The notes under the pieces were generated by a model that worked only from the letters and a program-made list of their open reading frames with translations, was not told where the DNA came from and did not search any database. Made by a program: the position numbers and the translations under genes. A stretch of 64,000 nt of DNA from Hyphomicrobiales bacterium (GTDB lineage: Bacteria > Pseudomonadota > Alphaproteobacteria > Rhizobiales > Xanthobacteraceae): positions 124,001 through 188,000 of the forward strand of contig JACPOA010000064.1 in NCBI GenBank assembly GCA_016185205.1, read 5' to 3'. Positions 1 to 64,000 of this stretch are shown here, in pieces. Each line of letters opens with the position of its first letter. The first letter of the stretch is position 1.

Positions 1-9
1 CAGCAAGGC

Positions 10-942
10 ATGGAGATGACCGTGCAGGAGCGGGCAGGCAGCGTCACGCTGGGACCGGTGCTGTTCAACTGGCAGCCGGAGAAGTGGCGCGACTTCTATT
101 TCCGCATCGCCGACGAGGCGCCGGTCTCTACCGTGTATATCGGAGAGACCGTCTGCTCCAAGCGCGCGCCGCTGATCGAGCCGTATTATGCGGCGGTCGC
201 CGAACGGCTGGCTGCGGGTGGCAAGACAGTGGTGTTTTCCTCGCTGTCGGAAGTGGTGAGCAAGCTCGACCGCAAGCTAGCCGAACAGATCTGCACCGCC
301 GAAGGTTTCCTGGTCGAAGCCAATGACGGCTCCGCGCTGATGTATCTGAAGGGGCGGCCGCACCACGTCGGCCCGCTAATGAACGTCTATAACGAGGCCA
401 CGGTTAAGTTCCTGGCCGGCATCGGCGCCAAGAATATCTGCCTGCCGGTCGAGATGCCGGCGAAATCCGTCGGCGCGCTATGCGAGGCCACGCGTGATCT
501 TGACGTCAGCATCGAAGTGCAGGTATTCGGCCGCCAGTCGCTGGCGCTGTCGGCGCGCTGCTATCATGCCCGCGCCCACGGCCGCACCAAGGACTCTTGC
601 CGCTTCGTCTGCGAGGAGGACCCCGACGGGCTGACGCTGAGCACGATCGACGACCGCAAGTTCCTCACCGTCAACGGCATCCAGACGCTGTCCTACGAAT
701 ACCTCAATTTGGTGCGCGAAGTGCCGAGCTTACGCAAAATGGGCGTGTCGCGCTTCCGGTTGTCGCCGCATACGCTCGACATGGTGGGGATCGCCACGAT
801 TTTTTCCGGCGTGGTCGAGGGCAAGCTTGCCGCCGATGAGGCGGCCGCGTTGCTCGAAGCGATGAAGCCGGACGCGCCGTTCGCCAACGGGTTCTATCAC
901 GGCAAGCCCGGTTACACCTGGAACACCGCGAGCGTGCACTGA
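10..942 (+). CDS. ubiV: UbiV, oxygen-independent ubiquinone hydroxylation protein (U32 peptidase family)
   Basis: U32-family protein that works with UbiU in hydroxylating the ubiquinone ring without oxygen. The protein opens with the UbiV-type LGPVLFNW and [11 protein letters not shown] segments. It has the four cysteines expected for the UbiV 4Fe-4S cluster: C49, C184, C197 and C201, in the spacing C-X12-C-X3-C after the first. The length of about 310 residues fits UbiV rather than the longer UbiU. The start is either ATG at 10 or ATG at 16; too little upstream sequence is present to decide. ubiU usually lies immediately upstream and would be outside the window. The product suggests that the host respires or grows with little oxygen. 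The family call is firm; the partner is inferred. Confidence 0.9.
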
Positions 943-974
943 GCGCGTCGCAGATATTTGAAGGAGAGCAGGCC

Positions 975-2192
975 ATGTCGCAGCCGGCCGAGAGGCGCGC
1001 GGGCAAGCCCGCGATGTTGAAGGATTCGGCGTTTGTGTGGGAGGACCCGCTCGATCTGGAGGGCGAGCTCAGCGAAGACGAGCGCATGGTGCGCGACACC
1101 GCGCGCGGTTTTTCGCAGGATTATCTGATGCCGCGCGTCGTGGCCGACTATCGCGAGGAGACGTTCGACGCGCAGATGCTGCCGGAGATGGGCGAGCTCG
1201 GCCTGCTGGGTGCAACCATTCCGGAGGAGTATGGTGGCGCTGGCTTGGGTTACGTCAGCTACGGCCTGATCGCGCGCGAACTCGATCGCGTCGATTCGGG
1301 ATACCGCTCGACCATGTCAGTGCAGTCGTCGCTGGTGATGTATCCGATCTATGCCTATGGCAGCGAGGCGCAGCGCAAGAAATATCTGCCGAAGTTGGCG
1401 GCCGGCGAAATGATCGGCTGCTTCGGCCTGACCGAACCGGATTACGGCTCCGATCCCGGCTCGATGGTCACGCGCGCCGAGAAGGTCGCCGGCGGCTACA
1501 AGTTGAACGGCGCCAAGACCTGGATCTCCAACGCGCCGGTCGCGCACATCGCTATCGTGTGGGCCAAGCTCGACGGCGTCATCCGCGGCTTCATCGTCGA
1601 GCGGGCTACCCAAGGCTTCTCCACGCCCAAGATCGAGGGCAAGCTCAGCTTGCGCGCCTCCATCACCGGCGAGATCGTGCTGGAGGACTGCGTCATCCCG
1701 GAAGAAAACATTTTGCCGAATGTGAAAGGGCTGGCCGGTCCGTTCGGCTGCCTCAACAATGCGCGCTACGGCATCGCCTGGGGCGCCATGGGCGCGGCGG
1801 AATTCTGCTGGCACGCGGCGCGGCAATACACGCTCGACCGCAAGCAGTTCGGCCGTCCGCTCGCAGCCAATCAGCTCATTCAGAAGAAGCTCGCCGACAT
1901 GCAGACCGAAATCGCGCTCGGGCTGCAAGGCGTGCTGCGGCTCGGCCGCATGCTGGAGGCCGGGCGCGCGGCGCCGCCGTCGATCTCGCTGATGAAGCGC
2001 AACAACTGCGGCAAGGCGCTCGACATCGCCCGCGTCGCGCGCGACATGCACGGCGCCAACGGCATCTCGGAGGAGTACCACGTGATGCGGGTGCTGGCGA
2101 ACCTGGAGACGGTGAACACCTACGAAGGCACGCACGACATCCACGCCCTCATCCTCGGCCGTGCGCAGACGGGGATACAGGCGTTTGTGTAA
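975..2192 (+). CDS. gcdH: glutaryl-CoA dehydrogenase (acyl-CoA dehydrogenase family)
   Basis: FAD flavoenzyme that oxidises and decarboxylates glutaryl-CoA to crotonyl-CoA, at the end of lysine, tryptophan and anaerobic benzoyl-CoA breakdown. It is 405 residues long with the usual acyl-CoA dehydrogenase order of N-terminal helices, middle beta domain ([14 protein letters not shown]) and C-terminal helices. The C-terminal [16 protein letters not shown] block carries the catalytic glutamate E384 in the position and context typical of GcdH. An AAGGAG ribosome site lies 8 bases before the ATG at 975. The next gene, an aryl-CoA ligase, starts 24 bases after the stop, which suggests cotranscription and a shared role in aromatic acid use. 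Confidence 0.93.
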
Positions 2193-2216
2193 CGGCGACA
2201 CGATAGGACCGATCCG

Positions 2217-3785
2217 ATGCTGACCACTGCTAGGAATGCCGAGACGCCAAGCCTGCGCTTCCCGGCCAATTACAACGTGGCGACGGCGTTCATCGACCGC
2301 CATATCGGCGAGGGGCGCGGGGCCAAGATCGCGATCCACACCGCCGACAGCGCGGTCACCTATGCCGAGCTGGCCGCCAATGTCGATCGCTGTGCCAACG
2401 CGCTGGTGCGCTTGGGGCTCAAGCGCGGCGAGCGCGTGCTGATGGTGGTGAAGGACTGCCCGGCCTTCTTCTATCTGTTCTGGGGCGCGATCAAGGCCGG
2501 CATCGTGCCGGTGCCGCTCAACACGCTGCTGCGCTCGTCGAGCTACGCCTTCATGATCGATGATTCCGGCGCCGCCGCGCTGGCCTATTCACCCGAATTT
2601 TCCGGCGAGGTCGATCTCGCGCTCGCCGACGCCAAGCAGGCGCCGCGTATTGTGCTGCGCACCGAGGGCGGCGCGGACTCGCTGGCCGAACTGCTGAAGC
2701 AGAGCCAGCCGCGCTTTGCCGCCGTGCCGGCTACCGCCGCCGACGACTGCTTCTGGCTCTATTCGTCCGGCTCCACCGGCTCGCCGAAAGGCGCGGTGCA
2801 CCGCCATCGCGACATGGCCGTCACCAGCCAGCGCTACGGCGTCGAGACCCTAGACATTCGCGAGGACGACATCTTCTATTCCGAGGCCAAGCTGTTTTTC
2901 GCCTATGGGCTCGGCAACAACATGACGTTCCCGCTCTGGGTCGGCGCCACCGCGGTGCTCAACGGCGAGCGCCCCGGCCCGGCGTCGAGCTTTCCGCTGA
3001 TCGCGCGCCACCGCCCGACGCTCTATTTCGGCGTACCGACGCTCTATGCCGCCTATTTGCAGCATTTCGCGCGCGAGAAGCCGGACCTGTCCTTCATCCG
3101 GCACTGCGTCTCCGCCGGCGAAGCGCTGCCGGCGGAAATCCTGCGGCGCTGGCACGAGGAAACCGGCCTGTGGATTCTGGACGGCATCGGCTCCACCGAG
3201 GCGCTGCACATCTTCATCTCCAACACGCCGAATGACATCAAGCCCGGCACCAGCGGCAAGATGGTGCCCGGCTATCGCGCGCGTATCGTCGGCGAAAACG
3301 GACTGGACGTCGCCGACGGCGACAGCGGCCAACTGTTCATCACCGGTGATTCGACGGCGCGCTGCTACTGGAACAATGCCGAACGCACCGCGCGCACCAT
3401 GGTCGACGGCTGGCTCGACACCGGCGACACCTACATGCGCGACGCGCAGGGCTATTACACCTACTGCGGCCGCAGCGACGACATGCTCAAGGTCGGTGGC
3501 ATCTGGTGCTCGCCGTTCGAGATCGAATCCAGACTGGTCGAACATGCCGCCGTCATGGAGGCGGCGGTGGTCGGCCGCGTCGACCACGAGAACCTGATCA
3601 AGCCGGAAGCTTTTGTCGTGCTCAAGGAGGGCCACGCCGGCAACGACGCGCTGGCGGCCGCGCTCACCGACTTCTGCAGGGCGGGCTTAGCTCCTTACAA
3701 ATATCCGCGCTGGATCAATTTCGTCACCGAGCTGCCGAAGACCGCGACCGGCAAAATCCAGCGCTTCCTGCTGCGCACCAGGTAG
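2217..3785 (+). CDS. benzoate-CoA ligase family protein
   Basis: ATP-dependent acyl-adenylate enzyme that activates an aromatic acid, probably benzoate or a hydroxybenzoate, to its CoA thioester. The 522 residues show the adenylation P-loop YSSGSTGSPKG (182-192), the DGIGSTE motif, the GWLDTGD motif and the C-terminal PKTATGKIQ segment with catalytic lysine K513. The IPVPLNT-like and FFAYGLGNNM segments are typical of benzoate-CoA ligases. The exact substrate cannot be read from sequence. It lies 24 bases after gcdH on the same strand and ends just before the convergent dehydrogenase remnant. Confidence 0.88.
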   Translation: MLTTARNAETPSLRFPANYNVATAFIDRHIGEGRGAKIAIHTADSAVTYAELAANVDRCANALVRLGLKRGERVLMVVKDCPAFFYLFWGAIKAGIVPVPLNTLLRSSSYAFMIDDSGAAALAYSPEFSGEVDLALADAKQAPRIVLRTEGGADSLAELLKQSQPRFAAVPATAADDCFWLYSSGSTGSPKGAVHRHRDMAVTSQRYGVETLDIREDDIFYSEAKLFFAYGLGNNMTFPLWVGATAVLNGERPGPASSFPLIARHRPTLYFGVPTLYAAYLQHFAREKPDLSFIRHCVSAGEALPAEILRRWHEETGLWILDGIGSTEALHIFISNTPNDIKPGTSGKMVPGYRARIVGENGLDVADGDSGQLFITGDSTARCYWNNAERTARTMVDGWLDTGDTYMRDAQGYYTYCGRSDDMLKVGGIWCSPFEIESRLVEHAAVMEAAVVGRVDHENLIKPEAFVVLKEGHAGNDALAAALTDFCRAGLAPYKYPRWINFVTELPKTATGKIQRFLLRTR

Positions 3786-3791
3786 CTCGCG

Positions 3792-4089
3792 CTAAAACAC
3801 GATGACGCCGCGCAGGTTCAGGCCGGCTTCCAGATCGGCATAGCCGCGATTGACCTCGTCCAGGCTGTAGCTGCGGGTGATCAGCTCCTTGAGCTTGATC
3901 TCGCCGCGGCGATAGAGCGCGAGCAGCTCGGGGATTTGCAAGCGCGGGCTGGTAAAGCCGTAGACCGCGCCCATGATTGCCTTTTGCGTGACGAACAATT
4001 CGAGCGGCGAAATTTTAATTTCACCCACTGATCGTCTCGATCGCCAGCGGCGTCCCGACCCCGCGGAAGACGGCGGCGCGCGTCTGCAT
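3792..4089 (-). pseudogene. zinc-type alcohol dehydrogenase remnant with internal deletion
   Basis: Only the two ends of a zinc-dependent alcohol dehydrogenase remain. From the ATG at 4089 the reading frame gives 22 residues beginning MQTRAAVFRGVGTPLAIE, the typical N-terminus of the family, and then stops at 4021. In the next frame, from about 4028, 78 residues follow that match the family C-terminus (LELFVTQKAIMGAVYG, EVNRGYADLEAG, RGVIVF at the end). A normal protein is about 350-370 residues, so roughly 250 residues including the zinc and NAD sites are missing and the frame is broken at the junction. The remnant ATG overlaps the stop of the upstream ABC ATPase gene as TGATG, so it was once the last gene of that operon. 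Confidence 0.85.
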
Positions 4090-4862
4090 CACTCAGGCCG
4101 AGCCGGCGCCGGCTCGGCGCCCAGCACCTGCATGATCGCGTCATGTGCTTGTTTTCTATGGGCTTCATCGGCCCCGGCGAGCCGCGTCTCGTAGGCGATG
4201 CGCGCCGGGCGGTGGAACACCAGCACGCGATCGCCGATCTCCATCGCCTCGCCGAGCTGATGCGTGATGAACACGGCGGTCTTGTTGCTCTGCCGCACCA
4301 GCCGCACGAATTCGGCGCGCAGGTCGCGCGCGGTCATCTCGTCGAGCGCCGAGAACGGCTCATCGCATAGCAGGATTTCCGGATCGACCGCGAAGGCGCG
4401 CGCGATCGAGACGCGCTGTCGCATGCCGCCCGAGAGCGCGTGCGGATAGTCGTTCTCGTGGCCGGCAAGCCCGAGCCGCGTCATCCACTGGCGCGCGGTC
4501 TCCTCCGCCTGTTTCGGATCGGTGTCGAGAATCTGCAGGCCGAGTCGTACATTGTCGAGCGCGGTGCGCCACGGCATCAGCCGGTCGCCCTGGAACACGA
4601 TGCCGATCTTGCCGCGGAAGAATTCGAACTCGCGGAACGGATCGTGCCCGACCACGCGGGTTTCGCCGGAGCTCGCCTCGGTCAATCCGGCGACGATGTT
4701 GAACATGGTCGACTTGCCACAGCCGGTCTTGCCCAGCACGGCGACGATCTCGCCCTTGGCGATCTCGAACGAGAGCTTATCGACCGCGACGAAATCGCCG
4801 CGCCCGTCGGGGCGCCGGAACGCCTTGCTCACGTCTCTGAAGCGGATCACGGGCTCAGTCAT
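4089..4862 (-). CDS. ABC transporter ATP-binding protein, NitT/TauT (SsuB/TauB) type
   Basis: Cytoplasmic ATPase of an importer for a nitrate/sulfonate/taurine-type ligand. The 257 residues contain Walker A GKTGCGKST (44-52), the signature LSGGMRQR (143-150) and Walker B ILLCDEP (163-169), followed by SALDEMT and the switch histidine in FITHQLGEA. Its start lies 3 bases after the ancestral permease stop (4866-4868), and its own stop overlaps the start of the dehydrogenase remnant. It belongs with the permease and binding protein just upstream on the minus strand. The substrate is unknown. The molybdenum hydroxylase genes in the same run suggest an aromatic or N-heterocyclic compound. Confidence 0.92.
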   Translation of the reverse strand: MTEPVIRFRDVSKAFRRPDGRGDFVAVDKLSFEIAKGEIVAVLGKTGCGKSTMFNIVAGLTEASSGETRVVGHDPFREFEFFRGKIGIVFQGDRLMPWRTALDNVRLGLQILDTDPKQAEETARQWMTRLGLAGHENDYPHALSGGMRQRVSIARAFAVDPEILLCDEPFSALDEMTARDLRAEFVRLVRQSNKTAVFITHQLGEAMEIGDRVLVFHRPARIAYETRLAGADEAHRKQAHDAIMQVLGAEPAPARPE

Positions 4863-4928
4863 AAATCACATTGCCCGCTCGGACACCGCGCGATAGCGCA
4901 GCGCCCAGGCCTCGATCGCGTTGATGGT

Positions 4929-5636
4929 CTACTGCACCACCAGCACGAACAGCACGAGCTGCAGCGTCCACGCCATGGCGCCGGCCATGTCGAACAACTG
5001 CTGCTGGCGCAACAGCTGATAGCCGACGCCGCCGGTGGCGCCGACCAGTTCGGCCACCACCACCACGCGCGCGGCGTTGCCGAGGTTCACCTTCCAGGCG
5101 GTGAGGATGCCGGGCAAAATCGTCGGCACGATCAAAAAGCGGAACAGCGTCCAGCGTCGCGGGCGGAACGACATGGTCATCTCGAACAGGTCCTTCGACA
5201 TCGAGCGGAAGGCGTCGAGAATCTGGAACGTGAAGGCCGGAAGCGTGGTCATCACCATGATGAACAGCACGCGGAACTCGATGCCGTGGAACCAGATGAT
5301 GGCGAACACCACCCAGGACAGCGCGGGAATGCCCTGGAAAAACGTCAGCACCGGCGCGATGAAATTCTCCGCCGTGCGCGACTGGCCGATGATCATCGCC
5401 AGGATGCCGCCCAGGATGAAGGCGCCGAACAGCCCGCCGAAGATGCGCGCGGCGGTGAGCAGCACGTCGACCAGCAGCGAGCCGGTGATCAGCACCTCGA
5501 CGGTGCGTTTGATGATCTCCGGCACCGGCGGAAACAGATAATGCGGAAACACGTAAGACAGAATCTGCCAGCCCGCCGCCAGCACGAGCATGCCGGCGGC
5601 GGCTTGCAGCAAGCGCATGGTGCGCGAGTTCGTCAT
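4929..5636 (-). CDS. ABC transporter permease, NitT/TauT type, truncated by an in-frame stop
   Basis: Inner-membrane permease (BPD_transp_1 family) with about six membrane helices and a recognisable coupling loop (FRSMSKDLFEMTMSF then FLIVPTILPGIL). Translation stops at TAG 4929-4931 after 235 residues. Reading through that single codon in the same frame gives 20 more residues (TINAIEAWALRYRAV and onward), then TGA at 4866-4868, just 3 bases before the ATPase ATG. WALRYR-type tails are usual for this family. The TAG therefore looks like a recent nonsense mutation of the natural end. The missing part follows the last helix, so some function could remain. The start overlaps the binding-protein stop by 4 bases (ATGA). 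Confidence 0.85.
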   Translation of the reverse strand: MTNSRTMRLLQAAAGMLVLAAGWQILSYVFPHYLFPPVPEIIKRTVEVLITGSLLVDVLLTAARIFGGLFGAFILGGILAMIIGQSRTAENFIAPVLTFFQGIPALSWVVFAIIWFHGIEFRVLFIMVMTTLPAFTFQILDAFRSMSKDLFEMTMSFRPRRWTLFRFLIVPTILPGILTAWKVNLGNAARVVVVAELVGATGGVGYQLLRQQQLFDMAGAMAWTLQLVLFVLVVQ

Positions 5637-6625
5637 TTCAGCGGCTTGTTATAGATGGTGTCGTTCGACGGCTGGATCTTGAGATAGCCGACGTCGATGC
5701 CGGCCTTGTAGACCGCTTCGATCTGCTTGCGCACATCGTCGGCGCCCACCACGCTCATGCCGAGCCGGTCGTTGGCCTTGATCAGCGAGACCAGCGCGGC
5801 GCGATCCTCTGGCGTCGACTTCGGTGCCATCAGCGCCGCCGCCCGTTCCGGATTCTTGGCGATGAACTCGCCGGCCTCCTTGTAGGTGGCGAATAGCTTC
5901 GGGATCAGCGCCTGGTTCTGTTCGATCCAGTCGCTATGGGCGGCAACGCCGAGATAGGGGATGCGCTCGCCGCCGGCGAATTTCGCCCAGGTCTTGCTCA
6001 CGCTGGTGTCGAGCGCGCGGATGTCGGGTTTCTTGGCCTTCAGCAGCGTATAGGCCGGCTCCCACAGTTGGATGGCGTCGGCACGGTCGGCCAGCGCGTA
6101 GCCGACCAGGCCGGGCGGCGCGGTGTTGACCACCTGGATCTTCGTCTTGTCGACGCCCATCTGCTTGGCGAAGAATTCGAACATCACGAAATTGGTGGTC
6201 GAGCCGGCGGCGGCGAGCTGCTTGCCTTCCAGGTCCTTGAGCGACTTGATCTCGGGCCGCGATGTGACGACCGTGCCCCAATAGTCGAACAAATTGAACA
6301 GGTACTTCACCTTGACGCCGCGCTGGTCGGCCAGCCCGACGGTGAGCAGCGCCGCGCTGCCGCCGACCTTGAACTCGCCCGAGTTGAACTGCGTGGTGTA
6401 GGCATCCGGCGGGCGCTCGACGAATTCGATGTCGAGGCCGTGCTTGGCATCGAGCTTCTCGGCCTTGATCACCGGTGGCATGAAGGCGCCGAGCGAGGGG
6501 AAGCCGAACACCACGATGGTGATTTTCGACGGTGCTTGCGCGGTGGCTGGCGCCGGCATGAGCGCCGCGCCGACGAGTGCGCTCGCGACAAGGCCTGCGC
6601 GCACGATAGCGGAAAACTTTGTCAT
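5633..6625 (-). CDS. ABC transporter substrate-binding protein, NitT/TauT family
   Basis: Periplasmic ligand-binding protein of 330 residues with a Sec signal peptide (about residues 1-30, ending PATAQA). The rest follows the NMT1/SsuA-like plan: a VVFGFPSLGAFMPP opening, a GSAALLTVG hinge region and IQLWEPAY. It feeds the permease and ATPase genes that follow on the minus strand. It sits 35 bases after coxG, which places the transporter in the molybdenum hydroxylase operon. The ligand cannot be named from sequence. Confidence 0.9.
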   Translation of the reverse strand: MTKFSAIVRAGLVASALVGAALMPAPATAQAPSKITIVVFGFPSLGAFMPPVIKAEKLDAKHGLDIEFVERPPDAYTTQFNSGEFKVGGSAALLTVGLADQRGVKVKYLFNLFDYWGTVVTSRPEIKSLKDLEGKQLAAAGSTTNFVMFEFFAKQMGVDKTKIQVVNTAPPGLVGYALADRADAIQLWEPAYTLLKAKKPDIRALDTSVSKTWAKFAGGERIPYLGVAAHSDWIEQNQALIPKLFATYKEAGEFIAKNPERAAALMAPKSTPEDRAALVSLIKANDRLGMSVVGADDVRKQIEAVYKAGIDVGYLKIQPSNDTIYNKPLK

Positions 6626-6660
6626 CGAATCCTCCCGAAGCTTGTTTGACGTTTCGTTTC

Positions 6661-7119
6661 TTATTGTGGTGTGACTGGCGCCGTGGTTTCGCGCCGCAGC
6701 GCCTTGAAGAACTGCCCGATCAGGTGCTTGGCGACGCCTTTCAGGATGCGCTGACCGACGCCGGCGACCAGGCCGCCGATTTCACCCTCGCCACTATAGC
6801 GCATCATCGTGCCGGCAGCCTGCGGCTCGAGCGAAAAGGTCGCGCTGCCACTGCCCTGGCCGAGCGTACCGGATCCCGATACGGCAACCTTGCATTGTGC
6901 CGGCGGCAGCTTGTCCGCCAGCGAAATCGCGCCCTCGAAGCTGCCGCCGACCGAGGCGACCTTCAGGTTGAGGATCAATTTAAAGCGGTCGCCGCCTTCG
7001 TCGATCATCTCCTTGCAGCCGGGAATGCACTTCACCAGCACGGCGGGATCGTTGAGCGCACGCCACAGCGCATCGATGCCGACTTCGAAGCTTTCCTCGC
7101 CGCCGATATCGAGCTTCAT
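6661..7119 (-). CDS. CoxG-like SRPBCC family protein
   Basis: Protein of 152 residues of the CO dehydrogenase subunit G (CoxG) family, with a START/SRPBCC fold (opening GEESFEVGIDALWRALNDP, then CIPGCKEM). CoxG proteins accompany CoxLMS-type molybdenum hydroxylases and are thought to help membrane attachment or maturation. Here it follows the hydroxylase and amidohydrolase genes with a 7-base gap, consistent with one transcript. The C-terminal half (LVAGVGQRILKGVAKHL) is typical of the family. Confidence 0.87.
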   Translation of the reverse strand: MKLDIGGEESFEVGIDALWRALNDPAVLVKCIPGCKEMIDEGGDRFKLILNLKVASVGGSFEGAISLADKLPPAQCKVAVSGSGTLGQGSGSATFSLEPQAAGTMMRYSGEGEIGGLVAGVGQRILKGVAKHLIGQFFKALRRETTAPVTPQ

Positions 7120-7126
7120 GGCGTGC

Positions 7127-8104
7127 TCATGCGATCTTGAACAGCTTTTGCGCCAGCCCGCCGTTGATCGAGGCGACTTGCGCGGCGCTGAGCCCGGCCT
7201 CGGCGACGATCTTCATCGGCTCGTGATCGCCGATCGGGAACGGCATGTCGGAGCCCATCATCAGGCGCTCGCTGCCCATCATCTCGATGACGAATTTGAG
7301 CACGCGCGCGTCGTGCAGGATGGTGTCGGTATAGATCGCAGCGAGCGCCGCCACCGGATCGCCGACGCCGGGCGTAATAGTGGCGTTGCGCTTGAGCCGG
7401 CCGAGCACGAAGGGCAGGGCGGCGGCGCCCATCGGCGCGAAGAATTTGGCGTTCTTGTATTTCGCCACGTGGCCGGCCGAGATCAGGCGGGCGACCGCGA
7501 TCACCGCGTCGGTGATGCGGCCGAGCCCGTTGGCCAGGCCGAAATCATTGACGCGCTTGTCGCCGGCATCGAAGCTCGGATGGATGTGGATGAGCGCGCC
7601 GGTCTCGTCCGTCGCTGCCCAGAACGGGTCGAGATCGGCGGCATCGAGCGTTGAGCCGACGCCGCGCGGCAGCGTGCCGATCATGGCGCCCGCAAATCCC
7701 GCCTTGATGGCGTCCTTCAGCACGGCGCCGGCGCGCGCGCCGTCGCCGAGCGGCACGGTCGCCAGCGGCACGAAATGCGGCTCGGCTTTCGCCGCTGCCA
7801 GCAGGCAATCGTTGATAAGCCGGCTCCAAGCTTCGCCCTCGGCGCCCGCCAGTTCGTAGCCGAACATGTCGACCCAGCCGCCGACCACCTGCTTGTCGAT
7901 GCCGTTCTTGGCCAGCCACGCCAGCCGCGCCGGAATATCCGACAGCGGCTTCGACACCGGCCGCGTCGGCTTGGACCCGGCGAAGGCGAAAGCCAGACTG
8001 CCGGCCTCCTCGATCTGCCGCACATTGGGAAAGCGCGCGGCGTCTTTACGAATGGCCGCCAGCAGTTCGGGCGGCACCAGATGGGCGTGGCAATCAACGA
8101 TCAT
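7127..8104 (-). CDS. amidohydrolase family protein, ACMSD-like decarboxylase/hydrolase
   Basis: Metal-dependent TIM-barrel hydrolase (amidohydrolase 2 family) of 325 residues. It starts MIVDCHAHLVPPE, the metal-binding H-x-H strand, and has further conserved segments IHIHPSFD and LMMGSDMPFPIGDHEP with the expected late aspartate. The nearest named relatives are aminocarboxymuconate-semialdehyde decarboxylases, which act on ring-cleavage products. The stop codon of the upstream molybdenum hydroxylase large subunit directly abuts this ATG (TAAATG), so the two are almost certainly cotranslated. The substrate is inferred to be a product of that pathway. Confidence 0.85.
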   Translation of the reverse strand: MIVDCHAHLVPPELLAAIRKDAARFPNVRQIEEAGSLAFAFAGSKPTRPVSKPLSDIPARLAWLAKNGIDKQVVGGWVDMFGYELAGAEGEAWSRLINDCLLAAAKAEPHFVPLATVPLGDGARAGAVLKDAIKAGFAGAMIGTLPRGVGSTLDAADLDPFWAATDETGALIHIHPSFDAGDKRVNDFGLANGLGRITDAVIAVARLISAGHVAKYKNAKFFAPMGAAALPFVLGRLKRNATITPGVGDPVAALAAIYTDTILHDARVLKFVIEMMGSERLMMGSDMPFPIGDHEPMKIVAEAGLSAAQVASINGGLAQKLFKIA

Positions 8105-10507
8105 TTACTTTTCCTTGTTGTCGCGCGCCGCGGCGATCATGTCGCCCAGCACGGAGACCTTGATCGGCAGCGTGTTGATGGAAATGCCGAGCGGGCGCAG
8201 CGCGTCGTTGATGGCATTGGCGATGCCGGCCGGCGCGCCGAGATAGCCGGATTCGCCGGAGCCCTTCTGTCCGAGCACGGTGTGCGGCGACGGCGTGCAG
8301 TGATGGATAATCTCGACCGCCGGCACCTCGTGCGAGGACGGCAGCAGATAATCCATGAAGCTCTGCGCCATCAGCTGGCCTTCGCCGTCATAGGCGAATT
8401 CCTCGTACAGCGCGGCGCCGATGCCGTGCGCGATGCCGCCCATGGTCATGCCGCGCACGATCTTCGGATTGATCACGGTGCCGCAGTCGTGCCCGACGCG
8501 GTATTTCACGATCTCCGGCCGGCCGAGTTCGGGATCGATGCTGAGCAGGATCAGGTGGAACTCGAACGAGGTGCAGGGATACATCTGCACGCGCCCGTCG
8601 GCGGTCGGCAACTTGCCGCCGGTCGGCACCTGCATGACGTGGCTGACCGAGAGCCCCGGCTCCATGTCGGCCGGCATGCGGTGGAAATTGCGGTAGGCGA
8701 TCTGCACCAGGTCGACCCAGGCGCGGCGCTTTTCGGGTGCGTTGCGGTCGTAGACTTCGCCATTGGCATAGGCCGCGCGCTCGGGCGCAATGCCGAGATC
8801 GTGCGCGCCGATCGCGGTGAGCTTGGCCTTGAGCTTGGTGGCGGCGTGGAAGGCGGCGCCCCCGAGCATGATCGCCATGCGGCTGCCGACCGGCGTGCCG
8901 CTCGGCAACGAGTTGAGCGAATCCGGCCGCGTCACGCGCGCCAGTTCGGGATCGAGCTGCAGCACCTCGCCGATCACGGTGCCGACCAGCGTCTCATGGC
9001 CCTGACCCGACGAGGTGGTGTGCATGGTGGCGGTGATCGAGCCCACGCCGTCCACCGTGATGCGGCAGGAATCCATGAAGGTGGTGGTGGTGATCTTGGG
9101 GTTAAGCAGCGCCTCGAACATAGCATTGCCGCCGGACGGCTCGAGACATGCGGCGATGCCGATGCCGGCGAGCTTGCCTTGCGCGCGCAAGGCGTCGCGC
9201 TCCTGCTTCAACTCCTCGTAGCTGGTGTGCGCCAGCACTTTGTCGATCACGGTGTGATAGTTGCCGCTGTCGTAAGTGGTGCCGCTCGGGATGGTGTAGG
9301 GAAACTCCTCGTGCCGGATCATGTTGCGCCGGCGTATCTCGATCGGATCGAGGCCGAGAACGCGCGCGACCTCGTCGACGGTGCGCTCGATCGCCACATT
9401 GGTCGGCGCCTGCCCGAAGCCGCGTACCGCCTCCTGCGTGGTCTTGTTGGTGACCACCGCAATGGCGCGATATTGCACGCTCTGGATTTTATACGGGCCG
9501 ACAATGGCGCCGATCGGCTTGCCGAGCTGGAACGGCGAGCGGCCGGCATAAGCGCCGACATTTTCCAGCGCGCGCATTTTCATCGACTTGATGATGCCCT
9601 GGTCGTCGAACGCCACCTCGACATCGAACAGCCGCTCGGGGCCGTGCGCATCGCCCCCGCGCATGTTCTCCAGCCGGTCCTCGATCAGCCGCACCGGAAA
9701 GCCGAGCCGGCGGGAGAGGTAGCCGACCAGCACAGTGTGCTTGATGCCGCGCTTGACGCCATAGCTGCCGCCGACATCGACATCGTAATGCACGCGTATC
9801 GACGACACCGGCAGTTTCAACGCAATGCCGATCTGGTCGGCATAGCGCGGCATCTGGATCGAGGCATGGACGTCGAGCATGTCGCGCCATGGGTCCCAGC
9901 TCGCGATTACGCCGAATGTCTCGATCGGCACCGTCGACGAGCGGCCCCATTTCACCCGCAGCGACAGCTTGCGCGGGCTGGCGGCGAAATCCTTGTCGAC
10001 CTCGCCCCAGGTGAAGGTCTTGTCGAGCAAAAGGTTGGAGCCGTGCGCCTGATGCACCAGCGGGCTGGTCGGCTCAAGCGCCTGCTCGGCGTCGAGCACA
10101 AAGGGCAGCTTCTCGTAGACGACCTTCACCTTCTCGGCGGCGTCCTCGGCCAGCGCGCGGCTGTCGGCGACCACGGCGGCGACCCATTCGCCGGCATAAC
10201 GCGCGACTTCGAAGGCGAGCGGCCGGCGCGGCACGTTCGGCGTGTCGAGCCCGGTCATCAGCGGCAAGGTTGCTGCGGCCAGCTCGGCGCCGTCCAGCAC
10301 GTAATGCACGCCGGGCAAAGCGAGCGCGGCGCTGACGTCGATGCTCTTGATGCGGGCGGCGGGATAAGGGCAGGTCACCAGCGCGACGTGCTTGGTGTTG
10401 GGCAAGCCGATATCGGCGACGAAATTGCCCTTGCCGACCACGAAGCGGCGGTCCTCGCGCACGCGGCGGTCGCTGGAAACGTAGCGGTGCTGGCCGGGCT
10501 CGCTCAT
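8105..10507 (-). CDS. xanthine dehydrogenase/CO dehydrogenase-type molybdopterin large subunit (CoxL-like)
   Basis: Molybdenum-cofactor subunit of a three-part hydroxylase that adds oxygen from water to an aromatic or heterocyclic ring. It is 800 residues when started at ATG 10507, the start that overlaps the small-subunit stop by 4 bases (ATGA). The frame stays open for another 121 codons upstream, but those only shadow the small subunit. Cofactor-binding motifs include AVRGFGQAPTNVA in the middle and GQKGSGESGYLGAPAG near the end, which carries the active-site glutamate. It lacks the CO dehydrogenase VAYRCSFR loop, so CO oxidation is unlikely. The substrate is unknown. Confidence 0.9.
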   Translation of the reverse strand: MSEPGQHRYVSSDRRVREDRRFVVGKGNFVADIGLPNTKHVALVTCPYPAARIKSIDVSAALALPGVHYVLDGAELAAATLPLMTGLDTPNVPRRPLAFEVARYAGEWVAAVVADSRALAEDAAEKVKVVYEKLPFVLDAEQALEPTSPLVHQAHGSNLLLDKTFTWGEVDKDFAASPRKLSLRVKWGRSSTVPIETFGVIASWDPWRDMLDVHASIQMPRYADQIGIALKLPVSSIRVHYDVDVGGSYGVKRGIKHTVLVGYLSRRLGFPVRLIEDRLENMRGGDAHGPERLFDVEVAFDDQGIIKSMKMRALENVGAYAGRSPFQLGKPIGAIVGPYKIQSVQYRAIAVVTNKTTQEAVRGFGQAPTNVAIERTVDEVARVLGLDPIEIRRRNMIRHEEFPYTIPSGTTYDSGNYHTVIDKVLAHTSYEELKQERDALRAQGKLAGIGIAACLEPSGGNAMFEALLNPKITTTTFMDSCRITVDGVGSITATMHTTSSGQGHETLVGTVIGEVLQLDPELARVTRPDSLNSLPSGTPVGSRMAIMLGGAAFHAATKLKAKLTAIGAHDLGIAPERAAYANGEVYDRNAPEKRRAWVDLVQIAYRNFHRMPADMEPGLSVSHVMQVPTGGKLPTADGRVQMYPCTSFEFHLILLSIDPELGRPEIVKYRVGHDCGTVINPKIVRGMTMGGIAHGIGAALYEEFAYDGEGQLMAQSFMDYLLPSSHEVPAVEIIHHCTPSPHTVLGQKGSGESGYLGAPAGIANAINDALRPLGISINTLPIKVSVLGDMIAAARDNKEK

Positions 10508-10998
10508 GGGTGCGCGTCCTTCGGCCGGTTGGCGCCGCGCATGCGCTCGGCCGCCAGCGCAATCGCCTCGACGATCTGCGCGTAGCCGGTGCAGCGGCAG
10601 ATATTGCCGGAGATCGCCTCGACGATCTCCGCGCGCGTCGGGTTCGGATTGTTGGCGAGCAGCGCATGCGCGGTCAGGATCATGGCCGGCGTGCAGAAGC
10701 CGCATTGCATGCCGTGCGTCTCGCAGAAGGCGTCCTGCACCGGCGACAATTCGCCGGGGCCGGGGGTGACGCCTTCGATGGTGGTGATCGCGGACCCTTG
10801 CGCCTGCACCGCGAACATCAGGCAGGAGCGCACCGCCACGCCGTCGAACAGCACGGTGCAGGCCCCGCACACGCCGTGCTCGCAGCCGGCATGCGCGCCG
10901 GTCAGCCCGAGCGTGTCGCGCAGGCAGTCGAGCAGCGTGGTGCGCGGCTCGACCTCGACTTCGCGCTTTAAGCCGTTGATGTCGAGTTTAATACGCAT
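10504..10998 (-). CDS. 2Fe-2S iron-sulfur small subunit of molybdenum hydroxylase (CoxS-like)
   Basis: Electron-transfer subunit of 164 residues carrying two 2Fe-2S clusters. The plant-ferredoxin-type cluster uses C39, C44, C47 and C59 (GCEHGVCGACT), and the helical domain cluster uses C99, C102, C134 and C136 (CGFCTPAM and CRCTGY). I place the start at ATG 10998, which gives the normal family N-terminus MRIKLDINGL. The longer open frame to 11163 overlaps CoxM. It overlaps CoxM by 11 bases and CoxL by 4, so the three subunits are tightly coupled. Confidence 0.93.
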   Translation of the reverse strand: MRIKLDINGLKREVEVEPRTTLLDCLRDTLGLTGAHAGCEHGVCGACTVLFDGVAVRSCLMFAVQAQGSAITTIEGVTPGPGELSPVQDAFCETHGMQCGFCTPAMILTAHALLANNPNPTRAEIVEAISGNICRCTGYAQIVEAIALAAERMRGANRPKDAHP

Positions 10999-11881
10999 GG
11001 GATTTTCCTTGCGCGGCCTGGCGCGCATCGGCGACCGCGCGCGCCGCCAGATCGACCGCGACGCGGCGGCGATAGTCGGCGGAGGCGTGCAGGTCTTCAA
11101 GCGGCTCGATATCGGCGAGCGCTTCGCGCAGCGCCGCGCGCACCTTAGCGTCATCGAGCGCACCGCCCTTCAATTGCTGTTCGGCGCTTTCCAGCCGCAG
11201 CGGGAAATCGGTAGCGGCGCCGACGCCGATGGCGATGCGTTTGGCCTTGCCGTCGTCGCCAAGCTCGACCTGCGCCGCCGCCGACACGAAGGCGAAATCG
11301 CTGCGCCGCGCATTCACTTCGTGAAAGCCGACGCCGACTTTGCCGCGCCAAATGGGAAAGCGCACGCCGCTCAGCACCGCGCCGGCCGGCAAAGTGGTGA
11401 TCATCGGGCCGATGTAGAACTCGCGCGCCGGACTCTCGCCGCTCTCGCCGTCGGCGCGATACTCGATCACGGCATCGAGCGTGATGGCGCTGAGCACCAG
11501 TTCGGCCGCCGGATCGGCATTGGCGAGCGAGCCGCCCACGGTGCCGCGCGCCCGCGTCGCCGCGTGGCCGATATTGGGAATGGCGCGCGCCAGCAGCGGA
11601 ACGCTTTTGGCGATCAGCGCATCGCGCTCGACCACGCATTGCCGCGTGATGGCGCCGATCGCCACCGCCTCGCCCTCTTTGTTGTTTTCTTGGCGGATGT
11701 AGGCCAGCGCCGCGATGCGGTTGATATCGATCAAGCGTGTCGGCCGCGCCAGCCGCATCGCCATCATCGCCACCAGCGTCTGCCCGCCGGCGATCACGCG
11801 CGCGTTCTCGTCGGCTGCCAGCAGCGCACAGGCTTCGTCGATGTCGGCGGGACGGGAATACTCGAACGGCGCAGCTTTCAT
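10988..11881 (-). CDS. FAD-binding medium subunit of molybdenum hydroxylase (CoxM-like)
   Basis: Flavin subunit of 297 residues in the FAD_binding_5 / CO_deh_flav_C family. FAD-contact segments are visible: VIAGGQTLVAMMAMR near residues 35-50 and ATRARGTVGGSLANADPAAE in the middle. The C-terminal domain ends LAARAVADARQAAQG. It opens the CoxM, CoxS, CoxL gene order typical of the family. A glutathione S-transferase gene lies 86 bases upstream on the same strand and may share the promoter. Confidence 0.92.
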   Translation of the reverse strand: MKAAPFEYSRPADIDEACALLAADENARVIAGGQTLVAMMAMRLARPTRLIDINRIAALAYIRQENNKEGEAVAIGAITRQCVVERDALIAKSVPLLARAIPNIGHAATRARGTVGGSLANADPAAELVLSAITLDAVIEYRADGESGESPAREFYIGPMITTLPAGAVLSGVRFPIWRGKVGVGFHEVNARRSDFAFVSAAAQVELGDDGKAKRIAIGVGAATDFPLRLESAEQQLKGGALDDAKVRAALREALADIEPLEDLHASADYRRRVAVDLAARAVADARQAAQGKSHAY

Positions 11882-11967
11882 GGCCGCTACGGTTAAAGTC
11901 TCCCGCGTCCGGCCGCAACCGTAAAAACAAGCGGGGCACGTGCGCCGCCTGCATGGCCTTGCAACCG

Positions 11968-12585
11968 TCAGCTGTTCGGCGCGCGCGTGCGCTCGAAGGC
12001 CGGCTCATGTTTGGCGAATTCGGCAAGCCACTTGACCAGCCGCGGATGGCCGGCGCGCCATTCCACCGGCTGGCGCCAGTCGAGATAGCCGAGCGCGCAG
12101 GCGAGGCCGATGGCGACGAGATCGGTCTTGCCCGAATCGGGCGGCGCCGCCTCGAAGGCGGCCAGCGCGCGCAGCATCTTGCCGCGCTGATGCGTAAGCC
12201 AGCGCTCGGATTGCTGGCCGGGCTCGTGAAAGCGGCCCTCATAGACCACCAGGATCGCCGCCTCGGTGATGCCGTCGGCGAGCCGCGCCCGCGTCAGCGT
12301 CTTGATGCGCGCGAGTCCGCCGGCCGGCAGCAGCCTGTCGCCGCCGGCGATCTGATCGAGATATTCGACGATCACGCCGCTGTCGTAGATTGGCGTGCCG
12401 TCGGCCAGCAGCAGGCAAGGCATTTTGCCGAGCGGGTTCTGCCGGCGCAGCGTGTCGGCCTCATCCTGCGGGTCGGCCGGCAGCAGCGCGATGCGATCCA
12501 TCAGGCCCAAGACCTCGGCGGCCATGCGCACCTTGCGGCCGAACGGCGAGGTCAGGGTCGAACGCAAAACGAATTTTTCCGGCAT
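11968..12585 (-). CDS. glutathione S-transferase family protein
   Basis: Protein of 205 residues with the thioredoxin-like N-terminal GST domain (RSTLTSPFGRKVRMAAE, then QNPLGKMPCLLLADGTPIYDSGVIVEYLD) and a helical C-terminal domain. The serine-rich TSPFGRK site and the cis-proline MPCL are in the expected places. It is the first gene of the minus-strand run leading into the molybdenum hydroxylase. It lies back to back with the IDH/IPMDH-like gene, 66 bases away, so the promoters of both probably lie in that gap. The substrate is unknown. Confidence 0.9.
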   Translation of the reverse strand: MPEKFVLRSTLTSPFGRKVRMAAEVLGLMDRIALLPADPQDEADTLRRQNPLGKMPCLLLADGTPIYDSGVIVEYLDQIAGGDRLLPAGGLARIKTLTRARLADGITEAAILVVYEGRFHEPGQQSERWLTHQRGKMLRALAAFEAAPPDSGKTDLVAIGLACALGYLDWRQPVEWRAGHPRLVKWLAEFAKHEPAFERTRAPNS

Positions 12586-12651
12586 GGCGGGCTTTCACAC
12601 AAAGCGGTAACAAGGGCGAGCGCAATAGAACGCGGGCGGAGAAGTAACGCA

Positions 12652-13770
12652 ATGGCCATACGCATCCTGGTGCTGGAGGGCGACGGCATCGGTCCTGAGA
12701 TCACGGCCGCCACGCTCGCTGTGCTGCGGGCGGCCGACCGCAAATTCTCGCTCGGCTTAACCTTCGAGAGCGCCGCCATCGGCTGGGCGTCGCACAAGGC
12801 GGTGGGCACCACGTTTCCCGACGCGATCGAACAGAAGGCCAAAGCGGCCGACGGCGTGCTGCTCGGCCCGATCTCGCACAACGACTATCCGCCGCGCGAG
12901 CAGGGCGGGCTCAACCCGTCCGGCGAATTGCGCAAGCGGCTCGACCTCTACGCCAATATCCGCCCGGCGCGTTCGCGCGCAGGCTTTCCGCCGCGATGCG
13001 GTGCGAGCGTCGATCTCGTCATCGTGCGCGAGAACACCGAGGGCTTCTATGCCGACCGCTCCATGCATGTCGGCCCCGGCGAGCTGATGCCGACGCCCGA
13101 TCTGGCGCTGGCTATCCGAAAAATCACGCGCCAAGGCTCGACCCGCATCGCGGAAGCCGCCTTCAAGTTGGCGCTGCAACGGCGCAAGAAAGTGACATGC
13201 GTGCACAAGGCCAATGTGCTGCGGGTGTCGGACGGGCTTTATCTCGAATGCACGCGTGCGGTGGCGGCACGCTATCCGCAGGTGGCCTACGAAGAGCGCA
13301 TCATCGACGCCATGGCTGCGCTGCTCATCCGCGACGCCAGTCCGTTCGACGTGATCGTCACCACCAATATGTATGGCGACATTCTGTCCGACGAGGCCTC
13401 GGAGATTTCTGGCAGTCTCGGCTTGGCCGCTTCGCTCAATGCCGGGGCCGAGCACGCGGTGGCGCAGGCCCAGCACGGCTCGGCGCCCGACATCGCCGGC
13501 AAGAACATCGCCAATCCGGCTTCGCTGATCGGCTCGGCGGCGATGCTCTTGGCCTGGCTGGGCGAACGGCGCGCCGACGACAAGCTCACGCGCGCGGCGA
13601 ACGCGATCGAGGCCGCATTGGATCGCGTGATCGCGTCTCCCGACGGCCGCACCCGCGACATGGGCGGCACGTTGGGGACGGATGCGTTTGCGAAGCGAGT
13701 GGCGGAGGCGATCTCTTCTTCTACCTCCCCCTTTCAGGGGGAGGGAACGGAGGGCTGCGTCCCGGAATGA
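12652..13770 (+). CDS. isocitrate/isopropylmalate dehydrogenase family protein
   Basis: NAD(P)-dependent beta-decarboxylating dehydrogenase of 372 residues. Family features are the opening ILVLEGDGIGPEI, the substrate segment VIVRENTEGFYADR, the lysine in VTCVHKANVLR, the TTNMYGDILSDEASE metal site and the GSAPDIAGKNIANP nucleotide site. It stands alone, without leuC or leuD, so a tartrate/homoisocitrate-like catabolic role is as likely as leucine synthesis. The start at 12652 gives a normal N-terminus; the frame is open much further upstream but without homology. The last 18 residues or so are encoded by a GC-rich hairpin repeat and are probably not part of the ancestral protein. Confidence 0.88.
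   Translation: MAIRILVLEGDGIGPEITAATLAVLRAADRKFSLGLTFESAAIGWASHKAVGTTFPDAIEQKAKAADGVLLGPISHNDYPPREQGGLNPSGELRKRLDLYANIRPARSRAGFPPRCGASVDLVIVRENTEGFYADRSMHVGPGELMPTPDLALAIRKITRQGSTRIAEAAFKLALQRRKKVTCVHKANVLRVSDGLYLECTRAVAARYPQVAYEERIIDAMAALLIRDASPFDVIVTTNMYGDILSDEASEISGSLGLAASLNAGAEHAVAQAQHGSAPDIAGKNIANPASLIGSAAMLLAWLGERRADDKLTRAANAIEAALDRVIASPDGRTRDMGGTLGTDAFAKRVAEAISSSTSPFQGEGTEGCVPE
13724..13744. repeat. GC-rich hairpin inside the 3' end of the IDH/IPMDH-like gene
   Basis: Perfect 8-base inverted repeat (CCTCCCCC at 13724-13731 and GGGGGAGG at 13737-13744) with a 5-base loop. No T-run follows, so it is not a classical terminator. It resembles the dispersed GC-rich palindromes common between genes in this order. 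It lies within the coding frame just before the TGA at 13768-13770 and adds a non-homologous tail to the protein. Confidence 0.6.
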
Positions 13771-14691
13771 CTAAGTGAAATCGTAAAGCTTCTTCGGATT
13801 GCTCACCATGACCCGCCGCATCAGCCTGTCACTCTCGAGCCAATGCGGCACCAGCGCGAGCAGCCCGGCGGTGTCGATCGCCTGGAACGGCAGCTCCTGC
13901 TCGGCGTTCGGCTTGCGCTGAGAGTGCTTCGGCGTATGCGGCCAGTCCGAGCCCCAGACGATGCGCTGCGGATTGGCCGCGCACAACGTGCGCGCCAGCG
14001 GACCGATGCGCGGATCGCGCCAGTTGATGGTGATGCGATAGGCGCCGGAAATCTTCACCCAGGTCTTGCCACCCTCCAGCAGGCGCAGCAGCGCGCGTGA
14101 GCTTGGCGTATCGGCACCCGGCGCGATCAGGCCGAAATGATCGATCACGCTGTCGACCGGCAGCGCGGTGAGGACCGGCGCCAGCGGCTCGATGGCCGTG
14201 GACGGGACGAAGAGCTGCACATGCCAGCCGTGGCGCTCGCACAGGCGCGCGGCCGCCGCGATGTCGCGCCGCATGGCGTCAAGCGAGGCGGTGCCGGCGG
14301 TCGCGTTGTTGACGCGCAGCCCGGGGATGCCCTGCTCTTGCTGGCGGTCGAGCTCGGCCGCCGCGACCTTGTCCGGCAGCACGGCGACGCCGCGCGTGTT
14401 CTTGAGCTTCGCCATGGCGTCGAGCATGCAGGCATTGTCGGTGCGGTAGAAACTCGGCTGCACCAGCACCACGCGGTCGAGCTTGAGGCGCGCCAACATG
14501 GCGGCGAGCGCTTCGCTCGGCGCATCCATCGGCGTATAGCTGCGCGCGGGCGCCAGCGGGAAGCGCGGTTTCGGCCCGATCACATGCACATGGCAGTCGG
14601 TCGCGCCGGGCGGCGGGAAGGCGGGAGACGGCATCGCGGGACCGTAGGCGGCCGGGCACGGCGCCGCAACATGCTCAGCCGTCGTCCCCAC
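13771..14691 (-). CDS. amidohydrolase family protein, 2-pyrone-4,6-dicarboxylate hydrolase-like
   Basis: TIM-barrel hydrolase of about 306 residues of the amidohydrolase 2 family. The TDCHVHVIGP strand gives the metal-binding H-x-H, and WGSDWPHT near the end gives the late aspartate. The LigI-like features are the FPLAPARSYTP segment after the first motif and the VLVQPSFYRTDN strand. In lignin-type pathways LigI opens the pyrone ring of PDC. The start at 14691 is uncertain; ATG at 14634 (MPSPAFPPPGATD) gives a tidier N-terminus. It converges with the IDH-like gene, stop to stop, at 13770/13771. Confidence 0.82.
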   Translation of the reverse strand: MGTTAEHVAAPCPAAYGPAMPSPAFPPPGATDCHVHVIGPKPRFPLAPARSYTPMDAPSEALAAMLARLKLDRVVLVQPSFYRTDNACMLDAMAKLKNTRGVAVLPDKVAAAELDRQQEQGIPGLRVNNATAGTASLDAMRRDIAAAARLCERHGWHVQLFVPSTAIEPLAPVLTALPVDSVIDHFGLIAPGADTPSSRALLRLLEGGKTWVKISGAYRITINWRDPRIGPLARTLCAANPQRIVWGSDWPHTPKHSQRKPNAEQELPFQAIDTAGLLALVPHWLESDRLMRRVMVSNPKKLYDFT

Positions 14692-14738
14692 AGATTTGGC
14701 GGCCCTTGCGGGCCATGCTTCTTATCCCTCCCCTGAAA

Positions 14739-14885
14739 GGCAGGGCTATCGCATATGGAATTCGGCGGAGAATCTGGTTCTCCGGATCGAAGCGGTCGTG
14801 ACTCAAAATCCTCCAAACTACTTTGCGAATACTGCCTCGGGAGAATCTTTTGATTCCTCCTATACTCATATGCGATTGCCCTGCC
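14739..14885. repeat. inverted-repeat element, MITE-like, between two minus-strand genes
   Basis: The ends at 14739-14757 and 14867-14885 are inverted copies of each other with one mismatch in 19 bases, centred on GCATATG. The core between them is about 110 bases and more AT-rich than its surroundings. A second small palindrome (CCCTGCCCTGCGGGGCAGGG) overlaps the right end. No reading frame is present. It looks like a non-autonomous palindromic element, or a large hairpin in the message, separating the PDC-hydrolase-like gene from the RidA gene. Confidence 0.5.
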
Positions 14886-14909
14886 CTGCGGGGCAGGGAT
14901 AACAACACC

Positions 14910-15317
14910 TCAAATCGCGGCCACCGCCTGCACCTCGACCAGCAGCGCTTCCTGCACCAGCCGGTCGATCATCAGCAGCGTGTTGGGCGGATAGGCGCCG
15001 TCGGCAAACATCTTGGGAAATTCGCGCAGGCGATATTTCATGAATTTCGGAATGTCCTGCGAATGCACCAGGTAGGTGGTGAACTGCACGATATTGCCCC
15101 AGCCGGCGTTAACCGATTTCAGCGCCGCCTCGATATTGGCGAAGGTCTGCACGCATTGCGCGTCGAAGTCGTCGGGCCCGACCACCTTGCCGGTTTTGTC
15201 AACGCCCACTTGCCCGGCGATGAAGACGAACTCCGACGCCTTCACGCGGGTCAGATGCGAATATTGCCCGAGCGGTTTGCCGAGCGCGTCGGGATTGAGA
15301 ATCTTGATGTCAGCCAT
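14910..15317 (-). CDS. RidA family protein (YjgF/YER057c/UK114)
   Basis: Protein of 135 residues of the Rid superfamily. These proteins hydrolyse reactive enamines and imines or act on related catabolic intermediates. Typical segments are YSHLTRVKASEFVFIAGQVGVD, VVGPDDFDAQCVQTFANIEAAL, and the end MFADGAYPPNTLLMIDRLVQE. The usual RidA arginine (ARVEV) is replaced by QEALLVEVQAV, so this is probably a Rid4-7-type member and not canonical RidA. It follows the TctC-like gene after 51 bases on the same strand. Confidence 0.88.
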   Translation of the reverse strand: MADIKILNPDALGKPLGQYSHLTRVKASEFVFIAGQVGVDKTGKVVGPDDFDAQCVQTFANIEAALKSVNAGWGNIVQFTTYLVHSQDIPKFMKYRLREFPKMFADGAYPPNTLLMIDRLVQEALLVEVQAVAAI

Positions 15318-15368
15318 CGTCGAATTCCCGATCCCACGCGCCGCGGCAAAACCGTCGCGGCATTCGCG

Positions 15369-16343
15369 TCACTCGACCTGCACGCCGCTCGCCTTGATTG
15401 GCGCTTCCCATTTCTTGACTTCGCTCTCGACGAACTTGCCGAGCCAGGCTGCGCTCTGCTGGTCCTTCTTGGCGACGGTGGCGCCGAGCTTTTGCAGGCG
15501 CTCCTGCACCGAAGCCGTCTCGATCGCGCCGACCGCGGCCTTGTTCAGCACGGCCACCACGTCGGGCGGCGCGCCCTTCGGCAGGAACAGCGAGCTCCAG
15601 GTATAGGCCTGCACGTCGAGGCCCTGTTCGCCGGTGGTGCCCAGGTTCGGCAGCACCGGCGAGCGGTCCTTGGTCATGATCGCGATGCCCTTCACCTTGC
15701 CGCCGTCGATCTGCGGCTTGCCGGTGGCGATGATCTCGCACAGGTAGTCGATGCGGCCGGCGATCAGGTCCTGCATCGCCGGTCCGGTGCCCTTGTAGGG
15801 CACGTGGGTGAGTGTGACGCCCATGGCGCTGTTCAGCACGACGCAGGCCAGATGCGTGGCCGAGCCGGCGCCGGCCGAGCCGAATTGCATCTTGTCCTGG
15901 TTGGCTTTGGCGTAGGCGATGAATTCCTTGAAATTGCTCACCGGCAGGTCCGGCCGCGTGATGAGCGCGATCGGCGTCTCGGCCAGAAACGCCACCGGCG
16001 TGAAATCGGTCAGCACGTTGTAGAGCGGGCGCTTGTACAGCGTCTGGTTCTGGGCATGGGTGCCGACGCTGCCGAGGATCATGGTGTAGCCGTCCGGCTT
16101 GGCATCGGCGACGCGCTTGGCGCCGGTCATGCCGCCGGCGCCACCGACGTTCTCGATCACCACGGTCTGGCCGAGCAGTTCGCCCATGCGCTGCCCGATG
16201 ATACGGCCGATGGTGTCCTGCGGCCCGCCGGCGGCGAACGGAATGACCATGGTCACCGGGTGGGTCGGGAAATTCTGCGCGGTCGCCGATCCGGTCAGCG
16301 CCAGCAGGCCGGCAAAGGCGGCCGCAATCATTACTTTTTTCAT
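15369..16343 (-). CDS. tripartite tricarboxylate transporter substrate-binding protein (TctC/Bug family)
   Basis: Periplasmic solute-binding protein of 324 residues with a signal peptide (MKKVMIAAAFAGLLAL, cleavage near ATAQN). Family segments include VTMVIPFAAGGPQDTIGRII, VIENVGGAGGMTGAKRVA and FGSAGAGSATHLA. I chose ATG 16343 over the longer frame to 16409 because GGAGGAG lies just upstream and the signal peptide begins there. No TctA or TctB membrane genes are in the window, so this is one of the orphan binding proteins common in this group. Neighbouring genes suggest an organic acid ligand. Confidence 0.9.
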   Translation of the reverse strand: MKKVMIAAAFAGLLALTGSATAQNFPTHPVTMVIPFAAGGPQDTIGRIIGQRMGELLGQTVVIENVGGAGGMTGAKRVADAKPDGYTMILGSVGTHAQNQTLYKRPLYNVLTDFTPVAFLAETPIALITRPDLPVSNFKEFIAYAKANQDKMQFGSAGAGSATHLACVVLNSAMGVTLTHVPYKGTGPAMQDLIAGRIDYLCEIIATGKPQIDGGKVKGIAIMTKDRSPVLPNLGTTGEQGLDVQAYTWSSLFLPKGAPPDVVAVLNKAAVGAIETASVQERLQKLGATVAKKDQQSAAWLGKFVESEVKKWEAPIKASGVQVE

Positions 16344-16409
16344 TGGGGGGCTCCTCCACTTATGGTGGCGAACCCTGACGCTCCCGGGCGTGGCGGTCAA
16401 GATACCCAA

Positions 16410-17606
16410 TCAGCCTACCTCGACGACCTCTTCGGGGAACTGGTGCAGTCGGTCGCCGGGGCCGTTGCCGCCGATCAGGTAATTGTCGCACAGCCAGTTG
16501 AGGTAGCCGGCATGGATATAAGTCGGGTGCACGACGATGTTCATGTCCTTGGCGATGGTCATCGGCTCGTCGCTGCGCACCAGCGGGCGCTCGACCAGAT
16601 CGTAGCCCTGGCCGTGGCAATAGAGCCGCGCCTCCATCGGCCGCCCGTTCTTGCGCATGAAGGCGTTGAAGGCGTCCCACACGTCCTTGCAGGGCGTGCC
16701 CGGCTTGAGCAGGTCGAGCGTCATGCGGCGCGACTCCATGCAGAAGGCGAGTTCGTCCTTCATCGCCTGCGGCACCTTGGCGCCGACCACGCAGGAGCGG
16801 CCGAGTTCGGTGTACATGCCGCCCGGCCCGTTATCCTCGACCAAGAGCGCGATCTGGTCGCCGTTCTGGATCACGCGGTTCTGCAAATGCCGGTTGGCGA
16901 ATTTGGAGGGCGTGCCGAGCGGCATCGAGGCGCACAGATAGATGCCGTTCTCGCTGCCGTGGCACTGGCTGTAATGCTGCGCTACCGCTGCCACCTCGGT
17001 GTCGCGCATGCCGGGCTTCACCGCCGCGAAAGCGGCAGCCATGGCGCCGTCCTGCATCAGCGCGGCGCGCTTGATCAGCTCCATCTCCTCCGCGCTCTTG
17101 ATGACTTTAATTCCATCGACCATGTCGGAGGCGTCGACATAGCGCGCTTTCGGCAACGCACGTTTGATGAAGTCGAGCAGCGCATAGGACATCTGATAGG
17201 TGCCGACAAAGCCGATGGTGCCGTTGCGGAACGGCTCCAGCGCCTTGGCGGCGAGTTCGGGGTCGTAGTCCTTGGTGTAATGCGCGGAGGCATAGCTCGG
17301 GGTGGTGAGCAGACGTTTGACGCCGCGCCAGTTCTGATCACCCTGCGCGGTGGCCTCGCTGCCGCCGAACGGTCCCTGACACACCACCGTCATCTGGTCG
17401 TCGCGCGGGAACACCACGGTGTTGGGATAGCCGTTGGTCGCCGGCATGTCGGTGAAGTAGCGCACATAGCCGCCCATGTGATCGTTGTTGTTCTGCATCA
17501 GCAGGACGTCGATCTTCTCCTTCTTCATGGCGGCGCGAACGGCCCGCCAGCGCCGTTCCAGTTCGGCGGTGGAGATCGGCGTGTTGAGGCGTTCGGACAG
17601 AGCCAT
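16410..17606 (-). CDS. M24 (creatinase/aminopeptidase P-like) family protein with altered metal site
   Basis: Protein of 398 residues with the two-domain plan of creatinase and aminopeptidase P: an N-terminal domain ending near IGFVGTYQM and a pita-bread domain from about residue 170 (KSAEEMELIKRAALMQDGAM). The metal ligands look substituted. The usual DxG...SDxTR block reads VEDNGPGGMYTELGRS, the histidine is kept in CHGQGYDLVERP, but the following glutamate motif reads VVHPTY. Peptidase activity is therefore doubtful, and a lyase or hydrolase role is possible. It lies between a D-2-hydroxyacid dehydrogenase (18 bases upstream) and the TctC-like gene. Confidence 0.8.
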   Translation of the reverse strand: MALSERLNTPISTAELERRWRAVRAAMKKEKIDVLLMQNNNDHMGGYVRYFTDMPATNGYPNTVVFPRDDQMTVVCQGPFGGSEATAQGDQNWRGVKRLLTTPSYASAHYTKDYDPELAAKALEPFRNGTIGFVGTYQMSYALLDFIKRALPKARYVDASDMVDGIKVIKSAEEMELIKRAALMQDGAMAAAFAAVKPGMRDTEVAAVAQHYSQCHGSENGIYLCASMPLGTPSKFANRHLQNRVIQNGDQIALLVEDNGPGGMYTELGRSCVVGAKVPQAMKDELAFCMESRRMTLDLLKPGTPCKDVWDAFNAFMRKNGRPMEARLYCHGQGYDLVERPLVRSDEPMTIAKDMNIVVHPTYIHAGYLNWLCDNYLIGGNGPGDRLHQFPEEVVEVG

Positions 17607-17624
17607 TCTTTAGTCTCCCCAAAA

Positions 17625-18593
17625 TCACTGCCAAGAGGCGGGCTTGCGTACGATATTGATCATGCCCTTGAGATCGTTGTCGAGAAACTTGGCCATGTTG
17701 CCGGCGATGGTCGGCATGGCGCGGTCTTCGTAGCCGTGCGAGTAGCCGCCGAGATGCGGAAAGATCGTCACGTTCTTGGCGCGCCAGATCGGATCGTCGG
17801 CCGGCAGCGGCTCCTGCGAAAACACGTCGAGCGCGGCGCCGGCGATTTGGTCGTTGTCGAGCGCCTTGATCAAAGCCTTTTCGTCGACCACGCCGCCGCG
17901 CGCCACATTGACCAGATAGGCGGTGGGCTTCATGGCGGCGAGCAGCTTGTCGCCGACAATGCCGCGCGTCTCCGGCGTGAGCGGGGCGAGCGCCACCAGA
18001 TAGTCGAGTTCGGGCGCGATCTTCAGCAAGTCGGCGCGAGGAACCATGCGGTCGAAGCCTTTGGTCTCGCGCGGGCTGCCGCTGATGCCGATCACCGTCA
18101 TGCCGAACTGTTTGCAGATCGGCGCCAGATATTCGGCGATCAGCCCGACCCCGAGAATGCCGACGGTTTTGCCGGCGAGCAGACGCGACGGCCAGCGCAG
18201 CCATTCCGCTTTGTCCTGCGCGCGCGCCGAGCGCGGCAGGTCGCGGGCGAGCGAGAGCATGTAGGCGATGGTGGCTTCCGACACTGGCGCGCCGTGAATG
18301 CCGCGGACATTGGTGACGATAACCTCTTTGCCGAGCGAGGGCAGGTCGACAATATTGTCGACCCCGGTGCCGAGCGCCTGGATCCATTTCAGCTTCTTGG
18401 CGTCGCGCACCACATGGTCGGCCATGGGCGGCGAAAAGCACAGCAGGATGTCGGTGTCGGCGATATAGGGGCCGACGTCGTTATGATGGCCGACCACGTT
18501 GATGGTCAGCTGCGGAAATCGCTCCAGCAGCATCGCCTTGTAACGAGCCCGCATAGCTTCCTGGACTTCGGTGAGGATGAGCACATTTGGCAT
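17625..18593 (-). CDS. D-2-hydroxyacid dehydrogenase, NAD-binding
   Basis: Protein of 322 residues of the D-isomer-specific 2-hydroxyacid dehydrogenase family. It shows the catalytic-domain start MPNVLILTEV, the nucleotide-binding GKTVGILGVGLIAEYLAP, the LVNVARGGVVDEKAL motif with the active-site arginine nearby, and a histidine in FPHLGGYSHGYE. The start is put at ATG 18593. The frame is open to 18674, but the extra 27 codons are made of a palindromic repeat and lack homology. It leads a minus-strand run with the M24-like protein, TctC and RidA, probably one catabolic unit. Confidence 0.9.
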   Translation of the reverse strand: MPNVLILTEVQEAMRARYKAMLLERFPQLTINVVGHHNDVGPYIADTDILLCFSPPMADHVVRDAKKLKWIQALGTGVDNIVDLPSLGKEVIVTNVRGIHGAPVSEATIAYMLSLARDLPRSARAQDKAEWLRWPSRLLAGKTVGILGVGLIAEYLAPICKQFGMTVIGISGSPRETKGFDRMVPRADLLKIAPELDYLVALAPLTPETRGIVGDKLLAAMKPTAYLVNVARGGVVDEKALIKALDNDQIAGAALDVFSQEPLPADDPIWRAKNVTIFPHLGGYSHGYEDRAMPTIAGNMAKFLDNDLKGMINIVRKPASWQ

Positions 18594-18607
18594 GGCGGGC
18601 AGGTATA

Positions 18608-18657
18608 GCGCGTGATCCCGAAAAGTGGGAACCGGTTTTCGAAAAAAGATCACGCGC
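18608..18657. repeat. palindromic intergenic repeat (GATC-type), copy 1
   Basis: Perfect 10-base terminal inverted repeats (GCGCGTGATC at 18608-18617 and GATCACGCGC at 18648-18657) enclose the inner AAAAGTGGGAACCGGTTTTC palindrome. This matches the general form of a dispersed repeat found in many Hyphomicrobiales genomes. It lies between the divergent dehydrogenase and small membrane protein genes. Confidence 0.75.
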
Positions 18658-18797
18658 CAGCGGTAAAATACCAAATGGACAGTTGGGAAAGAACCGCGCA
18701 GGCTTGCGATCGACGCCGCATGCAGGTGACCCGCATCGTGGGCCTGCGCTACACTGCAACAGGCGCTTAGGGCTCGCGCCGCACGGAGGATGACACC

Positions 18798-19115
18798 ATG
18801 CCGATCGAACTTGCAGAGGTAGACTGGTTATATGTCGTGCTGCTGGCGGTGTTCGCCTTTGTGGCCACCTATATCGGCAACCTGCTGTCCTTCGGCCGTC
18901 ATGGGATCGGCGCCGTGCTGTCGGCGGTCGCCTTTGCCGCGATCTACGTGGCCTGGACCTACTACCCGCACCGCTTACCGTGGCCGCCGACCGCGCCCGC
19001 CAGCCAGAAGGCGCCGGCCGCCGCGGTTGCGCCGGCCACACCTGCCACTCCGGCCGCCCAGCAGCGGCCGCGCAACCCGATCACCGACATCACGCCGCCT
19101 GCGACACCGCAGTAG
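18798..19115 (+). CDS. small two-helix membrane protein with Ala/Pro-rich tail
   Basis: Protein of 105 residues, function unknown. An acidic N-terminus (MPIELAEVDW) is followed by two membrane helices, about residues 11-30 (VVLLAVFAFVATYIG) and 38-55. The tail of about 45 residues is rich in alanine and proline (ATPATPAAQQRP) and is probably periplasmic or cytoplasmic linker-like. A GGAGG ribosome site 9 bases before the ATG supports translation. It stands alone, with palindromic repeats on both sides, and its TAG stop is the first base of the next repeat. Confidence 0.72.
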   Translation: MPIELAEVDWLYVVLLAVFAFVATYIGNLLSFGRHGIGAVLSAVAFAAIYVAWTYYPHRLPWPPTAPASQKAPAAAVAPATPATPAAQQRPRNPITDITPPATPQ

Positions 19116-19226
19116 CGCATGATCCCGAAAAGCTTGTCCTCGGACTTGATCCGTGGATGGGTCCGGTTTCCCGCCTTCGCGAAGTCCGCTTCGGCGGGCG
19201 GAGGAAGGTCGGAAAAGATCATGTGC
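19115..19226. repeat. palindromic intergenic repeat (GATC-type), copy 2 with internal insert
   Basis: The outer arms GCGCATGATC (19115-19124) and GATCATGTGC (19217-19226) are inverted with one mismatch and match the arm sequence of the copy at 18608. The interior is longer, about 90 bases, and contains a second nested palindrome (CCGCCTTCGCGAAGTCCGCTTCGGCGG). It begins at the stop codon of the small membrane protein gene and may also form a terminating hairpin in the message. Confidence 0.7.
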
Positions 19227-19313
19227 AAGCAAAATGTTAGGCACGCATAGTGATTCAAGGTATTCCGGTCATGCCATAGGCTTGCGTCCGACCGTCGTAT
19301 TGATGTTCTCTCC

Positions 19314-19368
19314 CATTCAGGTAGGGACTAACGTCCTCTCACATTCAGGCAGGAGCGCCGCCATTCAG
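19314..19368 (+). promoter_or_regulatory. three direct repeats of CATTCAGG upstream of the CoA-transferase operon
   Basis: CATTCAGG occurs at 19314, 19342 and 19362. The first two share a longer core, CTCTC-M-CATTCAGG-Y-AGG, spaced 28 bases apart; the third is shorter. All lie within 75 bases of the ATG at 19386. The arrangement looks like a multi-site regulator target or short tandem expansion. No regulator gene is adjacent. Confidence 0.4.
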
Positions 19369-19385
19369 GCGAGCGGTATAGTGGC

Positions 19386-20114
19386 ATGAAGAAGGTGTAT
19401 CCCGATGCCCGCGCGGCGATGGCCGGGCTGCTCAAGGACGGCATGTTGATTTGCTGCGGGGGCTTCGGCCTCTGCGGCATCCCGGAGACGCTGATCCTGG
19501 CCATCCGCGATAGCGGCGTTAAAAACCTCACGATGGTCTCGAACAATGCCGGCGTCGACGGCGCGGGCTTAGGGCTTCTGCTGGAGACCCGCCAGATCAA
19601 GAGAATGATCTCGTCCTATGTGGGCGAGAATAAATTGTTCGCCCAGCAATATCTCGCCGGCGAGCTGGAGATCGAATTCAATCCGCAAGGCACGCTGGCC
19701 GAACGCATCCGCGCCGGCGGGGCCGGCATCCCCGCCTTCTTCACGCGCACCGGCGCCGGCACCGATATCGCCAAGGGCAAGGAAGAGCGCGAATTCGACG
19801 GCGAGCGCTACATCATGGAGCGCGGTATCGTCGCCGATCTGTCGATCGTGCATGCCTGGAAGGGCGACACCGAAGGCAATCTCGTCTACCGCAAGACCGC
19901 GCGCAACTTCAATCCGATGATGGCGACGTCGGGCCGGATGACGGTCGCCGAGGTCGAGCACCTGGTGCAGCCGGGCGAATTCAATCCCGACCACATCATC
20001 ACGCCGGGCGTCTACGTCAAACGTATCGTGCACGTGCCGGATGCCAAGAAACACATCGAGCAACGCACCGTGCGCAAGCGCCCCGCGCCCGCCGGTACTG
20101 GAGAAGAGGTATAA
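19386..20114 (+). CDS. 3-oxoacid CoA-transferase subunit A
   Basis: Alpha subunit (242 residues) of a two-part CoA-transferase that moves CoA from succinyl-CoA or acetyl-CoA to a 3-oxoacid. Signature segments are [37 protein letters not shown] and [22 protein letters not shown]. The B subunit follows after 2 bases, then hpaH and hpaI. This grouping suggests degradation of a ring-cleavage product or a side-chain acid. Start ATG 19386 gives a normal family N-terminus, although no strong ribosome site is visible. Confidence 0.92.
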
Positions 20115-20116
20115 CC

Positions 20117-20767
20117 ATGCCCTGGACCCGCGATCAGATGGCCGAACGCGCCGCCAAGGAGTTGCGCGACGGCTTCTACGTCAATCTCGGCATCGGCATC
20201 CCGACGCTGGTGTCGAACTACATCCCGAACGGCATGACCGTGCAGCTGCAAAGCGAGAACGGCATGCTCGGCTTTGGTCCGTTCCCCTACGAGGGCGAGG
20301 AAGATCCCGACCTGATCAATGCCGGCAAGCAGACTGTCACTGAAATTCCGACCACCAGCTTTTTCTCATCCGCCGATTCATTCGCCATGATCCGCGGCGG
20401 CCACATCGACATCGCGATTCTCGGCGCCATGCAGGTGGCGGAGAACGGCGATCTCGCCAACTGGATGATCCCCGGCAAGATGGTGAAGGGCATGGGCGGC
20501 GCCATGGATCTGGTCGCCGGCGTCAAGAAGGTCGTGGTGGTGATGGAACACACCGCCAAGGACGACCCCAAGCTGCTGCACAAGTGCAATCTGCCGCTCA
20601 CCGGCGCCGGCGTGGTCGACATGGTGATCACCGATCTCGGGGTGTTCAACATCGACCGCAAGGGCGGCGGCATGACGCTGATCGAGCTCGCCCCCGGCGT
20701 GACGGTGGATGAGATCACCAAGAAGACGCAGGCGAGCTTCAAGGTCGATGCCAAGCTGAAGCACTGA
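20117..20767 (+). CDS. 3-oxoacid CoA-transferase subunit B
   Basis: Beta subunit (216 residues) carrying the catalytic glutamate in the segment [14 protein letters not shown]. Other family features are [20 protein letters not shown] near the N-terminus, [14 protein letters not shown] and the end [14 protein letters not shown]. Subunit A ends two bases before this start, and a GAGAAGAGG ribosome site lies inside its 3' end. The pair has the usual size and order for AtoDA/ScoAB enzymes. The acceptor acid is not known. Confidence 0.93.
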
Positions 20768-20771
20768 GGCC

Positions 20772-21554
20772 ATGCTCTCCGCCGCCGACCGCAGCAAGGC
20801 CGCCGACATCCTGATGGCGGCGCAGAAGGAGCGCAAACAGGCGGTCCAGCTGTCGGTGACCTTTCCCGGCATCACCATCGAGGACGCCTATGCGATCTCG
20901 ACCGAAGTGGCGCAGCGCAAGATCAAGGCCGGCGCCAGACTGATCGGCCACAAGGTGGGCCTGACCTCGAAGGCGATGCAGCGCTCCTCGATGATCGACG
21001 AGCCGGACTTCGGCTTCATCCTCGACGACCAGATGATCGCCGACGGCGCCAAGGTTCGCCACGCCGACTACTGCAAGCCGCGCGTCGAGGTCGAGCTCGC
21101 CTTCGTGCTGGGCAAGCGGTTGCAGGGGCCGGGCGTGGGCTTGGCCGACGTACTGCGCGCCACCGAATACGTCATCCCGGCGATCGAGATCGTCGACGCG
21201 CGCTTGCAGGATCAGCGCAAGATTTTCGACACCGTGGCCGACAATGGCGCGGCCGCCGGCATCGCACTGAGCGGGCGGCCGGTCGGGCCCCTGGATGTCG
21301 ACCTGCGCTGGGTCGGCGGCATCATGTACCGCAATTCCGAGATCGAGGAGACGGGGCTCGCCGCCGGCGTGCTCGGCCATCCGGCGCTCGGCGTCGCCTG
21401 GCTTGCCAACAAGCTCGGCGCCATGGGCACCGCGCTCGAGCCCGGCCATCTGGTGCTCGCCGGCTCGTTCACCCGCGTGGTGTTCGCGCAGAAGGGCGAC
21501 ACGCTGCACGCCGATTTCGGCCCGCTCGGCGGCATCGCCATTCAATTCATATGA
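20772..21554 (+). CDS. hpaH: 2-oxo-hept-4-ene-1,7-dioate hydratase (HpaH-like)
   Basis: Hydratase of 260 residues of the HpaH/MhpD family, which adds water to the dienoate made in the homoprotocatechuate meta-cleavage route. Recognisable segments are [43 protein letters not shown] with metal-binding glutamates, and [20 protein letters not shown]. Its TGA overlaps the ATG of hpaI as ATGA. The upstream genes for ring opening (hpaD, hpaE, hpaF, hpaG) are not in the window, so the exact pathway is inferred. Confidence 0.87.
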
Positions 21555-22333
21555 GTCACTCTATGACCGAGATGCCACGCAACGCTTTCAAGCACGCGCT
21601 CGCCGCCGGCAAGCTGCAGATCGGCCTGTGGTCGAGCCTGTGCAGCAATATCGCGGCCGAGATCATCTCCGACTCGGGCTTCGACTGGATCCTGCTCGAC
21701 ACCGAGCATTCGCCCAACGAAATCCCCGATCTGGTGTCGCAGTTGCAGGCGATCCAGCGCGGCACCGCGACGCCGATCATCCGCCCGGCCTGGAACGACG
21801 CGGTGCTGGCCAAACGCGCGCTCGATATCGGCGCGCAGTCGCTGCTGTTCCCCTATGTACAGAACGCCGAGGAAGCGCGCCGCGCGGTCGCCTCCACGCG
21901 CTATCCGCCGCAGGGCATTCGCGGCGTATCGGTGGCGGCGCGCGCCAGCCGCTACGGCCGCACGCCCGGCTACCTGACCAAGGCCAATGCCGAAATCTGC
22001 GTGCTGGTGCAGGTCGAGACCCGCGCCGCGCTCAACGAGCTGGAAGCGATCGCCAAGGTCGAGGGTATCGACGGCGTTTTTATCGGCCCGTCGGATTTGG
22101 CGGCCTCGCTCGGCCATCTCGGCAATCCGCAGCATGCCGACGTGCAGGAGGCGATGCAGGACGCCGTCAAGCGGCTGAAAGCGCTCGGCAAGCCGGCCGG
22201 CATCCTCACCGGCAACGAGGAGGAAGCGCGCCGCTATATCGACTGGGGCTATCTGTTCGTGGCGGTTGGCGCCGATGTCGGCCTGCTCGCCAAGAATGCC
22301 GACACGCTCGCCAAGAAGTTCAAGGGCTCCTGA
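21551..22333 (+). CDS. hpaI: 4-hydroxy-2-oxoheptanedioate aldolase family (HpaI/HpcH)
   Basis: Metal-dependent class II pyruvate aldolase of 260 residues. Family features are WSSLCSNIAAEIISDSGFDWILLDTEHSPN, RPAWNDAVLAKRALDIGAQ, LLFPYVQNAEEA, the glutamate in LVQVETRAALNE and GVFIGPSDLAASLGH. It would split the hydrated product of HpaH into pyruvate or succinic semialdehyde fragments. The ATGA overlap with hpaH indicates coupled translation. It ends a four-gene unit that starts with the CoA-transferase. Confidence 0.9.
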   Translation: MSHSMTEMPRNAFKHALAAGKLQIGLWSSLCSNIAAEIISDSGFDWILLDTEHSPNEIPDLVSQLQAIQRGTATPIIRPAWNDAVLAKRALDIGAQSLLFPYVQNAEEARRAVASTRYPPQGIRGVSVAARASRYGRTPGYLTKANAEICVLVQVETRAALNELEAIAKVEGIDGVFIGPSDLAASLGHLGNPQHADVQEAMQDAVKRLKALGKPAGILTGNEEEARRYIDWGYLFVAVGADVGLLAKNADTLAKKFKGS

Positions 22334-22600
22334 CAACCAGACCGGAACCGTCCGTATGGCATGCGATCAAGGCGCGGTCCGGCGCCCCCGCGTCGACCTG
22401 CCGCAGGGCGGTCACCATGGCGTCATGGACAGCGGCAAAGGTCGCCCCGGGGCAGGGCCTTGCCGATAAACCGCGCCCTGTGCCAAGGCTAGGCTGTGGG
22501 GGGCTATTTCCAACCGCCAATTGATATGGAACAGCAAGCCGTTAGTAGCACTTGCCGCCCCGTGAAAAGATGTCGAGAATAGAACACGAGGGGCATTTGC

Positions 22601-23359
22601 GTGATGAATGACGAGACGATCCTCGAAACCGAGGATCTCACCAAGGAATTTGCCGGTTTCACCGCCGTTAATGGCGTCAGCCTGCGCGTTAAGCGCGGGA
22701 GCATCCATGCCTTGATTGGGCCGAATGGCGCCGGCAAGACCACCTGTTTCAATCTGCTCACCAAGTTCCTCAGCCCCACCCGCGGCCGCATCGTGTTCAA
22801 GGGCAACGATATCTCGGCCATGCAGCCGGCCGATGTCGCCCGCCTCGGGCTGGTGCGCTCGTTCCAGATATCCGCCGTGTTCCCACATATGAGCGTGCTG
22901 GAAAACGTGCGCATCGCCTTGCAGCGTAGCCGCGGCGGCTCGTTCGATTTCTGGCGCTCGGCCTCGGCGCTCGACCGCTTCAACGAGCGGGCGATGGCGC
23001 TGATCGCCGATGTCGGACTGTCCTCCTTCGCCGACTGGGTGGCGGTCGAGCTGCCCTATGGCCGCAAGCGCGCACTCGAGATCGCAACTACCCTGGCGCT
23101 CGATCCGGAAATGCTGCTGCTCGACGAGCCGACCGCCGGCATGGGGCACGAGGACATCGATCGCATCAGCGCGCTGATCAAACGCGTGGCCGCCGACCGC
23201 ACCGTGCTGATGGTCGAGCATAATCTCTCGGTGGTGGCCGATCTCTCCGATACCATCACCGTGCTCACGCGCGGGCGTATCCTGGCGGAGGGCAACTACG
23301 CGACGGTGTCGAACAACGCCGAGGTGCGCGAAGCCTATCTGGGAGTGGGGCATGCTTGA
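22601..23359 (+). CDS. branched-chain amino acid-type ABC transporter ATP-binding protein (LivG)
   Basis: ATPase of 252 residues with Walker [10 protein letters not shown], Walker B MLLLDEPTAGM and the LivG C-terminal DTITVLTRGRILAEGNY. The signature loop is LPYGRKRALEIA rather than LSGGQ, a variation common in LivG proteins. Start is GTG 22601 or ATG 22604; a GAGGGG site 7-10 bases upstream serves either. It opens a five-gene importer operon (LivG, LivF, binding protein, LivH, LivM). The 267 bases before it hold no gene. Confidence 0.92.
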   Translation: MMNDETILETEDLTKEFAGFTAVNGVSLRVKRGSIHALIGPNGAGKTTCFNLLTKFLSPTRGRIVFKGNDISAMQPADVARLGLVRSFQISAVFPHMSVLENVRIALQRSRGGSFDFWRSASALDRFNERAMALIADVGLSSFADWVAVELPYGRKRALEIATTLALDPEMLLLDEPTAGMGHEDIDRISALIKRVAADRTVLMVEHNLSVVADLSDTITVLTRGRILAEGNYATVSNNAEVREAYLGVGHA

Positions 23360-24068
23360 CGCGCGGACCCCATTGCTCGCGATCAAGGACCTGCAGGGCT
23401 GGTATGGCGAGTCGCACATCCTGCACGGCGTCAAATTCGACGTGCAAGAAGGCGAGGTGGTCACGCTGCTCGGCCGCAACGGGGCCGGCAAGACCACGAC
23501 GCTGAAATCGATCATGGGAATTGTCGGCCAGCGCACCGGCTCGGTGCGCTTCGAGGGACGAGAACTGATCGGGCTTGCCTCCAACCAGATCGCGCGCGCC
23601 GGCATCGCTTTCTGTCCGGAGGAGCGCGGTATCTTTGCCAGCCTCAATGTCGAAGAGAATTTGCTGCTGCCGCCGGTCGTCAGACCGGGCGGGCTTTCGC
23701 TCGATCGCATCTTCGACCTCTTCCCCAATCTGAAGGAACGGCTCGGCTCGAGCCAGGGCACCAAGCTGTCTGGCGGCGAGCAGCAGATGCTGGCGATCGG
23801 CCGCATCCTGCGCACCGGCGCCCGCCTTCTGCTGCTCGACGAGCCGACCGAGGGGCTTGCCCCCGTCATCATCCAGCAGATCGGCAAGACCATTCGCGCC
23901 TTGAAGGAACAAGGCTTCACGATCCTGCTGGTGGAACAGAATTTCCGCTTCGCCTCGACCGTTGCGGATCGCTATTACGTCATGGAACATGGGCGTATCA
24001 TCGACCAGTTCGCCAATGCGGAACTGGATGCCAATGTCGAGAAACTGCACGACTATCTCGGTGTTTGA
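23352..24068 (+). CDS. branched-chain amino acid-type ABC transporter ATP-binding protein (LivF)
   Basis: Second ATPase of the importer, 238 residues, overlapping the LivG gene by 8 bases. It has Walker A GRNGAGKTTT, the signature LSGGEQQMLAIGRIL, Walker B RLLLLDEPTEGLAP and the switch VEQNFRFA. The opening LAIKDLQGWYGESHIL and the CPEERGIFASLNVEENL segment are characteristic of LivF. The binding-protein gene follows after 36 bases with an AAGGAGG ribosome site. Confidence 0.93.
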   Translation: MLDARTPLLAIKDLQGWYGESHILHGVKFDVQEGEVVTLLGRNGAGKTTTLKSIMGIVGQRTGSVRFEGRELIGLASNQIARAGIAFCPEERGIFASLNVEENLLLPPVVRPGGLSLDRIFDLFPNLKERLGSSQGTKLSGGEQQMLAIGRILRTGARLLLLDEPTEGLAPVIIQQIGKTIRALKEQGFTILLVEQNFRFASTVADRYYVMEHGRIIDQFANAELDANVEKLHDYLGV

Positions 24069-24104
24069 TCGAAGTTTTCGATAACAACAAGGAGGAATGA
24101 ATCC

Positions 24105-25316
24105 ATGAAACGAACAATAGGCTTGACGGCCCTTGCCGTCATGTTGGCGTGCGGCACTGCGAGTGCCCAGCAGGTCAATGTGAAGATCGGCGTGCTCAGC
24201 GACATGTCGAGTCTTTATTCCGACATCGGCGGGGCGGGCTCGACCGCTGCCGCCAAACTGGCGATCGCCGACTTCACCAAGGCCAATCCCAACGTCAAAG
24301 TCGAACTCATCTCCGGCGATCATCAGAACAAGCCGGACATCGGTTCGCAGCTTGCCAACCAATGGTACGATGTCGACAAGGTCGATCTGATCATCGATAC
24401 GCCGAACTCCGGCGTGGCGCTGGCGGTGAGCCAGATCACCACCACCAAGAACAAGATATTCATCGTCTCCGGCGCGGCGGCGTCCGACCTCACTGGTCCG
24501 AAGTGCAACGCCAATACCATTCACTGGACTTACGATACCTGGATGCTGGCCAACGGCACCGGCAAGGCACTGGTGAAGACCGGCGGCGACACTTGGTTCT
24601 TCCTCACGGCCGACTACGCTTTCGGTCATGCGCTCGAGCGCGACACCGCCGCCGCGGTCGAGAAGAACGGTGGCAAGGTGCTCGGCAAGGTGCGACATCC
24701 GCTCAATACCAACGACTTCTCGTCGTTCCTGCTGCAGGCGCAGGCTTCGAAGGCCAAGATCATCGGCCTGGCGAATGCCGGCGGCGACACCATCAACGCG
24801 ATCAAGTCGGGCGCCGAATTCGGCATCGTCAAGGGCGGGCAGAAGTTTGCCGGATTGCTCGTGTTTGCCAGCGACGTCAACGCGCTCGGCTTGGCGACGG
24901 CGCAGGGACTGACCCTGACGGAAACCTGGTACTGGGACTTGAACGACGCCAACCGCGCCTGGACCAAGCGCTGGCAGGCGGAACGTGGCGCAGCGGGCAA
25001 GTTCCCCACCATGGTGCAGGCTGGCGTCTATTCCGGCATCACGCACTACCTCAAGGCGGTCGTCGCGCTGAAGAGCGCCGCCGACGGCAAGGCGGTGGTG
25101 GCGCAGATGAAGAACACGCCGACCGACGATGCGCTGTTCGGCAAGGGCACCATCCGCGCCGATGGCCGCAAGTTGCATCCGGCCTATCTGCTGGAGGTGA
25201 AGGCGCCGTCGGAGTCGAAGTATCCCGGCGACTTCTACAAGGTGCGCGCCACCATCCCGGCGGACGAAGCGTTCCGTCCGCTCAAGGAAGGCAATTGTCC
25301 GCTGGTGAGCGGCTGA
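24105..25316 (+). CDS. ABC transporter substrate-binding protein (branched-chain amino acid/aromatic acid type)
   Basis: Periplasmic binding protein of 403 residues (Peripl_BP_6 family) with a signal peptide ending near ASAQQ. Typical segments are IGVLSDMSSLYSDIGG, TPNSGVALAVSQITTTK and DYAFGHALERDTAAAV. In this order, proteins of this kind bind branched-chain amino acids, amides or aromatic acids. The nearby HpaH/HpaI genes make a catabolic substrate plausible but not proven. A strong hairpin follows the stop, before the permease genes. Confidence 0.9.
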   Translation: MKRTIGLTALAVMLACGTASAQQVNVKIGVLSDMSSLYSDIGGAGSTAAAKLAIADFTKANPNVKVELISGDHQNKPDIGSQLANQWYDVDKVDLIIDTPNSGVALAVSQITTTKNKIFIVSGAAASDLTGPKCNANTIHWTYDTWMLANGTGKALVKTGGDTWFFLTADYAFGHALERDTAAAVEKNGGKVLGKVRHPLNTNDFSSFLLQAQASKAKIIGLANAGGDTINAIKSGAEFGIVKGGQKFAGLLVFASDVNALGLATAQGLTLTETWYWDLNDANRAWTKRWQAERGAAGKFPTMVQAGVYSGITHYLKAVVALKSAADGKAVVAQMKNTPTDDALFGKGTIRADGRKLHPAYLLEVKAPSESKYPGDFYKVRATIPADEAFRPLKEGNCPLVSG

Positions 25317-25325
25317 GTCCAAACT

Positions 25326-25435
25326 GTCATCACCGGGTCGCCGCGCACTTGTGCGGCGAGTCCCGGTGATCTCGATCAGGGACGCACGCGCTGTGCCTCT
25401 CTAAGCGGGATCGCCGGGACGAGCCCGGCGATGAC
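25326..25435. repeat. nested palindromic repeat between binding-protein and permease genes
   Basis: Outer arms at 25326-25337 and 25424-25435 are inverted copies with one mismatch (GTCATC-R-CCGGG). A strong inner hairpin pairs 25329-25346 with 25351-25369 (TCACCGGG...CCCGGTGA and TCGCCGC...GCGGCGA). This is a mosaic palindrome of the kind scattered in these genomes. In the message it could protect the 3' end of the binding-protein transcript or weaken read-through, which would favour more binding protein than permease. Confidence 0.6.
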
Positions 25436-25449
25436 AAAGTGAGAGTGGC

Positions 25450-26337
25450 ATGTTTGAAATCTTCGGCATCCCTTCGACCGCGCTGTTTGGCCAGCTCCTG
25501 ATCGGGCTGATCAACGGCTCGTTCTATGCGCTGCTTAGTCTGGGCCTGGCCGTGATTTTCGGCATGCTCAACATCATCAATTTCAGCCACGGCGCCCAGT
25601 ACATGCTGGGAGCCTTTGCCGCCTATCTGCTGCTGCAATATTCCGGCCTCGGCTACTGGCCGGCGCTGATCGTCGCGCCGGTGCTGGTCGGCATCACCGG
25701 CATGATCGTCGAGCGCCTGATGCTGCAATGGCTCTACAAGCTTGACCATCTCTACGGGCTGCTGCTGACGTTCGGGCTGGCGCTGATCATCGAGGGGGTG
25801 GCGCGCAATTATTTCGGTTCGGCCGGCCTGCCTTACACGGTGCCTGAATCGCTGCGCGGCGGGCAGAATCTCGGCTTCATGTTTCTGCCCAATTATCGCG
25901 CCTGGGTGATCGTGGCCTCGCTCACGATCTGCTTCGGCACCTGGTTCGTAATCGAGCGCACGCGGCTCGGCGCGAATTTGCGCGCCGCCACCGAGAACCC
26001 GACTTTGGTGCGCGCCTTCGGCATCAATGTGCCGCGCATGATCACGCTGACTTATGGCTTCGGCGTGGCGCTGGCGGCCTTTGCCGGCGTGATGGCAGCG
26101 CCGGTCTACAACGTTTCGCCGCAAATGGGCTCGGAGCTGATCATCGTCGTGTTCGCGGTGGTGGTGATCGGCGGCATGGGCTCGATTCTCGGCGCCATCA
26201 TCACCGGCTTCGGGCTCGGCGTGATCGAGGGCCTGACCAAGGTGTTTTTCCCCGAAGCCTCGAATACCGTGATCTTCGTCATCATGGCGATCGTGCTGCT
26301 GGTGCGGCCGGCCGGCTTGTTCGGGCGGAGGACGTGA
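25450..26337 (+). CDS. branched-chain amino acid-type ABC transporter permease (LivH)
   Basis: Membrane protein of 295 residues with about eight helices. Family segments are LLIGLINGSFYALLSLGLAVIFGMLNIINFSHGA at the N-terminus, GLLLTFGLALIIEG, and EIIVVFAVVVIGGMGSILGAIITGFGLGV-type sequence (here beginning SELIIVVFAVVVIGG). The last codons overlap the LivM start (ATGA). It works with LivM as the heterodimeric channel of the importer. Confidence 0.93.
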   Translation: MFEIFGIPSTALFGQLLIGLINGSFYALLSLGLAVIFGMLNIINFSHGAQYMLGAFAAYLLLQYSGLGYWPALIVAPVLVGITGMIVERLMLQWLYKLDHLYGLLLTFGLALIIEGVARNYFGSAGLPYTVPESLRGGQNLGFMFLPNYRAWVIVASLTICFGTWFVIERTRLGANLRAATENPTLVRAFGINVPRMITLTYGFGVALAAFAGVMAAPVYNVSPQMGSELIIVVFAVVVIGGMGSILGAIITGFGLGVIEGLTKVFFPEASNTVIFVIMAIVLLVRPAGLFGRRT

Positions 26338-27308
26338 TGGAACAGCGCGTCGCTGATCCGATCGCCAGGCAGCCCTCCGCGCTGCGTACGCATGCCGAGA
26401 CCATCGCCTTCGTGGTCATGGTCGCCGCGCTGATGGTGGCGCCATTCTTCACCTATCCGCTGTTCCTGATGCAGGCGATGTGCTTTGCGCTGTTTGCCTG
26501 CGCCTTCAACCTGCTGATCGGCTATGTCGGCCTGCTGTCGTTCGGCCATGCGCTCTATTTCGGCTGGGCGAGCTATCTCGCCGCTTATTCCGCCAAGGCC
26601 TGGGGCTTTCCGCCGGAGCTCGCGATCCTCACCGGCACCGCGACCGCCGCCGTTTGCGGCCTTGTTGCCGGATCGCTCGCCATCCGCCGCCAGGGCATCT
26701 ATTTCGCCATGATCACGCTGGCGTTGGCGCAGATGATGTATTTCTTCGCGCTGCAGGCGAAATTCACCGGCGGCGAGGACGGCATCCAGGCGGTGCCGCG
26801 CGGGCTGCTGTTCGGCATCATCGATCTGCGCAATGAAGTGGCGATGTATATCGTCGTGCTGGTCATTTTCCTGGCCGGCTTCCTGTTCATCTACCGCATC
26901 ATCCATTCGCCGTTCGGCGAGGTGCTCAAGGCGATCCGCGAGAACGAGACGCGCGCGATCTCGCTCGGCTACAAGACCGACCGCTACAAGCTGGTCGCCT
27001 TCGTGCTGTCGGCGACGCTGGCCGGCGTGGCCGGCGCCACCAAGGCGATCGTGCTGCAACTGGCCTCGCTCACCGACGTCAATTGGCCGATGTCGGGCGA
27101 AGTCGTGCTGATGACGCTGGTCGGCGGGCTCGGCACCATTTTCGGCCCCGTGGTCGGCTCGTTCGTGATCCTGCTCATGCAATACAAGCTGGCGCCGGTC
27201 GGCGAATGGGTGCTGGTGATCCAGGGCGTGATTTTCGTCGCCTGCGTGCTGTTGTTCCGCCGCGGCGTGATCGGCGAACTGGCCAATTGGCTGCGCATCA
27301 AGCTGTAG
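26334..27308 (+). CDS. branched-chain amino acid-type ABC transporter permease (LivM)
   Basis: Membrane protein of 324 residues, the partner of LivH. It has the LivM features CAFNLLIGYVGLLSFGHALYFG, GIYFAMITLALAQMMYFFA, the loop AIRENETRAISLGYKTDRYKL and VNWPMSGEVVLMTLVGGLGT. The start overlaps the LivH stop by 4 bases. It is the last gene of the importer operon. The 168 bases after it contain no gene and no clear intrinsic terminator. Confidence 0.93.
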   Translation: MMEQRVADPIARQPSALRTHAETIAFVVMVAALMVAPFFTYPLFLMQAMCFALFACAFNLLIGYVGLLSFGHALYFGWASYLAAYSAKAWGFPPELAILTGTATAAVCGLVAGSLAIRRQGIYFAMITLALAQMMYFFALQAKFTGGEDGIQAVPRGLLFGIIDLRNEVAMYIVVLVIFLAGFLFIYRIIHSPFGEVLKAIRENETRAISLGYKTDRYKLVAFVLSATLAGVAGATKAIVLQLASLTDVNWPMSGEVVLMTLVGGLGTIFGPVVGSFVILLMQYKLAPVGEWVLVIQGVIFVACVLLFRRGVIGELANWLRIKL

Positions 27309-27476
27309 AGCAAGCATTTTACCTGGCGCATAAACTCCTTCAAATCATTAGCGAATCAGCTTAGACGATAAGGGTTATCCCCAACAGTCGCGTCGGCGTC
27401 ATTGTGCAACGGCCGTTCGTCCCCGATCCTATCCGGACCGGGCGTTTGACGATTCCAAGCTCGTCACGGACCCTAC

Positions 27477-27743
27477 ATGCCGGCAATGCAAGGCAGAGCC
27501 CGCCTCGAGGTCATCGCGCGTCAATGGCACGATCTGGCCGAGCGCCGGCTGGCGCATTTCAACGAGCTTTATCGCAGCGGCCGCTGGGCGCGTTACTACT
27601 CGAAGGAGCATTTTGCCTTGCGCATGCTCGACGTGATCAAGGCGGCAAAGATCTGGCGCGACCTCGCCAGCCGGTCTTGGTCCGATCACTCTTGGACCGT
27701 ACAGCCGGTGGCGCGCGACGACGATCTGCGCCCGGCGGCATGA
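27477..27743 (+). CDS. small conserved protein, TIGR03809-like
   Basis: Protein of 88 residues with no signal peptide or membrane segment. The segment LAERRLAHFNELYRSGRWARYYSKEHFALRML is the recognisable part of a small family restricted largely to Bradyrhizobium-like genomes (as I recall it, TIGR03809). The function is not known. Its TGA overlaps the ATG of the following cytochrome c gene (ATGA), so the two are probably made together, which hints at a role linked to respiration. The family assignment is from memory of its pattern. Confidence 0.7.
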   Translation: MPAMQGRARLEVIARQWHDLAERRLAHFNELYRSGRWARYYSKEHFALRMLDVIKAAKIWRDLASRSWSDHSWTVQPVARDDDLRPAA

Positions 27744-28060
27744 ATCTCGCCCCGACGGTCCTGGCCGCGGCTCTGGCCGCGGCGGTGCAGCCGGCGACCG
27801 CCGCCGACGACCTCAAGCTCGGCGAGACGTTGCTGGCGCGCCATTGCGGGGCCTGCCATGCCGTCGGCAAGAGCGGCGATAATCCGCAAAAGGACGCTCC
27901 GGCGCTCCGCACGCTCGGCAGCCGCTATCCGGTCGAAGCGCTGGAAGAGGCACTGGGCGAGGGCTTCATGTCCGGCCACCCCGATATGCCGGAATTCAAG
28001 TTTGACGCCGACGACGTCGGTGCCATCATTGCCTTTCTGAAGTCCATCCAGAAGCGCTGA
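27740..28060 (+). CDS. small class I cytochrome c family protein
   Basis: Periplasmic haem protein of 106 residues with a signal peptide (MNLAPTVLAAALAAA, cleavage near ATAAD). Haem attachment is by CGACH in the segment LLARHCGACHAVGKSG, and the axial methionine lies in GHPDMPEFKFD. The C-terminal helix reads VGAIIAFLKSIQ. I chose ATG 27740, which overlaps the upstream stop, over the longer frame from 27404, because only this start gives a signal peptide. It probably passes electrons in the periplasm; the partner is unknown. Confidence 0.88.
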   Translation: MNLAPTVLAAALAAAVQPATAADDLKLGETLLARHCGACHAVGKSGDNPQKDAPALRTLGSRYPVEALEEALGEGFMSGHPDMPEFKFDADDVGAIIAFLKSIQKR

Positions 28061-28096
28061 AGTCTCGGCGCCCCCACCCACGAGTTGTCGTACCCC

Positions 28097-29197
28097 ATGA
28101 GCAGTGTCCTTTTCTCGCCCTATCGGCTGGCCGGCCTCGAGCTCGCCAACCGCATCGTGGTCTCGCCGATGTGCCAGTACAGCGCCGACGACGGCTGCGC
28201 CAATGACTGGCATCTGATGCATCTCGGCATGCTGGCGAATTCGGGCGCCGCGCTGGTGGTGGTGGAGGCCACCCATGTCGAGCGCCACGGCCGCATCACC
28301 CATGGCTGCCTGGGGCTGTATTCCGACGACAACGAAGCCGCCTTGGCGCGCGTGATCGCGCAAGTGCGGCGCGCCGGCACCGCCAAATTCGGCATCCAGA
28401 TCGCGCATGCCGGCCGCAAGGCCTCGTCGCAGCGACCCTGGGAAGGCGGCGGCGCGCTCAAAGCCGACGCCGACGCGTGGCCGACCATCGCCGCCTCGCC
28501 GATCCCGTGGGGCGAGAATTGGCACACGCCGCGCATGGTCACCGAGGCCGACATGGGCCGCGTGCGCGAGGCCTTCGTCTCCGCCGCCCAACGCGCGCTG
28601 CGCATCGGATTCGACGCCATCGAGCTGCACTTTGCGCACGGCTATCTGGCGCATGGCTTCATGTCGCCGATCTCCAACAAGCGCAGCGACGACTACGGCG
28701 GCTCGTTCGAGAACCGCCTGCGCTTTCCGCTCTCGATCGCGCGCGCGGTGCGCGCGGTGGTGCCGAAGGACGTGCCGCTCGGCGCGCGCATCACCGGCAG
28801 CGACTGGCGCGAGGGCGGGCTTGACGGCAGCGATGCCGTCGCCATTGCGAAAGCGCTCAAAGGCGAGGGGCTCGATTTCATCTGCATCTCGTCCGGCGGG
28901 GTCACCGCCGATACCCGCAATCCGAGCGAGCCGGGCTACAACGTGCCGGTCGCCGCGCGCGTCAAGAAAGAAGCCGGCATCCCCACGCGCACGGTCGGGC
29001 TGATCGTCAAACCCGAGCAGGCCGAGGCGATTGTGGCGCAAGGCCAGGCCGACCTGGTCTCGCTCGCGCGCGCCTTCCTGGACGATCCGCATTGGGGCTG
29101 GCACGCGGCCAAGGCGCTCGGCGCCGACGTGGCGCGGCCGGTGCAATATGCGCGCGCCGGGCCGAAGCTGTGGGCGCCCGCCGCCAGCCGCGGCTGA
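28097..29197 (+). CDS. NADH:flavin oxidoreductase, old yellow enzyme family (YqjM/NamA-like)
   Basis: FMN enzyme of 366 residues that reduces activated C=C bonds of enones and similar compounds. It shows LFSPYRLAGLELANRIVVSPMCQYSADDG at the start, the active-site-proximal IQIAHAGRKAS, FDAIELHFAHGYLAHGFMSP and NKRSDDYGGSFENRLRF. The cysteine in PMCQYS and the HAGRK motif mark the YqjM class. ATG 28097 is preferred over an upstream TTG at 28085. A transporter gene follows 3 bases after the stop. Confidence 0.92.
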   Translation: MSSVLFSPYRLAGLELANRIVVSPMCQYSADDGCANDWHLMHLGMLANSGAALVVVEATHVERHGRITHGCLGLYSDDNEAALARVIAQVRRAGTAKFGIQIAHAGRKASSQRPWEGGGALKADADAWPTIAASPIPWGENWHTPRMVTEADMGRVREAFVSAAQRALRIGFDAIELHFAHGYLAHGFMSPISNKRSDDYGGSFENRLRFPLSIARAVRAVVPKDVPLGARITGSDWREGGLDGSDAVAIAKALKGEGLDFICISSGGVTADTRNPSEPGYNVPVAARVKKEAGIPTRTVGLIVKPEQAEAIVAQGQADLVSLARAFLDDPHWGWHAAKALGADVARPVQYARAGPKLWAPAASRG

Positions 29198-29200
29198 GCG

Positions 29201-30046
29201 ATGGAAAATTTCGTTTTCCTCGCCGTCCTGTTCGCCGCCGCCTGCCACGCCGGCTGGAACGCGCTGATCAAAGTCCGGCTCGACCCGCTCTCGACCACGA
29301 CGCTGATCTCGCTCGGCGCCGCCGCGGTGGCCTTGTTGTTCATCCCGTTCGTCGGCGTACCGGCCTGGGCGGCGTGGCCTTGGCTGATCGCCTCGGTGAT
29401 CATCCACCTGTTCTATTTCGCCTCGTTGATCGAGAGCTACCGCACCGGCGATCTCGGGCAGGTCTATCCGATCGCGCGCGGCTCGGCGCCGCTGATGACG
29501 GCGGCGGCGACCACGATCTTCGTCGGCGAGCTGCTCAGCCCGCTCGGCTGGGGCGGCATCGTCGCGCTGGTGGCCGGCGTATTCCTGCTGTCGGCGCGCG
29601 GCGGCCGCGACCTCGCGAGCATCGACCGCCGCGCCGTCGGCTTTGCGCTGTTCACCGCGGTCACCATCTGCGCCTATTCGGTGGTGGACGGCATCGGCGG
29701 CAGGCTCTCCAATAATCCAAATGCCTATTCGCTCTGGCTGTTCGCCGGCATCGCCGTGGTGATGCTGCCTTATGCGCTCTTCCGCGACGGCCGCGATGTG
29801 ATCCCGGCGATGCAGAAATATTGGCGGCGCGGCTTTGTCGGCGGCGCCTTGCAGCTTCTGTCCTACGGCATCGCGATCTGGGCGATGACGGTGGCGCCGA
29901 TCGCCATCGTCGCCACGCTACGCGAGACCAGCGTGCTGTTTGGCGCCGTGATCGCAGTGGTGGTGCTGAAGGAGCCGCTGCGCGCGTTGCGCATCGTCGC
30001 GGCACTGCTGATCGTGTGCGGGCTGGTGCTGATCCGACTTCAATAG
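29201..30046 (+). CDS. EamA/DMT superfamily transporter
   Basis: Membrane protein of 281 residues with about ten helices arranged as two EamA repeats. The first begins AACHAGWNALIKV and the second GFALFTAVTICAYSVVDGIGG. The end of each repeat is typical (TIFVGELLSPLGWGGIVALVAGVFLL and VVLKEPLRALRIVAALLIVCGLVLIRL). Proteins of this family export or exchange amino acids and small metabolites. It is probably cotranscribed with the OYE gene. Its 3' end overlaps the convergent glycosyltransferase gene by 7 bases. Confidence 0.88.
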   Translation: MENFVFLAVLFAAACHAGWNALIKVRLDPLSTTTLISLGAAAVALLFIPFVGVPAWAAWPWLIASVIIHLFYFASLIESYRTGDLGQVYPIARGSAPLMTAAATTIFVGELLSPLGWGGIVALVAGVFLLSARGGRDLASIDRRAVGFALFTAVTICAYSVVDGIGGRLSNNPNAYSLWLFAGIAVVMLPYALFRDGRDVIPAMQKYWRRGFVGGALQLLSYGIAIWAMTVAPIAIVATLRETSVLFGAVIAVVVLKEPLRALRIVAALLIVCGLVLIRLQ

Positions 30047-30720
30047 CGATAGCCGTATAGCCGCGCCAGCTTCTCCGGATCGGCGCCGAGGAAAAAGCCA
30101 AGCCGCAGCCGCCACATCTTTAGAATCGTGCGCAGCGTGCCGTGCTCGCGCCAGCGCCGCGGCGAGGTGGTCGCGCGCGCGCCGAGCGCGAGCGGCCGCC
30201 CCATGCGTTTGAGCCGCGCCGACAGCGCCAGGTCCTCCATCAGCGCGATCGGCGGAAAACCGCCCACGGCATCGAAGGCCGCGCGGGTGGCGAACATCGC
30301 CTGGTCGCCGGTGGCGATGCCGGTCAGCCGCGAGCGCGTGTTCATCATCATGGCCACCACGCGCAACAGGCCGCCGCCATCGATGCGTATATCGAAGCGC
30401 CCCCAGACCCGGCCCGAACGGCTAAGGCCGTCCAGCACCAGGCGGTCCGCATCCGCCGGCAGTTGCGTATCGGCATGCAGGAACAAAAAAACATCGCCGC
30501 GGGCCGCGGCCGCGCCGGCATTCATCTGCAATGCGCGGCCGCGCGCCGCCGTCAGCACGCGGTCGGCGAGCGGGCGGGCGAGGCCGGGCGTGCCGTCGTG
30601 GCTTCCTCCATCGACCACGATCAGTTCGACGCCGCGCGCGCGAGTGGGCGAAAGCGCCCGCAAGGCCGCCTCGATCCCGGCCGCCTCATCGAGTACCGGC
30701 ATGATGATGGAGAGCGTCAT
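30040..30720 (-). CDS. family 2 glycosyltransferase, TIGR04283-type (arsenosugar-associated)
   Basis: Glycosyltransferase of 226 residues with a GT-A fold: MTLSIIMPVLDEAAGIEAAL, the nucleotide-sugar site VDGGSHDGT, and FLHADTQLP carrying the DxD-like residues. The short length and the RGRALQMNAGAAAARGDVFL segment match the TIGR04283 family, often encoded beside ArsS. I put the start at ATG 30720, which overlaps the phosphoesterase stop as ATGA. The longer frame to 31020 only shadows that gene. It is the last gene of the three-gene ArsS unit. Confidence 0.87.
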   Translation of the reverse strand: MTLSIIMPVLDEAAGIEAALRALSPTRARGVELIVVDGGSHDGTPGLARPLADRVLTAARGRALQMNAGAAAARGDVFLFLHADTQLPADADRLVLDGLSRSGRVWGRFDIRIDGGGLLRVVAMMMNTRSRLTGIATGDQAMFATRAAFDAVGGFPPIALMEDLALSARLKRMGRPLALGARATTSPRRWREHGTLRTILKMWRLRLGFFLGADPEKLARLYGYRY

Positions 30721-31693
30721 GGCGCGGCCGCGCGCGCTTGCGCCAGGGTGTAGTCCGGCCCCTCGACGATGCGCCGGTAATAGGACGCGTGTGCGGGCGA
30801 GCCCTGCGGCCAGCGCGCCAGAAAGCGGCCGAGGAATGCGCGCTGGTCGTAGTCGAGCGCCAGCGCATCGATATGCACGCCGTCGCGCTGCAGGCCATAG
30901 AGCGGCGGGCATGGGGAGGGCGAGCAAGCGATGCGGGTGATAACGCCGAACCGCGTGCCGGAAAAATTCGGCATGCCGGCGGCGCCGTTGTTGATGACGG
31001 TCAAACGGCCGGCGGGCCATGCGAAGTCACGCAGCGCGGCAAGACAGGTGTGGGTGCTGGCGAACACATCGATTTGCGCGGCGCTGCCGATGTCGCTGAG
31101 CCAATGCTGGCGCTTCGGATCGTCGAGATAATCTTGCGCGAATCGCCATCCCGCCAGCGCGCAGGCATCGCCATGCACGATGCCGACCCGCACGCTCCCG
31201 ATCTGCGCCACCAGATGCATCGGCAAGGCACGCTGCCGCGCGCGCGCAACCGGCGATGCGCTGGCACGCAACTGCGCCAGAATTTCATTGGAGCGGCGGA
31301 CAATGTCTTCGCCGACATGATCGGGATAGGCACAGCCGCAACCGGCGCCAATGTCGTCGGCGCGCGCGATCTCGGTCTCGACATTGCCGCGTAGCGCGCG
31401 ATGCGGCGCAACGCCTTGCTCGATGGCGTCGAACCAGTCCGGCTCGGCGTCGAACCAGTGGAAATCGCCGTTGAAGACGATCGTCGGCCGCACGCGTTCT
31501 GCCGCCGCCAGAGTATCGACCGCGGTCAGTGCGGCCAGGTTGCCGTACAGGCCGCCGACTACATACAACGTCTCGGCGGCAAAATCCGGCGGGCGCGCGA
31601 AAACGGCGGTCGGATAGTTGTAGTCGATGGGACAAATGCGGCCGGCGCTCGCCGCGTCCGCCGCTGTCGGGGCGAGTGCGCGAAGGATACCGG

Positions 31694-31697
<4 letters not shown>
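30717..31697 (-). CDS. metallophosphoesterase-like protein in the ArsS operon
   Basis: Protein of 326 residues that follows the calcineurin-type phosphoesterase order: YVVGGLYGNLAALTA, FNGDFHWFDAEPDWFDAI (for GDxxD), ALRGNVETEIA (for GN[HE]), VGIVHGDA (H near GD) and FASTHTCL (for GHT). The first motif has lost the usual D-x-H, reading VVGGLYGN, so the metal site may be changed. The start at ATG 31697 overlaps the ArsS stop by 4 bases and the stop overlaps the glycosyltransferase start by 4. The tight coupling implies a shared pathway, perhaps removing a phosphate from a sugar intermediate. Confidence 0.75.
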
Positions 31698-32665
<968 letters not shown>

Positions 32666-32741
32666 CGTGCAATCGTCCTTCGGTGTCCGCCAATTTGCCA
32701 TGAGCCGGACGTGTTCGCCACCTCGATCCGCGCTTTCTCCT

Positions 32742-32782
32742 CATGGTGAGGAGCGTTGCGAAGCAACGCGTCTCGAACCATG
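32742..32782. repeat. palindromic intergenic repeat (CATGGT...ACCATG type)
   Basis: Outer arms CATGGT (32742-32747) and ACCATG (32777-32782) enclose a perfect 7-base stem GCGTTGC/GCAACGC (32753-32759 and 32763-32769) around GAA. This is the familiar form of a repeat that is abundant between genes in Bradyrhizobium-like genomes. It lies just upstream of the ArsS operon. Confidence 0.7.
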
Positions 32783-32951
32783 CCATCTTCAAGACGCCTC
32801 GCGAAGAGCCCTCAGCCGAACCAGGTAGAAGGACTACGTACATAGGATAATAGTCGTATCAAGCGAGGAGGCTGGATCAGTTTGAAATAGGCATAACTTC
32901 AAAAGATGAGGATTGGGAGTGACGATCTCCGGCGATTATACGCTTGAGACA

Positions 32952-32968
32952 CGTAAATTGAATTTACG
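32952..32968. promoter_or_regulatory. perfect 17-base palindrome, operator-like
   Basis: CGTAAATT-G-AATTTACG is a perfect 8-1-8 inverted repeat in an AT-rich stretch, 119 bases upstream of the small gene at 33087. A symmetric site of this size fits a dimeric repressor or activator. It has no T-run and the stem is AT-rich, so a terminator is unlikely. Confidence 0.45.
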
Positions 32969-33086
32969 AATCAGTTTTGTGAATTGTAATGAAGATACGG
33001 TCGCTCTTATGACCTCATAACCAAACATGAATTGCGTTATGCCCATTTTCAATTTTTAATTTCGCTGCAAAAAATGGGGGGACGTC

Positions 33087-33257
33087 ATGACTTTCAGCCG
33101 ACAAGATACCTGCGAGTTCATCGCCGAACAGACGGCGGAACTGAGCAAGCTGGCTGCCGCTAAAGGCCTCGACACGCTGAGCTACATGCTTCGCGTGGCA
33201 AAGAGTGAAGCGGAAAATCGGATGACCGGTCACGTAAAGCGGAAAAAAGCCGCCTGA
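33087..33257 (+). CDS. 56-residue conserved-type small protein
   Basis: Short open frame from ATG 33087 to TGA 33255-33257, preceded by a GGGGGGAC purine run 4 bases upstream. The sequence starts MTFSRQDTCEFIAEQTAEL and continues KLAAAKGLDTLSYMLRVAKSEAE, which forms two amphipathic helices, then ends with a basic tail (KRKKAA). Small proteins of this pattern (helix, GLDxLxYxL, acidic helix) are widespread in Hyphomicrobiales and unnamed. An intrinsic terminator lies 21 bases after the stop, and a perfect palindrome lies upstream, so it is a self-contained transcription unit. Function unknown. Confidence 0.75.
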   Translation: MTFSRQDTCEFIAEQTAELSKLAAAKGLDTLSYMLRVAKSEAENRMTGHVKRKKAA

Positions 33258-33277
33258 CATCTTCGGTCAAGCGAGTG

Positions 33278-33308
33278 AAAGCCCCGGCCTCACCGTCGGG
33301 GCTTTTCA
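33278..33308 (+). terminator. intrinsic terminator of the 56-residue protein gene
   Basis: Stem AAGCCCCG (33279-33286) pairs with CGGGGCTT (33297-33304) around a 10-base loop and is followed by a short T-rich run (TTTTCATT). Its position 21 bases after the stop at 33257 fits transcription from the small gene. Confidence 0.75.
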
Positions 33309-33393
33309 TTAGGCCGCGCGGCCTCCCGCTTTTCCAGCATCGCCACAACGTCATTCATTTCCCAAAGCTTGTCAGTCACGCCAGCATCCGCAC

Positions 33394-34176
33394 TCAACGC
33401 GCCAGCGCGCTGGTGACCGGCGATTCCACGCCGATGCGGCCGAAGCCCGGCAGCTTAACGCCGGGGTGGCGCAGGTCGAGCCCGGCGACCAGGCCGAGCA
33501 GGTTGACTTCGACGCCCTCGATCCAGCCGAGCTTCAGCGCGGCATAGCCGTTGAGATTGAGCTCGACGCCGGTGCCACTGTCGGTGCGCCCGGCGTAGAA
33601 ACGATCGCGGAAGTCGCGGCCGACGGCGTTTGGCGGCAGCGCCACGCCCAGCTCCGGCACCGCGCGCAGCATGGCGGCGGTGAAGCTGTTGCTGTTCGGC
33701 CCCGGCCAGATGCGGTAATCGCCGGCATTGCTGAAGCTGTAGGCCTTCACCGCCGCCTCGATCTTGGGGATCAGCTTTTCCGCCGCGGCGCCGGACACGT
33801 CGGCGATCGCCACCGGCCTGTTGCCGAACCAGCGCCCGTCGGCCGGCCAGCCGTTGACGTGCACCGGATTGCCCCAGCCGACCACGTCGTAGCGGGTCCA
33901 TTGCGCTGCGTTGGCGCGCTTGAGCACGATCCAGCTATGCACCGAGAACACGCCCTTCCAGCCGCCGGTGGTGCCGGTGAACACGATGACGCGGGCCGGC
34001 TTGAACTCGTTGGCGGGCGGCAATGCGCCGGTGCTCGACCAGTCGGCATCGCGCCAGCTGCGCGGCTCGTTGTTCAGCGCGTAGAACGCGGCGCGGGCGA
34101 GGATGGGGGCGAGAAACAGCGCGAATATGGTGAGCATAATGAGGGTGCGGCGGTGGATACGGGTGGGCGGCGACAT
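33394..34176 (-). CDS. DUF3750 domain protein
   Basis: Protein of 260 residues with one N-terminal membrane helix or uncleaved signal (LIMLTIFALFLAPILARA). The rest is probably periplasmic. The domain has the conserved-looking segments FTGTTGGWKGVFSVHSWIVLK, RYDVVGWGNPVHVNGW and YRIWPGPNSNSFTAAMLR. The paired VHSWI and NSNSF residues recall a cysteine/serine-free hydrolase-like fold, but no function is established. It stands on the minus strand 49 bases after the TIGR03808-like gene and may share its transcript. Confidence 0.8.
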   Translation of the reverse strand: MSPPTRIHRRTLIMLTIFALFLAPILARAAFYALNNEPRSWRDADWSSTGALPPANEFKPARVIVFTGTTGGWKGVFSVHSWIVLKRANAAQWTRYDVVGWGNPVHVNGWPADGRWFGNRPVAIADVSGAAAEKLIPKIEAAVKAYSFSNAGDYRIWPGPNSNSFTAAMLRAVPELGVALPPNAVGRDFRDRFYAGRTDSGTGVELNLNGYAALKLGWIEGVEVNLLGLVAGLDLRHPGVKLPGFGRIGVESPVTSALAR

Positions 34177-34224
34177 GGTGGGAACTATAGCAGCGTTCGG
34201 GGCCGAAACGTGGCGAGCAGCCGC

Positions 34225-35547
34225 TCACATTACCTGATTGCCGCTCAACCTGAGTTGGGGATAGCGCTCGGCGCCGGCAAGCGCGAGGTCGCCGGTCACC
34301 ACCTTGTTCCATTCCATGCCGACGATCGCAGCGCGTCTGCTGCCGGCGAGCACGTTGCCGGCAATCACGGCCGTGCCGGCGCCTTTGACCACGGACACCG
34401 CGACGCCGATGCCGCTCTGCTTCACCACGTTGCCTTGCACGATGACGTCGCGCAGATATTCACCCCAGCCGGCCGAAATTCCGATATTGGCGGCTTTCTC
34501 AACCGTGTTGCCGGTCACCGTGGAGTCGGCCTCGACGCCAATGCCCACACCGTTGCCTTTGTCATCCTGCCGCGGCGCAATATTGCGCACGACGTTGCCG
34601 CGTACCATGGCGAGCCGGCCGCCTTCCTTGAAGTTGGTCACCGAGATGCCGGCGCGCGCGCCGTCGATGGTGTTGTCGGCGATCAGCGCGTTCTCGAAGT
34701 CGAATTCGGAATAGATCGCGACCTCGTCGAGCGCGGCGCAATTGTTGCCGACGATCTGGATGTTGGACGCGGCGGCTCCGCGGATCGCCGAGAACGCCGC
34801 CTTGCGGATATGGTTGCCGCGCACGATCACGTCGGCGGCGCGGAACACGTTGATGGCGTTGCCGTTCTGGCCCGAGCCGCCGGCGCGCGCGGCGGTGTCC
34901 TCGATCTGGTTGTCGGCGATCAGGCTGCCGTCGCGGCGCTTGTCGCTTTGCCAGACCCGGATGCCGCCATTGCCGGAACCGCGAATGATATTGGCGGTGA
35001 TCGACACGCCGCGGCTGTCGATACAGAACAGCGCATTGTCGGCGGCGCCGGTGACGGCATTGTGCGTCACTTCGCCGTCGCATTGTTCCATCGCGATGGC
35101 GTTGCCGCCGGCGGCGAGGATAACGCAGTCGGCAACGCGAAGGCTCTTCGTCGTATTAAAATGCACGAGGCCGCGATGCTCGGCGAGCGGCTGGTTGCCG
35201 CCTTCGAGGGTGAGACCGCTGAGCGTGACCGTCTCGGCGTGCGCGCTGGAGAGCAGCGAAGGGCCGCGCGTCAGCATCAACCGCGTCGCGCCGCGCACGC
35301 CGGCGACATGCGCGCCCGATGGCAGTTTGAGATCGCCGGCGCGATAGACGCCTGGTGCCAGCATCAGCGGCGTGCGCCGGCGGGCGGCTTCGTCGATCGC
35401 GCGTTGCAGCGCGCGGCTCTGGTCGTCAGGAGCGCCTGGCCGTACGCCGAATTGCGCGGCGTCGAGCCCGTAGGCCGACACGGGCGCGGCGAGAATGGCG
35501 GCACCGGCAAGCGATCCGGTGAGCAGGCGGCGGCGATCGATCGGCAT
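34225..35547 (-). CDS. TAT-exported right-handed beta-helix repeat protein, TIGR03808-like
   Basis: Protein of 440 residues starting MPIDRRRLLTGSLAGAAIL, a twin-arginine signal. The mature part begins LDAAQFGVRPGAPDDQSRALQRAI, the opening of pectate-lyase-like beta-helix proteins. It continues as short repeats of the type NxIxGxGNGGIxVW, NxIEDTAARAGGSG and GNVVRNIAP, about 23 residues each. This matches the TIGR03808 family of Hyphomicrobiales, of unknown function. ATG 35547 is preferred over a longer frame to 35685, because it gives the TAT signal at residue 1. Confidence 0.85.
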   Translation of the reverse strand: MPIDRRRLLTGSLAGAAILAAPVSAYGLDAAQFGVRPGAPDDQSRALQRAIDEAARRRTPLMLAPGVYRAGDLKLPSGAHVAGVRGATRLMLTRGPSLLSSAHAETVTLSGLTLEGGNQPLAEHRGLVHFNTTKSLRVADCVILAAGGNAIAMEQCDGEVTHNAVTGAADNALFCIDSRGVSITANIIRGSGNGGIRVWQSDKRRDGSLIADNQIEDTAARAGGSGQNGNAINVFRAADVIVRGNHIRKAAFSAIRGAAASNIQIVGNNCAALDEVAIYSEFDFENALIADNTIDGARAGISVTNFKEGGRLAMVRGNVVRNIAPRQDDKGNGVGIGVEADSTVTGNTVEKAANIGISAGWGEYLRDVIVQGNVVKQSGIGVAVSVVKGAGTAVIAGNVLAGSRRAAIVGMEWNKVVTGDLALAGAERYPQLRLSGNQVM

Positions 35548-35572
35548 GGCGCGGCATCTTGCGCCGAGGAGG

Positions 35573-36190
35573 TTAACGCCGTGCTGCCGCGGCGAGCGCC
35601 GCCAAAGCGCGGCCTCCGGCGCGGGCCAGATCGTCGAGGGTGAGCCGCTTGACGCCGCCGCTGCCGCGCCGGATCGGCGGCACATGGATGAAAGCGGCGA
35701 GGCGCGGGCCTGATTTGGCCGCGGCCTCAGTCGCGCGCCAGCACAGGTAGTTGCACAGATAGCGCCCGGCGTCGCACGACAGCACCGCCGGCACGCCGGT
35801 GGCGCGGATGGCCGCCAGCAGGCGGCGCGTCGGCGCCGGCATTTGCATCGCCGGGGGTGCGCCGGCCGCGATTATATGATTCCGCGGCGCGCTGCCGCCG
35901 GCGTCCGCCAGCAGCGTCAGCGCGTTGCGCGCGCGCGTCTCGACGCGCAAGGTTTTCGCCCGGGTTGCCAGCCCGAACATGAGCAGCGCGTCCGGCTTGT
36001 GGCGGGCAATCAGCCTGGGCAGATCGCGATCGACCGCCGCGTAGCGGGTCGGAAAAACGTGCGGCACGATTTTCACCTCCGCCAGCGCTGGCCGCCGCAA
36101 GCGCGCCAGCCGCTTGACCAGCGCTTCCGTCGGGTTGAACGGCGCGCCCGGGAACGGGCCGAAGCCGGTGATGAGGATGGTGAGCGCCAT
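35573..36190 (-). CDS. pcp: pyroglutamyl-peptidase I (peptidase C15)
   Basis: Cytoplasmic cysteine peptidase of 205 residues that removes N-terminal pyroglutamate. It opens ILITGFGPFPGAPFNPTEALV, the family signature. The catalytic triad is visible as the glutamate in LRVETRARN, the cysteine in VLSCDAGRYLCNYL and the histidine in AAFIHVPP. The start at ATG 36190 overlaps the MeaB stop (TGATG), so it is translated with meaB. The longer frame to 36427 shadows meaB. Confidence 0.9.
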   Translation of the reverse strand: MALTILITGFGPFPGAPFNPTEALVKRLARLRRPALAEVKIVPHVFPTRYAAVDRDLPRLIARHKPDALLMFGLATRAKTLRVETRARNALTLLADAGGSAPRNHIIAAGAPPAMQMPAPTRRLLAAIRATGVPAVLSCDAGRYLCNYLCWRATEAAAKSGPRLAAFIHVPPIRRGSGGVKRLTLDDLARAGGRALAALAAAARR

Positions 36191-37176
36191 CACACCCCGA
36201 GCAATTGCGCGATCTCTTCCACCGCCAATGTCGGCGCCAGTCTGCCGGCGGCGACCGCGGTCTCCGCCTGGCGCAGCTTGGCGCGCACCGCCGGATCGCT
36301 GCGTAGGCGTGCGGTCAGCCGCTCCTCCAGCAGGGTCCACATCCATTTCACCTGCTGCTGGCGCCGGCGCGCTGCCAGCTCGCCGGAGGCGGTCATCTTC
36401 TCCTTGTGCGCCAGCACCTGGCTCCAAAGCTGCGGGATGCCGTTGCCGGTCTGCGCCGAATAAGTGAGCACCGGCGGCGACCAGGTCGCCGAGTGCGGCG
36501 TCAAGATGTTGAGCGCGGCGCGATACTCCGCCGCCGCCAGATTGGCGCGCTGGATATTGTCGCCGTCGGCCTTGTTGACGGCGATCATGTCGGCCAATTC
36601 GACGATGCCTTTCTTGAGGCCCTGCAATTCATCGCCGGCGCCGGGCAGCATCATCACCAGGAAAAAGTCGGTCATGTCGGCGACCGCGGTCTCCGACTGG
36701 CCGATGCCGACCGTCTCCACCATCACCACGTCGTAGCCGGCGGCCTCGCACACCAGCATGGTCTCGCGCGTCTTGGCGGCGACGCCGCCGAGCGTGCCGG
36801 AGGCGGGCGAGGGACGCACAAAGGCGTTGGCGTCGCTCGCCAGCCGCGCCATGCGCGTCTTGTCGCCGAGGATCGAGCCGCCGGTGCGCGACGAGGACGG
36901 ATCGACCGCCAGCACCGCGACCTTGTGGCTGAGGCCGGTGAGATACATGCCGAGCGCGTCGATGGTGGTGGATTTGCCGGCACCGGGCGCGCCGGTGATG
37001 CCAAGCCGCACCGCTTGGCCGGTCGCCGGCAGCAGCTCCTGCACCAGTCTATGCGCGGCCATGCGGTGATCGGCGCGCTTGCTCTCGATCAGCGTGATGG
37101 CGCGCGCCAGGGTGGCGCGGTCGCCCTCGCGGATGCCGCGGACGAGATCGGACGGTTTCTGGGTGCGCGCAGCCAT
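36190..37176 (-). CDS. meaB: methylmalonyl-CoA mutase-associated GTPase MeaB (ArgK family)
   Basis: G3E-family GTPase of 328 residues that protects and reloads methylmalonyl-CoA mutase. It has the P-loop GITGAPGAGKST (59-70, K68), AVDPSSSRTGGSILGDKTRM, VETVGIGQSE and the NKADGDN base-recognition motif. The mutase genes mutB and mutA lie 2.4 kb away on the same strand, with one oppositely oriented gene between. That supports the assignment to this mutase. The first gene of a two-gene unit with pcp. Confidence 0.93.
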   Translation of the reverse strand: MAARTQKPSDLVRGIREGDRATLARAITLIESKRADHRMAAHRLVQELLPATGQAVRLGITGAPGAGKSTTIDALGMYLTGLSHKVAVLAVDPSSSRTGGSILGDKTRMARLASDANAFVRPSPASGTLGGVAAKTRETMLVCEAAGYDVVMVETVGIGQSETAVADMTDFFLVMMLPGAGDELQGLKKGIVELADMIAVNKADGDNIQRANLAAAEYRAALNILTPHSATWSPPVLTYSAQTGNGIPQLWSQVLAHKEKMTASGELAARRRQQQVKWMWTLLEERLTARLRSDPAVRAKLRQAETAVAAGRLAPTLAVEEIAQLLGV

Positions 37177-37337
37177 TCAGATTCCCCGAGCCATGCCGCC
37201 AATAGAGGCCGGGCCGAGGTCCTTTTTCAAGTCAATTCAACAGGATGCGGGGCATAAATAACGACGGCTGAACGTTCCGCCAGCGGGCCGCGACTAACGC
37301 TATATTGTAGGCCCGCGGTTGCGGGCGGAGAACGTTG

Positions 37338-39476
37338 ATGCGTTGGAGGCTGCTGCTGTCCGCGTTCGCGCTGGTCACGCTCGGGGCCGGCTTTGCCGTG
37401 GGCCCCGGCCATGCGGCCGACTTGGTGTGGGAGGTCGAGAGCCCGTTCCGCTTCTTCAAATCGGCGAATTCCTACGCGCTGCACGCCAAGGCCTTCAGCG
37501 AGGTGCGCGGCAATCCGGCCGCTCCGCTGCCCGCCGACATCGTATGGCGGCTTGAGCGCCGGCTGAACGATCCGGACTGCAAGGATGCGACCACGCCCAC
37601 CAGCTGCGCGGCGACGGCGCGCGCGCACTACGAACAGTCGCGCCTCGGCTGGGCGGCGCAGACGATCGGCGTGGTCTGTTACGAGAGTGCGGGCAATCCG
37701 CGGCGTTATCCGGCGCAGTGCGAACGCAAATATTCATGGGGGCTCGCGAAAGAAGACTACATTCTGCCCGCAGCCCACACCGTCAGCATCGGCCTATCGC
37801 CCGAGCGGCTCGCCGCGGCCGGCGCCGGCGAGTGCATGTGGAGCTGGCGGCCGCGCGCGGGCTCGGGGCGCATCGAGAGCCGCAAGCAATCCTGCAAGAC
37901 CAAGTTGACCGTCGCGCGCGTGCCGTATGCGCTCGATCGCGCCATCTCGGGCGTGACGGTCAGCGTCAAGCTGCCCGATGGCAGCGAACTCAACGAGCCC
38001 GAAGTCGTGGTCGAAGACCTGCTGATCGCCGCGCTGGGGGATTCATTCGCCTCGGGCGAAAGCAATCCGGACCGTCCTGTTACGTTCAGCGCCAGCCGCG
38101 AAATGCTCTACGACCCCTCGCTGCTGCGCGAGGACGTGGCCGCGCGGCAGAAGAAGGTTGAGCCGGTCTACAGCATCGCCTCCGGCAGCGATACCGATCC
38201 GCGCGTGCTGCCGCGTCGGCGCATCGAGGACGAAGACAAGGACATCATCTACAAGCTGACGTCGCGTGAGTTCCTGGCGGCGTTCGAGCGAGGCTCCGCC
38301 CGCTGGCTCAGCGCCGATTGCCACCGTTCGCAATACGGCTATCCGTTCCGCGTCGGCCTGCAGTTGACGCTGGAAAACCGCCACCGGTCGGTCACGCTGG
38401 TATCGCTCGCCTGTTCGGGCGCCGAGGTGACCGAGGGGCTGTTCCTCGGCATGAAAGCGCGCGAGGGCAAGCCCGACACGGTGCACGCCCAGTTCGATCA
38501 GCTCAGCGACCTCATCTGCCGCGGCGGCGCTGCGGCCCGCACGCGCAGCGCCAGCTACATGCTGCCGTTCTACCAGCCTGGCGGCACGGCGCTGGAGCAG
38601 CGCCAGGTGACGCAGCGCTGGTGTCCGCCCGAGCAGCGCAAACGCCCGCTCGATCTCGTGCTGATGTCGATCGGCGGCAACGATGTCGGATTCGGCGGGC
38701 TGGCGGCCTATGCCATGACCGAGCGCGCCTCCGATCTGGCGCCGATCGTGGGGCTGGTCGGGCAGGAGATCCGCTATTCGCCGGCCACGGCGCGCGTCTA
38801 TCTCGGGGCGCTCGATCGCCGCATGCAGGCCGTCAAGCTTGCCTTGCGCGACGGTTTTGGCGTCGAGCCCGCGCGCGTGGTGCAAAACGCCTACGAGCCC
38901 ATTCAATATGACGAAACCGGCGCACTGTGCGGCGCCATGCCGACGCTTGGCATGGACGTGCATCCCAAGCTCATGCTGAGCCGCCAGCGGGTCGCCGAGA
39001 CCGCCGATTTTCTGCGCGATTTCATGATGCGGCTGGAATGCACGAGCAGCGTCAGCCGCCGCGCGGATTGCCCGGCGGGCCTCGCCACCGGCGCGGGCAC
39101 CGGCTTTCGGCTGGTGACCGAGCACATTGCGAAATTCGCCAAGCGCGGCATTTGCGCGCGCGATCCGGCGCGGGCGCTGTCCGACGGCATCATGATGGGG
39201 ATGCCGCGCAAGTCGCGCAGCAGCGATGAGTTCACGCCCTATTCGCCGGCCGCCGCGCTGCCCTACGCCCACTATTGGCGGCTGTTCCGCACGCCGAACG
39301 ACGGCTTTCTCACCGCCAATACCCATCGCGAGGGAATTTCACCGTTCGATATCCTGCAGCCGTCCTATGCGGGCTTGTACAGCGGCGCCGTGCATCCGAG
39401 CGCCGAGGCCCATGCCATCGTGGCGGATCACGTGCTGCTGCACGTGCGGGCTATTCTCGACCGAAAAACGAAATGA
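37338..39476 (+). CDS. large secreted SGNH/GDSL hydrolase family protein
   Basis: Protein of 712 residues with a signal peptide (MRWRLLLSAFALVTL, cleavage near GHAAD). The SGNH blocks are block I IAALGDSFASGESNPD with nucleophile S236, block III SIGGNDVGFG with N448, and block V VHPSAEAHAI with H686. The 210 residues before block I form an unassigned cysteine-containing domain (CKDATTPTSC, VCYESAG, CMWSW). A likely role is a periplasmic or exported esterase or lipase. ATG 37338 is used; a TTG at 37335 is one codon earlier. It is divergent from meaB across 161 bases. Confidence 0.82.
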   Translation: MRWRLLLSAFALVTLGAGFAVGPGHAADLVWEVESPFRFFKSANSYALHAKAFSEVRGNPAAPLPADIVWRLERRLNDPDCKDATTPTSCAATARAHYEQSRLGWAAQTIGVVCYESAGNPRRYPAQCERKYSWGLAKEDYILPAAHTVSIGLSPERLAAAGAGECMWSWRPRAGSGRIESRKQSCKTKLTVARVPYALDRAISGVTVSVKLPDGSELNEPEVVVEDLLIAALGDSFASGESNPDRPVTFSASREMLYDPSLLREDVAARQKKVEPVYSIASGSDTDPRVLPRRRIEDEDKDIIYKLTSREFLAAFERGSARWLSADCHRSQYGYPFRVGLQLTLENRHRSVTLVSLACSGAEVTEGLFLGMKAREGKPDTVHAQFDQLSDLICRGGAAARTRSASYMLPFYQPGGTALEQRQVTQRWCPPEQRKRPLDLVLMSIGGNDVGFGGLAAYAMTERASDLAPIVGLVGQEIRYSPATARVYLGALDRRMQAVKLALRDGFGVEPARVVQNAYEPIQYDETGALCGAMPTLGMDVHPKLMLSRQRVAETADFLRDFMMRLECTSSVSRRADCPAGLATGAGTGFRLVTEHIAKFAKRGICARDPARALSDGIMMGMPRKSRSSDEFTPYSPAAALPYAHYWRLFRTPNDGFLTANTHREGISPFDILQPSYAGLYSGAVHPSAEAHAIVADHVLLHVRAILDRKTK

Positions 39477-39569
39477 AAATCCGCGCCGGCGAACTGACCG
39501 TCTGAAGTGTTAAACGTCCGGCTTACGGCCTGCGCAGCGACGGCCGACGCCGGTCCGCGCGCTGCGGTT

Positions 39570-41726
39570 TCACTCCGCCGCCTCTTTGCCGTGCCCCAAC
39601 CGCTTATTGAGCGACTTGAGCAATTTTTCGGCGGCGTCCGCGATCACCGTGCCGGGCGGGAAGATCGCCTCGCAGCCGGCCTGCATCAGCGCCTCGTAAT
39701 CCTGCGGCGGCACCACGCCGCCGACCACGATCATGATGTCGTCGCGGCCCTGCGCGGCCAGTTCTTTCTTGAGTTCGGGCACCAGCGTCAGATGCGCGGC
39801 CGCGAGCGAGGATACGCCGAGAACGTGCACGTCGTTTTCGACCGCCTGGCGCGCGGCTTCCTGAGGCGTGGCGAACAGCGGCCCGATATCGACGTCGAAG
39901 CCGAGATCGGCGAAAGCAGACGCGATCACCTTCTGCCCGCGGTCGTGACCGTCCTGGCCGATCTTGGCGACGAGGAGACGCGGCCGACGGCCCTCGGCGG
40001 CCTCGAAGGCTTCCACGGCCATGCGCACCCGTTCGACGGCGGCAGTCATGCCGACCTCCCGCTTGTAGACGCCGGTAATCGATTTGATCGAAGCCACATG
40101 GCGGCCGAACACCTTTTCCAGCGCCATGGAGATTTCGCCGACGGTGGCCTTGGCACGCGCGGCATCGACCGCCAGTTCCAGCAGATTGCCGTTGCCGCGG
40201 TCGGCGGCGCGGGTAAGCGCGTCGAGCGCTTCCTGCAAAGCTGCCGGATCGCGCTCGGCCTTCAGCCGCTTGAGCTTGTCGATCTGCATCGCCCGCACGG
40301 CGGAATTATCGATCTTGAGCACGTCGATCGGCGCCTCATCGGTCGGCTGATATTTGTTGACGCCGATCACCGACTGCAGGCCGGCATCGATGCGGGCCTG
40401 CGTCTTGGCCGAGGCTTCCTCGATGCGCAGCTTCGGAATGCCGGCCTCGATCGCCTTGGCCATGCCGCCGAGCCCTTCGACCTCCTCGATATGGTTCCAG
40501 GCCTTGCGCGCCAGTTCATAAGTGAGCCGCTCGACGTAATAGGAGCCACCCCAGGGATCGATGATGCGCGTCGCGCCCGCCTCTTGCTGCAACACAATCT
40601 GCGTGTTGCGGGCGATACGGGCGGAGAAATCGGTCGGCAGCGCCAGCGCCTCGTCGAGCGCATTGGTGTGCAGCGACTGAGTCTGCCCCTGCGTCGCCGC
40701 CATCGCCTCGATCATGGTGCGCGAGACATTGTTGAACACGTCTTGCGCCGCCAGCGACCAGCCCGAGGTCTGGCAGTGCGTACGCAAGGAGAGCGAGCGC
40801 GCGTCTTCCGGCTTGAACGGCTTCATCAGCTTCGCCCAGATCATGCGCGCGGCGCGCAGCTTGGCGATCTCCATGAAGTAATTCATGCCGATCGCCCAGA
40901 AGAACGACACGCGCGGCGCGAACTGGTCGACGGTCAGCCCGGCCTTGATGCCGGCGCGCACATATTCGACGCCATCGGCGAGCGTATAGGCCAGCTCGAG
41001 ATCCTGCGTCGCGCCGGCTTCCTGCATGTGATAGCCGGACACCGAGATCGAATTGAATTTCGGCATCTCGGCCGAGGTGTAGGCGAAGATGTCGGAGATG
41101 ATGCGCAGGGACGGCGAGGGCGGGTAGATATAGGTGTTGCGCACCATGAATTCTTTGAGGATGTCGTTCTGGATGGTGCCCGACAGCTTGGCGTGCGGCA
41201 CGCCCTGTTCCTCGGCGGCGACGATGTAGAGCGCCAACACGGGCAGCACCGCGCCGTTCATGGTCATCGACACGCTCATCCGGTCGAGTGGGATGCCGGA
41301 GAACAGCGTGCGCATGTCGTAGATCGAGTCGATGGCCACGCCCGCCATGCCGACGTCGCCCGACACGCGCGGGTGATCGCTGTCGTAGCCGCGATGGGTG
41401 GCGAGATCGAAGGCGATGGAGAGGCCCTTCTGCCCGGCGGCGAGGTTGCGCCGGTAGAAGGCGTTGGAATCCTCCGCCGTGGAGAAGCCGGCATATTGCC
41501 GGATGGTCCAGGGCTGCGCCGCGTACATCGCGGGGTAGGGCCCGCGCAAATAGGGCGCCTTGCCCGGATAGGTGTCGAGAAAGTCGATGCCTTTGAGATC
41601 GGCCTCGCCATAGACCGGCTTTACCGGAATGGCTTCCGGCGTCATCCACGGCTTGCTTGTGCCCGCAACCGGCGAAGGCGCGGCATCGGTGAAGTCGACG
41701 CTGGCGAAGTTAGGGACCTGACTCAT
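39570..41726 (-). CDS. mutB: methylmalonyl-CoA mutase large (catalytic) subunit
   Basis: Adenosylcobalamin enzyme of 718 residues that converts methylmalonyl-CoA to succinyl-CoA in propionate and branched-chain amino acid breakdown. The barrel domain has [26 protein letters not shown] and [12 protein letters not shown]. The C-terminal B12 domain has the D-x-H-x-x-G motif ([10 protein letters not shown], with D592 and H594) and the downstream [10 protein letters not shown]. It follows mutA with a 4-base overlap. The coding sequence ends convergently with the SGNH hydrolase gene. Confidence 0.96.
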
Positions 41727-43582
41727 TTGACCCCCAGAATATCATGCGCCGCTTGCAACGTCGCCACCACATCGCAGCCCATGAATACGAAGGTTTTCAC
41801 GCCGGCCTCGGTCAGCGCGGCCTCAATCTCGCCGGGCCTCCCGGCCAGATGGACCGTCGCTCCCACCGCGATCAGCGCCTTGGCCGCTTCGACGGCTTGC
41901 TCCGCATAGATTTTGTCCGACGAACAGAAGCAGGCGAGTTTCGTGCCCGACGCCTTGAACGCCGCCACCATCTCGGCCTGATCCTTGAAGCCGTCATGCA
42001 TTGGCGCCTCGACGCCGCCGGCTTCGTAGAAATTCTTGGCGAACATGGCACGGGCGCTGAAGTCCGACAGCTTGCCCAGATTGGCCAGAAACACCTTCGG
42101 CCGCGCGCCGGTTTTCGCGAGCCAGCGGTCGGAGGCGTCGCGCAGGGCTTCGAACGGCTCGGCCAGCCGTATGCGCGGCAGCGGCTCGATGGTGATGGCG
42201 GCGGCATCGCTTTTTGGCATCGTGACCGGCACGACGTCGAGCACCGCGGCCGGCTTTTCCTGCAAGTTGGGGAAGTCGCTGGTGCCGGTGAGCGCCTCCT
42301 TGCGGCGGGCGGCGGCCTTCTGGCGCTCGGCGCGCACGGCCGCGACATTTTTCTGAATGAGCCCGCGTTCGAGCGCAGCCCAGGCGCCGCCGGCGGCTTC
42401 GATCTCCTGCAACAGCGACCAGGCGGCCGCGCAAAGTTTGCTGGTCAGATCCTCGATGGCGCCGGAGCCGGCGGCAGGATCCGCGACTTTCGCCAGGTTC
42501 GACTCCTCGAGCAGAATGAGCTGCGTGTTACGAGCGATGCGGCGGGCGAACGCATCGGGCAGCCCGAGCGGGGCGGTGTGCGGCAGCGCGACGATGCTGT
42601 CGGCGCCGCCGAGACCGGCGGCGGTGACCGCGATGGTCATGCGCAGCATGTTCACGTCAGGGTCGCGCTGGGTCATCATGCGCCAGGCGGTCTCGGCCGC
42701 GACATAAGCCGGCTTCGGCGCCAGGCTGCAGGCGTCTTCGATGCGCGCCCATAATTTCCGCAAGGCGCGGAACTTGGCGATGGTGAGAAATTCGTCGGCG
42801 TCGGCCGCCAGCCGGAAATAGATCAGTCCACGCGCGGCCTCCAGCGTCACCTCGTTGGCGCTAAGCGCGCGCAGATATTCGACCGCGCTGGCGATGGCAA
42901 AGGCCAGCTCCTGCGCTTCCGAGCCGCCGGCATTGTGCACGATGCGTCCGTCCGCGACCGCAAACGGTCCGCCAAAGCCTTGGCTCGCCAGGTCGCGCAC
43001 CATATAGGCGAAGCTGCGCGACAGCTCGCTCCAGGGCCGCGGACTTGTTCCAAAGGCGGCCAAGCCGCCGAGCGGATTGATGCTGGCGCGCAACTCGACC
43101 GAGGCCGGCGAAACCTTCCGGCTTTTCACCAGCGCGGCGAAATGCTGCACGGCGCTGCGCGTCGGCGGGCTGAGATTGAAGTCGATGGTGATGGCATCGA
43201 GCTGGACGCCGTCGAGCACGCGCGCAATCGTCGCCGGCGAGGCATCCAGGCCATAGCCATTGGCGTTGATCGAGCCGGCAAACACCAGCGTCAGCCCGGT
43301 GGCGCCATTCTCCAGGTCTTCCAGCGCTTGCTTATTCGCGGTTGCCGGATCGGGGTGGTCGACGCGCTGCATCAAGGTCCAGGCCGCCCCCGGCGTGCGT
43401 CCGGCCACCGGTTTGGCGCCGGCCGCGCGTGCATAGAGCGGTTCAATGCGCAGTCCGTCATAGCTCTGGCTGACCAGCCGCTTCTCGAACGAGGCGCCCT
43501 TGAGCGCGGCCTCGACCAGCTTGCGCCATTCGGCTTGGGCTGTCGGTGGGAATTCGGCGGCAAGGGGGAGTTGGTCGGTCAT
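41723..43582 (-). CDS. mutA: methylmalonyl-CoA mutase small subunit
   Basis: Partner subunit of 619 residues of the heterodimeric mutase. It has the mutase fold ([27 protein letters not shown] at the start, [31 protein letters not shown] in the middle). Its cobalamin-like domain near the C-terminus lacks the D-x-H-x-x-G motif, as is normal for MutA ([17 protein letters not shown] instead). It is translationally coupled to mutB by an ATGA overlap. Confidence 0.93.
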
Positions 43583-43633
43583 TGAAATGAAAATGGCACA
43601 GTCGGCATGGGGGCGCTATTGAGATAGAGCAAA

Positions 43634-44146
43634 TTACGGGCTCGGAAACGGCAGCAATCGCTCGATTCCGGCGGTATCGACGTGGTCAAGCGCCTCGCGC
43701 ACCGTGCGCCCGCCGATGACCCGGTCGGGGGCGATTTCGGCGAGCGGCAGCAGCACGAAGGCGCGCTCGAACAGCCGCGGGTGCGGCAGGGTCAGGCCCA
43801 GTTCGTCGACCGTAAGGTCGCCATAGGCAATGATGTCGATATCGGCGGTGCGCGGACCCCAGCGCTTTTCGTGCGCGCGGTCGCGGCCGAGTTGCAGTTC
43901 GACGCCTTGCGCGCGCGCCAGCAGTTCGCGGGGCGTCAGCTCGGTCTCGACCGCGATGCACAGGTTGATGAACGGCGACTGGTATTTGAAGCCCCAGGGC
44001 GGCGTGCGGTACTCGGACGAGCGCGCTTTCAGCCGTATCTCGATGCCGTCGCACAGCAAATCCACCGCGCGGTCGAGAATGGCCCGGCTGTTGCCGACAT
44101 TGCCGCCAAGTGCGAGGTAGGCTTGCGCCAGCAGCGCCCCGGTCAT
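43634..44146 (-). CDS. folK: 2-amino-4-hydroxy-6-hydroxymethyldihydropteridine diphosphokinase
   Basis: Folate enzyme HPPK of 170 residues that pyrophosphorylates the pterin before condensation with p-aminobenzoate. It shows YLALGGNVGNSRAILD, SSEYRTPPWGFKYQSPFINLC, the signature RWGPRTADIDIIAYG with the metal-binding aspartates, and LPHPRLFERAFVLLPL. ATG 44146 overlaps the folB stop by 4 bases. It is the last gene of folP-folB-folK, 51 bases before mutA. Confidence 0.94.
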   Translation of the reverse strand: MTGALLAQAYLALGGNVGNSRAILDRAVDLLCDGIEIRLKARSSEYRTPPWGFKYQSPFINLCIAVETELTPRELLARAQGVELQLGRDRAHEKRWGPRTADIDIIAYGDLTVDELGLTLPHPRLFERAFVLLPLAEIAPDRVIGGRTVREALDHVDTAGIERLLPFPSP

Positions 44147-44529
44147 TGGCCGGAAGCTCTTGGCTTGGAACGCACGCGCAGCAGCGCCACGCCGACATCG
44201 CTGAACGTGGCGGCGATCGGCGCATGCGGCTTGTGGATCGTCACGCGCACCGATTGGACGCGCGGAAATTGTGCCAGCACGGCGTCGGCCACGCCACCGG
44301 CGGCGGCCTCGATCAAACGAAAACGCCGTGCGCTGAACGCCGCGCTCGCGCATTCGACCACTTTGTCATAGGACACCGTGTCCACGACCTTGTCCGAGCG
44401 CGCGGCGGCCGACAGGTCGATCGCGAGCTCAAGGTCGAGCGTGAAGGTCTGTCCGACCTTGGCCTCATGCGCCATCACGCCGTGATAGGCGTGCAGCGCC
44501 AGCCCGTTGATGAAGATGCGGTCGGTCAT
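44143..44529 (-). CDS. folB: dihydroneopterin aldolase
   Basis: Folate enzyme of 128 residues that cleaves dihydroneopterin to the hydroxymethyl pterin. It has the opening DRIFINGLALHAYHGVMAHE, with the conserved tyrosine and glutamate, then VDTVSYDKVVECASAAFSARRFRLIEAAAGGVADAVL in family order, and VRVTIHKPHAPI near the end. It overlaps folP and folK by 4 bases each. Confidence 0.94.
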   Translation of the reverse strand: MTDRIFINGLALHAYHGVMAHEAKVGQTFTLDLELAIDLSAAARSDKVVDTVSYDKVVECASAAFSARRFRLIEAAAGGVADAVLAQFPRVQSVRVTIHKPHAPIAATFSDVGVALLRVRSKPRASGQ

Positions 44530-45392
44530 CGCGCCGCCTCGATCGCCGCGGCGACGCGCAGCGCCTGCACGGTTTCCGCCACGTCATGCGCGCGGATGAT
44601 GGCTGCGCCATTTTTTACCGCCAGCAGATGGCTGGCGAGCGAGCCGCCCAGGCGCTCGTCCGGCGGCGACGGCGTCACCGCATTGATGAAGCGCTTGCGC
44701 GAGGCGCCGACCAAAAGAGGGAGTCCGAAGCGTTTGAATTCGGCCAGCCGCGCGATGCAGACGATGCTTTGTTCCGGCGTCTTGCCGAAGCCGATGCCGG
44801 GATCGAGCACGATGGCCTCGCGCTTGATGCCGGCGCGGCCGGCGATCTCCAGCGAGCGGGAAAAGAAAGCGATCAGGTCGGCGACGATATCGATCCTCGG
44901 ATCGGCGGCCTCGCGATTGTGCATCACGATCACCGGCGCGCCGCGCGCGGCGACCAGCGGCGCCATGTCGGGGTCGCGTTGCAGGCCCCAGACGTCGTTG
45001 ACGATGGTGGCGCCCTGGTCGAGCGCCCAGGCGGCGATGCTGGCCTTGATGGTATCGATCGATACCGGCAGGCCGAGCTTGACCGCTGCCGGCAGCACCG
45101 GCTTGAGCCGCGCCAGCTCGTCGTCGGCCGACACCAGCTTGGCGCCGCCATAGGGCCGCGTGGATTCGGCGCCGATATCGAGGATGTCGGCGCCCTGTCC
45201 GGCCATCGTACTGGCATGGGCGATGGCGGTAGCGGGATCGAGGAACTGGCCGCCGTCGGAGAAGGAATCCGGGGTCACGTTGAGGATGCCCATGACCAGC
45301 GGACGGCCGAGCTTGAGCAACGCGGCAAGCGCGTCAGGCGGCTGTTTCCGGGCGGTTCCGGCGGTATTTGCGTTGGCGTGGGCGAGCCCCAT
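44526..45392 (-). CDS. folP: dihydropteroate synthase
   Basis: Folate enzyme of 288 residues, the sulfonamide target, joining the pterin pyrophosphate to p-aminobenzoate. Signatures are VMGILNVTPDSFSDGGQF, DILDIGAESTRPYG, VSIDTIKASIAAWALDQGA, NDVWGLQRDPDM, LDPGIGFGKTPEQS and VGASRKRFI. The start is put at ATG 45392; the frame continues to 45635 but only shadows the neighbouring DUF4332 gene. It heads the folate unit. Confidence 0.94.
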   Translation of the reverse strand: MGLAHANANTAGTARKQPPDALAALLKLGRPLVMGILNVTPDSFSDGGQFLDPATAIAHASTMAGQGADILDIGAESTRPYGGAKLVSADDELARLKPVLPAAVKLGLPVSIDTIKASIAAWALDQGATIVNDVWGLQRDPDMAPLVAARGAPVIVMHNREAADPRIDIVADLIAFFSRSLEIAGRAGIKREAIVLDPGIGFGKTPEQSIVCIARLAEFKRFGLPLLVGASRKRFINAVTPSPPDERLGGSLASHLLAVKNGAAIIRAHDVAETVQALRVAAAIEAAR

Positions 45393-45444
45393 GCCGGTGG
45401 ATTTGCGCGGTCGGGGCAGGGCTGTCAAGCGGCCGGAACAGGCC

Positions 45445-45852
45445 TCAATAGGTGATTTTAAGCGGCAGTTTCTTGGCGTGTTCGATCCAGCGGCACACCA
45501 CCTTCTCGGACGGCAGCAGGCGGACCATCTTGCGCTTCTTGTTGGCGTCGGCCATCGCGCTGGCGAGGTTGGCCGGGTTGCGATACTTGAGTTCCTTGAC
45601 CGTATCGACGCCGGCGGCCTGCAGCAGCTCGGCATATTCCTTGCTGATGCCCTTGATGCGCATGCGGTCGGCGACGTTGGCCCAGCAGAGCAACTGCTTT
45701 TCGTCGAAGCCGGTCTTTTCGGCGAGCGTTTTGCGCCCCTTCACGGTGCGCGCGGTCTCGAGCAGGCGTTCGGTTGAGCGGATCCCCACCGACTTGAGGG
45801 TCGCGGCCACGTCGCCATCGATCCCTTCGATATCGGTGATGGGATAGGACAT
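45445..45852 (-). CDS. DUF4332 domain protein (helix-hairpin-helix type)
   Basis: Protein of 135 residues with two predicted helix-hairpin-helix-like units. The first is ITDIEGIDGDVAATLKSVGIRSTERLLE, and the second follows KGISKEYAELLQAAGVDTVKELKYRNPANLASAM. The pattern matches DUF4332, thought to bind DNA by analogy with other HhH proteins. It lies 52 bases upstream of folP and may be cotranscribed. The function is unknown. Confidence 0.85.
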   Translation of the reverse strand: MSYPITDIEGIDGDVAATLKSVGIRSTERLLETARTVKGRKTLAEKTGFDEKQLLCWANVADRMRIKGISKEYAELLQAAGVDTVKELKYRNPANLASAMADANKKRKMVRLLPSEKVVCRWIEHAKKLPLKITY

Positions 45853-45904
45853 CCGCGCCTCCTCGCCTGCTTCTTGACTGTGTCGATGAACTTGAACGGA
45901 CGGT

Positions 45905-46267
45905 TCAAATGAACTGGCTCAAACCTGGAATCGCGCCGACGATCTCACCGATTTCATCTTCGCCGGCCTTTTCGCGGGTATAAGCGATAACTTCCTTGGT
46001 AACGCCTTGCACCTGGCCCATGCTCAAGCCCGCCGCCATCATTTTGGTTCCGGCGCCCATGATGCCGCCCATGGCGAACATGCCGCCGCCGGCATCGGCC
46101 GCTTGCTGCATGAGCGCTTCCGCTCCGGGCAGACGGTCGATGAGGGCCTGTACCTTGTCGGGAGGCCCTTCCTTGCGCAGGAAGTCGAGGATGATACCAA
46201 CGGCTTTTTCGGCGGCACCCTTATCGACGCCGACATTGGCGACGAGACGTGCAATCAACTCTTCCAT
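45905..46267 (-). CDS. DUF2267-like small protein
   Basis: Protein of 120 residues, probably a helical bundle. The first half (MEELIARLVANVGVDKGAAE, then LDFLRKEGPPDKVQALIDRLPGAEALM) resembles DUF2267. The middle is glycine- and methionine-rich (AGGGMFAMGGIMGAGTKMM), and the end is EIGEIVGAIPGLSQFI. The start is placed at ATG 46267 with AGGGGAAC just upstream, not at the longer frame to 46396. It is often predicted as a hypothetical protein in this order; the role is unknown. Confidence 0.7.
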   Translation of the reverse strand: MEELIARLVANVGVDKGAAEKAVGIILDFLRKEGPPDKVQALIDRLPGAEALMQQAADAGGGMFAMGGIMGAGTKMMAAGLSMGQVQGVTKEVIAYTREKAGEDEIGEIVGAIPGLSQFI

Positions 46268-46610
46268 GTTCCCCTCATGCTCCCGCACTGGGGGCGGGTT
46301 GCCATCATATTGAACTTCGTGAGCGGCAATGACAAGCAGGTTGCTCATCACGTGCGGCGGTTTTTTTACCGCGCCTATCGATCGTTGCGCCCGCATGTCA
46401 AGTCATAAAATGGACCGCGGTGTTTACGTGATGCACCATCTATCATGGGCACGGTAAGCGAAGACAAAGAAAAAGTGCGGACCGGCAAACGCTATACTTA
46501 AGAACGTCTGAAACGTTCCGGTGAAAAATGGTTCGCGGCCGGCGCTAACGGCGCTTTTCAGGCCGCGGTGGCATTGCTAGCGTGCGCGCCGAGCCAATAA
46601 GGAGCCCGTC
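46268..46610. other. 343-base intergenic region between divergent genes
   Basis: No gene is supported. It holds the leader regions of the DUF2267-like gene (minus) and the M20 peptidase gene (plus, with AAGGAG 8 bases before its ATG). A short palindrome, GAACGT-CTGAA-ACGTTC (46502-46518), lies about 95 bases upstream of the peptidase gene. An 18-codon frame from 46445 has no supporting features. Confidence 0.5.
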
Positions 46611-47996
46611 ATGAGCACACTCGACGCGGTGCTGAGCCGCATCGACCAGGATATCGACCAAAGCGTCGAGCGGCTGTTCGCGCTGCTGCGCATCGCCTCG
46701 ATCTCCACCGATCCGGCCTACAAGCAGCAATGCCGCGCCGCCGCCGAGCACGTGGCCGCCGATCTCACCTCCATCGGGTTCGCGACCAGCGTGCGCCCGA
46801 CCGAGGGCCATCCGGTGGTGGTCGGAAAAGCCAACGCGGCCGCGGGGCCGCGCGTGCTGTTCTACGGCCATTACGACGTGCAGCCGGTCGATCCGCTCAA
46901 CCTGTGGAAGACGCCGCCGTTCGAGCCGCGCATCGAGACGCTGCCGGACGGCCGCAAGATCATCGTGGCGCGCGGTGCCTGCGACGACAAAGGCCAGGCC
47001 ATGACCTTCATCGAGGCCTGCCGCGCGTTCAAGGCGGTCACCGGCAAGCTGCCGCTGCCGATCACCATGATGATCGAGGGCGAGGAGGAGTGCGGTTCGC
47101 AGCATTTGTTCAAGTTCGTGGCCGAGAATGCCGCCGAACTCAAGCTCGACCTGGCGCTGGTCTGCGACACTGCCATGTGGGACCAGAACACGCCGGCGAT
47201 CACCACCTCGCTGCGCGGGCTGGTCTACGAGGACGTCAAGATCACTTGTGCCGATAGAGATCTGCATTCCGGCGTGTTCGGCGGCGCGGCGCAGAACCCG
47301 ATCCGCCTGCTGGCCAAAATCCTCGGCGCGCTGTGGGACGACAATGGCCGCGTCACCATCCCGGGCTTCTACGACGGCGTGAAGGAGCTGCCGGCCGACA
47401 TCAAGGCCGACCTCAAGGCGCTCGATCTGACGCCGGAGAAATTCCTCGGGCCGATCGGGCTGAAGACTTCGGCCGGCGAGAAGGACCGCATGCTGATCGA
47501 GCAGATCACCACGCGGCCGACCGCCGAGATCAACGGCATCATCGGCGGCTATACCGGCGAGGGCGCCAAGACCGTCATCCCGGGTCAAGCGTCCGCAAAA
47601 GTGTCGTTCCGCCTGGTCGGCCAGCAGGACCCCGAGAAGATCCGCGACAGCTTCCGCGCCTTCGTGAAGGCGCGGCTGCCGGCCGACTGCCAGGTCGAGT
47701 TCGGAAATTTCGGTCTGGCGGGACCGCTGCAATTGTCGTTCGACAATCCGGCGCTCAACAAGGCGCGCGCCGTGCTGGGCGAGGAGTGGGGCCAGAAGGC
47801 GGTGACGGTCGGCGCCGGCGGCTCGATACCCATTGTGGCGGATTTCAAGAACGTGCTCGGCATGGATTCGCTCTTGGTCGGCTTCGCGCTCGACGACGAC
47901 CGCGTGCATTCACCGAACGAGAAGTTCGACCTGACCTGCTACCACAAGGGCATCAGGAGCTGGGCGCGCATCCTGCATGCGCTGGCAGGAGCGTAG
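46611..47996 (+). CDS. M20/M25/M40 family metallopeptidase (dipeptidase)
   Basis: Zinc peptidase of 461 residues, probably a cytoplasmic dipeptidase. Metal and catalytic residues are visible in LFYGHYDVQPVD (H and D), ARGACDDKGQ (D), MMIEGEEECGSQ (catalytic E then metal E) and DDDRVHSPNEKF (late H). The lid-domain segment DRDLHSGVFGGAAQNP is characteristic of the family. A GGAG ribosome site precedes the ATG. It converges with the ketosynthase gene 10 bases after its stop. Confidence 0.93.
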   Translation: MSTLDAVLSRIDQDIDQSVERLFALLRIASISTDPAYKQQCRAAAEHVAADLTSIGFATSVRPTEGHPVVVGKANAAAGPRVLFYGHYDVQPVDPLNLWKTPPFEPRIETLPDGRKIIVARGACDDKGQAMTFIEACRAFKAVTGKLPLPITMMIEGEEECGSQHLFKFVAENAAELKLDLALVCDTAMWDQNTPAITTSLRGLVYEDVKITCADRDLHSGVFGGAAQNPIRLLAKILGALWDDNGRVTIPGFYDGVKELPADIKADLKALDLTPEKFLGPIGLKTSAGEKDRMLIEQITTRPTAEINGIIGGYTGEGAKTVIPGQASAKVSFRLVGQQDPEKIRDSFRAFVKARLPADCQVEFGNFGLAGPLQLSFDNPALNKARAVLGEEWGQKAVTVGAGGSIPIVADFKNVLGMDSLLVGFALDDDRVHSPNEKFDLTCYHKGIRSWARILHALAGA

Positions 47997-48006
47997 GCAT
48001 CGCGAC

Positions 48007-49221
48007 TTAATTGTCGAATTGCCGCGCGGCCAGCACGGCGTTCAAGCCGCCGAAGGCGAAGGAGTTGCTGAGCGCCGTGCGCACCGGCATGCGGCGGGCT
48101 TCATTCGGCACGTAATCGAGATCGCAGCCGGCGTCCGCCCCCAGATAATTCATGGTCGGCGGCACGACGCCGTCGCGGATCGCCATGACGGCGGCGACGA
48201 ATTCCAACGCGCCGGCGGCGCCAAGGGCATGACCGACGACCGATTTGGTGGACGACACTGCAAGCCGCCGCGCGTGCGCTGCGAAGCTCTTGTGCAATGC
48301 CGTGGTCTCGGCCGTGTCATTGGCGACGGTGCCGGTGCCATGCGCGTTGACGTAATCGATTTGCTCGCCCGCCAAACCCGCATCGGTGAGCGTCGCGCTG
48401 ATGGCGCGCGCCATTCCGTTCGGATCGGGTGAAGTCAGGTCCTTGGCGTCGGCGCTCATGCCGAAGCCGACGATCTCGGCCAGGATGTCCGCGCCGCGCG
48501 CGCGCGCGTGATCGAGCGACTCCAGCACCACCATCGCCGCGCCTTCGCCGATCACCATGCCCTTGCGATCCTTGGAAAAGGGCCGGCAGGTGTCGGACGA
48601 CATGATGCGCATGGCCTCCCAGCCCTTCATGCCTCCGAACGTGATGCTCGCTTCGGCGCCGCCGGTCACGGCGCAGGTCACGCTGCCGCTGCGCACCATA
48701 TGGAAGGCGACGCCGATGGCATGGGTCGCCGAGGCGCAGGCCGACGAGATCGCGAAAGCCGGGCCCTTGGTGCCGCAAAACAGCGAGACCTGGCCCGCCG
48801 CGGCGCTGATCATCGCCTTCGGGATAGTCAGTGGATGCAGGCGCGCGGCGCCTTCCGCATAGAGACGGTGGAAGCCTTCATCGACGGTGGTATGGCCGCC
48901 CGATCCGGTGCCGATAATGGCGGCGGTTCGCTCGGCCAGCTCGTCTTGCAGCACAAGCCCGGATTGCTTGACGGCTTGCCGCGCGGCGACGACGGCGAAT
49001 TGCGAGACTCGGTCGAGAAGCAGCAGTTGCGACGATTCAAAATGCGCGGCCGGATCGAAGTTCTTCACTTCGCCGACCAGCTTGCTGGTGGCCTGCGCGG
49101 CGGTTCCGAGCGTCGCCGGCGCGAAGCCCGAGCGGCCCGCGATCAACGAATCCCAATAATCTTTCGTGGACTGTCCGACCGAGGAGACAACGCCGAGGCC
49201 GGTGATGACGACCCTGTTCAA
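48007..49221 (-). CDS. beta-ketoacyl-ACP synthase (FabF/NodE-like) paired with a dedicated ACP
   Basis: Condensing enzyme of 404 residues. The active-site cysteine is in SSACASATHAIG, and the two histidines are in NAHGTGTVANDTAE and SVVGHALGAAGALE, so the C-H-H triad is complete. The start is a TTG at 49221 that overlaps the ACP stop (TTGA), giving LNRVVITGLGVVSSVGQST, the usual FabF N-terminus. The longer frame to 49485 shadows the ACP gene. Because it is coupled to its own ACP and not in a fab cluster, it probably makes a special fatty acid or lipid chain, like NodE or LpxL-linked systems. The product is unknown. Confidence 0.87.
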   Translation of the reverse strand: MNRVVITGLGVVSSVGQSTKDYWDSLIAGRSGFAPATLGTAAQATSKLVGEVKNFDPAAHFESSQLLLLDRVSQFAVVAARQAVKQSGLVLQDELAERTAAIIGTGSGGHTTVDEGFHRLYAEGAARLHPLTIPKAMISAAAGQVSLFCGTKGPAFAISSACASATHAIGVAFHMVRSGSVTCAVTGGAEASITFGGMKGWEAMRIMSSDTCRPFSKDRKGMVIGEGAAMVVLESLDHARARGADILAEIVGFGMSADAKDLTSPDPNGMARAISATLTDAGLAGEQIDYVNAHGTGTVANDTAETTALHKSFAAHARRLAVSSTKSVVGHALGAAGALEFVAAVMAIRDGVVPPTMNYLGADAGCDLDYVPNEARRMPVRTALSNSFAFGGLNAVLAARQFDN

Positions 49222-49475
49222 GCGGATTTCGTCCGCGCGGCGACGAGCTGATTCACCGTCTCGATGAGGTCCGCCACGGTCTTGCTCTTGATGTCCAGGT
49301 TCGCGTTGAACGGAAGCTCGATATTGAATTTCTCTTCGATGTCGAACGTCAACGACACCACTTCCATGGAATCCAGGCCCAACTTGTCGAGCGGGTCCGA
49401 CGGCTGCAATGTGCCGCCATTGTAGTTTTTCCGGCTTGTGATCATTTTGATAATGGTATCCGCGGCGTCCGCCAT
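49218..49475 (-). CDS. acyl carrier protein paired with the ketosynthase
   Basis: Protein of 85 residues of the phosphopantetheine carrier family. The attachment serine is in PLDKLGLDSMEVVSLTFDIE, followed by the typical KFNIELPFNANLDIKSKTVADLIETV helix arrangement. It differs from a housekeeping AcpP by its basic KMITSRKNYNGG start region. It comes first in a two-gene unit, with the ketosynthase start overlapping its stop. The 184 bases upstream hold no gene and presumably contain the promoter. Confidence 0.9.
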   Translation of the reverse strand: MADAADTIIKMITSRKNYNGGTLQPSDPLDKLGLDSMEVVSLTFDIEEKFNIELPFNANLDIKSKTVADLIETVNQLVAARTKSA

Positions 49476-49659
49476 GCGTATTCACCTTTGATCGAGATCG
49501 GCGCCGCTGCGACGGCGCGTCGGAGGAAGACGTACGATCTTACTGTTGGAGGTTATTCAATAAAACAATGCGCCATTATTACGGTTAAGTCGAGTATTCC
49601 GTCAAATTTGCTCGGCGAATCGGCCGGTGCCTGCGCCATAATGGGCGCGCGGCTGACGA

Positions 49660-50417
49660 CTAGTTCTTGAGCCGGTAGCCGGTCTTGAAAATCCACCAGA
49701 TAATCGCAAGGCAAAGCCCCAGGAACAGCCCCGTCATCGCGGCGCTGATGGCCGGGCTCACGTCGGCGATTTCGAAAAAGCTCCAGCGGAACCCGCTGAT
49801 CAAGTAGACTATCGGGTTGAACAGCGTGATGGTCTGCCAGATCGGCGGCAGCACATGGGTGGAATAGAACGTCCCGCCGAGAAAGGTCAGCGGCGTGATG
49901 ATCAATAGCGGCACGACTTGCAGCTTCTCGAAGCCGTCGGCCCAGATGCCGATGATGAAGCCGAGCAGGCTGAAGGTCACCGCCGTCAGCACCAGGAAGG
50001 TCAGCATCCAGAACGGATGTAAAATATGCAGTGGTACGAACAGGTACGACGTGGCCAGGATGATCAGCCCCAGGACGATCGACTTGGTGGCCGCCGCGCC
50101 GACATAGCCGAGCGCGATTTCGAACGAGGACACCGGCGCCGACAGCAACTCGTAGATCGTGCCGGTGAAGCGCGGGAAATAGATGCCGAACGAGGCGTTC
50201 ATCGTGCTCTGCGTCAGCAGCATCAGCATAATGAGTCCGGGCACGATGAAGGCGCCGTAGCTGATGCCCTCGATCTCGGTGATGCGCGAGCCGATGGCGG
50301 CGCCGAACACCACGAAATAGAGCGAGGTGGAGAGCACCGGCGACACGATGCTCTGCCAGATGGTGCGCCCGGTGCGCGCCATTTCGAAGCGATAGATCGC
50401 GTGCACGGCGCGCAGGT

Positions 50418-50421
<4 letters not shown>
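49660..50421 (-). CDS. ABC-2 type transporter permease
   Basis: Membrane protein of 253 residues with about six helices, similar to polyketide/drug or polysaccharide exporters (YadH/NodJ-like). It starts [20 protein letters not shown] and has the segments [39 protein letters not shown] and [20 protein letters not shown], the last being the ABC-2 signature. ATG 50421 overlaps the ATPase stop by 4 bases. The cargo is unknown. Confidence 0.9.
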
Positions 50422-51344
<923 letters not shown>

Positions 51345-51419
51345 GGATCGGACGGTTGTGGCGGGTGCAGCGCATATAGTTGGCGGCGAAGCGGGACGCC
51401 AGCCCCTATCCCATGGCCG

Positions 51420-52079
51420 TTAGGCTGAACTTGCCAACGAACTCAGATCGGCCAGCGATTGCTGCGGCGAAAAATCCAGGTACTCGTCCGGCATCTTACC
51501 GCGGTTGACCCACAGACCGCGGAAACCGACGGAGACTCCCGCCATCACGTCCCAGCGGTTGGACGAGACGAATGTGACCTCGCTCGGCGCGCAGCGGTAA
51601 TGCTCGGTGACCAGCCGGTAGACCTCCGGCCGCGGCTTGAACATTTTTAACACGTCGACCGAGAGCACGGCATCGAGATCGCCGCCGATGCCGGCCGCAT
51701 CCACCGCGCCTTTGAGCATGTTGGGCGAACCGTTGGACAGGATGCCGGTCTTGTTGCCTTTCTGCTTGAGCGCACGCAGCGCTGCACGCGCGTCGGGGAA
51801 GGCGTCGAGCTTGAAATAGGCATCGAGCAGCCTCTGTTTGAGCGCCTTGTTGACCGACGGCACCCGCGCCAATGCGAAATCCAGCGCCCGTTCGGTCAGC
51901 GTCCAGAAATCGGTGTAGTGGCCGGCGAGCGTCAGCGTCCAGGTATATTCGAGCTGCTTGCCGCGCCAAATCTCCGACATGCGGTCGGCGTCGGGCCCGG
52001 CCTCGCCGCAAAACCGCGCGATCGCGGCATGGACGTCGAACAACGTTCCGTAGGCGTCGAAAACGAAGATGGACGACAT
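51420..52079 (-). CDS. haloacid dehalogenase, type II (HAD family)
   Basis: HAD hydrolase of 219 residues related to L-2-haloacid dehalogenases. It shows the nucleophile strand FVFDAYGTLFDVHAA, the cap segment RGKQLEYTWTLTLAGHYTDFW, ILSNGSPNML with the conserved serine, lysine in MFKPRPEVY and VSSNRWDVMAG. The RQKQLEYTW-type and SSNxWD segments are typical of true dehalogenases. ATG 52079 gives this N-terminus directly; a longer start at 52130 is less likely. Confidence 0.88.
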   Translation of the reverse strand: MSSIFVFDAYGTLFDVHAAIARFCGEAGPDADRMSEIWRGKQLEYTWTLTLAGHYTDFWTLTERALDFALARVPSVNKALKQRLLDAYFKLDAFPDARAALRALKQKGNKTGILSNGSPNMLKGAVDAAGIGGDLDAVLSVDVLKMFKPRPEVYRLVTEHYRCAPSEVTFVSSNRWDVMAGVSVGFRGLWVNRGKMPDEYLDFSPQQSLADLSSLASSA

Positions 52080-52146
52080 GGCGTTTCCCGGTTGGACCGT
52101 TACAGCGGCATCGCCGCGCGATAAAGACAAGAGGGGCCAGCAAAGC

Positions 52147-52186
52147 TAGACACATTATTTTTATGCACGCTATACTAGAGAGCGTG
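52147..52186 (+). promoter_or_regulatory. sigma-70-like promoter with an overlapping inverted repeat
   Basis: TAGACA (52147-52152) and TATACT (52171-52176), 18 bases apart, form a good housekeeping-type promoter for the secreted protein at 52203. A 6-base inverted repeat, CACGCT (52166-52171) and AGCGTG (52181-52186), straddles the -10 element like an operator. A GGGAGG ribosome site follows at 52192-52197. Confidence 0.5.
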
Positions 52187-52202
52187 TAACTGGGAGGCTA
52201 AC

Positions 52203-52985
52203 ATGACACAACGATGGCGTTTCAGCGTCGTTATTTTCTCTGCGGTTTTCTTTGGAACGGCACTGACCGCAGGGCCGGCAATAGCGCAAAAGAGACCCGA
52301 TCCGCAGAAAGGTGTTCAAGGCGCGTTCCATTGGGTGGAGAAGCCGAGGATAGAATTCAAGCCTACCTCCGACCAGCGAAAAACCATTGCGGAGGAAAAT
52401 CGGGCCAATAAACAACGGTTCACTTTGGCGCTCACGCGAGAGCAAAGCGAACTTTTTGAAAAAATGTTTAAGGTGAAGGTGACTGAAACCGCAGTCCAGC
52501 GGGTAAAAGTTCCCCAGCCTGACCTGCGTGTTTCGATAGCGGCTGATTATATCTTTGAATTTCCGGAAATGTATTACACGGAATGCGGCATGAGCGGCGG
52601 CAAGGCCAGTTGCCTCACCTATCAGCACGCAATTCAAAAGGAAATTATCCGGGGCGAATCGAGGCCCGCGGTGCAAGCGATCGAGTCACTCAAAGTCGAG
52701 CCGGTCTACTCACCGAAACAGCGCGAAACAATAGCTGGCGCATTTAGCAAGGGAATGGACGAAGTCACGATCGATCTCAACGCGAAACAGAATGAACTAT
52801 TCAATCGGGTCTTTGGCGCCGCAGATCGAAAGAAGATGACGGTGAGGCTCATGCCCGTGAAACCTATGGAAGTCCGGTTGAAGAAAAATGACGAGCTTTC
52901 CGCTAAGGGATGCGGAATTAAGGACTGGGAGTCGTGGTGCGATAGTGTCGGCTGTCATATGCTGTGCAAACCGGCTTGCGACTAA
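52203..52985 (+). CDS. secreted protein of unknown function with a duplicated domain and Cys-rich tail
   Basis: Protein of 260 residues with a clear Sec signal peptide (FSVVIFSAVFFGTALTAG, cleavage near AIAQK). Two related segments follow. One spans about residues 56-110 (SDQRKTIAEENRANK, then REQSELFEKMF and a KVPQPDLRV end), the other about 166-228 (SPKQRETIAGAFSKG, then AKQNELFNRVF and KPMEVRL). Between them lies a short loop with CGMSGGKASC. The C-terminus is rich in cysteine (GCGIKD, WCDSVGCHMLCKPAC), suggesting disulfides. Base composition is visibly more AT-rich than the neighbours. I do not recognise the family. Confidence 0.72.
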   Translation: MTQRWRFSVVIFSAVFFGTALTAGPAIAQKRPDPQKGVQGAFHWVEKPRIEFKPTSDQRKTIAEENRANKQRFTLALTREQSELFEKMFKVKVTETAVQRVKVPQPDLRVSIAADYIFEFPEMYYTECGMSGGKASCLTYQHAIQKEIIRGESRPAVQAIESLKVEPVYSPKQRETIAGAFSKGMDEVTIDLNAKQNELFNRVFGAADRKKMTVRLMPVKPMEVRLKKNDELSAKGCGIKDWESWCDSVGCHMLCKPACD

Positions 52986-53067
52986 AAGTCGGTATTCGGC
53001 GGCAGCGCACCTTGCTCGTATAATTTTGCTCTAAATCCAGATATTTGACGCCGTCGTTGCGAACGTG

Positions 53068-53109
53068 GCGTGGCTGCACCAGTATATGGCGCGGCTGCAC
53101 CAGTATATG
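53068..53109. repeat. two tandem copies of a 21-base unit
   Basis: The units 53068-53088 and 53089-53109 differ at one base (GCGTGGCTGCACCAGTATATG and the same with GCGC at the start). They lie just upstream of the aminotransferase gene and in its frame would encode a repeated WLHQYMA. A better start with a ribosome site lies downstream at 53152, so they are probably non-coding leader. Confidence 0.7.
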
Positions 53110-53151
53110 TGCATTCGACGTTCAGGAGACGCTTACAGGTTGAGGGAGCTG

Positions 53152-54015
53152 ATGGCGCCGGGACAAAGCTGGTCCACGACCTGGACCTATTTCGAGGGTG
53201 GCTGGCATGAGGGCAATGTGCCATTGTGGGGCGCGCGTACGCACGCGATCTGGCTCGGCTCCTCGGTATTCGACGGTGCACGGGTGTTCGAGGGCGTAGC
53301 GCCCGACCTCGACCTGCATTGCGCGCGCGTCAATGCCTCCGCCAAAACGATGTTCCTCAAGCCGGGCGTTTCGGTCGAGGAAATGGTCGGTCTCACCCGC
53401 GAGGGCATGACGAAATTTTCCGCCGATACCACGCTTTACGTGCGCCCGATGTATTGGGCCGAGCGGCCCGGACCCATGGCGCTGCCGCCCGATCCGGACT
53501 CGACGCGCTTTGCGCTGACGCTCTACGACGCGCCGATGCGCAAGCCGGACGGTTTCTCGGTCACGCAGTCTCCGTTCCGGCGGCCGACGCAAGATAGCGC
53601 CCCGGTCGACGCCAAGGCCGGCTGCCTTTATCCGAACAACGCGCGCGCCATGTTCGAGGCAAAGTCGCGCGGCTTCGACAATTGCCTGGTTCGCGACATG
53701 CTCGGCAACATTGCCGAGCTCGCCAATTCCAACGTGTTCATAGCCAAGGACGGTGTTGTGTACACGCCGATCCCGAACGGCACGTTTCTCGCCGGCATCA
53801 CGCGCCAGCGCGTGATCTCCTTGCTGCGTGGCGCCGGAGTTCCGGTGGTCGAGACCGTGATGCGCTACGCCGACTTCGAGGCGGCCGACGAGATGTTCTC
53901 GACCGGCAACGCCTCCAAGGTGCTGCCGATCACGCGTATCGATCAGCGCTCGCTGCAGCCCGGTCCGTTCTATCGCAAGGCGCGCGAACTCTATTGGGCT
54001 TTCGCACATGGTTGA
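53152..54015 (+). CDS. branched-chain amino acid aminotransferase family (PLP class IV)
   Basis: PLP enzyme of 287 residues of the IlvE/DAAT family. It has FEGGWHEGNVPLWGARTHAIWLGSSVFDGARVFEG at the start in family order, TTLYVRPMYW, the lysine in DAKAGCLYPNNARAMFEAK, and the PLP-phosphate segment ELANSNVFIAKDG. ATG 53152 is chosen because GAGGGAG lies 5 bases upstream; the frame continues to 53065 through the tandem repeat. It overlaps the next gene by 8 bases. Substrate may be branched-chain or D-amino acids. Confidence 0.87.
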   Translation: MAPGQSWSTTWTYFEGGWHEGNVPLWGARTHAIWLGSSVFDGARVFEGVAPDLDLHCARVNASAKTMFLKPGVSVEEMVGLTREGMTKFSADTTLYVRPMYWAERPGPMALPPDPDSTRFALTLYDAPMRKPDGFSVTQSPFRRPTQDSAPVDAKAGCLYPNNARAMFEAKSRGFDNCLVRDMLGNIAELANSNVFIAKDGVVYTPIPNGTFLAGITRQRVISLLRGAGVPVVETVMRYADFEAADEMFSTGNASKVLPITRIDQRSLQPGPFYRKARELYWAFAHG

Positions 54016-54907
54016 CAATACGGCTGACGATTCCCCGGTTGCCGTTATCGGTCTCGGCTTGATGGGCGAGGTCTATGCCCGCCGCCTCATTGACGCCGGC
54101 TTTCCTGTGACCGGTTTCGACGTCGATGCCGCGCGGCGCGCGCGGCTGGCCGAGATCGGCGGGCGGCCCGTCGGTTCGATTGCCGAGCTGGCTGCGCGGG
54201 CGCGCTGCATCGTCATCGCCGTGTACAGCACCGACCAGGTCGAGGACGTGGTCGAGAACCATCTGCTGCCGGCGCTCGGCGACGGCTCGAACAGAATCGT
54301 GCTGTGCATGAGCACCTGCGATCCCGACCGCGTGGCGGCGCTCGCCGCCCGCGTCGGCCCGCGTGGCATCCGCTACCTGGATGTGCCGGTATCCGGCACC
54401 AGCGACCAGGTAAGGCGCGGCGATGGTGTCGCGCTGATCGGCGGCGATAAAACCGTGGCTGCCGAAGTGTCGCCGATCCTCGATGCGCTGGTCGCGCGCC
54501 GTTTCCATGTCGGCAAGATCGGCGATGGCGGGCGGGCCAAGCTCGCGGTCAATCTGATCCTCGGCCTTAACCGTCTCGCTTTGGCCGAGGGACTGGTGTT
54601 CGCCGAGCGGCTCGGGCTCGACCCGGCGGCTTTCTTGCCGGTGGCGCAAGGGTCGGCCTCGTATTCGCAGGTGATGGACACCAAGGGGTCGAAAATGGTG
54701 CGTAGCGAGTTTTCGCCGGAAGGCCGCGCCAAGCAGACCCTGAAGGACTGCCACATCATGCTCGATCAGGCCGTTGCCATCGGGCAGAAACTGAGCATGC
54801 TCGAGGTGCATGCCGATGTGCTGGAGGCCTGCGTGCGGGCCGGCGAGGGTGAATTGGATAACAGTGTCATCATCAAAGAAGTGCGCCGCCGGGGTGTGAA
54901 AACCTGA
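54008..54907 (+). CDS. NAD(P)-dependent beta-hydroxyacid dehydrogenase (3-hydroxyisobutyrate dehydrogenase family)
   Basis: Dehydrogenase of 299 residues. The nucleotide site is VAVIGLGLMGEVYARRLIDAGFPVTGFDVD in family order. The middle has YLDVPVSGTSDQVRRGDGVALIGG, and the catalytic lysine lies in GDGGRAKLAVNLILGLNRLALAEGL. It overlaps the aminotransferase gene by 8 bases, suggesting joint amino acid side-chain metabolism. Substrate unknown. Confidence 0.9.
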   Translation: MVDNTADDSPVAVIGLGLMGEVYARRLIDAGFPVTGFDVDAARRARLAEIGGRPVGSIAELAARARCIVIAVYSTDQVEDVVENHLLPALGDGSNRIVLCMSTCDPDRVAALAARVGPRGIRYLDVPVSGTSDQVRRGDGVALIGGDKTVAAEVSPILDALVARRFHVGKIGDGGRAKLAVNLILGLNRLALAEGLVFAERLGLDPAAFLPVAQGSASYSQVMDTKGSKMVRSEFSPEGRAKQTLKDCHIMLDQAVAIGQKLSMLEVHADVLEACVRAGEGELDNSVIIKEVRRRGVKT

Positions 54908-54916
54908 GTAAGTCCG

Positions 54917-55894
54917 CTAGCCGCGCTTTACCGATAGTGGCCCGCCTTGCGCCATCGAGCGGACGATCGCCTCGAAGGTGCCGACGACGTCGAGCATGTC
55001 GGCGGTGGAGACCGGAAACGGCTTGCCGGTCTCGATGGTCTCGCCAAAGGCTTCCAGCAGCACGCCAAGCGAATCGACCGCCGGAAACACGTGCGTATTC
55101 GGCTGCTCGCCGATCTTGGCGACCGTGAGGGTCGTCTCGTCGCGCGCTTCCGCCCAGCCCTTGGTGCCGAACACCATGATGCGCCAATACATCGGCGCGG
55201 CGCGCACGGTCGCCAGCACGCCGGTGGCGCCGCCGGCAAATTCCACCAGCGCGGCGGCGGCATCGCGGGGATCGGGCGGCGCCTTTTGCGCGAACAGGCG
55301 CGCGTCCACCTTGGCGATCGGACCGGCGAGATTGACGAAGGCATCGATCAAATGCAGGCCGGCGCCGGTCATGCCGCCACCGGGCGACTCATTCGGGTCG
55401 TCGCGCCAGCCGCCCTTCACACGCGTCGAGTGCTCGTTGGTGAAGTTGCCTTCGATGTGCAGCACCTCGCCGATGCTGCCGTCGGCTACCACACGCTTGA
55501 GCTCGCGCATGGACGAAAAACAGCGTTTGTTGTTGCCGAGCGCGAACGGCACGCCGGCCTTGGCGCAGACCGCGACGGCGCGTTCGGCTTCGCTGCGCGT
55601 CAGCGCCAGCGGCTTCTCGCACCACACCGGCTTGCCGGCCGCCGCCACCGCGGATATCTGCCGTACATGCAGCGAATGCGGCGTGGCCAGGAACACCGCC
55701 TGCACGCCTGGATCGGCCACCGCCTGTTCGAATTCCGTGGACAGCTCGAAGCCCTTGGCCGCGGCGAAGTCGCGGACCAGCTCGGGCTCCTTGCTGACCC
55801 CGCGGATGAAACGCAGGCGCTGGCTCTTGCCCTGCACGGATTCGACGATGTTCTTGCCCCAGCGCCCGAGGCCGATAACGGCGGCGTTGATCAT
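54917..55894 (-). CDS. Gfo/Idh/MocA family oxidoreductase
   Basis: NAD(P)-dependent sugar or polyol dehydrogenase-like protein of 325 residues. It shows INAAVIGLGRWGKNIVESVQG at the nucleotide site, PHSLHVRQISAVAAAGKPVWCEKPLALT with the catalytic lysine in EKP, and GGGMTGAGLHLIDAFVNLAG. ATG 55894 gives this N-terminus; ATG 55939 would add 15 residues. It is convergent with the dehydrogenase before it and divergent from the CMD gene after it. Confidence 0.88.
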   Translation of the reverse strand: MINAAVIGLGRWGKNIVESVQGKSQRLRFIRGVSKEPELVRDFAAAKGFELSTEFEQAVADPGVQAVFLATPHSLHVRQISAVAAAGKPVWCEKPLALTRSEAERAVAVCAKAGVPFALGNNKRCFSSMRELKRVVADGSIGEVLHIEGNFTNEHSTRVKGGWRDDPNESPGGGMTGAGLHLIDAFVNLAGPIAKVDARLFAQKAPPDPRDAAAALVEFAGGATGVLATVRAAPMYWRIMVFGTKGWAEARDETTLTVAKIGEQPNTHVFPAVDSLGVLLEAFGETIETGKPFPVSTADMLDVVGTFEAIVRSMAQGGPLSVKRG

Positions 55895-55971
55895 GGGCGA
55901 AGGCGGCAGGCGGCTAGGAAAAAATATGTCATAGTTCATTCTAACGCATGATCGGGGAAAGGATACCGACG

Positions 55972-56355
55972 ATGGATGACAAAGAGCAGCATGAGCGCGG
56001 GCTGAAGCTGCGCGTCGAGATGTTCGGCCGTGAGGCGGTGGACAAGCGCATGGCCGCTTTCGGCGAGTTCGGCAAGCCACTGCAGCACATCATCAATGCC
56101 TATGCCTATGGCGACGTTTGGCAGCGCTCTGCTTTGCCGCCGGGGATGAAGTCGCTGGTCATGGTCGGGATGATGGCGGCGGCCGGCCATCCCAACGAGC
56201 TGCGCGTGCATCTCAACGGCGCCTTGAAGAACGGCTGCACGCCCGAGCAGATCCAGGAAGTGCTGCTGCTGCTGACGCTGTATTGCGGCATTCCGGCCGC
56301 CAACCAGGCGCACGCCATCGCGATCGAGGTGCTGCGCGAGCATGGGAAGGCGTGA
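55972..56355 (+). CDS. carboxymuconolactone decarboxylase family protein (PcaC-like)
   Basis: Protein of 127 residues of the CMD/PcaC family. It has HERGLKLRVEMFG at the start, GMKSLVMVGMMAAAGHPNELRVHLNGALKNGCTPEQIQEVLL in family order, and LYCGIPAANQAHAIA. It lacks the CxxC of the AhpD peroxidase branch, so decarboxylase or a related lactone role fits better. ATG 55972 is chosen, with AAAGGA upstream; a frame to 55948 is open. It is the last ordinary metabolic gene before the lanthipeptide locus. Confidence 0.85.
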   Translation: MDDKEQHERGLKLRVEMFGREAVDKRMAAFGEFGKPLQHIINAYAYGDVWQRSALPPGMKSLVMVGMMAAAGHPNELRVHLNGALKNGCTPEQIQEVLLLLTLYCGIPAANQAHAIAIEVLREHGKA

Positions 56356-56399
56356 GATGGGCGCAACACGCGCCATTCCATGCTGTCACCCTCTTGCGT

Positions 56400-56429
56400 T
56401 TGCACAACCCTACGGCTACAACTAATAAT
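56400..56429 (+). promoter_or_regulatory. sigma-70-like promoter of the lanthipeptide precursor gene
   Basis: TTGCAC (56400-56405) and TAATAA (56423-56428) are 17 bases apart, giving four of six and five of six matches to the sigma-70 consensus. Transcription would start about 20 bases before the ATG at 56456, with a GAGGGG ribosome site in between. No element of an ECF type is obvious. Confidence 0.5.
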
Positions 56430-56455
56430 CGTACAAATGTAGTGAGGGGTTAGCC

Positions 56456-56905
56456 ATGGCAAAGGTAACTCGGAAGGGAAAAGCTCGCGCCGGCGCATCG
56501 CGGAAGACGAAGGCCCGCGCGGGCGGCAAACTGAAAGCTCCTGCAGATTTGCGCACGATGATCACAGTCGCCGCTTGGGCGGATCCAAAATTTGCCGAGC
56601 TGGTACAGAGAGATCCAGCAGCCGCCGTCGCCGAACTTGCCAAAGAGTATGACATCAAGCCGCCGCGCGGGATGAAGTTTAAGACAGTCCAAGCAGATCC
56701 GAATGAATATCTGTTCTTCCTGCCGCCTAACCCGGCCGGCGAATTGAAAACCTCTCGGCTGGAGGCTGGACCCGGCGGTATTCGGACGGTCACTGCGGAT
56801 TGCTGGTGCGGCGACACGACCACCGGTAGATGCAGTTGTGGCTCGATTGCCGGCACGCCCTGTCTCGGCTGCCGCACAAGCACCTCGCGCTGCTTCTGCA
56901 ATTAG
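56456..56905 (+). CDS. class II lanthipeptide precursor with nitrile-hydratase-type (NHLP) leader
   Basis: Precursor of 149 residues. Residues 1-29 are basic and repetitive (KARAG twice). Residues 30-95 form a nitrile-hydratase-alpha-like leader (AAWADPKFAELVQRDPAAAV, then RGMKFKTVQADPNEYLFFLP). A double glycine at 107-108 (EAGPGG) is the likely cleavage point, leaving a core of 41 residues. The core has eight cysteines (116, 118, 126, 128, 136, 139, 146, 148) as four close pairs (CWC, CSC, CLGC, CFC), and 12 Ser/Thr that could be dehydrated. The LanM gene follows 36 bases later. Ribosome site GAGGGG lies 8 bases upstream. The number and topology of rings is not predictable. Confidence 0.9.
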   Translation: MAKVTRKGKARAGASRKTKARAGGKLKAPADLRTMITVAAWADPKFAELVQRDPAAAVAELAKEYDIKPPRGMKFKTVQADPNEYLFFLPPNPAGELKTSRLEAGPGGIRTVTADCWCGDTTTGRCSCGSIAGTPCLGCRTSTSRCFCN

Positions 56906-56941
56906 GTTTCTTTAGATTTCTAGCAAGCTGCGACATAGTGC

Positions 56942-59900
56942 ATGACCTCATTGGTGGGGCGACGCGTGCGAGGTTCCGGCGCCGCGCCGCTCCGTATTGT
57001 TGAGCGACTGACCCAATGCGGGCTCCCCAAACGCGCCACCGCGAAGCAATTCGCGGCGGCCGATGAATTGCGGGAGTGGTGGATAAGGACATACCTGAGA
57101 GGAAACCGGCGCTTGTCCGCGCGCGTTCTCAAGCGCCTCGGTACCAGCGGTCGCCGGTTTCTGCGGGCTCTGATGACGGATTGTGTGCTCCCGCCCGCAC
57201 ACATGCCAACGTGGATGCGGGTATCGCGCCAGGCCCTTAAACAGCTGGCGCCGAATGAACCCGGCGAAGCAACGGACTTCACGCCGCTCGTGCGCCCTTT
57301 TGCGGTATGGGCCTCGGCCAAGTTCGCGCAGGACCTGCGATCGCATCCTGATCCGAACCTGGATGTCGACGCGTTATGCGAACAATTTCATGCAGTGGTC
57401 GAGGAGCATCTTCTTTTTGTTGCCTCGCGCACTTGCCTGCTCGAATTAAATGACGCGCGCCTGCTAGGCCAGCTAGGGGCCGCCAGTCCCGGGGAGCGGT
57501 TTCAGCAATTCGTTCGAGATTTCCTGAGTTCTCCCCGCTCCATTCGTTTGTTTCTGGATCGCTACCCTGTGCTCGAGCGACTGCTGGCAACCGCGTCCAA
57601 CCAAGCGCTGGCAGCATGGAGCGAGATGACCCGGCGGCTGAGGGCCGACTGGAACTTAGTGCATAAGACGTTTGCCCTCGACGACGAAAACTTGCGCCGC
57701 GTTGACAGCGGCCTCGGCGACCCACATCGAGAGGGACGTTCGGTCATGATTCTGACCTTCGCGTCGGGACGCAAGGTCGTCTACAAGCCCAGGTCGGTCG
57801 CAATCGAGAGCCATTTTTCGAATTGCATTGCCTGGTTTAACGCACGCGGGCTTGTAGCGCCGCTGCGGCGGCTGGTCGTGCTCCCGCGCGAGGACTACGG
57901 CTGGGTGGAGTATATCGAACCCAAGCCGTGCGAGACCAGCGACGACATTCAAGCATTCTATCGTCGCCAAGGCGCATTGCTTGCGTTGACGTATTTTCTC
58001 GATGGCACGGATTGTCACAACGAGAACCTCATCGCGCACGGTGCAGACCCGGTGCTGGTAGACGTCGAGACGCTATTTCACAATCTTCCACCCGCGACGC
58101 GGGTCGGCCGCGATCGGGCGGCAGTCAGACGTACGACAGTTTACGCAGAGACGGTGCTGAGAACCGGGCTGCTCCCGCAGAAGATATTCGGGCCGGAAGG
58201 ATCCGCGGAATTGAGCGGCTTGAAAGGCGCCGGCGGTCAAACCAGCCCATTTTCCGTCCCACGATTCGAGCAACGGCTAACCGATGAGATGCACATCGTG
58301 TATGGCAAGGTGCAAATGGGGCCAGCGCACAATCTCCCCCGGTTGGGTGAACTGCCGGTCGATGTCGGTGAGGTCGACGATATTTTTATCGGCGGGTTCT
58401 CCGAGATGTACCGCCTTGCCATGCAACATCGCAGCCAATTTCTGGCACCGGACGGTCCGGTCGAAGCATTCCGTCAGGATCGCGTTCGCTTTGTGCCAAG
58501 ACCAACTTACGAATATGCAGCGCTACTCTCCGACAGCCTTCATCCCGCGCTGATGCGAGACGCGGTGCGGCGCGACTTTCACCTCGACATCTTGTGGCAG
58601 ACGGTACCGGAACAGAAATTCCTGGAGGATCTCGTTGAATCCGAACAGCAGGACCTGTGGCAAGGGGACATCCCGTATTTCGAGGCGGGGGTGGGTGAAA
58701 CCGATCTGTTCGATAGCCGGAAAAAGCGGATCGAAGGCTTCTTTCAGCAGCCGGCAATTGCACGGGTGCGGTGCCGCATTGCGGCGCTGAGCGAACGGGA
58801 CTTGGACTGCCAGACGCATTGCATTCGCATGAGTATCGCGGCTGCACGGGCCACCGGCGGTGGCGCGGTTCCCACGGCGCAGCTTGCCGCTGGCGCGGCG
58901 ACGACGCCGAGCGAACTGCTGGCGGCGGCGACGGACATTGGCGAGTGGCTTTTGCGCTATGCCCTGGCGCCGTCCGGCGACCAGCATTGGATCAGCCTCC
59001 AGCCCGTGAACGAGACCGATTACATTGTTGAAGTGGCGGCCGACGATTTTTATTCGGGCAATGCCGGCATCGCGGTCTTCTTAGCTCACTTGGCTAAGCA
59101 GACTGGCAGAGGGGAATTTCAGAGCGTAGCGCGAGCGGTATTGCGTCGTGCAATATCGAATGTCTGCCGCCCGCACAAAGTCGACTCAATCGGCGCGTTT
59201 CACGGACCGCTGTCGGTCCTCTATGCAGCGCTGCATGGGTCGGCCATTTGGGGGGAGAACAGCGTTATCGAGCCGTTCGAAGCCTTGCAGCCAGCAATTG
59301 CGAGACATTTGCGCCGGGATCGGAAATTCGATCTGCTTGGGGGGGCGGCAGGCTGCATATTGGTGCTGTTGCGCTGGTTTCGACGAAATCAAAGTGAAGA
59401 GTTGCTGGGACTGGCGGTGCAGGCCGGCGACCATCTTCTCAAGAGCAGTGTGAAGTTGTCGGCCGGCATCGGTTGGCCGTCGCCGGCCGACGGTCCGCCT
59501 CTGACCGGAGTGTCGCACGGTGTCGCCGGGATAGCCTGGGCACTTGCAGAGCTCGGCGTGATGACGAAGCGCGATAAGTATCTGGACGCGGCCGCTGCGG
59601 CGCTCGTCTATGAGCGGAGCTTGTTCGATTCCGGCACCCAGAATTGGGCCGATCTTCGTCCGGCTTCCGAAGGCGGTTCGCCGTCGGCAAAGTTTCTATG
59701 GGCCTGGTGCCATGGCGCACCGGGGATCGGCACGGCTCGATTGATGATGCGCCGCGTCTGGCCGGAAGCGGACGTGGATGACGAGATTGCCACGGCCATT
59801 CGCAGCACGTTGTCCAACGGGTTTGGCGGAAGTCATTCGCTTTGTCACGGCGACCTGGGCAATGCGGATTTTCTGGTTTCCGCAGCCCATGATCTTCATC

Positions 59901-60112
59901 AGCCGGAATGGGCGCGCGAGGCGCTGCGAGCCGCCAGTCGAGTGCTCGAGCAGCGGAACATTGAAGGACGCTTTCGCTGCGGAGTTGGAGGGTTCGAGGA
60001 GACCCCGGACTTCATGGTTGGGTTGGCCGGCATCGGATATGGACTGTTGCGCCTGGCAAATCCGCGCGCCGTTCCGAGTGTCCTGGGATTGGAAATTCCA
60101 AGCCCGAACTAG
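56942..60112 (+). CDS. lanM: class II lanthipeptide synthetase LanM
   Basis: Bifunctional enzyme of 1056 residues. The N-terminal DUF4135 dehydratase phosphorylates and eliminates Ser/Thr of the precursor. Its kinase-like residues are K282 (VVYKPRS), D357-x-H359-xx-N362 (GTDCHNENL) and D374-V-E376 (LVDVETLF), with the 17-residue spacing of D357 to D374 seen in CylM. The C-terminal LanC-like cyclase has H859 (VSHGVAG), C923 (AWCHGAPGIG) and C968-H969 (LCHGDLGN), the complete zinc set. Every catalytic feature I can check is present, so the enzyme is probably active on the precursor just upstream. No LanT-type exporter or protease gene is in the window. Confidence 0.95.
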   Translation: MTSLVGRRVRGSGAAPLRIVERLTQCGLPKRATAKQFAAADELREWWIRTYLRGNRRLSARVLKRLGTSGRRFLRALMTDCVLPPAHMPTWMRVSRQALKQLAPNEPGEATDFTPLVRPFAVWASAKFAQDLRSHPDPNLDVDALCEQFHAVVEEHLLFVASRTCLLELNDARLLGQLGAASPGERFQQFVRDFLSSPRSIRLFLDRYPVLERLLATASNQALAAWSEMTRRLRADWNLVHKTFALDDENLRRVDSGLGDPHREGRSVMILTFASGRKVVYKPRSVAIESHFSNCIAWFNARGLVAPLRRLVVLPREDYGWVEYIEPKPCETSDDIQAFYRRQGALLALTYFLDGTDCHNENLIAHGADPVLVDVETLFHNLPPATRVGRDRAAVRRTTVYAETVLRTGLLPQKIFGPEGSAELSGLKGAGGQTSPFSVPRFEQRLTDEMHIVYGKVQMGPAHNLPRLGELPVDVGEVDDIFIGGFSEMYRLAMQHRSQFLAPDGPVEAFRQDRVRFVPRPTYEYAALLSDSLHPALMRDAVRRDFHLDILWQTVPEQKFLEDLVESEQQDLWQGDIPYFEAGVGETDLFDSRKKRIEGFFQQPAIARVRCRIAALSERDLDCQTHCIRMSIAAARATGGGAVPTAQLAAGAATTPSELLAAATDIGEWLLRYALAPSGDQHWISLQPVNETDYIVEVAADDFYSGNAGIAVFLAHLAKQTGRGEFQSVARAVLRRAISNVCRPHKVDSIGAFHGPLSVLYAALHGSAIWGENSVIEPFEALQPAIARHLRRDRKFDLLGGAAGCILVLLRWFRRNQSEELLGLAVQAGDHLLKSSVKLSAGIGWPSPADGPPLTGVSHGVAGIAWALAELGVMTKRDKYLDAAAAALVYERSLFDSGTQNWADLRPASEGGSPSAKFLWAWCHGAPGIGTARLMMRRVWPEADVDDEIATAIRSTLSNGFGGSHSLCHGDLGNADFLVSAAHDLHQPEWAREALRAASRVLEQRNIEGRFRCGVGGFEETPDFMVGLAGIGYGLLRLANPRAVPSVLGLEIPSPN

Positions 60113-60143
60113 ACCACCGCGAGGTCAAGCGCGATGGATGCGC

Positions 60144-60209
60144 CCTCTCACGGCGGCGGCTCGGTCAGCAAATGGGGCGCCGGACGGCTGCGGTTGTCGT
60201 AGACGCGGG
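60144..60209 (-). repeat. 66-base copy of the 3' end of the right-edge membrane protein gene (left boundary repeat)
   Basis: This segment matches 63507-63572 at 61 of 66 bases in the same orientation. Read on the minus strand it encodes RVYDNRSRPAPHLLTEPPP and a stop, against RVYDIRGRPVPHLLTEPPP in the intact gene. Only the gene end is present. It marks the left edge of the AT-rich hydrolase/sigma/anti-sigma cassette. Confidence 0.85.
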
Positions 60210-60326
60210 ATGGTGGCGGACAATTTTCGGTGCCAAGAATGCAGGTGCGTCTGGCAAGCTTTGGCTTTTCCTCAGCAAGGCCCCTATTTTGAACACTCAA
60301 TCTTTAGACTTCAACCTCGAACGTAG

Positions 60327-61403
60327 TCATTGTTGGCTTCCTTTTCGCGCTAGTTCATCGATTGAAAATATCTTCGAGGCCTTGTCGGTATTTGATGGTA
60401 CGAACGCAAATACAGTGTCGCCTCGCTCAATTTGTTGCGATTGGTAAATAGGCGCGTTGACTTCGATCATTTGATTGGCAGCGCGAACAGCGATTTTACC
60501 GTCGGAGCGCTGTGCAATGTATCCTAAATAAGCTGTCCCTAGGCTCGTGCGCTTTCCGTGGTCCCAATACATATTTACGTAATTCTGACCAGGCACGGCT
60601 ACTAGTGTTCCGGCCAAACTCTTTGAGTCGGGGCTATATCGGACCACACTGGTTCGATTCGATCCGTCATTTATTTGCGAGGCCACGATCCTGAGTACGC
60701 GATCTTCAGCGGATTGAAGCCCTCGATAGTTCGAGGTTACGTGCCAAGTAAAGAACGCGCCATATCCGACTGTAAATGTTGCGAACAGGCCGCCAATTAC
60801 TGCGCCCCCAATCTTCTGGAACGATCTTTGCGCACCAAACCACTTGGCTGCGGTCATTCCGCTCAGAAAAACTATCAATGCAACTGCTATTGCTGCAGAT
60901 ACGGTTGTGAGCGATGTCCACTTCAAAGAAGAAATTGAGATCGATAAAATTACATCAGGAGTCACGGCAATGATCGCCGCTGCAATAATGCAAAGTATAA
61001 GGATCGGCGCTGTGACCGCGACTATATCCCACAGCGGGTCTCTAAAAGCAGCCGTCCTATCGCGCGCGTTCAGTATAGGTCTTGCGGCAGCAACCTCCCG
61101 CATGAATGCATCAATTGGAAGTTCTGAAGAATTTGCGACTTCAAGCATCGCCGCACACATCGGACAGCTTTGAGCATGTGATATGCGTTCCAGGAGCAAA
61201 TTTCCCAGGCAGAACTGCTCTACCTCCCACGGGTCAAGGCAATCGACGGATGGATACGTGGACAGGTGAATCGCCTTGCGGTCATCCGCCAATAGCTCAT
61301 CAACACTCTTGCCAAGCCGAGCGGCACGGCGCTTGACTGTACTTTCGAGTTCGGAAATGCGAACTGCCTCCCCGAAAGGAGCCGTGATAGTTTCCCGGGC
61401 CAT
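60327..61403 (-). CDS. zinc-finger anti-sigma-like membrane protein
   Basis: Protein of 358 residues. A cytoplasmic N-terminal part carries an anti-sigma-type zinc motif, H76-xxx-C80-xx-C83 (HAQSCPMC), after a helix LDPWEVEQFCLGNLLLE. Three membrane helices follow, about residues 124-146 (APILILCIIAAAIIAV), 164-187 and 200-222. The final 130 residues (from about NYRGLQSAEDRVLRIVAS) would lie outside and may sense a signal. It comes directly after the sigma factor in the transcript, as cognate anti-sigmas usually do. The domain name is inferred from the zinc motif and position. Confidence 0.78.
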   Translation of the reverse strand: MARETITAPFGEAVRISELESTVKRRAARLGKSVDELLADDRKAIHLSTYPSVDCLDPWEVEQFCLGNLLLERISHAQSCPMCAAMLEVANSSELPIDAFMREVAAARPILNARDRTAAFRDPLWDIVAVTAPILILCIIAAAIIAVTPDVILSISISSLKWTSLTTVSAAIAVALIVFLSGMTAAKWFGAQRSFQKIGGAVIGGLFATFTVGYGAFFTWHVTSNYRGLQSAEDRVLRIVASQINDGSNRTSVVRYSPDSKSLAGTLVAVPGQNYVNMYWDHGKRTSLGTAYLGYIAQRSDGKIAVRAANQMIEVNAPIYQSQQIERGDTVFAFVPSNTDKASKIFSIDELARKGSQQ

Positions 61404-61501
61404 AGGTTGTCTCGATTCATTGTCGCGGGTTCATCGGTAAAACTCTGTCTATATATAAAACTGCCGCAGGCATCGATTTCTTACAACGCAGCTGAACTTT
61501 T

Positions 61502-62065
61502 TTAATTATTGTTATTATTCAATAGCTTATGAACCTTTTTTTTGAGCCTATGAAAGCGTACTCCTACATTTGTGTAAGTTAATCCAAGCTCAGATGCTAC
61601 CTCTCTAAGGCTTCGGCCTTGCAATATGAGATGCAGCAGTTTGGTATCCTGTGGTTCAAGGCCTTCTCGCGCAAGTCGTAAGGCCTCTTCCATCAAAATT
61701 CGGTCGTCGGTTTCTGGTGGCTCATAGAATGTGCTTCCCCATTCAATTAGCTTGTGCTCGCCATGTTCCTTTCTGCGAGCATTCTTCAAGTGGGTGTTCG
61801 CGACATTTACTGCAATTCTCCATACGTATGCACGAAACTCGCTTTCTACTTGAATCTTTTCAAATGGACGAGAATTCAGGACTCGAACGAAAACCTCCTG
61901 CGCTGCATCTTCAGCGGCGCTCCTGTTCTTTAAGCGTCGATAGATTACGGCGATGACGAAGGGCCACAATTGACGATATAGCGACCGCCATGCGTCCTCA
62001 TCGTTTGGGGAGGTCGCAAGTCTATCAAGGACAGCCGTGAGTGTATTAACGGCGGTCATGCTCAT
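61502..62065 (-). CDS. ECF-type RNA polymerase sigma factor
   Basis: Sigma factor of 187 residues with region 2 (YRQLWPFVIAVIYRRLKNRSAAEDAAQEVFVRVL) and region 4 (LHLILQGRSLREVASELGLTYTNVGVRFHRLKKKVHKLL) and no region 3, which marks the ECF class. The region 2.4 part is EFRAYVWRIAVNVANTHLKNARRKE. The C-terminus ends in five asparagines encoded by an AAT/AAC run, unusual for this genome. Its start overlaps the hydrolase stop by 4 bases. It probably drives its own operon, and perhaps distant genes; a target promoter was not identified. Confidence 0.9.
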   Translation of the reverse strand: MSMTAVNTLTAVLDRLATSPNDEDAWRSLYRQLWPFVIAVIYRRLKNRSAAEDAAQEVFVRVLNSRPFEKIQVESEFRAYVWRIAVNVANTHLKNARRKEHGEHKLIEWGSTFYEPPETDDRILMEEALRLAREGLEPQDTKLLHLILQGRSLREVASELGLTYTNVGVRFHRLKKKVHKLLNNNNN

Positions 62066-63237
62066 TTTATTTCGTATTCTGACACGATGGTGTCCACAGC
62101 TCTGGCGATGGCGATATTTGGGTGCAAGGCGCGAGCGATATTCTCATCGAATGGTGCTTCACGGACTGACTCGAAGATGGCAGTCGCTGTGAGCACATGC
62201 AGCAGCGACTTCACTTCATTAACGATCTGTCCAATGGGCGGGTTTGACGATAACTTCGGCCCCCATTTGACACGTGCGGCCACAAGTTCACTCACAAATT
62301 CTTTCAGTGAGTTTCCGCCAGACCAGGCAAAGTGAGTTGCCCATAGTCTTTCGATAATCGTTTCTACCTCGTTCCAACGTTTTTCTTCTTGAAGGCGTGC
62401 AGCCTCTTTGCTGTCCTCTAAATATGTGTTGAATTCGTCAGGCGAGAAGCCCCAAAGAAACGGAAGCCAAAGCTCCCTAGCATGTCTGCGGCCCAAAAAC
62501 TCATCACTATGTTCCAATTCCAGCAACGGAACATTATGAATTTGTGCTGGTCTCGCAGCGCATAATGGGCATCGCGTTGTCGGACTGAGTGAAGTATGAA
62601 TCGACGTGCTATTCTCATAGAATCCGTAAGCGCCCGCGTTGCCAAGATCGCGGGCAAGCCATCGGATTTTTCCGACCGTCTTGACAACTAAATCTGACGT
62701 TCCGAATTCGCTGCGAACGTTGCGAACGCAAGCAGGCCGTTGCGTTAGAATCCACTGCCAGGGATAGTCGCGGGGCAACACCGTACTCACCAGCACAACA
62801 TTGCCGAGACGAATATCCGGAAATGTTTTTAGAACGCGGCCGATTAAGTACGTTCCGAGACTGTGCGCGATGACATGAGGTGATCCCGAGGGAGACGTAT
62901 TTTCTATCGCCACCTTTAGCCGTTTCGCGCATAGCAGTCTCCTGCGCCAGCCTAAAATGAGGCTTAGAACGAACAACATGACGAATGCAGCGAATCCAAT
63001 TGCTGCCATCATCCAGTTTTGCGTGATCAATTGAATGATGGAAAATAGGAACGCAATAATCGAAAGTGTAAGCGTCAAGATATTTGCAATGGCGCGCAAC
63101 GGTCCCACACTAGAATCGTAGTCGGGGTAGCTATGGCCCACGCAATCGAAATGGGGCGCTAAGACTTGTTGAACCCTTGATTGCCACTCGCGATCTGGAT
63201 TTACTCCGTGGATAGTTATGACAACTGGTTTGGCCAT
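62062..63237 (-). CDS. membrane-anchored alpha/beta hydrolase-like protein
   Basis: Protein of 391 residues with the alpha/beta hydrolase plan split by a membrane hairpin. The first strand and oxyanion region read VVITIHGVNP (5-14). Two membrane helices (about 48-71 and 77-97) follow, and then the nucleophile elbow HVIAHSLGTYL with S126. A later CPLC pair (RCPLCAARP) may bind metal or form a disulfide. The C-terminal 150 residues are helical and unassigned. It is the first gene of the operon and is coupled to the sigma factor gene by an ATGA overlap. The acid and histidine of a triad are not certain. Confidence 0.75.
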   Translation of the reverse strand: MAKPVVITIHGVNPDREWQSRVQQVLAPHFDCVGHSYPDYDSSVGPLRAIANILTLTLSIIAFLFSIIQLITQNWMMAAIGFAAFVMLFVLSLILGWRRRLLCAKRLKVAIENTSPSGSPHVIAHSLGTYLIGRVLKTFPDIRLGNVVLVSTVLPRDYPWQWILTQRPACVRNVRSEFGTSDLVVKTVGKIRWLARDLGNAGAYGFYENSTSIHTSLSPTTRCPLCAARPAQIHNVPLLELEHSDEFLGRRHARELWLPFLWGFSPDEFNTYLEDSKEAARLQEEKRWNEVETIIERLWATHFAWSGGNSLKEFVSELVAARVKWGPKLSSNPPIGQIVNEVKSLLHVLTATAIFESVREAPFDENIARALHPNIAIARAVDTIVSEYEIK

Positions 63238-63506
63238 CTCAAGCTCCGAAACGGATCAACGCGCCTTAAGGTCGCCAACGTGGCCAGTTATCCTTTCGCG
63301 CATGGTTCGAATTATACACGCCTAGGTTTGATCGCATAGTTTGATGCTATTTTGCTCGAAAAAGCCGACCGCTGGGCGGGCAACATATAGGGAATTGTCT
63401 ACGTCCGTTTCTGGCGCTTTTGCGACCCGTCGAAACGAAAAAGCGTTACCCGCTTTTATTCCTGAAGCGGACCCGACGCAGGCATCAATCGTTATCACCA
63501 TGTATG

Positions 63507-63572
63507 CCCCTCACGGCGGCGGCTCGGTCAGCAAATGGGGCACCGGCCGGCCGCGGATGTCGTAGACGCGGG
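63507..63572 (-). repeat. right boundary repeat, the intact 3' end of the membrane protein gene
   Basis: Matches the segment at 60144-60209 at 61 of 66 bases as a direct repeat. It is the functional end of the gene at the right edge, with its stop codon at 63511-63513. The island lies between the two copies. Confidence 0.85.
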
Positions 63573-64000
63573 CATAGACCACGCCTTCGCGGACGATCTC
63601 GACCAGCGTCGGCGCGTCCAGATCGCGGCAGTAAAACGTGCCGAGCGTCATTGCGAAGTCCGCCGGTTTGCGCTCCCAGGTGGTTTCGAATTGCGGACCG
63701 AGCGCCACTTCGGCGCCGCGTTGCGGACCGCAGGTTTCCACGATCCAGCGGCGGCCGGCCGGCGGCGTTTCATGGCGGGCGTCGAGGGTGGCGCGCAGCT
63801 CGTTAGCCGCCTGTTTAAAGGCCAGGCCCCAGTAATCGAGCATGTAGTTTTTGTGCGCCGTGCGCACACCGCCGGAGGCCCAGTTGAAGGCGGTGTACTG
63901 ATAAGGATGCAGGCGCACCATATCGATCGCCGGCAGCGTGACGCCGCCGATAAAGAGCGCGGCCAGGGCGGCGAGCGCGGGTTGCCCAAAAGCGCGAAGC
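63511..64000 (-). CDS. glycosyltransferase 39-like membrane protein, C-terminal part (runs off the window)
   Basis: Only the last 163 residues or so are inside the window, and the frame stays open to the edge. The visible part begins in a membrane helix (LAALAALFIGGVTLPAID), followed by MVRLHPYQYTAFNWASGGVRTAHKNYMLDYWGLAFKQA in family order and a soluble end PVPHLLTEPPP. The HPYQY...NYMLDYWG pattern is the C-terminal signature of a family of polytopic mannosyltransferase-like proteins common in this order. The full protein would be several hundred residues. Confidence 0.75.
   Translation of the reverse strand, partial: LRAFGQPALAALAALFIGGVTLPAIDMVRLHPYQYTAFNWASGGVRTAHKNYMLDYWGLAFKQAANELRATLDARHETPPAGRRWIVETCGPQRGAEVALGPQFETTWERKPADFAMTLGTFYCRDLDAPTLVEIVREGVVYARVYDIRGRPVPHLLTEPPP

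Follow-up and report, generated by a model that had tools for sequence, protein, structure and literature searches.

A predicted two-gene class II lanthipeptide cassette, probably acquired from elsewhere, in a bacterium of the Hyphomicrobiales

Introduction

Does a putative precursor gene followed by a LanM gene in a Hyphomicrobiales bacterium (family Xanthobacteraceae) form a working lanthipeptide system, and was the pair inherited or acquired? The pair lies in a window (the whole stretch of DNA analysed) of 64,000 nucleotides of contig JACPOA010000064.1. A preliminary description had presented it as a class II lanthipeptide locus with an active, probably undescribed product. Judged by the predicted proteins, the two-gene unit very likely makes a lanthionine ring-stapled peptide of a known kind, and it was probably acquired from elsewhere. 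We prefer, and consider likely, the explanation that the pair is a working class II cassette of two genes gained by horizontal transfer; its product would carry rings, and the cassette would have arrived without an exporter or lost it.

Genes and encoded proteins

The precursor ORF (56456-56905, + strand) is an open frame of 149 aa and is followed, after a gap of 36 bases, by the LanM ORF (56942..60112, + strand, 1056 aa), which confirms the pairing recognised in the preliminary description. A Shine-Dalgarno-like GAGGGG (56444..56449, + strand), read directly from the sequence, is found 6 bases before the precursor ATG and may serve as its ribosome-binding site. No clear ribosome-binding site was found at the LanM start, and an in-frame stop lies just upstream of it. 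Promoter-like sites showed no enrichment (2 found vs a shuffle mean of 1.4). An antisense ORF (56422-56901) that overlaps the precursor is also open.

The precursor leader (residues 1-108, 56456..56779, + strand) has a Lys/Arg-rich start, with 11 K/R and 1 D/E among the first 32 residues, followed by an NHLP-like part (residues 31-108) up to Gly-Gly (residues 107-108). The core (residues 109-149, together with the stop codon 56780..56905, + strand) contains 12 Ser/Thr and 8 Cys, at positions 116, 118, 126, 128, 136, 139, 146 and 148. All eight Cys of the precursor are thus located in its last 34 residues (116-149) and none earlier. The cleavage point and the Cys/Ser/Thr-rich core noticed before are both present. 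The spacing of Cys 116, 126, 136 and 146 suggested a tandem repeat with a period of 10 residues, which was rejected since shuffled cores equalled its score (12,355 and 16,073 of 200,000 shuffles by two measures; not significant).

The nitrile-hydratase-type leader named in the preliminary description stands as a homology, although not at the curated level. Residues 31-108 match NCBIfam leader_NHLP (TIGR03793) over profile positions 4-77 of 77 with an E value of 1.7e-5, and since the alignment reaches residue 108, the match stops at Gly-Gly. At 24.6 bits, the score does not reach the curated cut-off (50.9 bits), and the NHLP label is therefore supported but weak. The profile scores higher on two longer ORFs elsewhere in the same genome. 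In the PDB, the leader matched the NHLP leader chimera 8tb1 (E 0.0033).

The LanM is a class II lanthipeptide synthetase by its matches to TIGR03897 (913.1 bits, cut-off 304 bits) and LicM2 (400.3 bits). It consists of a single chain in which a DUF4135 dehydratase domain (residues 208-582, 57563..58687, + strand; PF13575, E 6.5e-122) is fused to a LanC-like cyclase domain (LANC_like, residues 700-1048, 59039..60085, + strand; PF05147, E 2.3e-66). The dehydratase set K282, D357, H359, N362, D374 and E376 is present and aligns with LicM2 and CylM; the catalytic residues of CylM were located by counting along the alignment. The zinc ligands C923, C968 and H969 (Cys-Cys-His) are present as well and align with LicM2. 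All nine residues on which the enzyme had been called complete were thus found, and both domains were matched.

Leader match, Cys placement and LanM adjacency, all of them features of the sequence, are jointly well beyond chance. It has to be considered that the LanM does not act on the product of this ORF and that its real precursor lies elsewhere; the weak NHLP score would fit this, as would the annotated precursors beside plasmid LanMs of the same branch, which are usually short and of mersacidin/lichenicidin, plantaricin or A2 type. We regard this as highly improbable given the same-strand adjacency, the leader match running to Gly-Gly and the Cys/Ser/Thr-rich end beyond it.

From these features we infer that this LanM modifies this core. 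The enzyme would bind the nitrile-hydratase-like leader, phosphorylate Ser/Thr of the core and eliminate the phosphate to give dehydroamino acids, with at most 12 dehydrations. The Cys-Cys-His zinc site would then add core Cys onto the dehydroamino acids, which could yield up to 8 thioether rings. Each Cys is predicted to join a Ser/Thr on its N-terminal side; this ring direction is expected from the Cys-Cys-His type of the LanM and its single linked precursor.

Genomic context and phylogeny

Based on alignment and gene order, the pair lies in a stretch of 7.2 kb (56341..63509) that is absent at the same site in a same-genus genome (G245). Positions 7104-8556 of record L062 of that genome align with window positions 54915-56340, and positions 8571-8997 with 63510-63936; the two blocks are separated by 14 bases where the window has 56341-63509. 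Seen in one same-genus genome, this absence is most simply read as an insertion in the window. The codon third-position GC of the pair is 0.64 and 0.68 vs 0.80-0.85 for flanking genes.

A search of 296 genomes of the family yielded 14 other LanMs, all 14 with a three-Cys zinc site as in ProcM-type enzymes. For the LanM tree, 34 of 45 rows were used, while 11 very long-branched or partial rows or near-duplicates of kept rows were dropped. The LanM of the window falls on an 11-row side of the tree, all members of which are Cys-Cys-His, with a support of 100 (SH-aLRT, quick search). Its companions are LanMs of Bacillota, Cyanobacteriota and Streptomyces; every branch to the window LanM is long, and the tree resolves its place to the level of this side. 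Forcing it together with the 14 family LanMs resulted in a tree that was 310.8 log-likelihood units worse (AU test, p-AU 9.8e-65). The tree and the AU test thus reject vertical inheritance of the LanM within the family. Membership in the ProcM clade is rejected too, as C923, C968 and H969 are not three Cys and the tree side is entirely Cys-Cys-His. Neither the absence of the stretch from the relative's corresponding site nor the branch of the LanM, unlike that of the family's enzymes, had been noticed in the preliminary description.

The LanM of a Trichormus plasmid is among the nearest by sequence (37.2% identity over 87% of the query). Scanning genome contigs with the LanM gave a single relative at 31%, an enzyme from Rhodothermales in which the aligned zinc positions are not ligands. 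For a neighbouring gene, the best identity to plasmids was 33-35% among the 8 matches listed, which is taxonomically uninformative. Pattern scans of viral contigs, sensitive to close relatives only, detected no relative of LanM or precursor and gave no support for an immediate viral association. The searches yielded no ortholog of the pair against which purifying selection could be shown.

Leader removal and export

Peptides of this kind are usually trimmed and released by a protease-exporter with a peptidase-C39 domain. Peptidase-C39 (PF03412) had no match in the genome (96.22% complete, 112 contigs), nor in the stretch around the LanM, which sits centrally in its contig of 240 kb. The NHLM exporter subunit (TIGR03797) was not found over cut-off in the genome (best 266.1 vs 709.4). 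Of the 9 named-plasmid loci examined that have a LanM of this branch, 7 have a C39 match beside the LanM; in L056 the match is truncated where the record stops.

We consider it very unlikely that this is an ordinary proteusin-type lanthipeptide cluster with its exporter in an assembly gap. Such a gap could hold an exporter, given a completeness of 96% over 112 contigs, and distant exporters may be common, because C39 is present somewhere in 11 of 20 LanM genomes searched, but of 14 family loci just 2 had a match around the LanM. Against this, the LanM lies well inside its contig with no C39 near, and completeness alone would at best put the odds at a few per cent.

Under the preferred explanation of a functional, acquired cassette, the pair would have arrived without a peptidase-C39 exporter or lost it later. 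With the exporter absent, leader removal and export would be left to unlinked host functions, namely proteases and ABC exporters, or would not occur. The activity ascribed to the product in the preliminary description is therefore put forward conditionally, as neither the usual exporter/peptidase nor an ortholog was found.

As a rule, the residue at -4 of such leaders is hydrophobic. The leader studied here has Gly at -4, Pro at -3 and Leu at -7 and -12. LahT failed to cleave with Lys or Asp at -4, whereas Thr was no obstacle; Gly is not among the changes described in section 8 of that report (PMC6363468). Together with the missing C39 and NHLM matches and the Lys/Arg-rich N-terminal tail (11/32 residues), the residues at -4 and -3 would suit an intracellular product, a modified protein that keeps its leader and works in the cell, its basic tail targeting nucleic acid or membrane and no exporter being needed. 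This seems quite unlikely to us: both Leu residues and Gly-Gly are retained as for C39 processing, LahT tolerated Thr at -4, and export by another route is possible. Slightly more doubtful is a specific form of it, a lanthionine-stapled intracellular protein in which a LicM-like Cys-Cys-His LanM acts on a long NHLP-like leader that is kept as a functional part, without C39.

The pair might also be a stranded or decaying fragment, which lost its exporter on transfer and persists functionless for now. The lack of a linked or unlinked C39, the adjoining, probably separate insertion with its duplicated gene end and the lack of a relative carrying the pair are consistent with this. As the LanM is not truncated and has every catalytic and zinc residue that was tested, and the precursor frame is intact behind a good ribosome site, we consider decay unlikely.

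Comparison with known systems

The general kind of locus, an NHLP precursor with a LanM in an alphaproteobacterium, has been known since 2010, when Haft et al. reported NHLP precursors beside LanM in Azospirillum sp. B510 (PMC2887384). That strain has eight precursors with hypervariable cores, compared to one here, and its leaders were cleaved in vitro by the C39 domain LahT150 (PMC6363468). Phaeornamide of the alphaproteobacterium Pseudophaeobacter arcticus is a characterised product of an NHLP-family precursor and a type II lanthionine synthetase (PMC9505594); its cluster contains an arginase, a hydroxylase, an N-acyltransferase and the transporter genes phaT1-T3, none of which is found in the island here. 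The rarity argued for in the preliminary description is weakened by these two precedents. A literature word search found no description of the present precursor/LanM pair.

Synthetases of the ProcM clade, with the nostolysamide synthetase NpuM, are class II enzymes like the window LanM, and surrounding reported BGCs use long NHLP or Nif11 leaders (PMC13060382). ProcM-type enzymes have three Cys zinc ligands according to the same source, whereas the site here is Cys-Cys-His. LicM2 and other LanMs of the mersacidin/lichenicidin type are nearest by sequence, share the Cys-Cys-His site and fall on the same side of the tree. This type differs from the present locus, which has a 149-residue precursor with an NHLP-like leader and no adjacent LanT/C39; in the loci on the Trichormus and Dolichospermum plasmids, the precursors are short and of the mersacidin/lichenicidin type, and an ABC exporter with a peptidase domain is encoded next to them. 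What is new is the same-site absence in a relative, a Cys-Cys-His LanM apart from the three-Cys LanMs of the family, and the lack of a C39 match together with Gly at -4.

If functional, the two genes make up a minimal lanthipeptide system in which enzyme and leader are unusually paired: the leader is long and NHLP-like, while the other LanMs of this Cys-Cys-His branch encountered here go with short ones. It would then test whether LanM branch or leader type sets ring direction, and let one ask how, or whether, such peptides are released where a C39 exporter is missing. If it is not functional, the pair is one further predicted product among many, most of them untested.

Neighbouring low-GC module

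A direct repeat of 66 bases is present as well, copy 1 of which (60144..60209) is 92% identical to copy 2 (63507..63572). The gene at 63511 has its genuine 3' end in copy 2, and copy 1 duplicates that end. Between the repeats lies a low-GC module of three genes (60327..63237, - strand), which is probably a separate insertion from the lanthipeptide pair. The module encodes a membrane protein (60327-61403, - strand; no family above cut-off), possibly an anti-sigma factor by position and membrane-like sequence, an ECF sigma factor (61502-62065, - strand) and an alpha/beta-hydrolase-like protein (62062-63237, - strand). Because of its differing third-position GC (0.46-0.52) and its own bracketing repeat, the module was not adopted as a regulator of the cassette. 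Of five proteins compared with a defence library, the sigma factor gave one marginal match (E 0.0076) and the other four had none.

LanM sequence and phylogeny

The precursor gene (56456–56905, forward strand, 149 residues) is followed, 36 bases further on, by the LanM gene (56942–60112, forward strand, 1056 residues). The LanM matches the TIGR03897 profile end to end (913.1 bits, cut-off 304) and contains DUF4135 and LANC_like domains. All residues listed for it in the preliminary description were confirmed, i.e. the dehydratase set K282, D357, H359, N362, D374 and E376 and the zinc ligands C923, C968 and H969. Among proteins of solved structure it is closest to LicM2 (400.3 bits) and CylM (187.1 bits); in PDB alignments the dehydratase residues line up with both and the zinc residues with LicM2. 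The CylM set, K274, D347, H349, N352, D364 and E366, was located by counting along the alignment.

At an E value of 1e-40, LanM was found in 15 of 296 genomes of the family including the window's own. The remaining 14 family LanMs are at most 32% identical to the window LanM and all have three Cys zinc ligands, whereas the window LanM has Cys-Cys-His. In a tree of 34 rows it falls inside an 11-row group (support 100) in which every row is Cys-Cys-His; besides two further rows from alphaproteobacteria, its members come from Bacillota, Cyanobacteriota and Streptomyces. Outside this group, three Cys are found in all of the 23 rows save Pseudanabaena and Nostoc UHCC 0926, whose sites are degenerate. 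The end branch of the window LanM is long (1.42), with no settled position within the group. A grouping with the 14 family LanMs was rejected (p-AU 9.8e-65).

In wider sets, LanM was detected in 7 of 397 genomes of the order (1e-60), 7 of 385 of the class (1e-50) and, at 1e-100, only in the own genome among 398 of the phylum. Matches were found in 159 plasmid records, the best from Trichormus (37.2%) and Dolichospermum (36.2%).

With the leader as guide, LanM enzymes dehydrate Ser/Thr of the core and then close thioether rings there; the window LanM would most likely treat the core of its precursor in the same way. According to a recent preprint (PMC13060382), ProcM-clade enzymes have three Cys ligands and can form rings in either direction; most class II enzymes have two Cys and one His and show C-to-N directionality. 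On this basis, the Cys-Cys-His site of the window LanM leads us to expect rings from Cys to an upstream Ser/Thr.

The LanMs of loci L020 (Rhodothermales), L093 and L094 (Pseudanabaena and Nostoc UHCC 0926) and L040/L117 (genome G548) have a degenerate zinc site where the ligands align. These LanMs could possibly dehydrate without enzymatic cyclisation.

Precursor peptide

The NCBIfam profile leader_NHLP matches precursor residues 31–108 (E 1.7e-5) and reaches its final position at the Gly-Gly, with a score of 24.6 bits, under the curated cut-off of 50.9. Two longer open frames of the own genome (220 and 225 aa, contig C7) score higher (E 1.2e-8 and 1.5e-8) and are, by their length, probably nitrile-hydratase-type subunits. 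Pfam gave no match to the precursor. In the PDB it matches NHLP leaders best, in entries 8tb1 (E 0.0033) and 9cjx (E 0.0087), with nitrile hydratase alpha subunits among the weaker matches.

Residues 1–32 contain 11 Lys/Arg and one Asp/Glu. The leader is free of Cys; the core (109–149) holds eight Cys and 12 Ser/Thr. Since at least one Ser/Thr lies upstream of every core Cys, eight rings are conceivable on paper; neither this arrangement nor a 10-residue Cys spacing in the core goes beyond chance.

At 1e-6 the precursor was found only in the own genome among 385 of the class, and on plasmids gave a single weak match, to a Paenibacillus sequence (34.2% over 51%); the 9.5 kb fetched there showed no LanM. 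The Paenibacillus cellulosilyticus plasmid stretch L055 encodes two short NHLP-leader proteins above the curated cut-off (5569–5799 and 5974–6234), and no LanM match lies in its 9.5 kb.

Leader cleavage and export

Counting back from the Gly-Gly, Leu residues were read at −12 and −7, as in C39 substrates, but positions −8, −4 and −3 are taken by Arg, Gly and Pro. Cleavage by the C39 domain LahT150 is described as blocked by Lys or Asp at −4, but not by Thr, and as tolerant of changes at −8 (PMC6363468). That account mentions neither Gly at −4 nor Pro at −3, so the leader may or may not be cut by a C39 peptidase.

One LanC-like protein is encoded in the own genome, an assembly of 4.38 Mb in 112 contigs with a completeness of 96.22%. 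Peptidase_C39 gave no match in it at E 0.1; the same search was positive in 8 of 14 control genomes. No NHLM ABC2 subunit scored over the cut-off, the best of 88 generic ABC matches reaching 266.1 against 709.4; all 14 control genomes also gave matches, every one below it. C39 is present in 11 of 20 LanM-bearing alphaproteobacterial genomes (own genome counted) and in the stretches around LanM at 2 of 14 family loci. Lanthipeptide clusters lacking any protease are not rare; a review puts them at about one-third of more than 20,000 (PMC10885120).

Genomic island

In the same-genus genome G245 (stretch L062), a carboxymuconolactone-decarboxylase-like gene directly adjoins a PMT_2-type gene, the counterpart of which flanks the island here (63511–65205). 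Both flanks align across these adjoining genes (window 54915–56340 with L062 7104–8556 and 63510–63936 with 8571–8997, 78% identity), so that window 56341–63509 is extra. Nine same-genus stretches were fetched, of which L062 alone covers both flanks, and the window LanM was in none of them. Third-position GC is 0.64–0.68 in the precursor/LanM pair versus 0.80–0.85 in three flanking genes.

A 66-base repeat (60144–60209 and 63507–63572, 92%), which is a second copy of the PMT_2 gene's 3′ end, encloses an ECF sigma factor, a membrane protein and a hydrolase-like protein with third-position GC of 0.46–0.52. This separate low-GC module with its own repeat suggests that the island was built by two insertion events. 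The repeat looks like an attachment-site or target duplication; no integrase was seen between the copies.

Comparison with known systems

Azospirillum sp. B510 and Nostoc carry NHLP precursors next to a LanM (PMC2887384), NHLP leaders are reported from several class II precursor families (PMC7268733), and phaeornamide is described as the product of an alphaproteobacterium (PMC9505594); the kind of system is thus known. New here is one more case, with an enzyme/leader pairing unusual among the loci examined here and with its exporter not found.

Other precursor types were observed beside LanMs. Two genera carry NHLP-like proteins of 77 and 78 aa just after a three-Cys LanM (L021 10962–11195, G228; L022 13890–14126, G185). 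They have neither a Cys-rich core nor Gly-Gly and are possibly leader-only helper proteins. Their neighbours include a divergent gene resembling an ABC exporter and one for an acyltransferase-3 (the latter scanned in L021 only). Upstream of Cys-Cys-His LanMs, precursors of 127–145 aa with a Sec-signal-like start, read by eye, and a Cys-rich core at the end were seen in L037 (717–1106, G407), L038 (4536–4919, reverse strand, G334) and L039 (690–1127, G373); a C39 match occurs in just one of these three genomes. Divergent to another Cys-Cys-His LanM, an open-ended ORF (L108 11667–12260, G935) begins like a signal peptide and carries tandem repeats, each some 30 residues long and almost the same in sequence; it is possibly a multi-core precursor.

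Five genomes have, next to a three-Cys LanM, a precursor (L111 10644–10931, L112 7175–7525, L114 10275–10661, L033 7141–7584 and L034 10894–11196) whose terminal core is nearly the same in all five, of the form GSPxCxxTxGCYCxFTK; the L111 precursor matches Nif11 weakly, below the cut-off. On the likeness of their cores, they are a predicted conserved family of alphaproteobacterial lanthipeptides.
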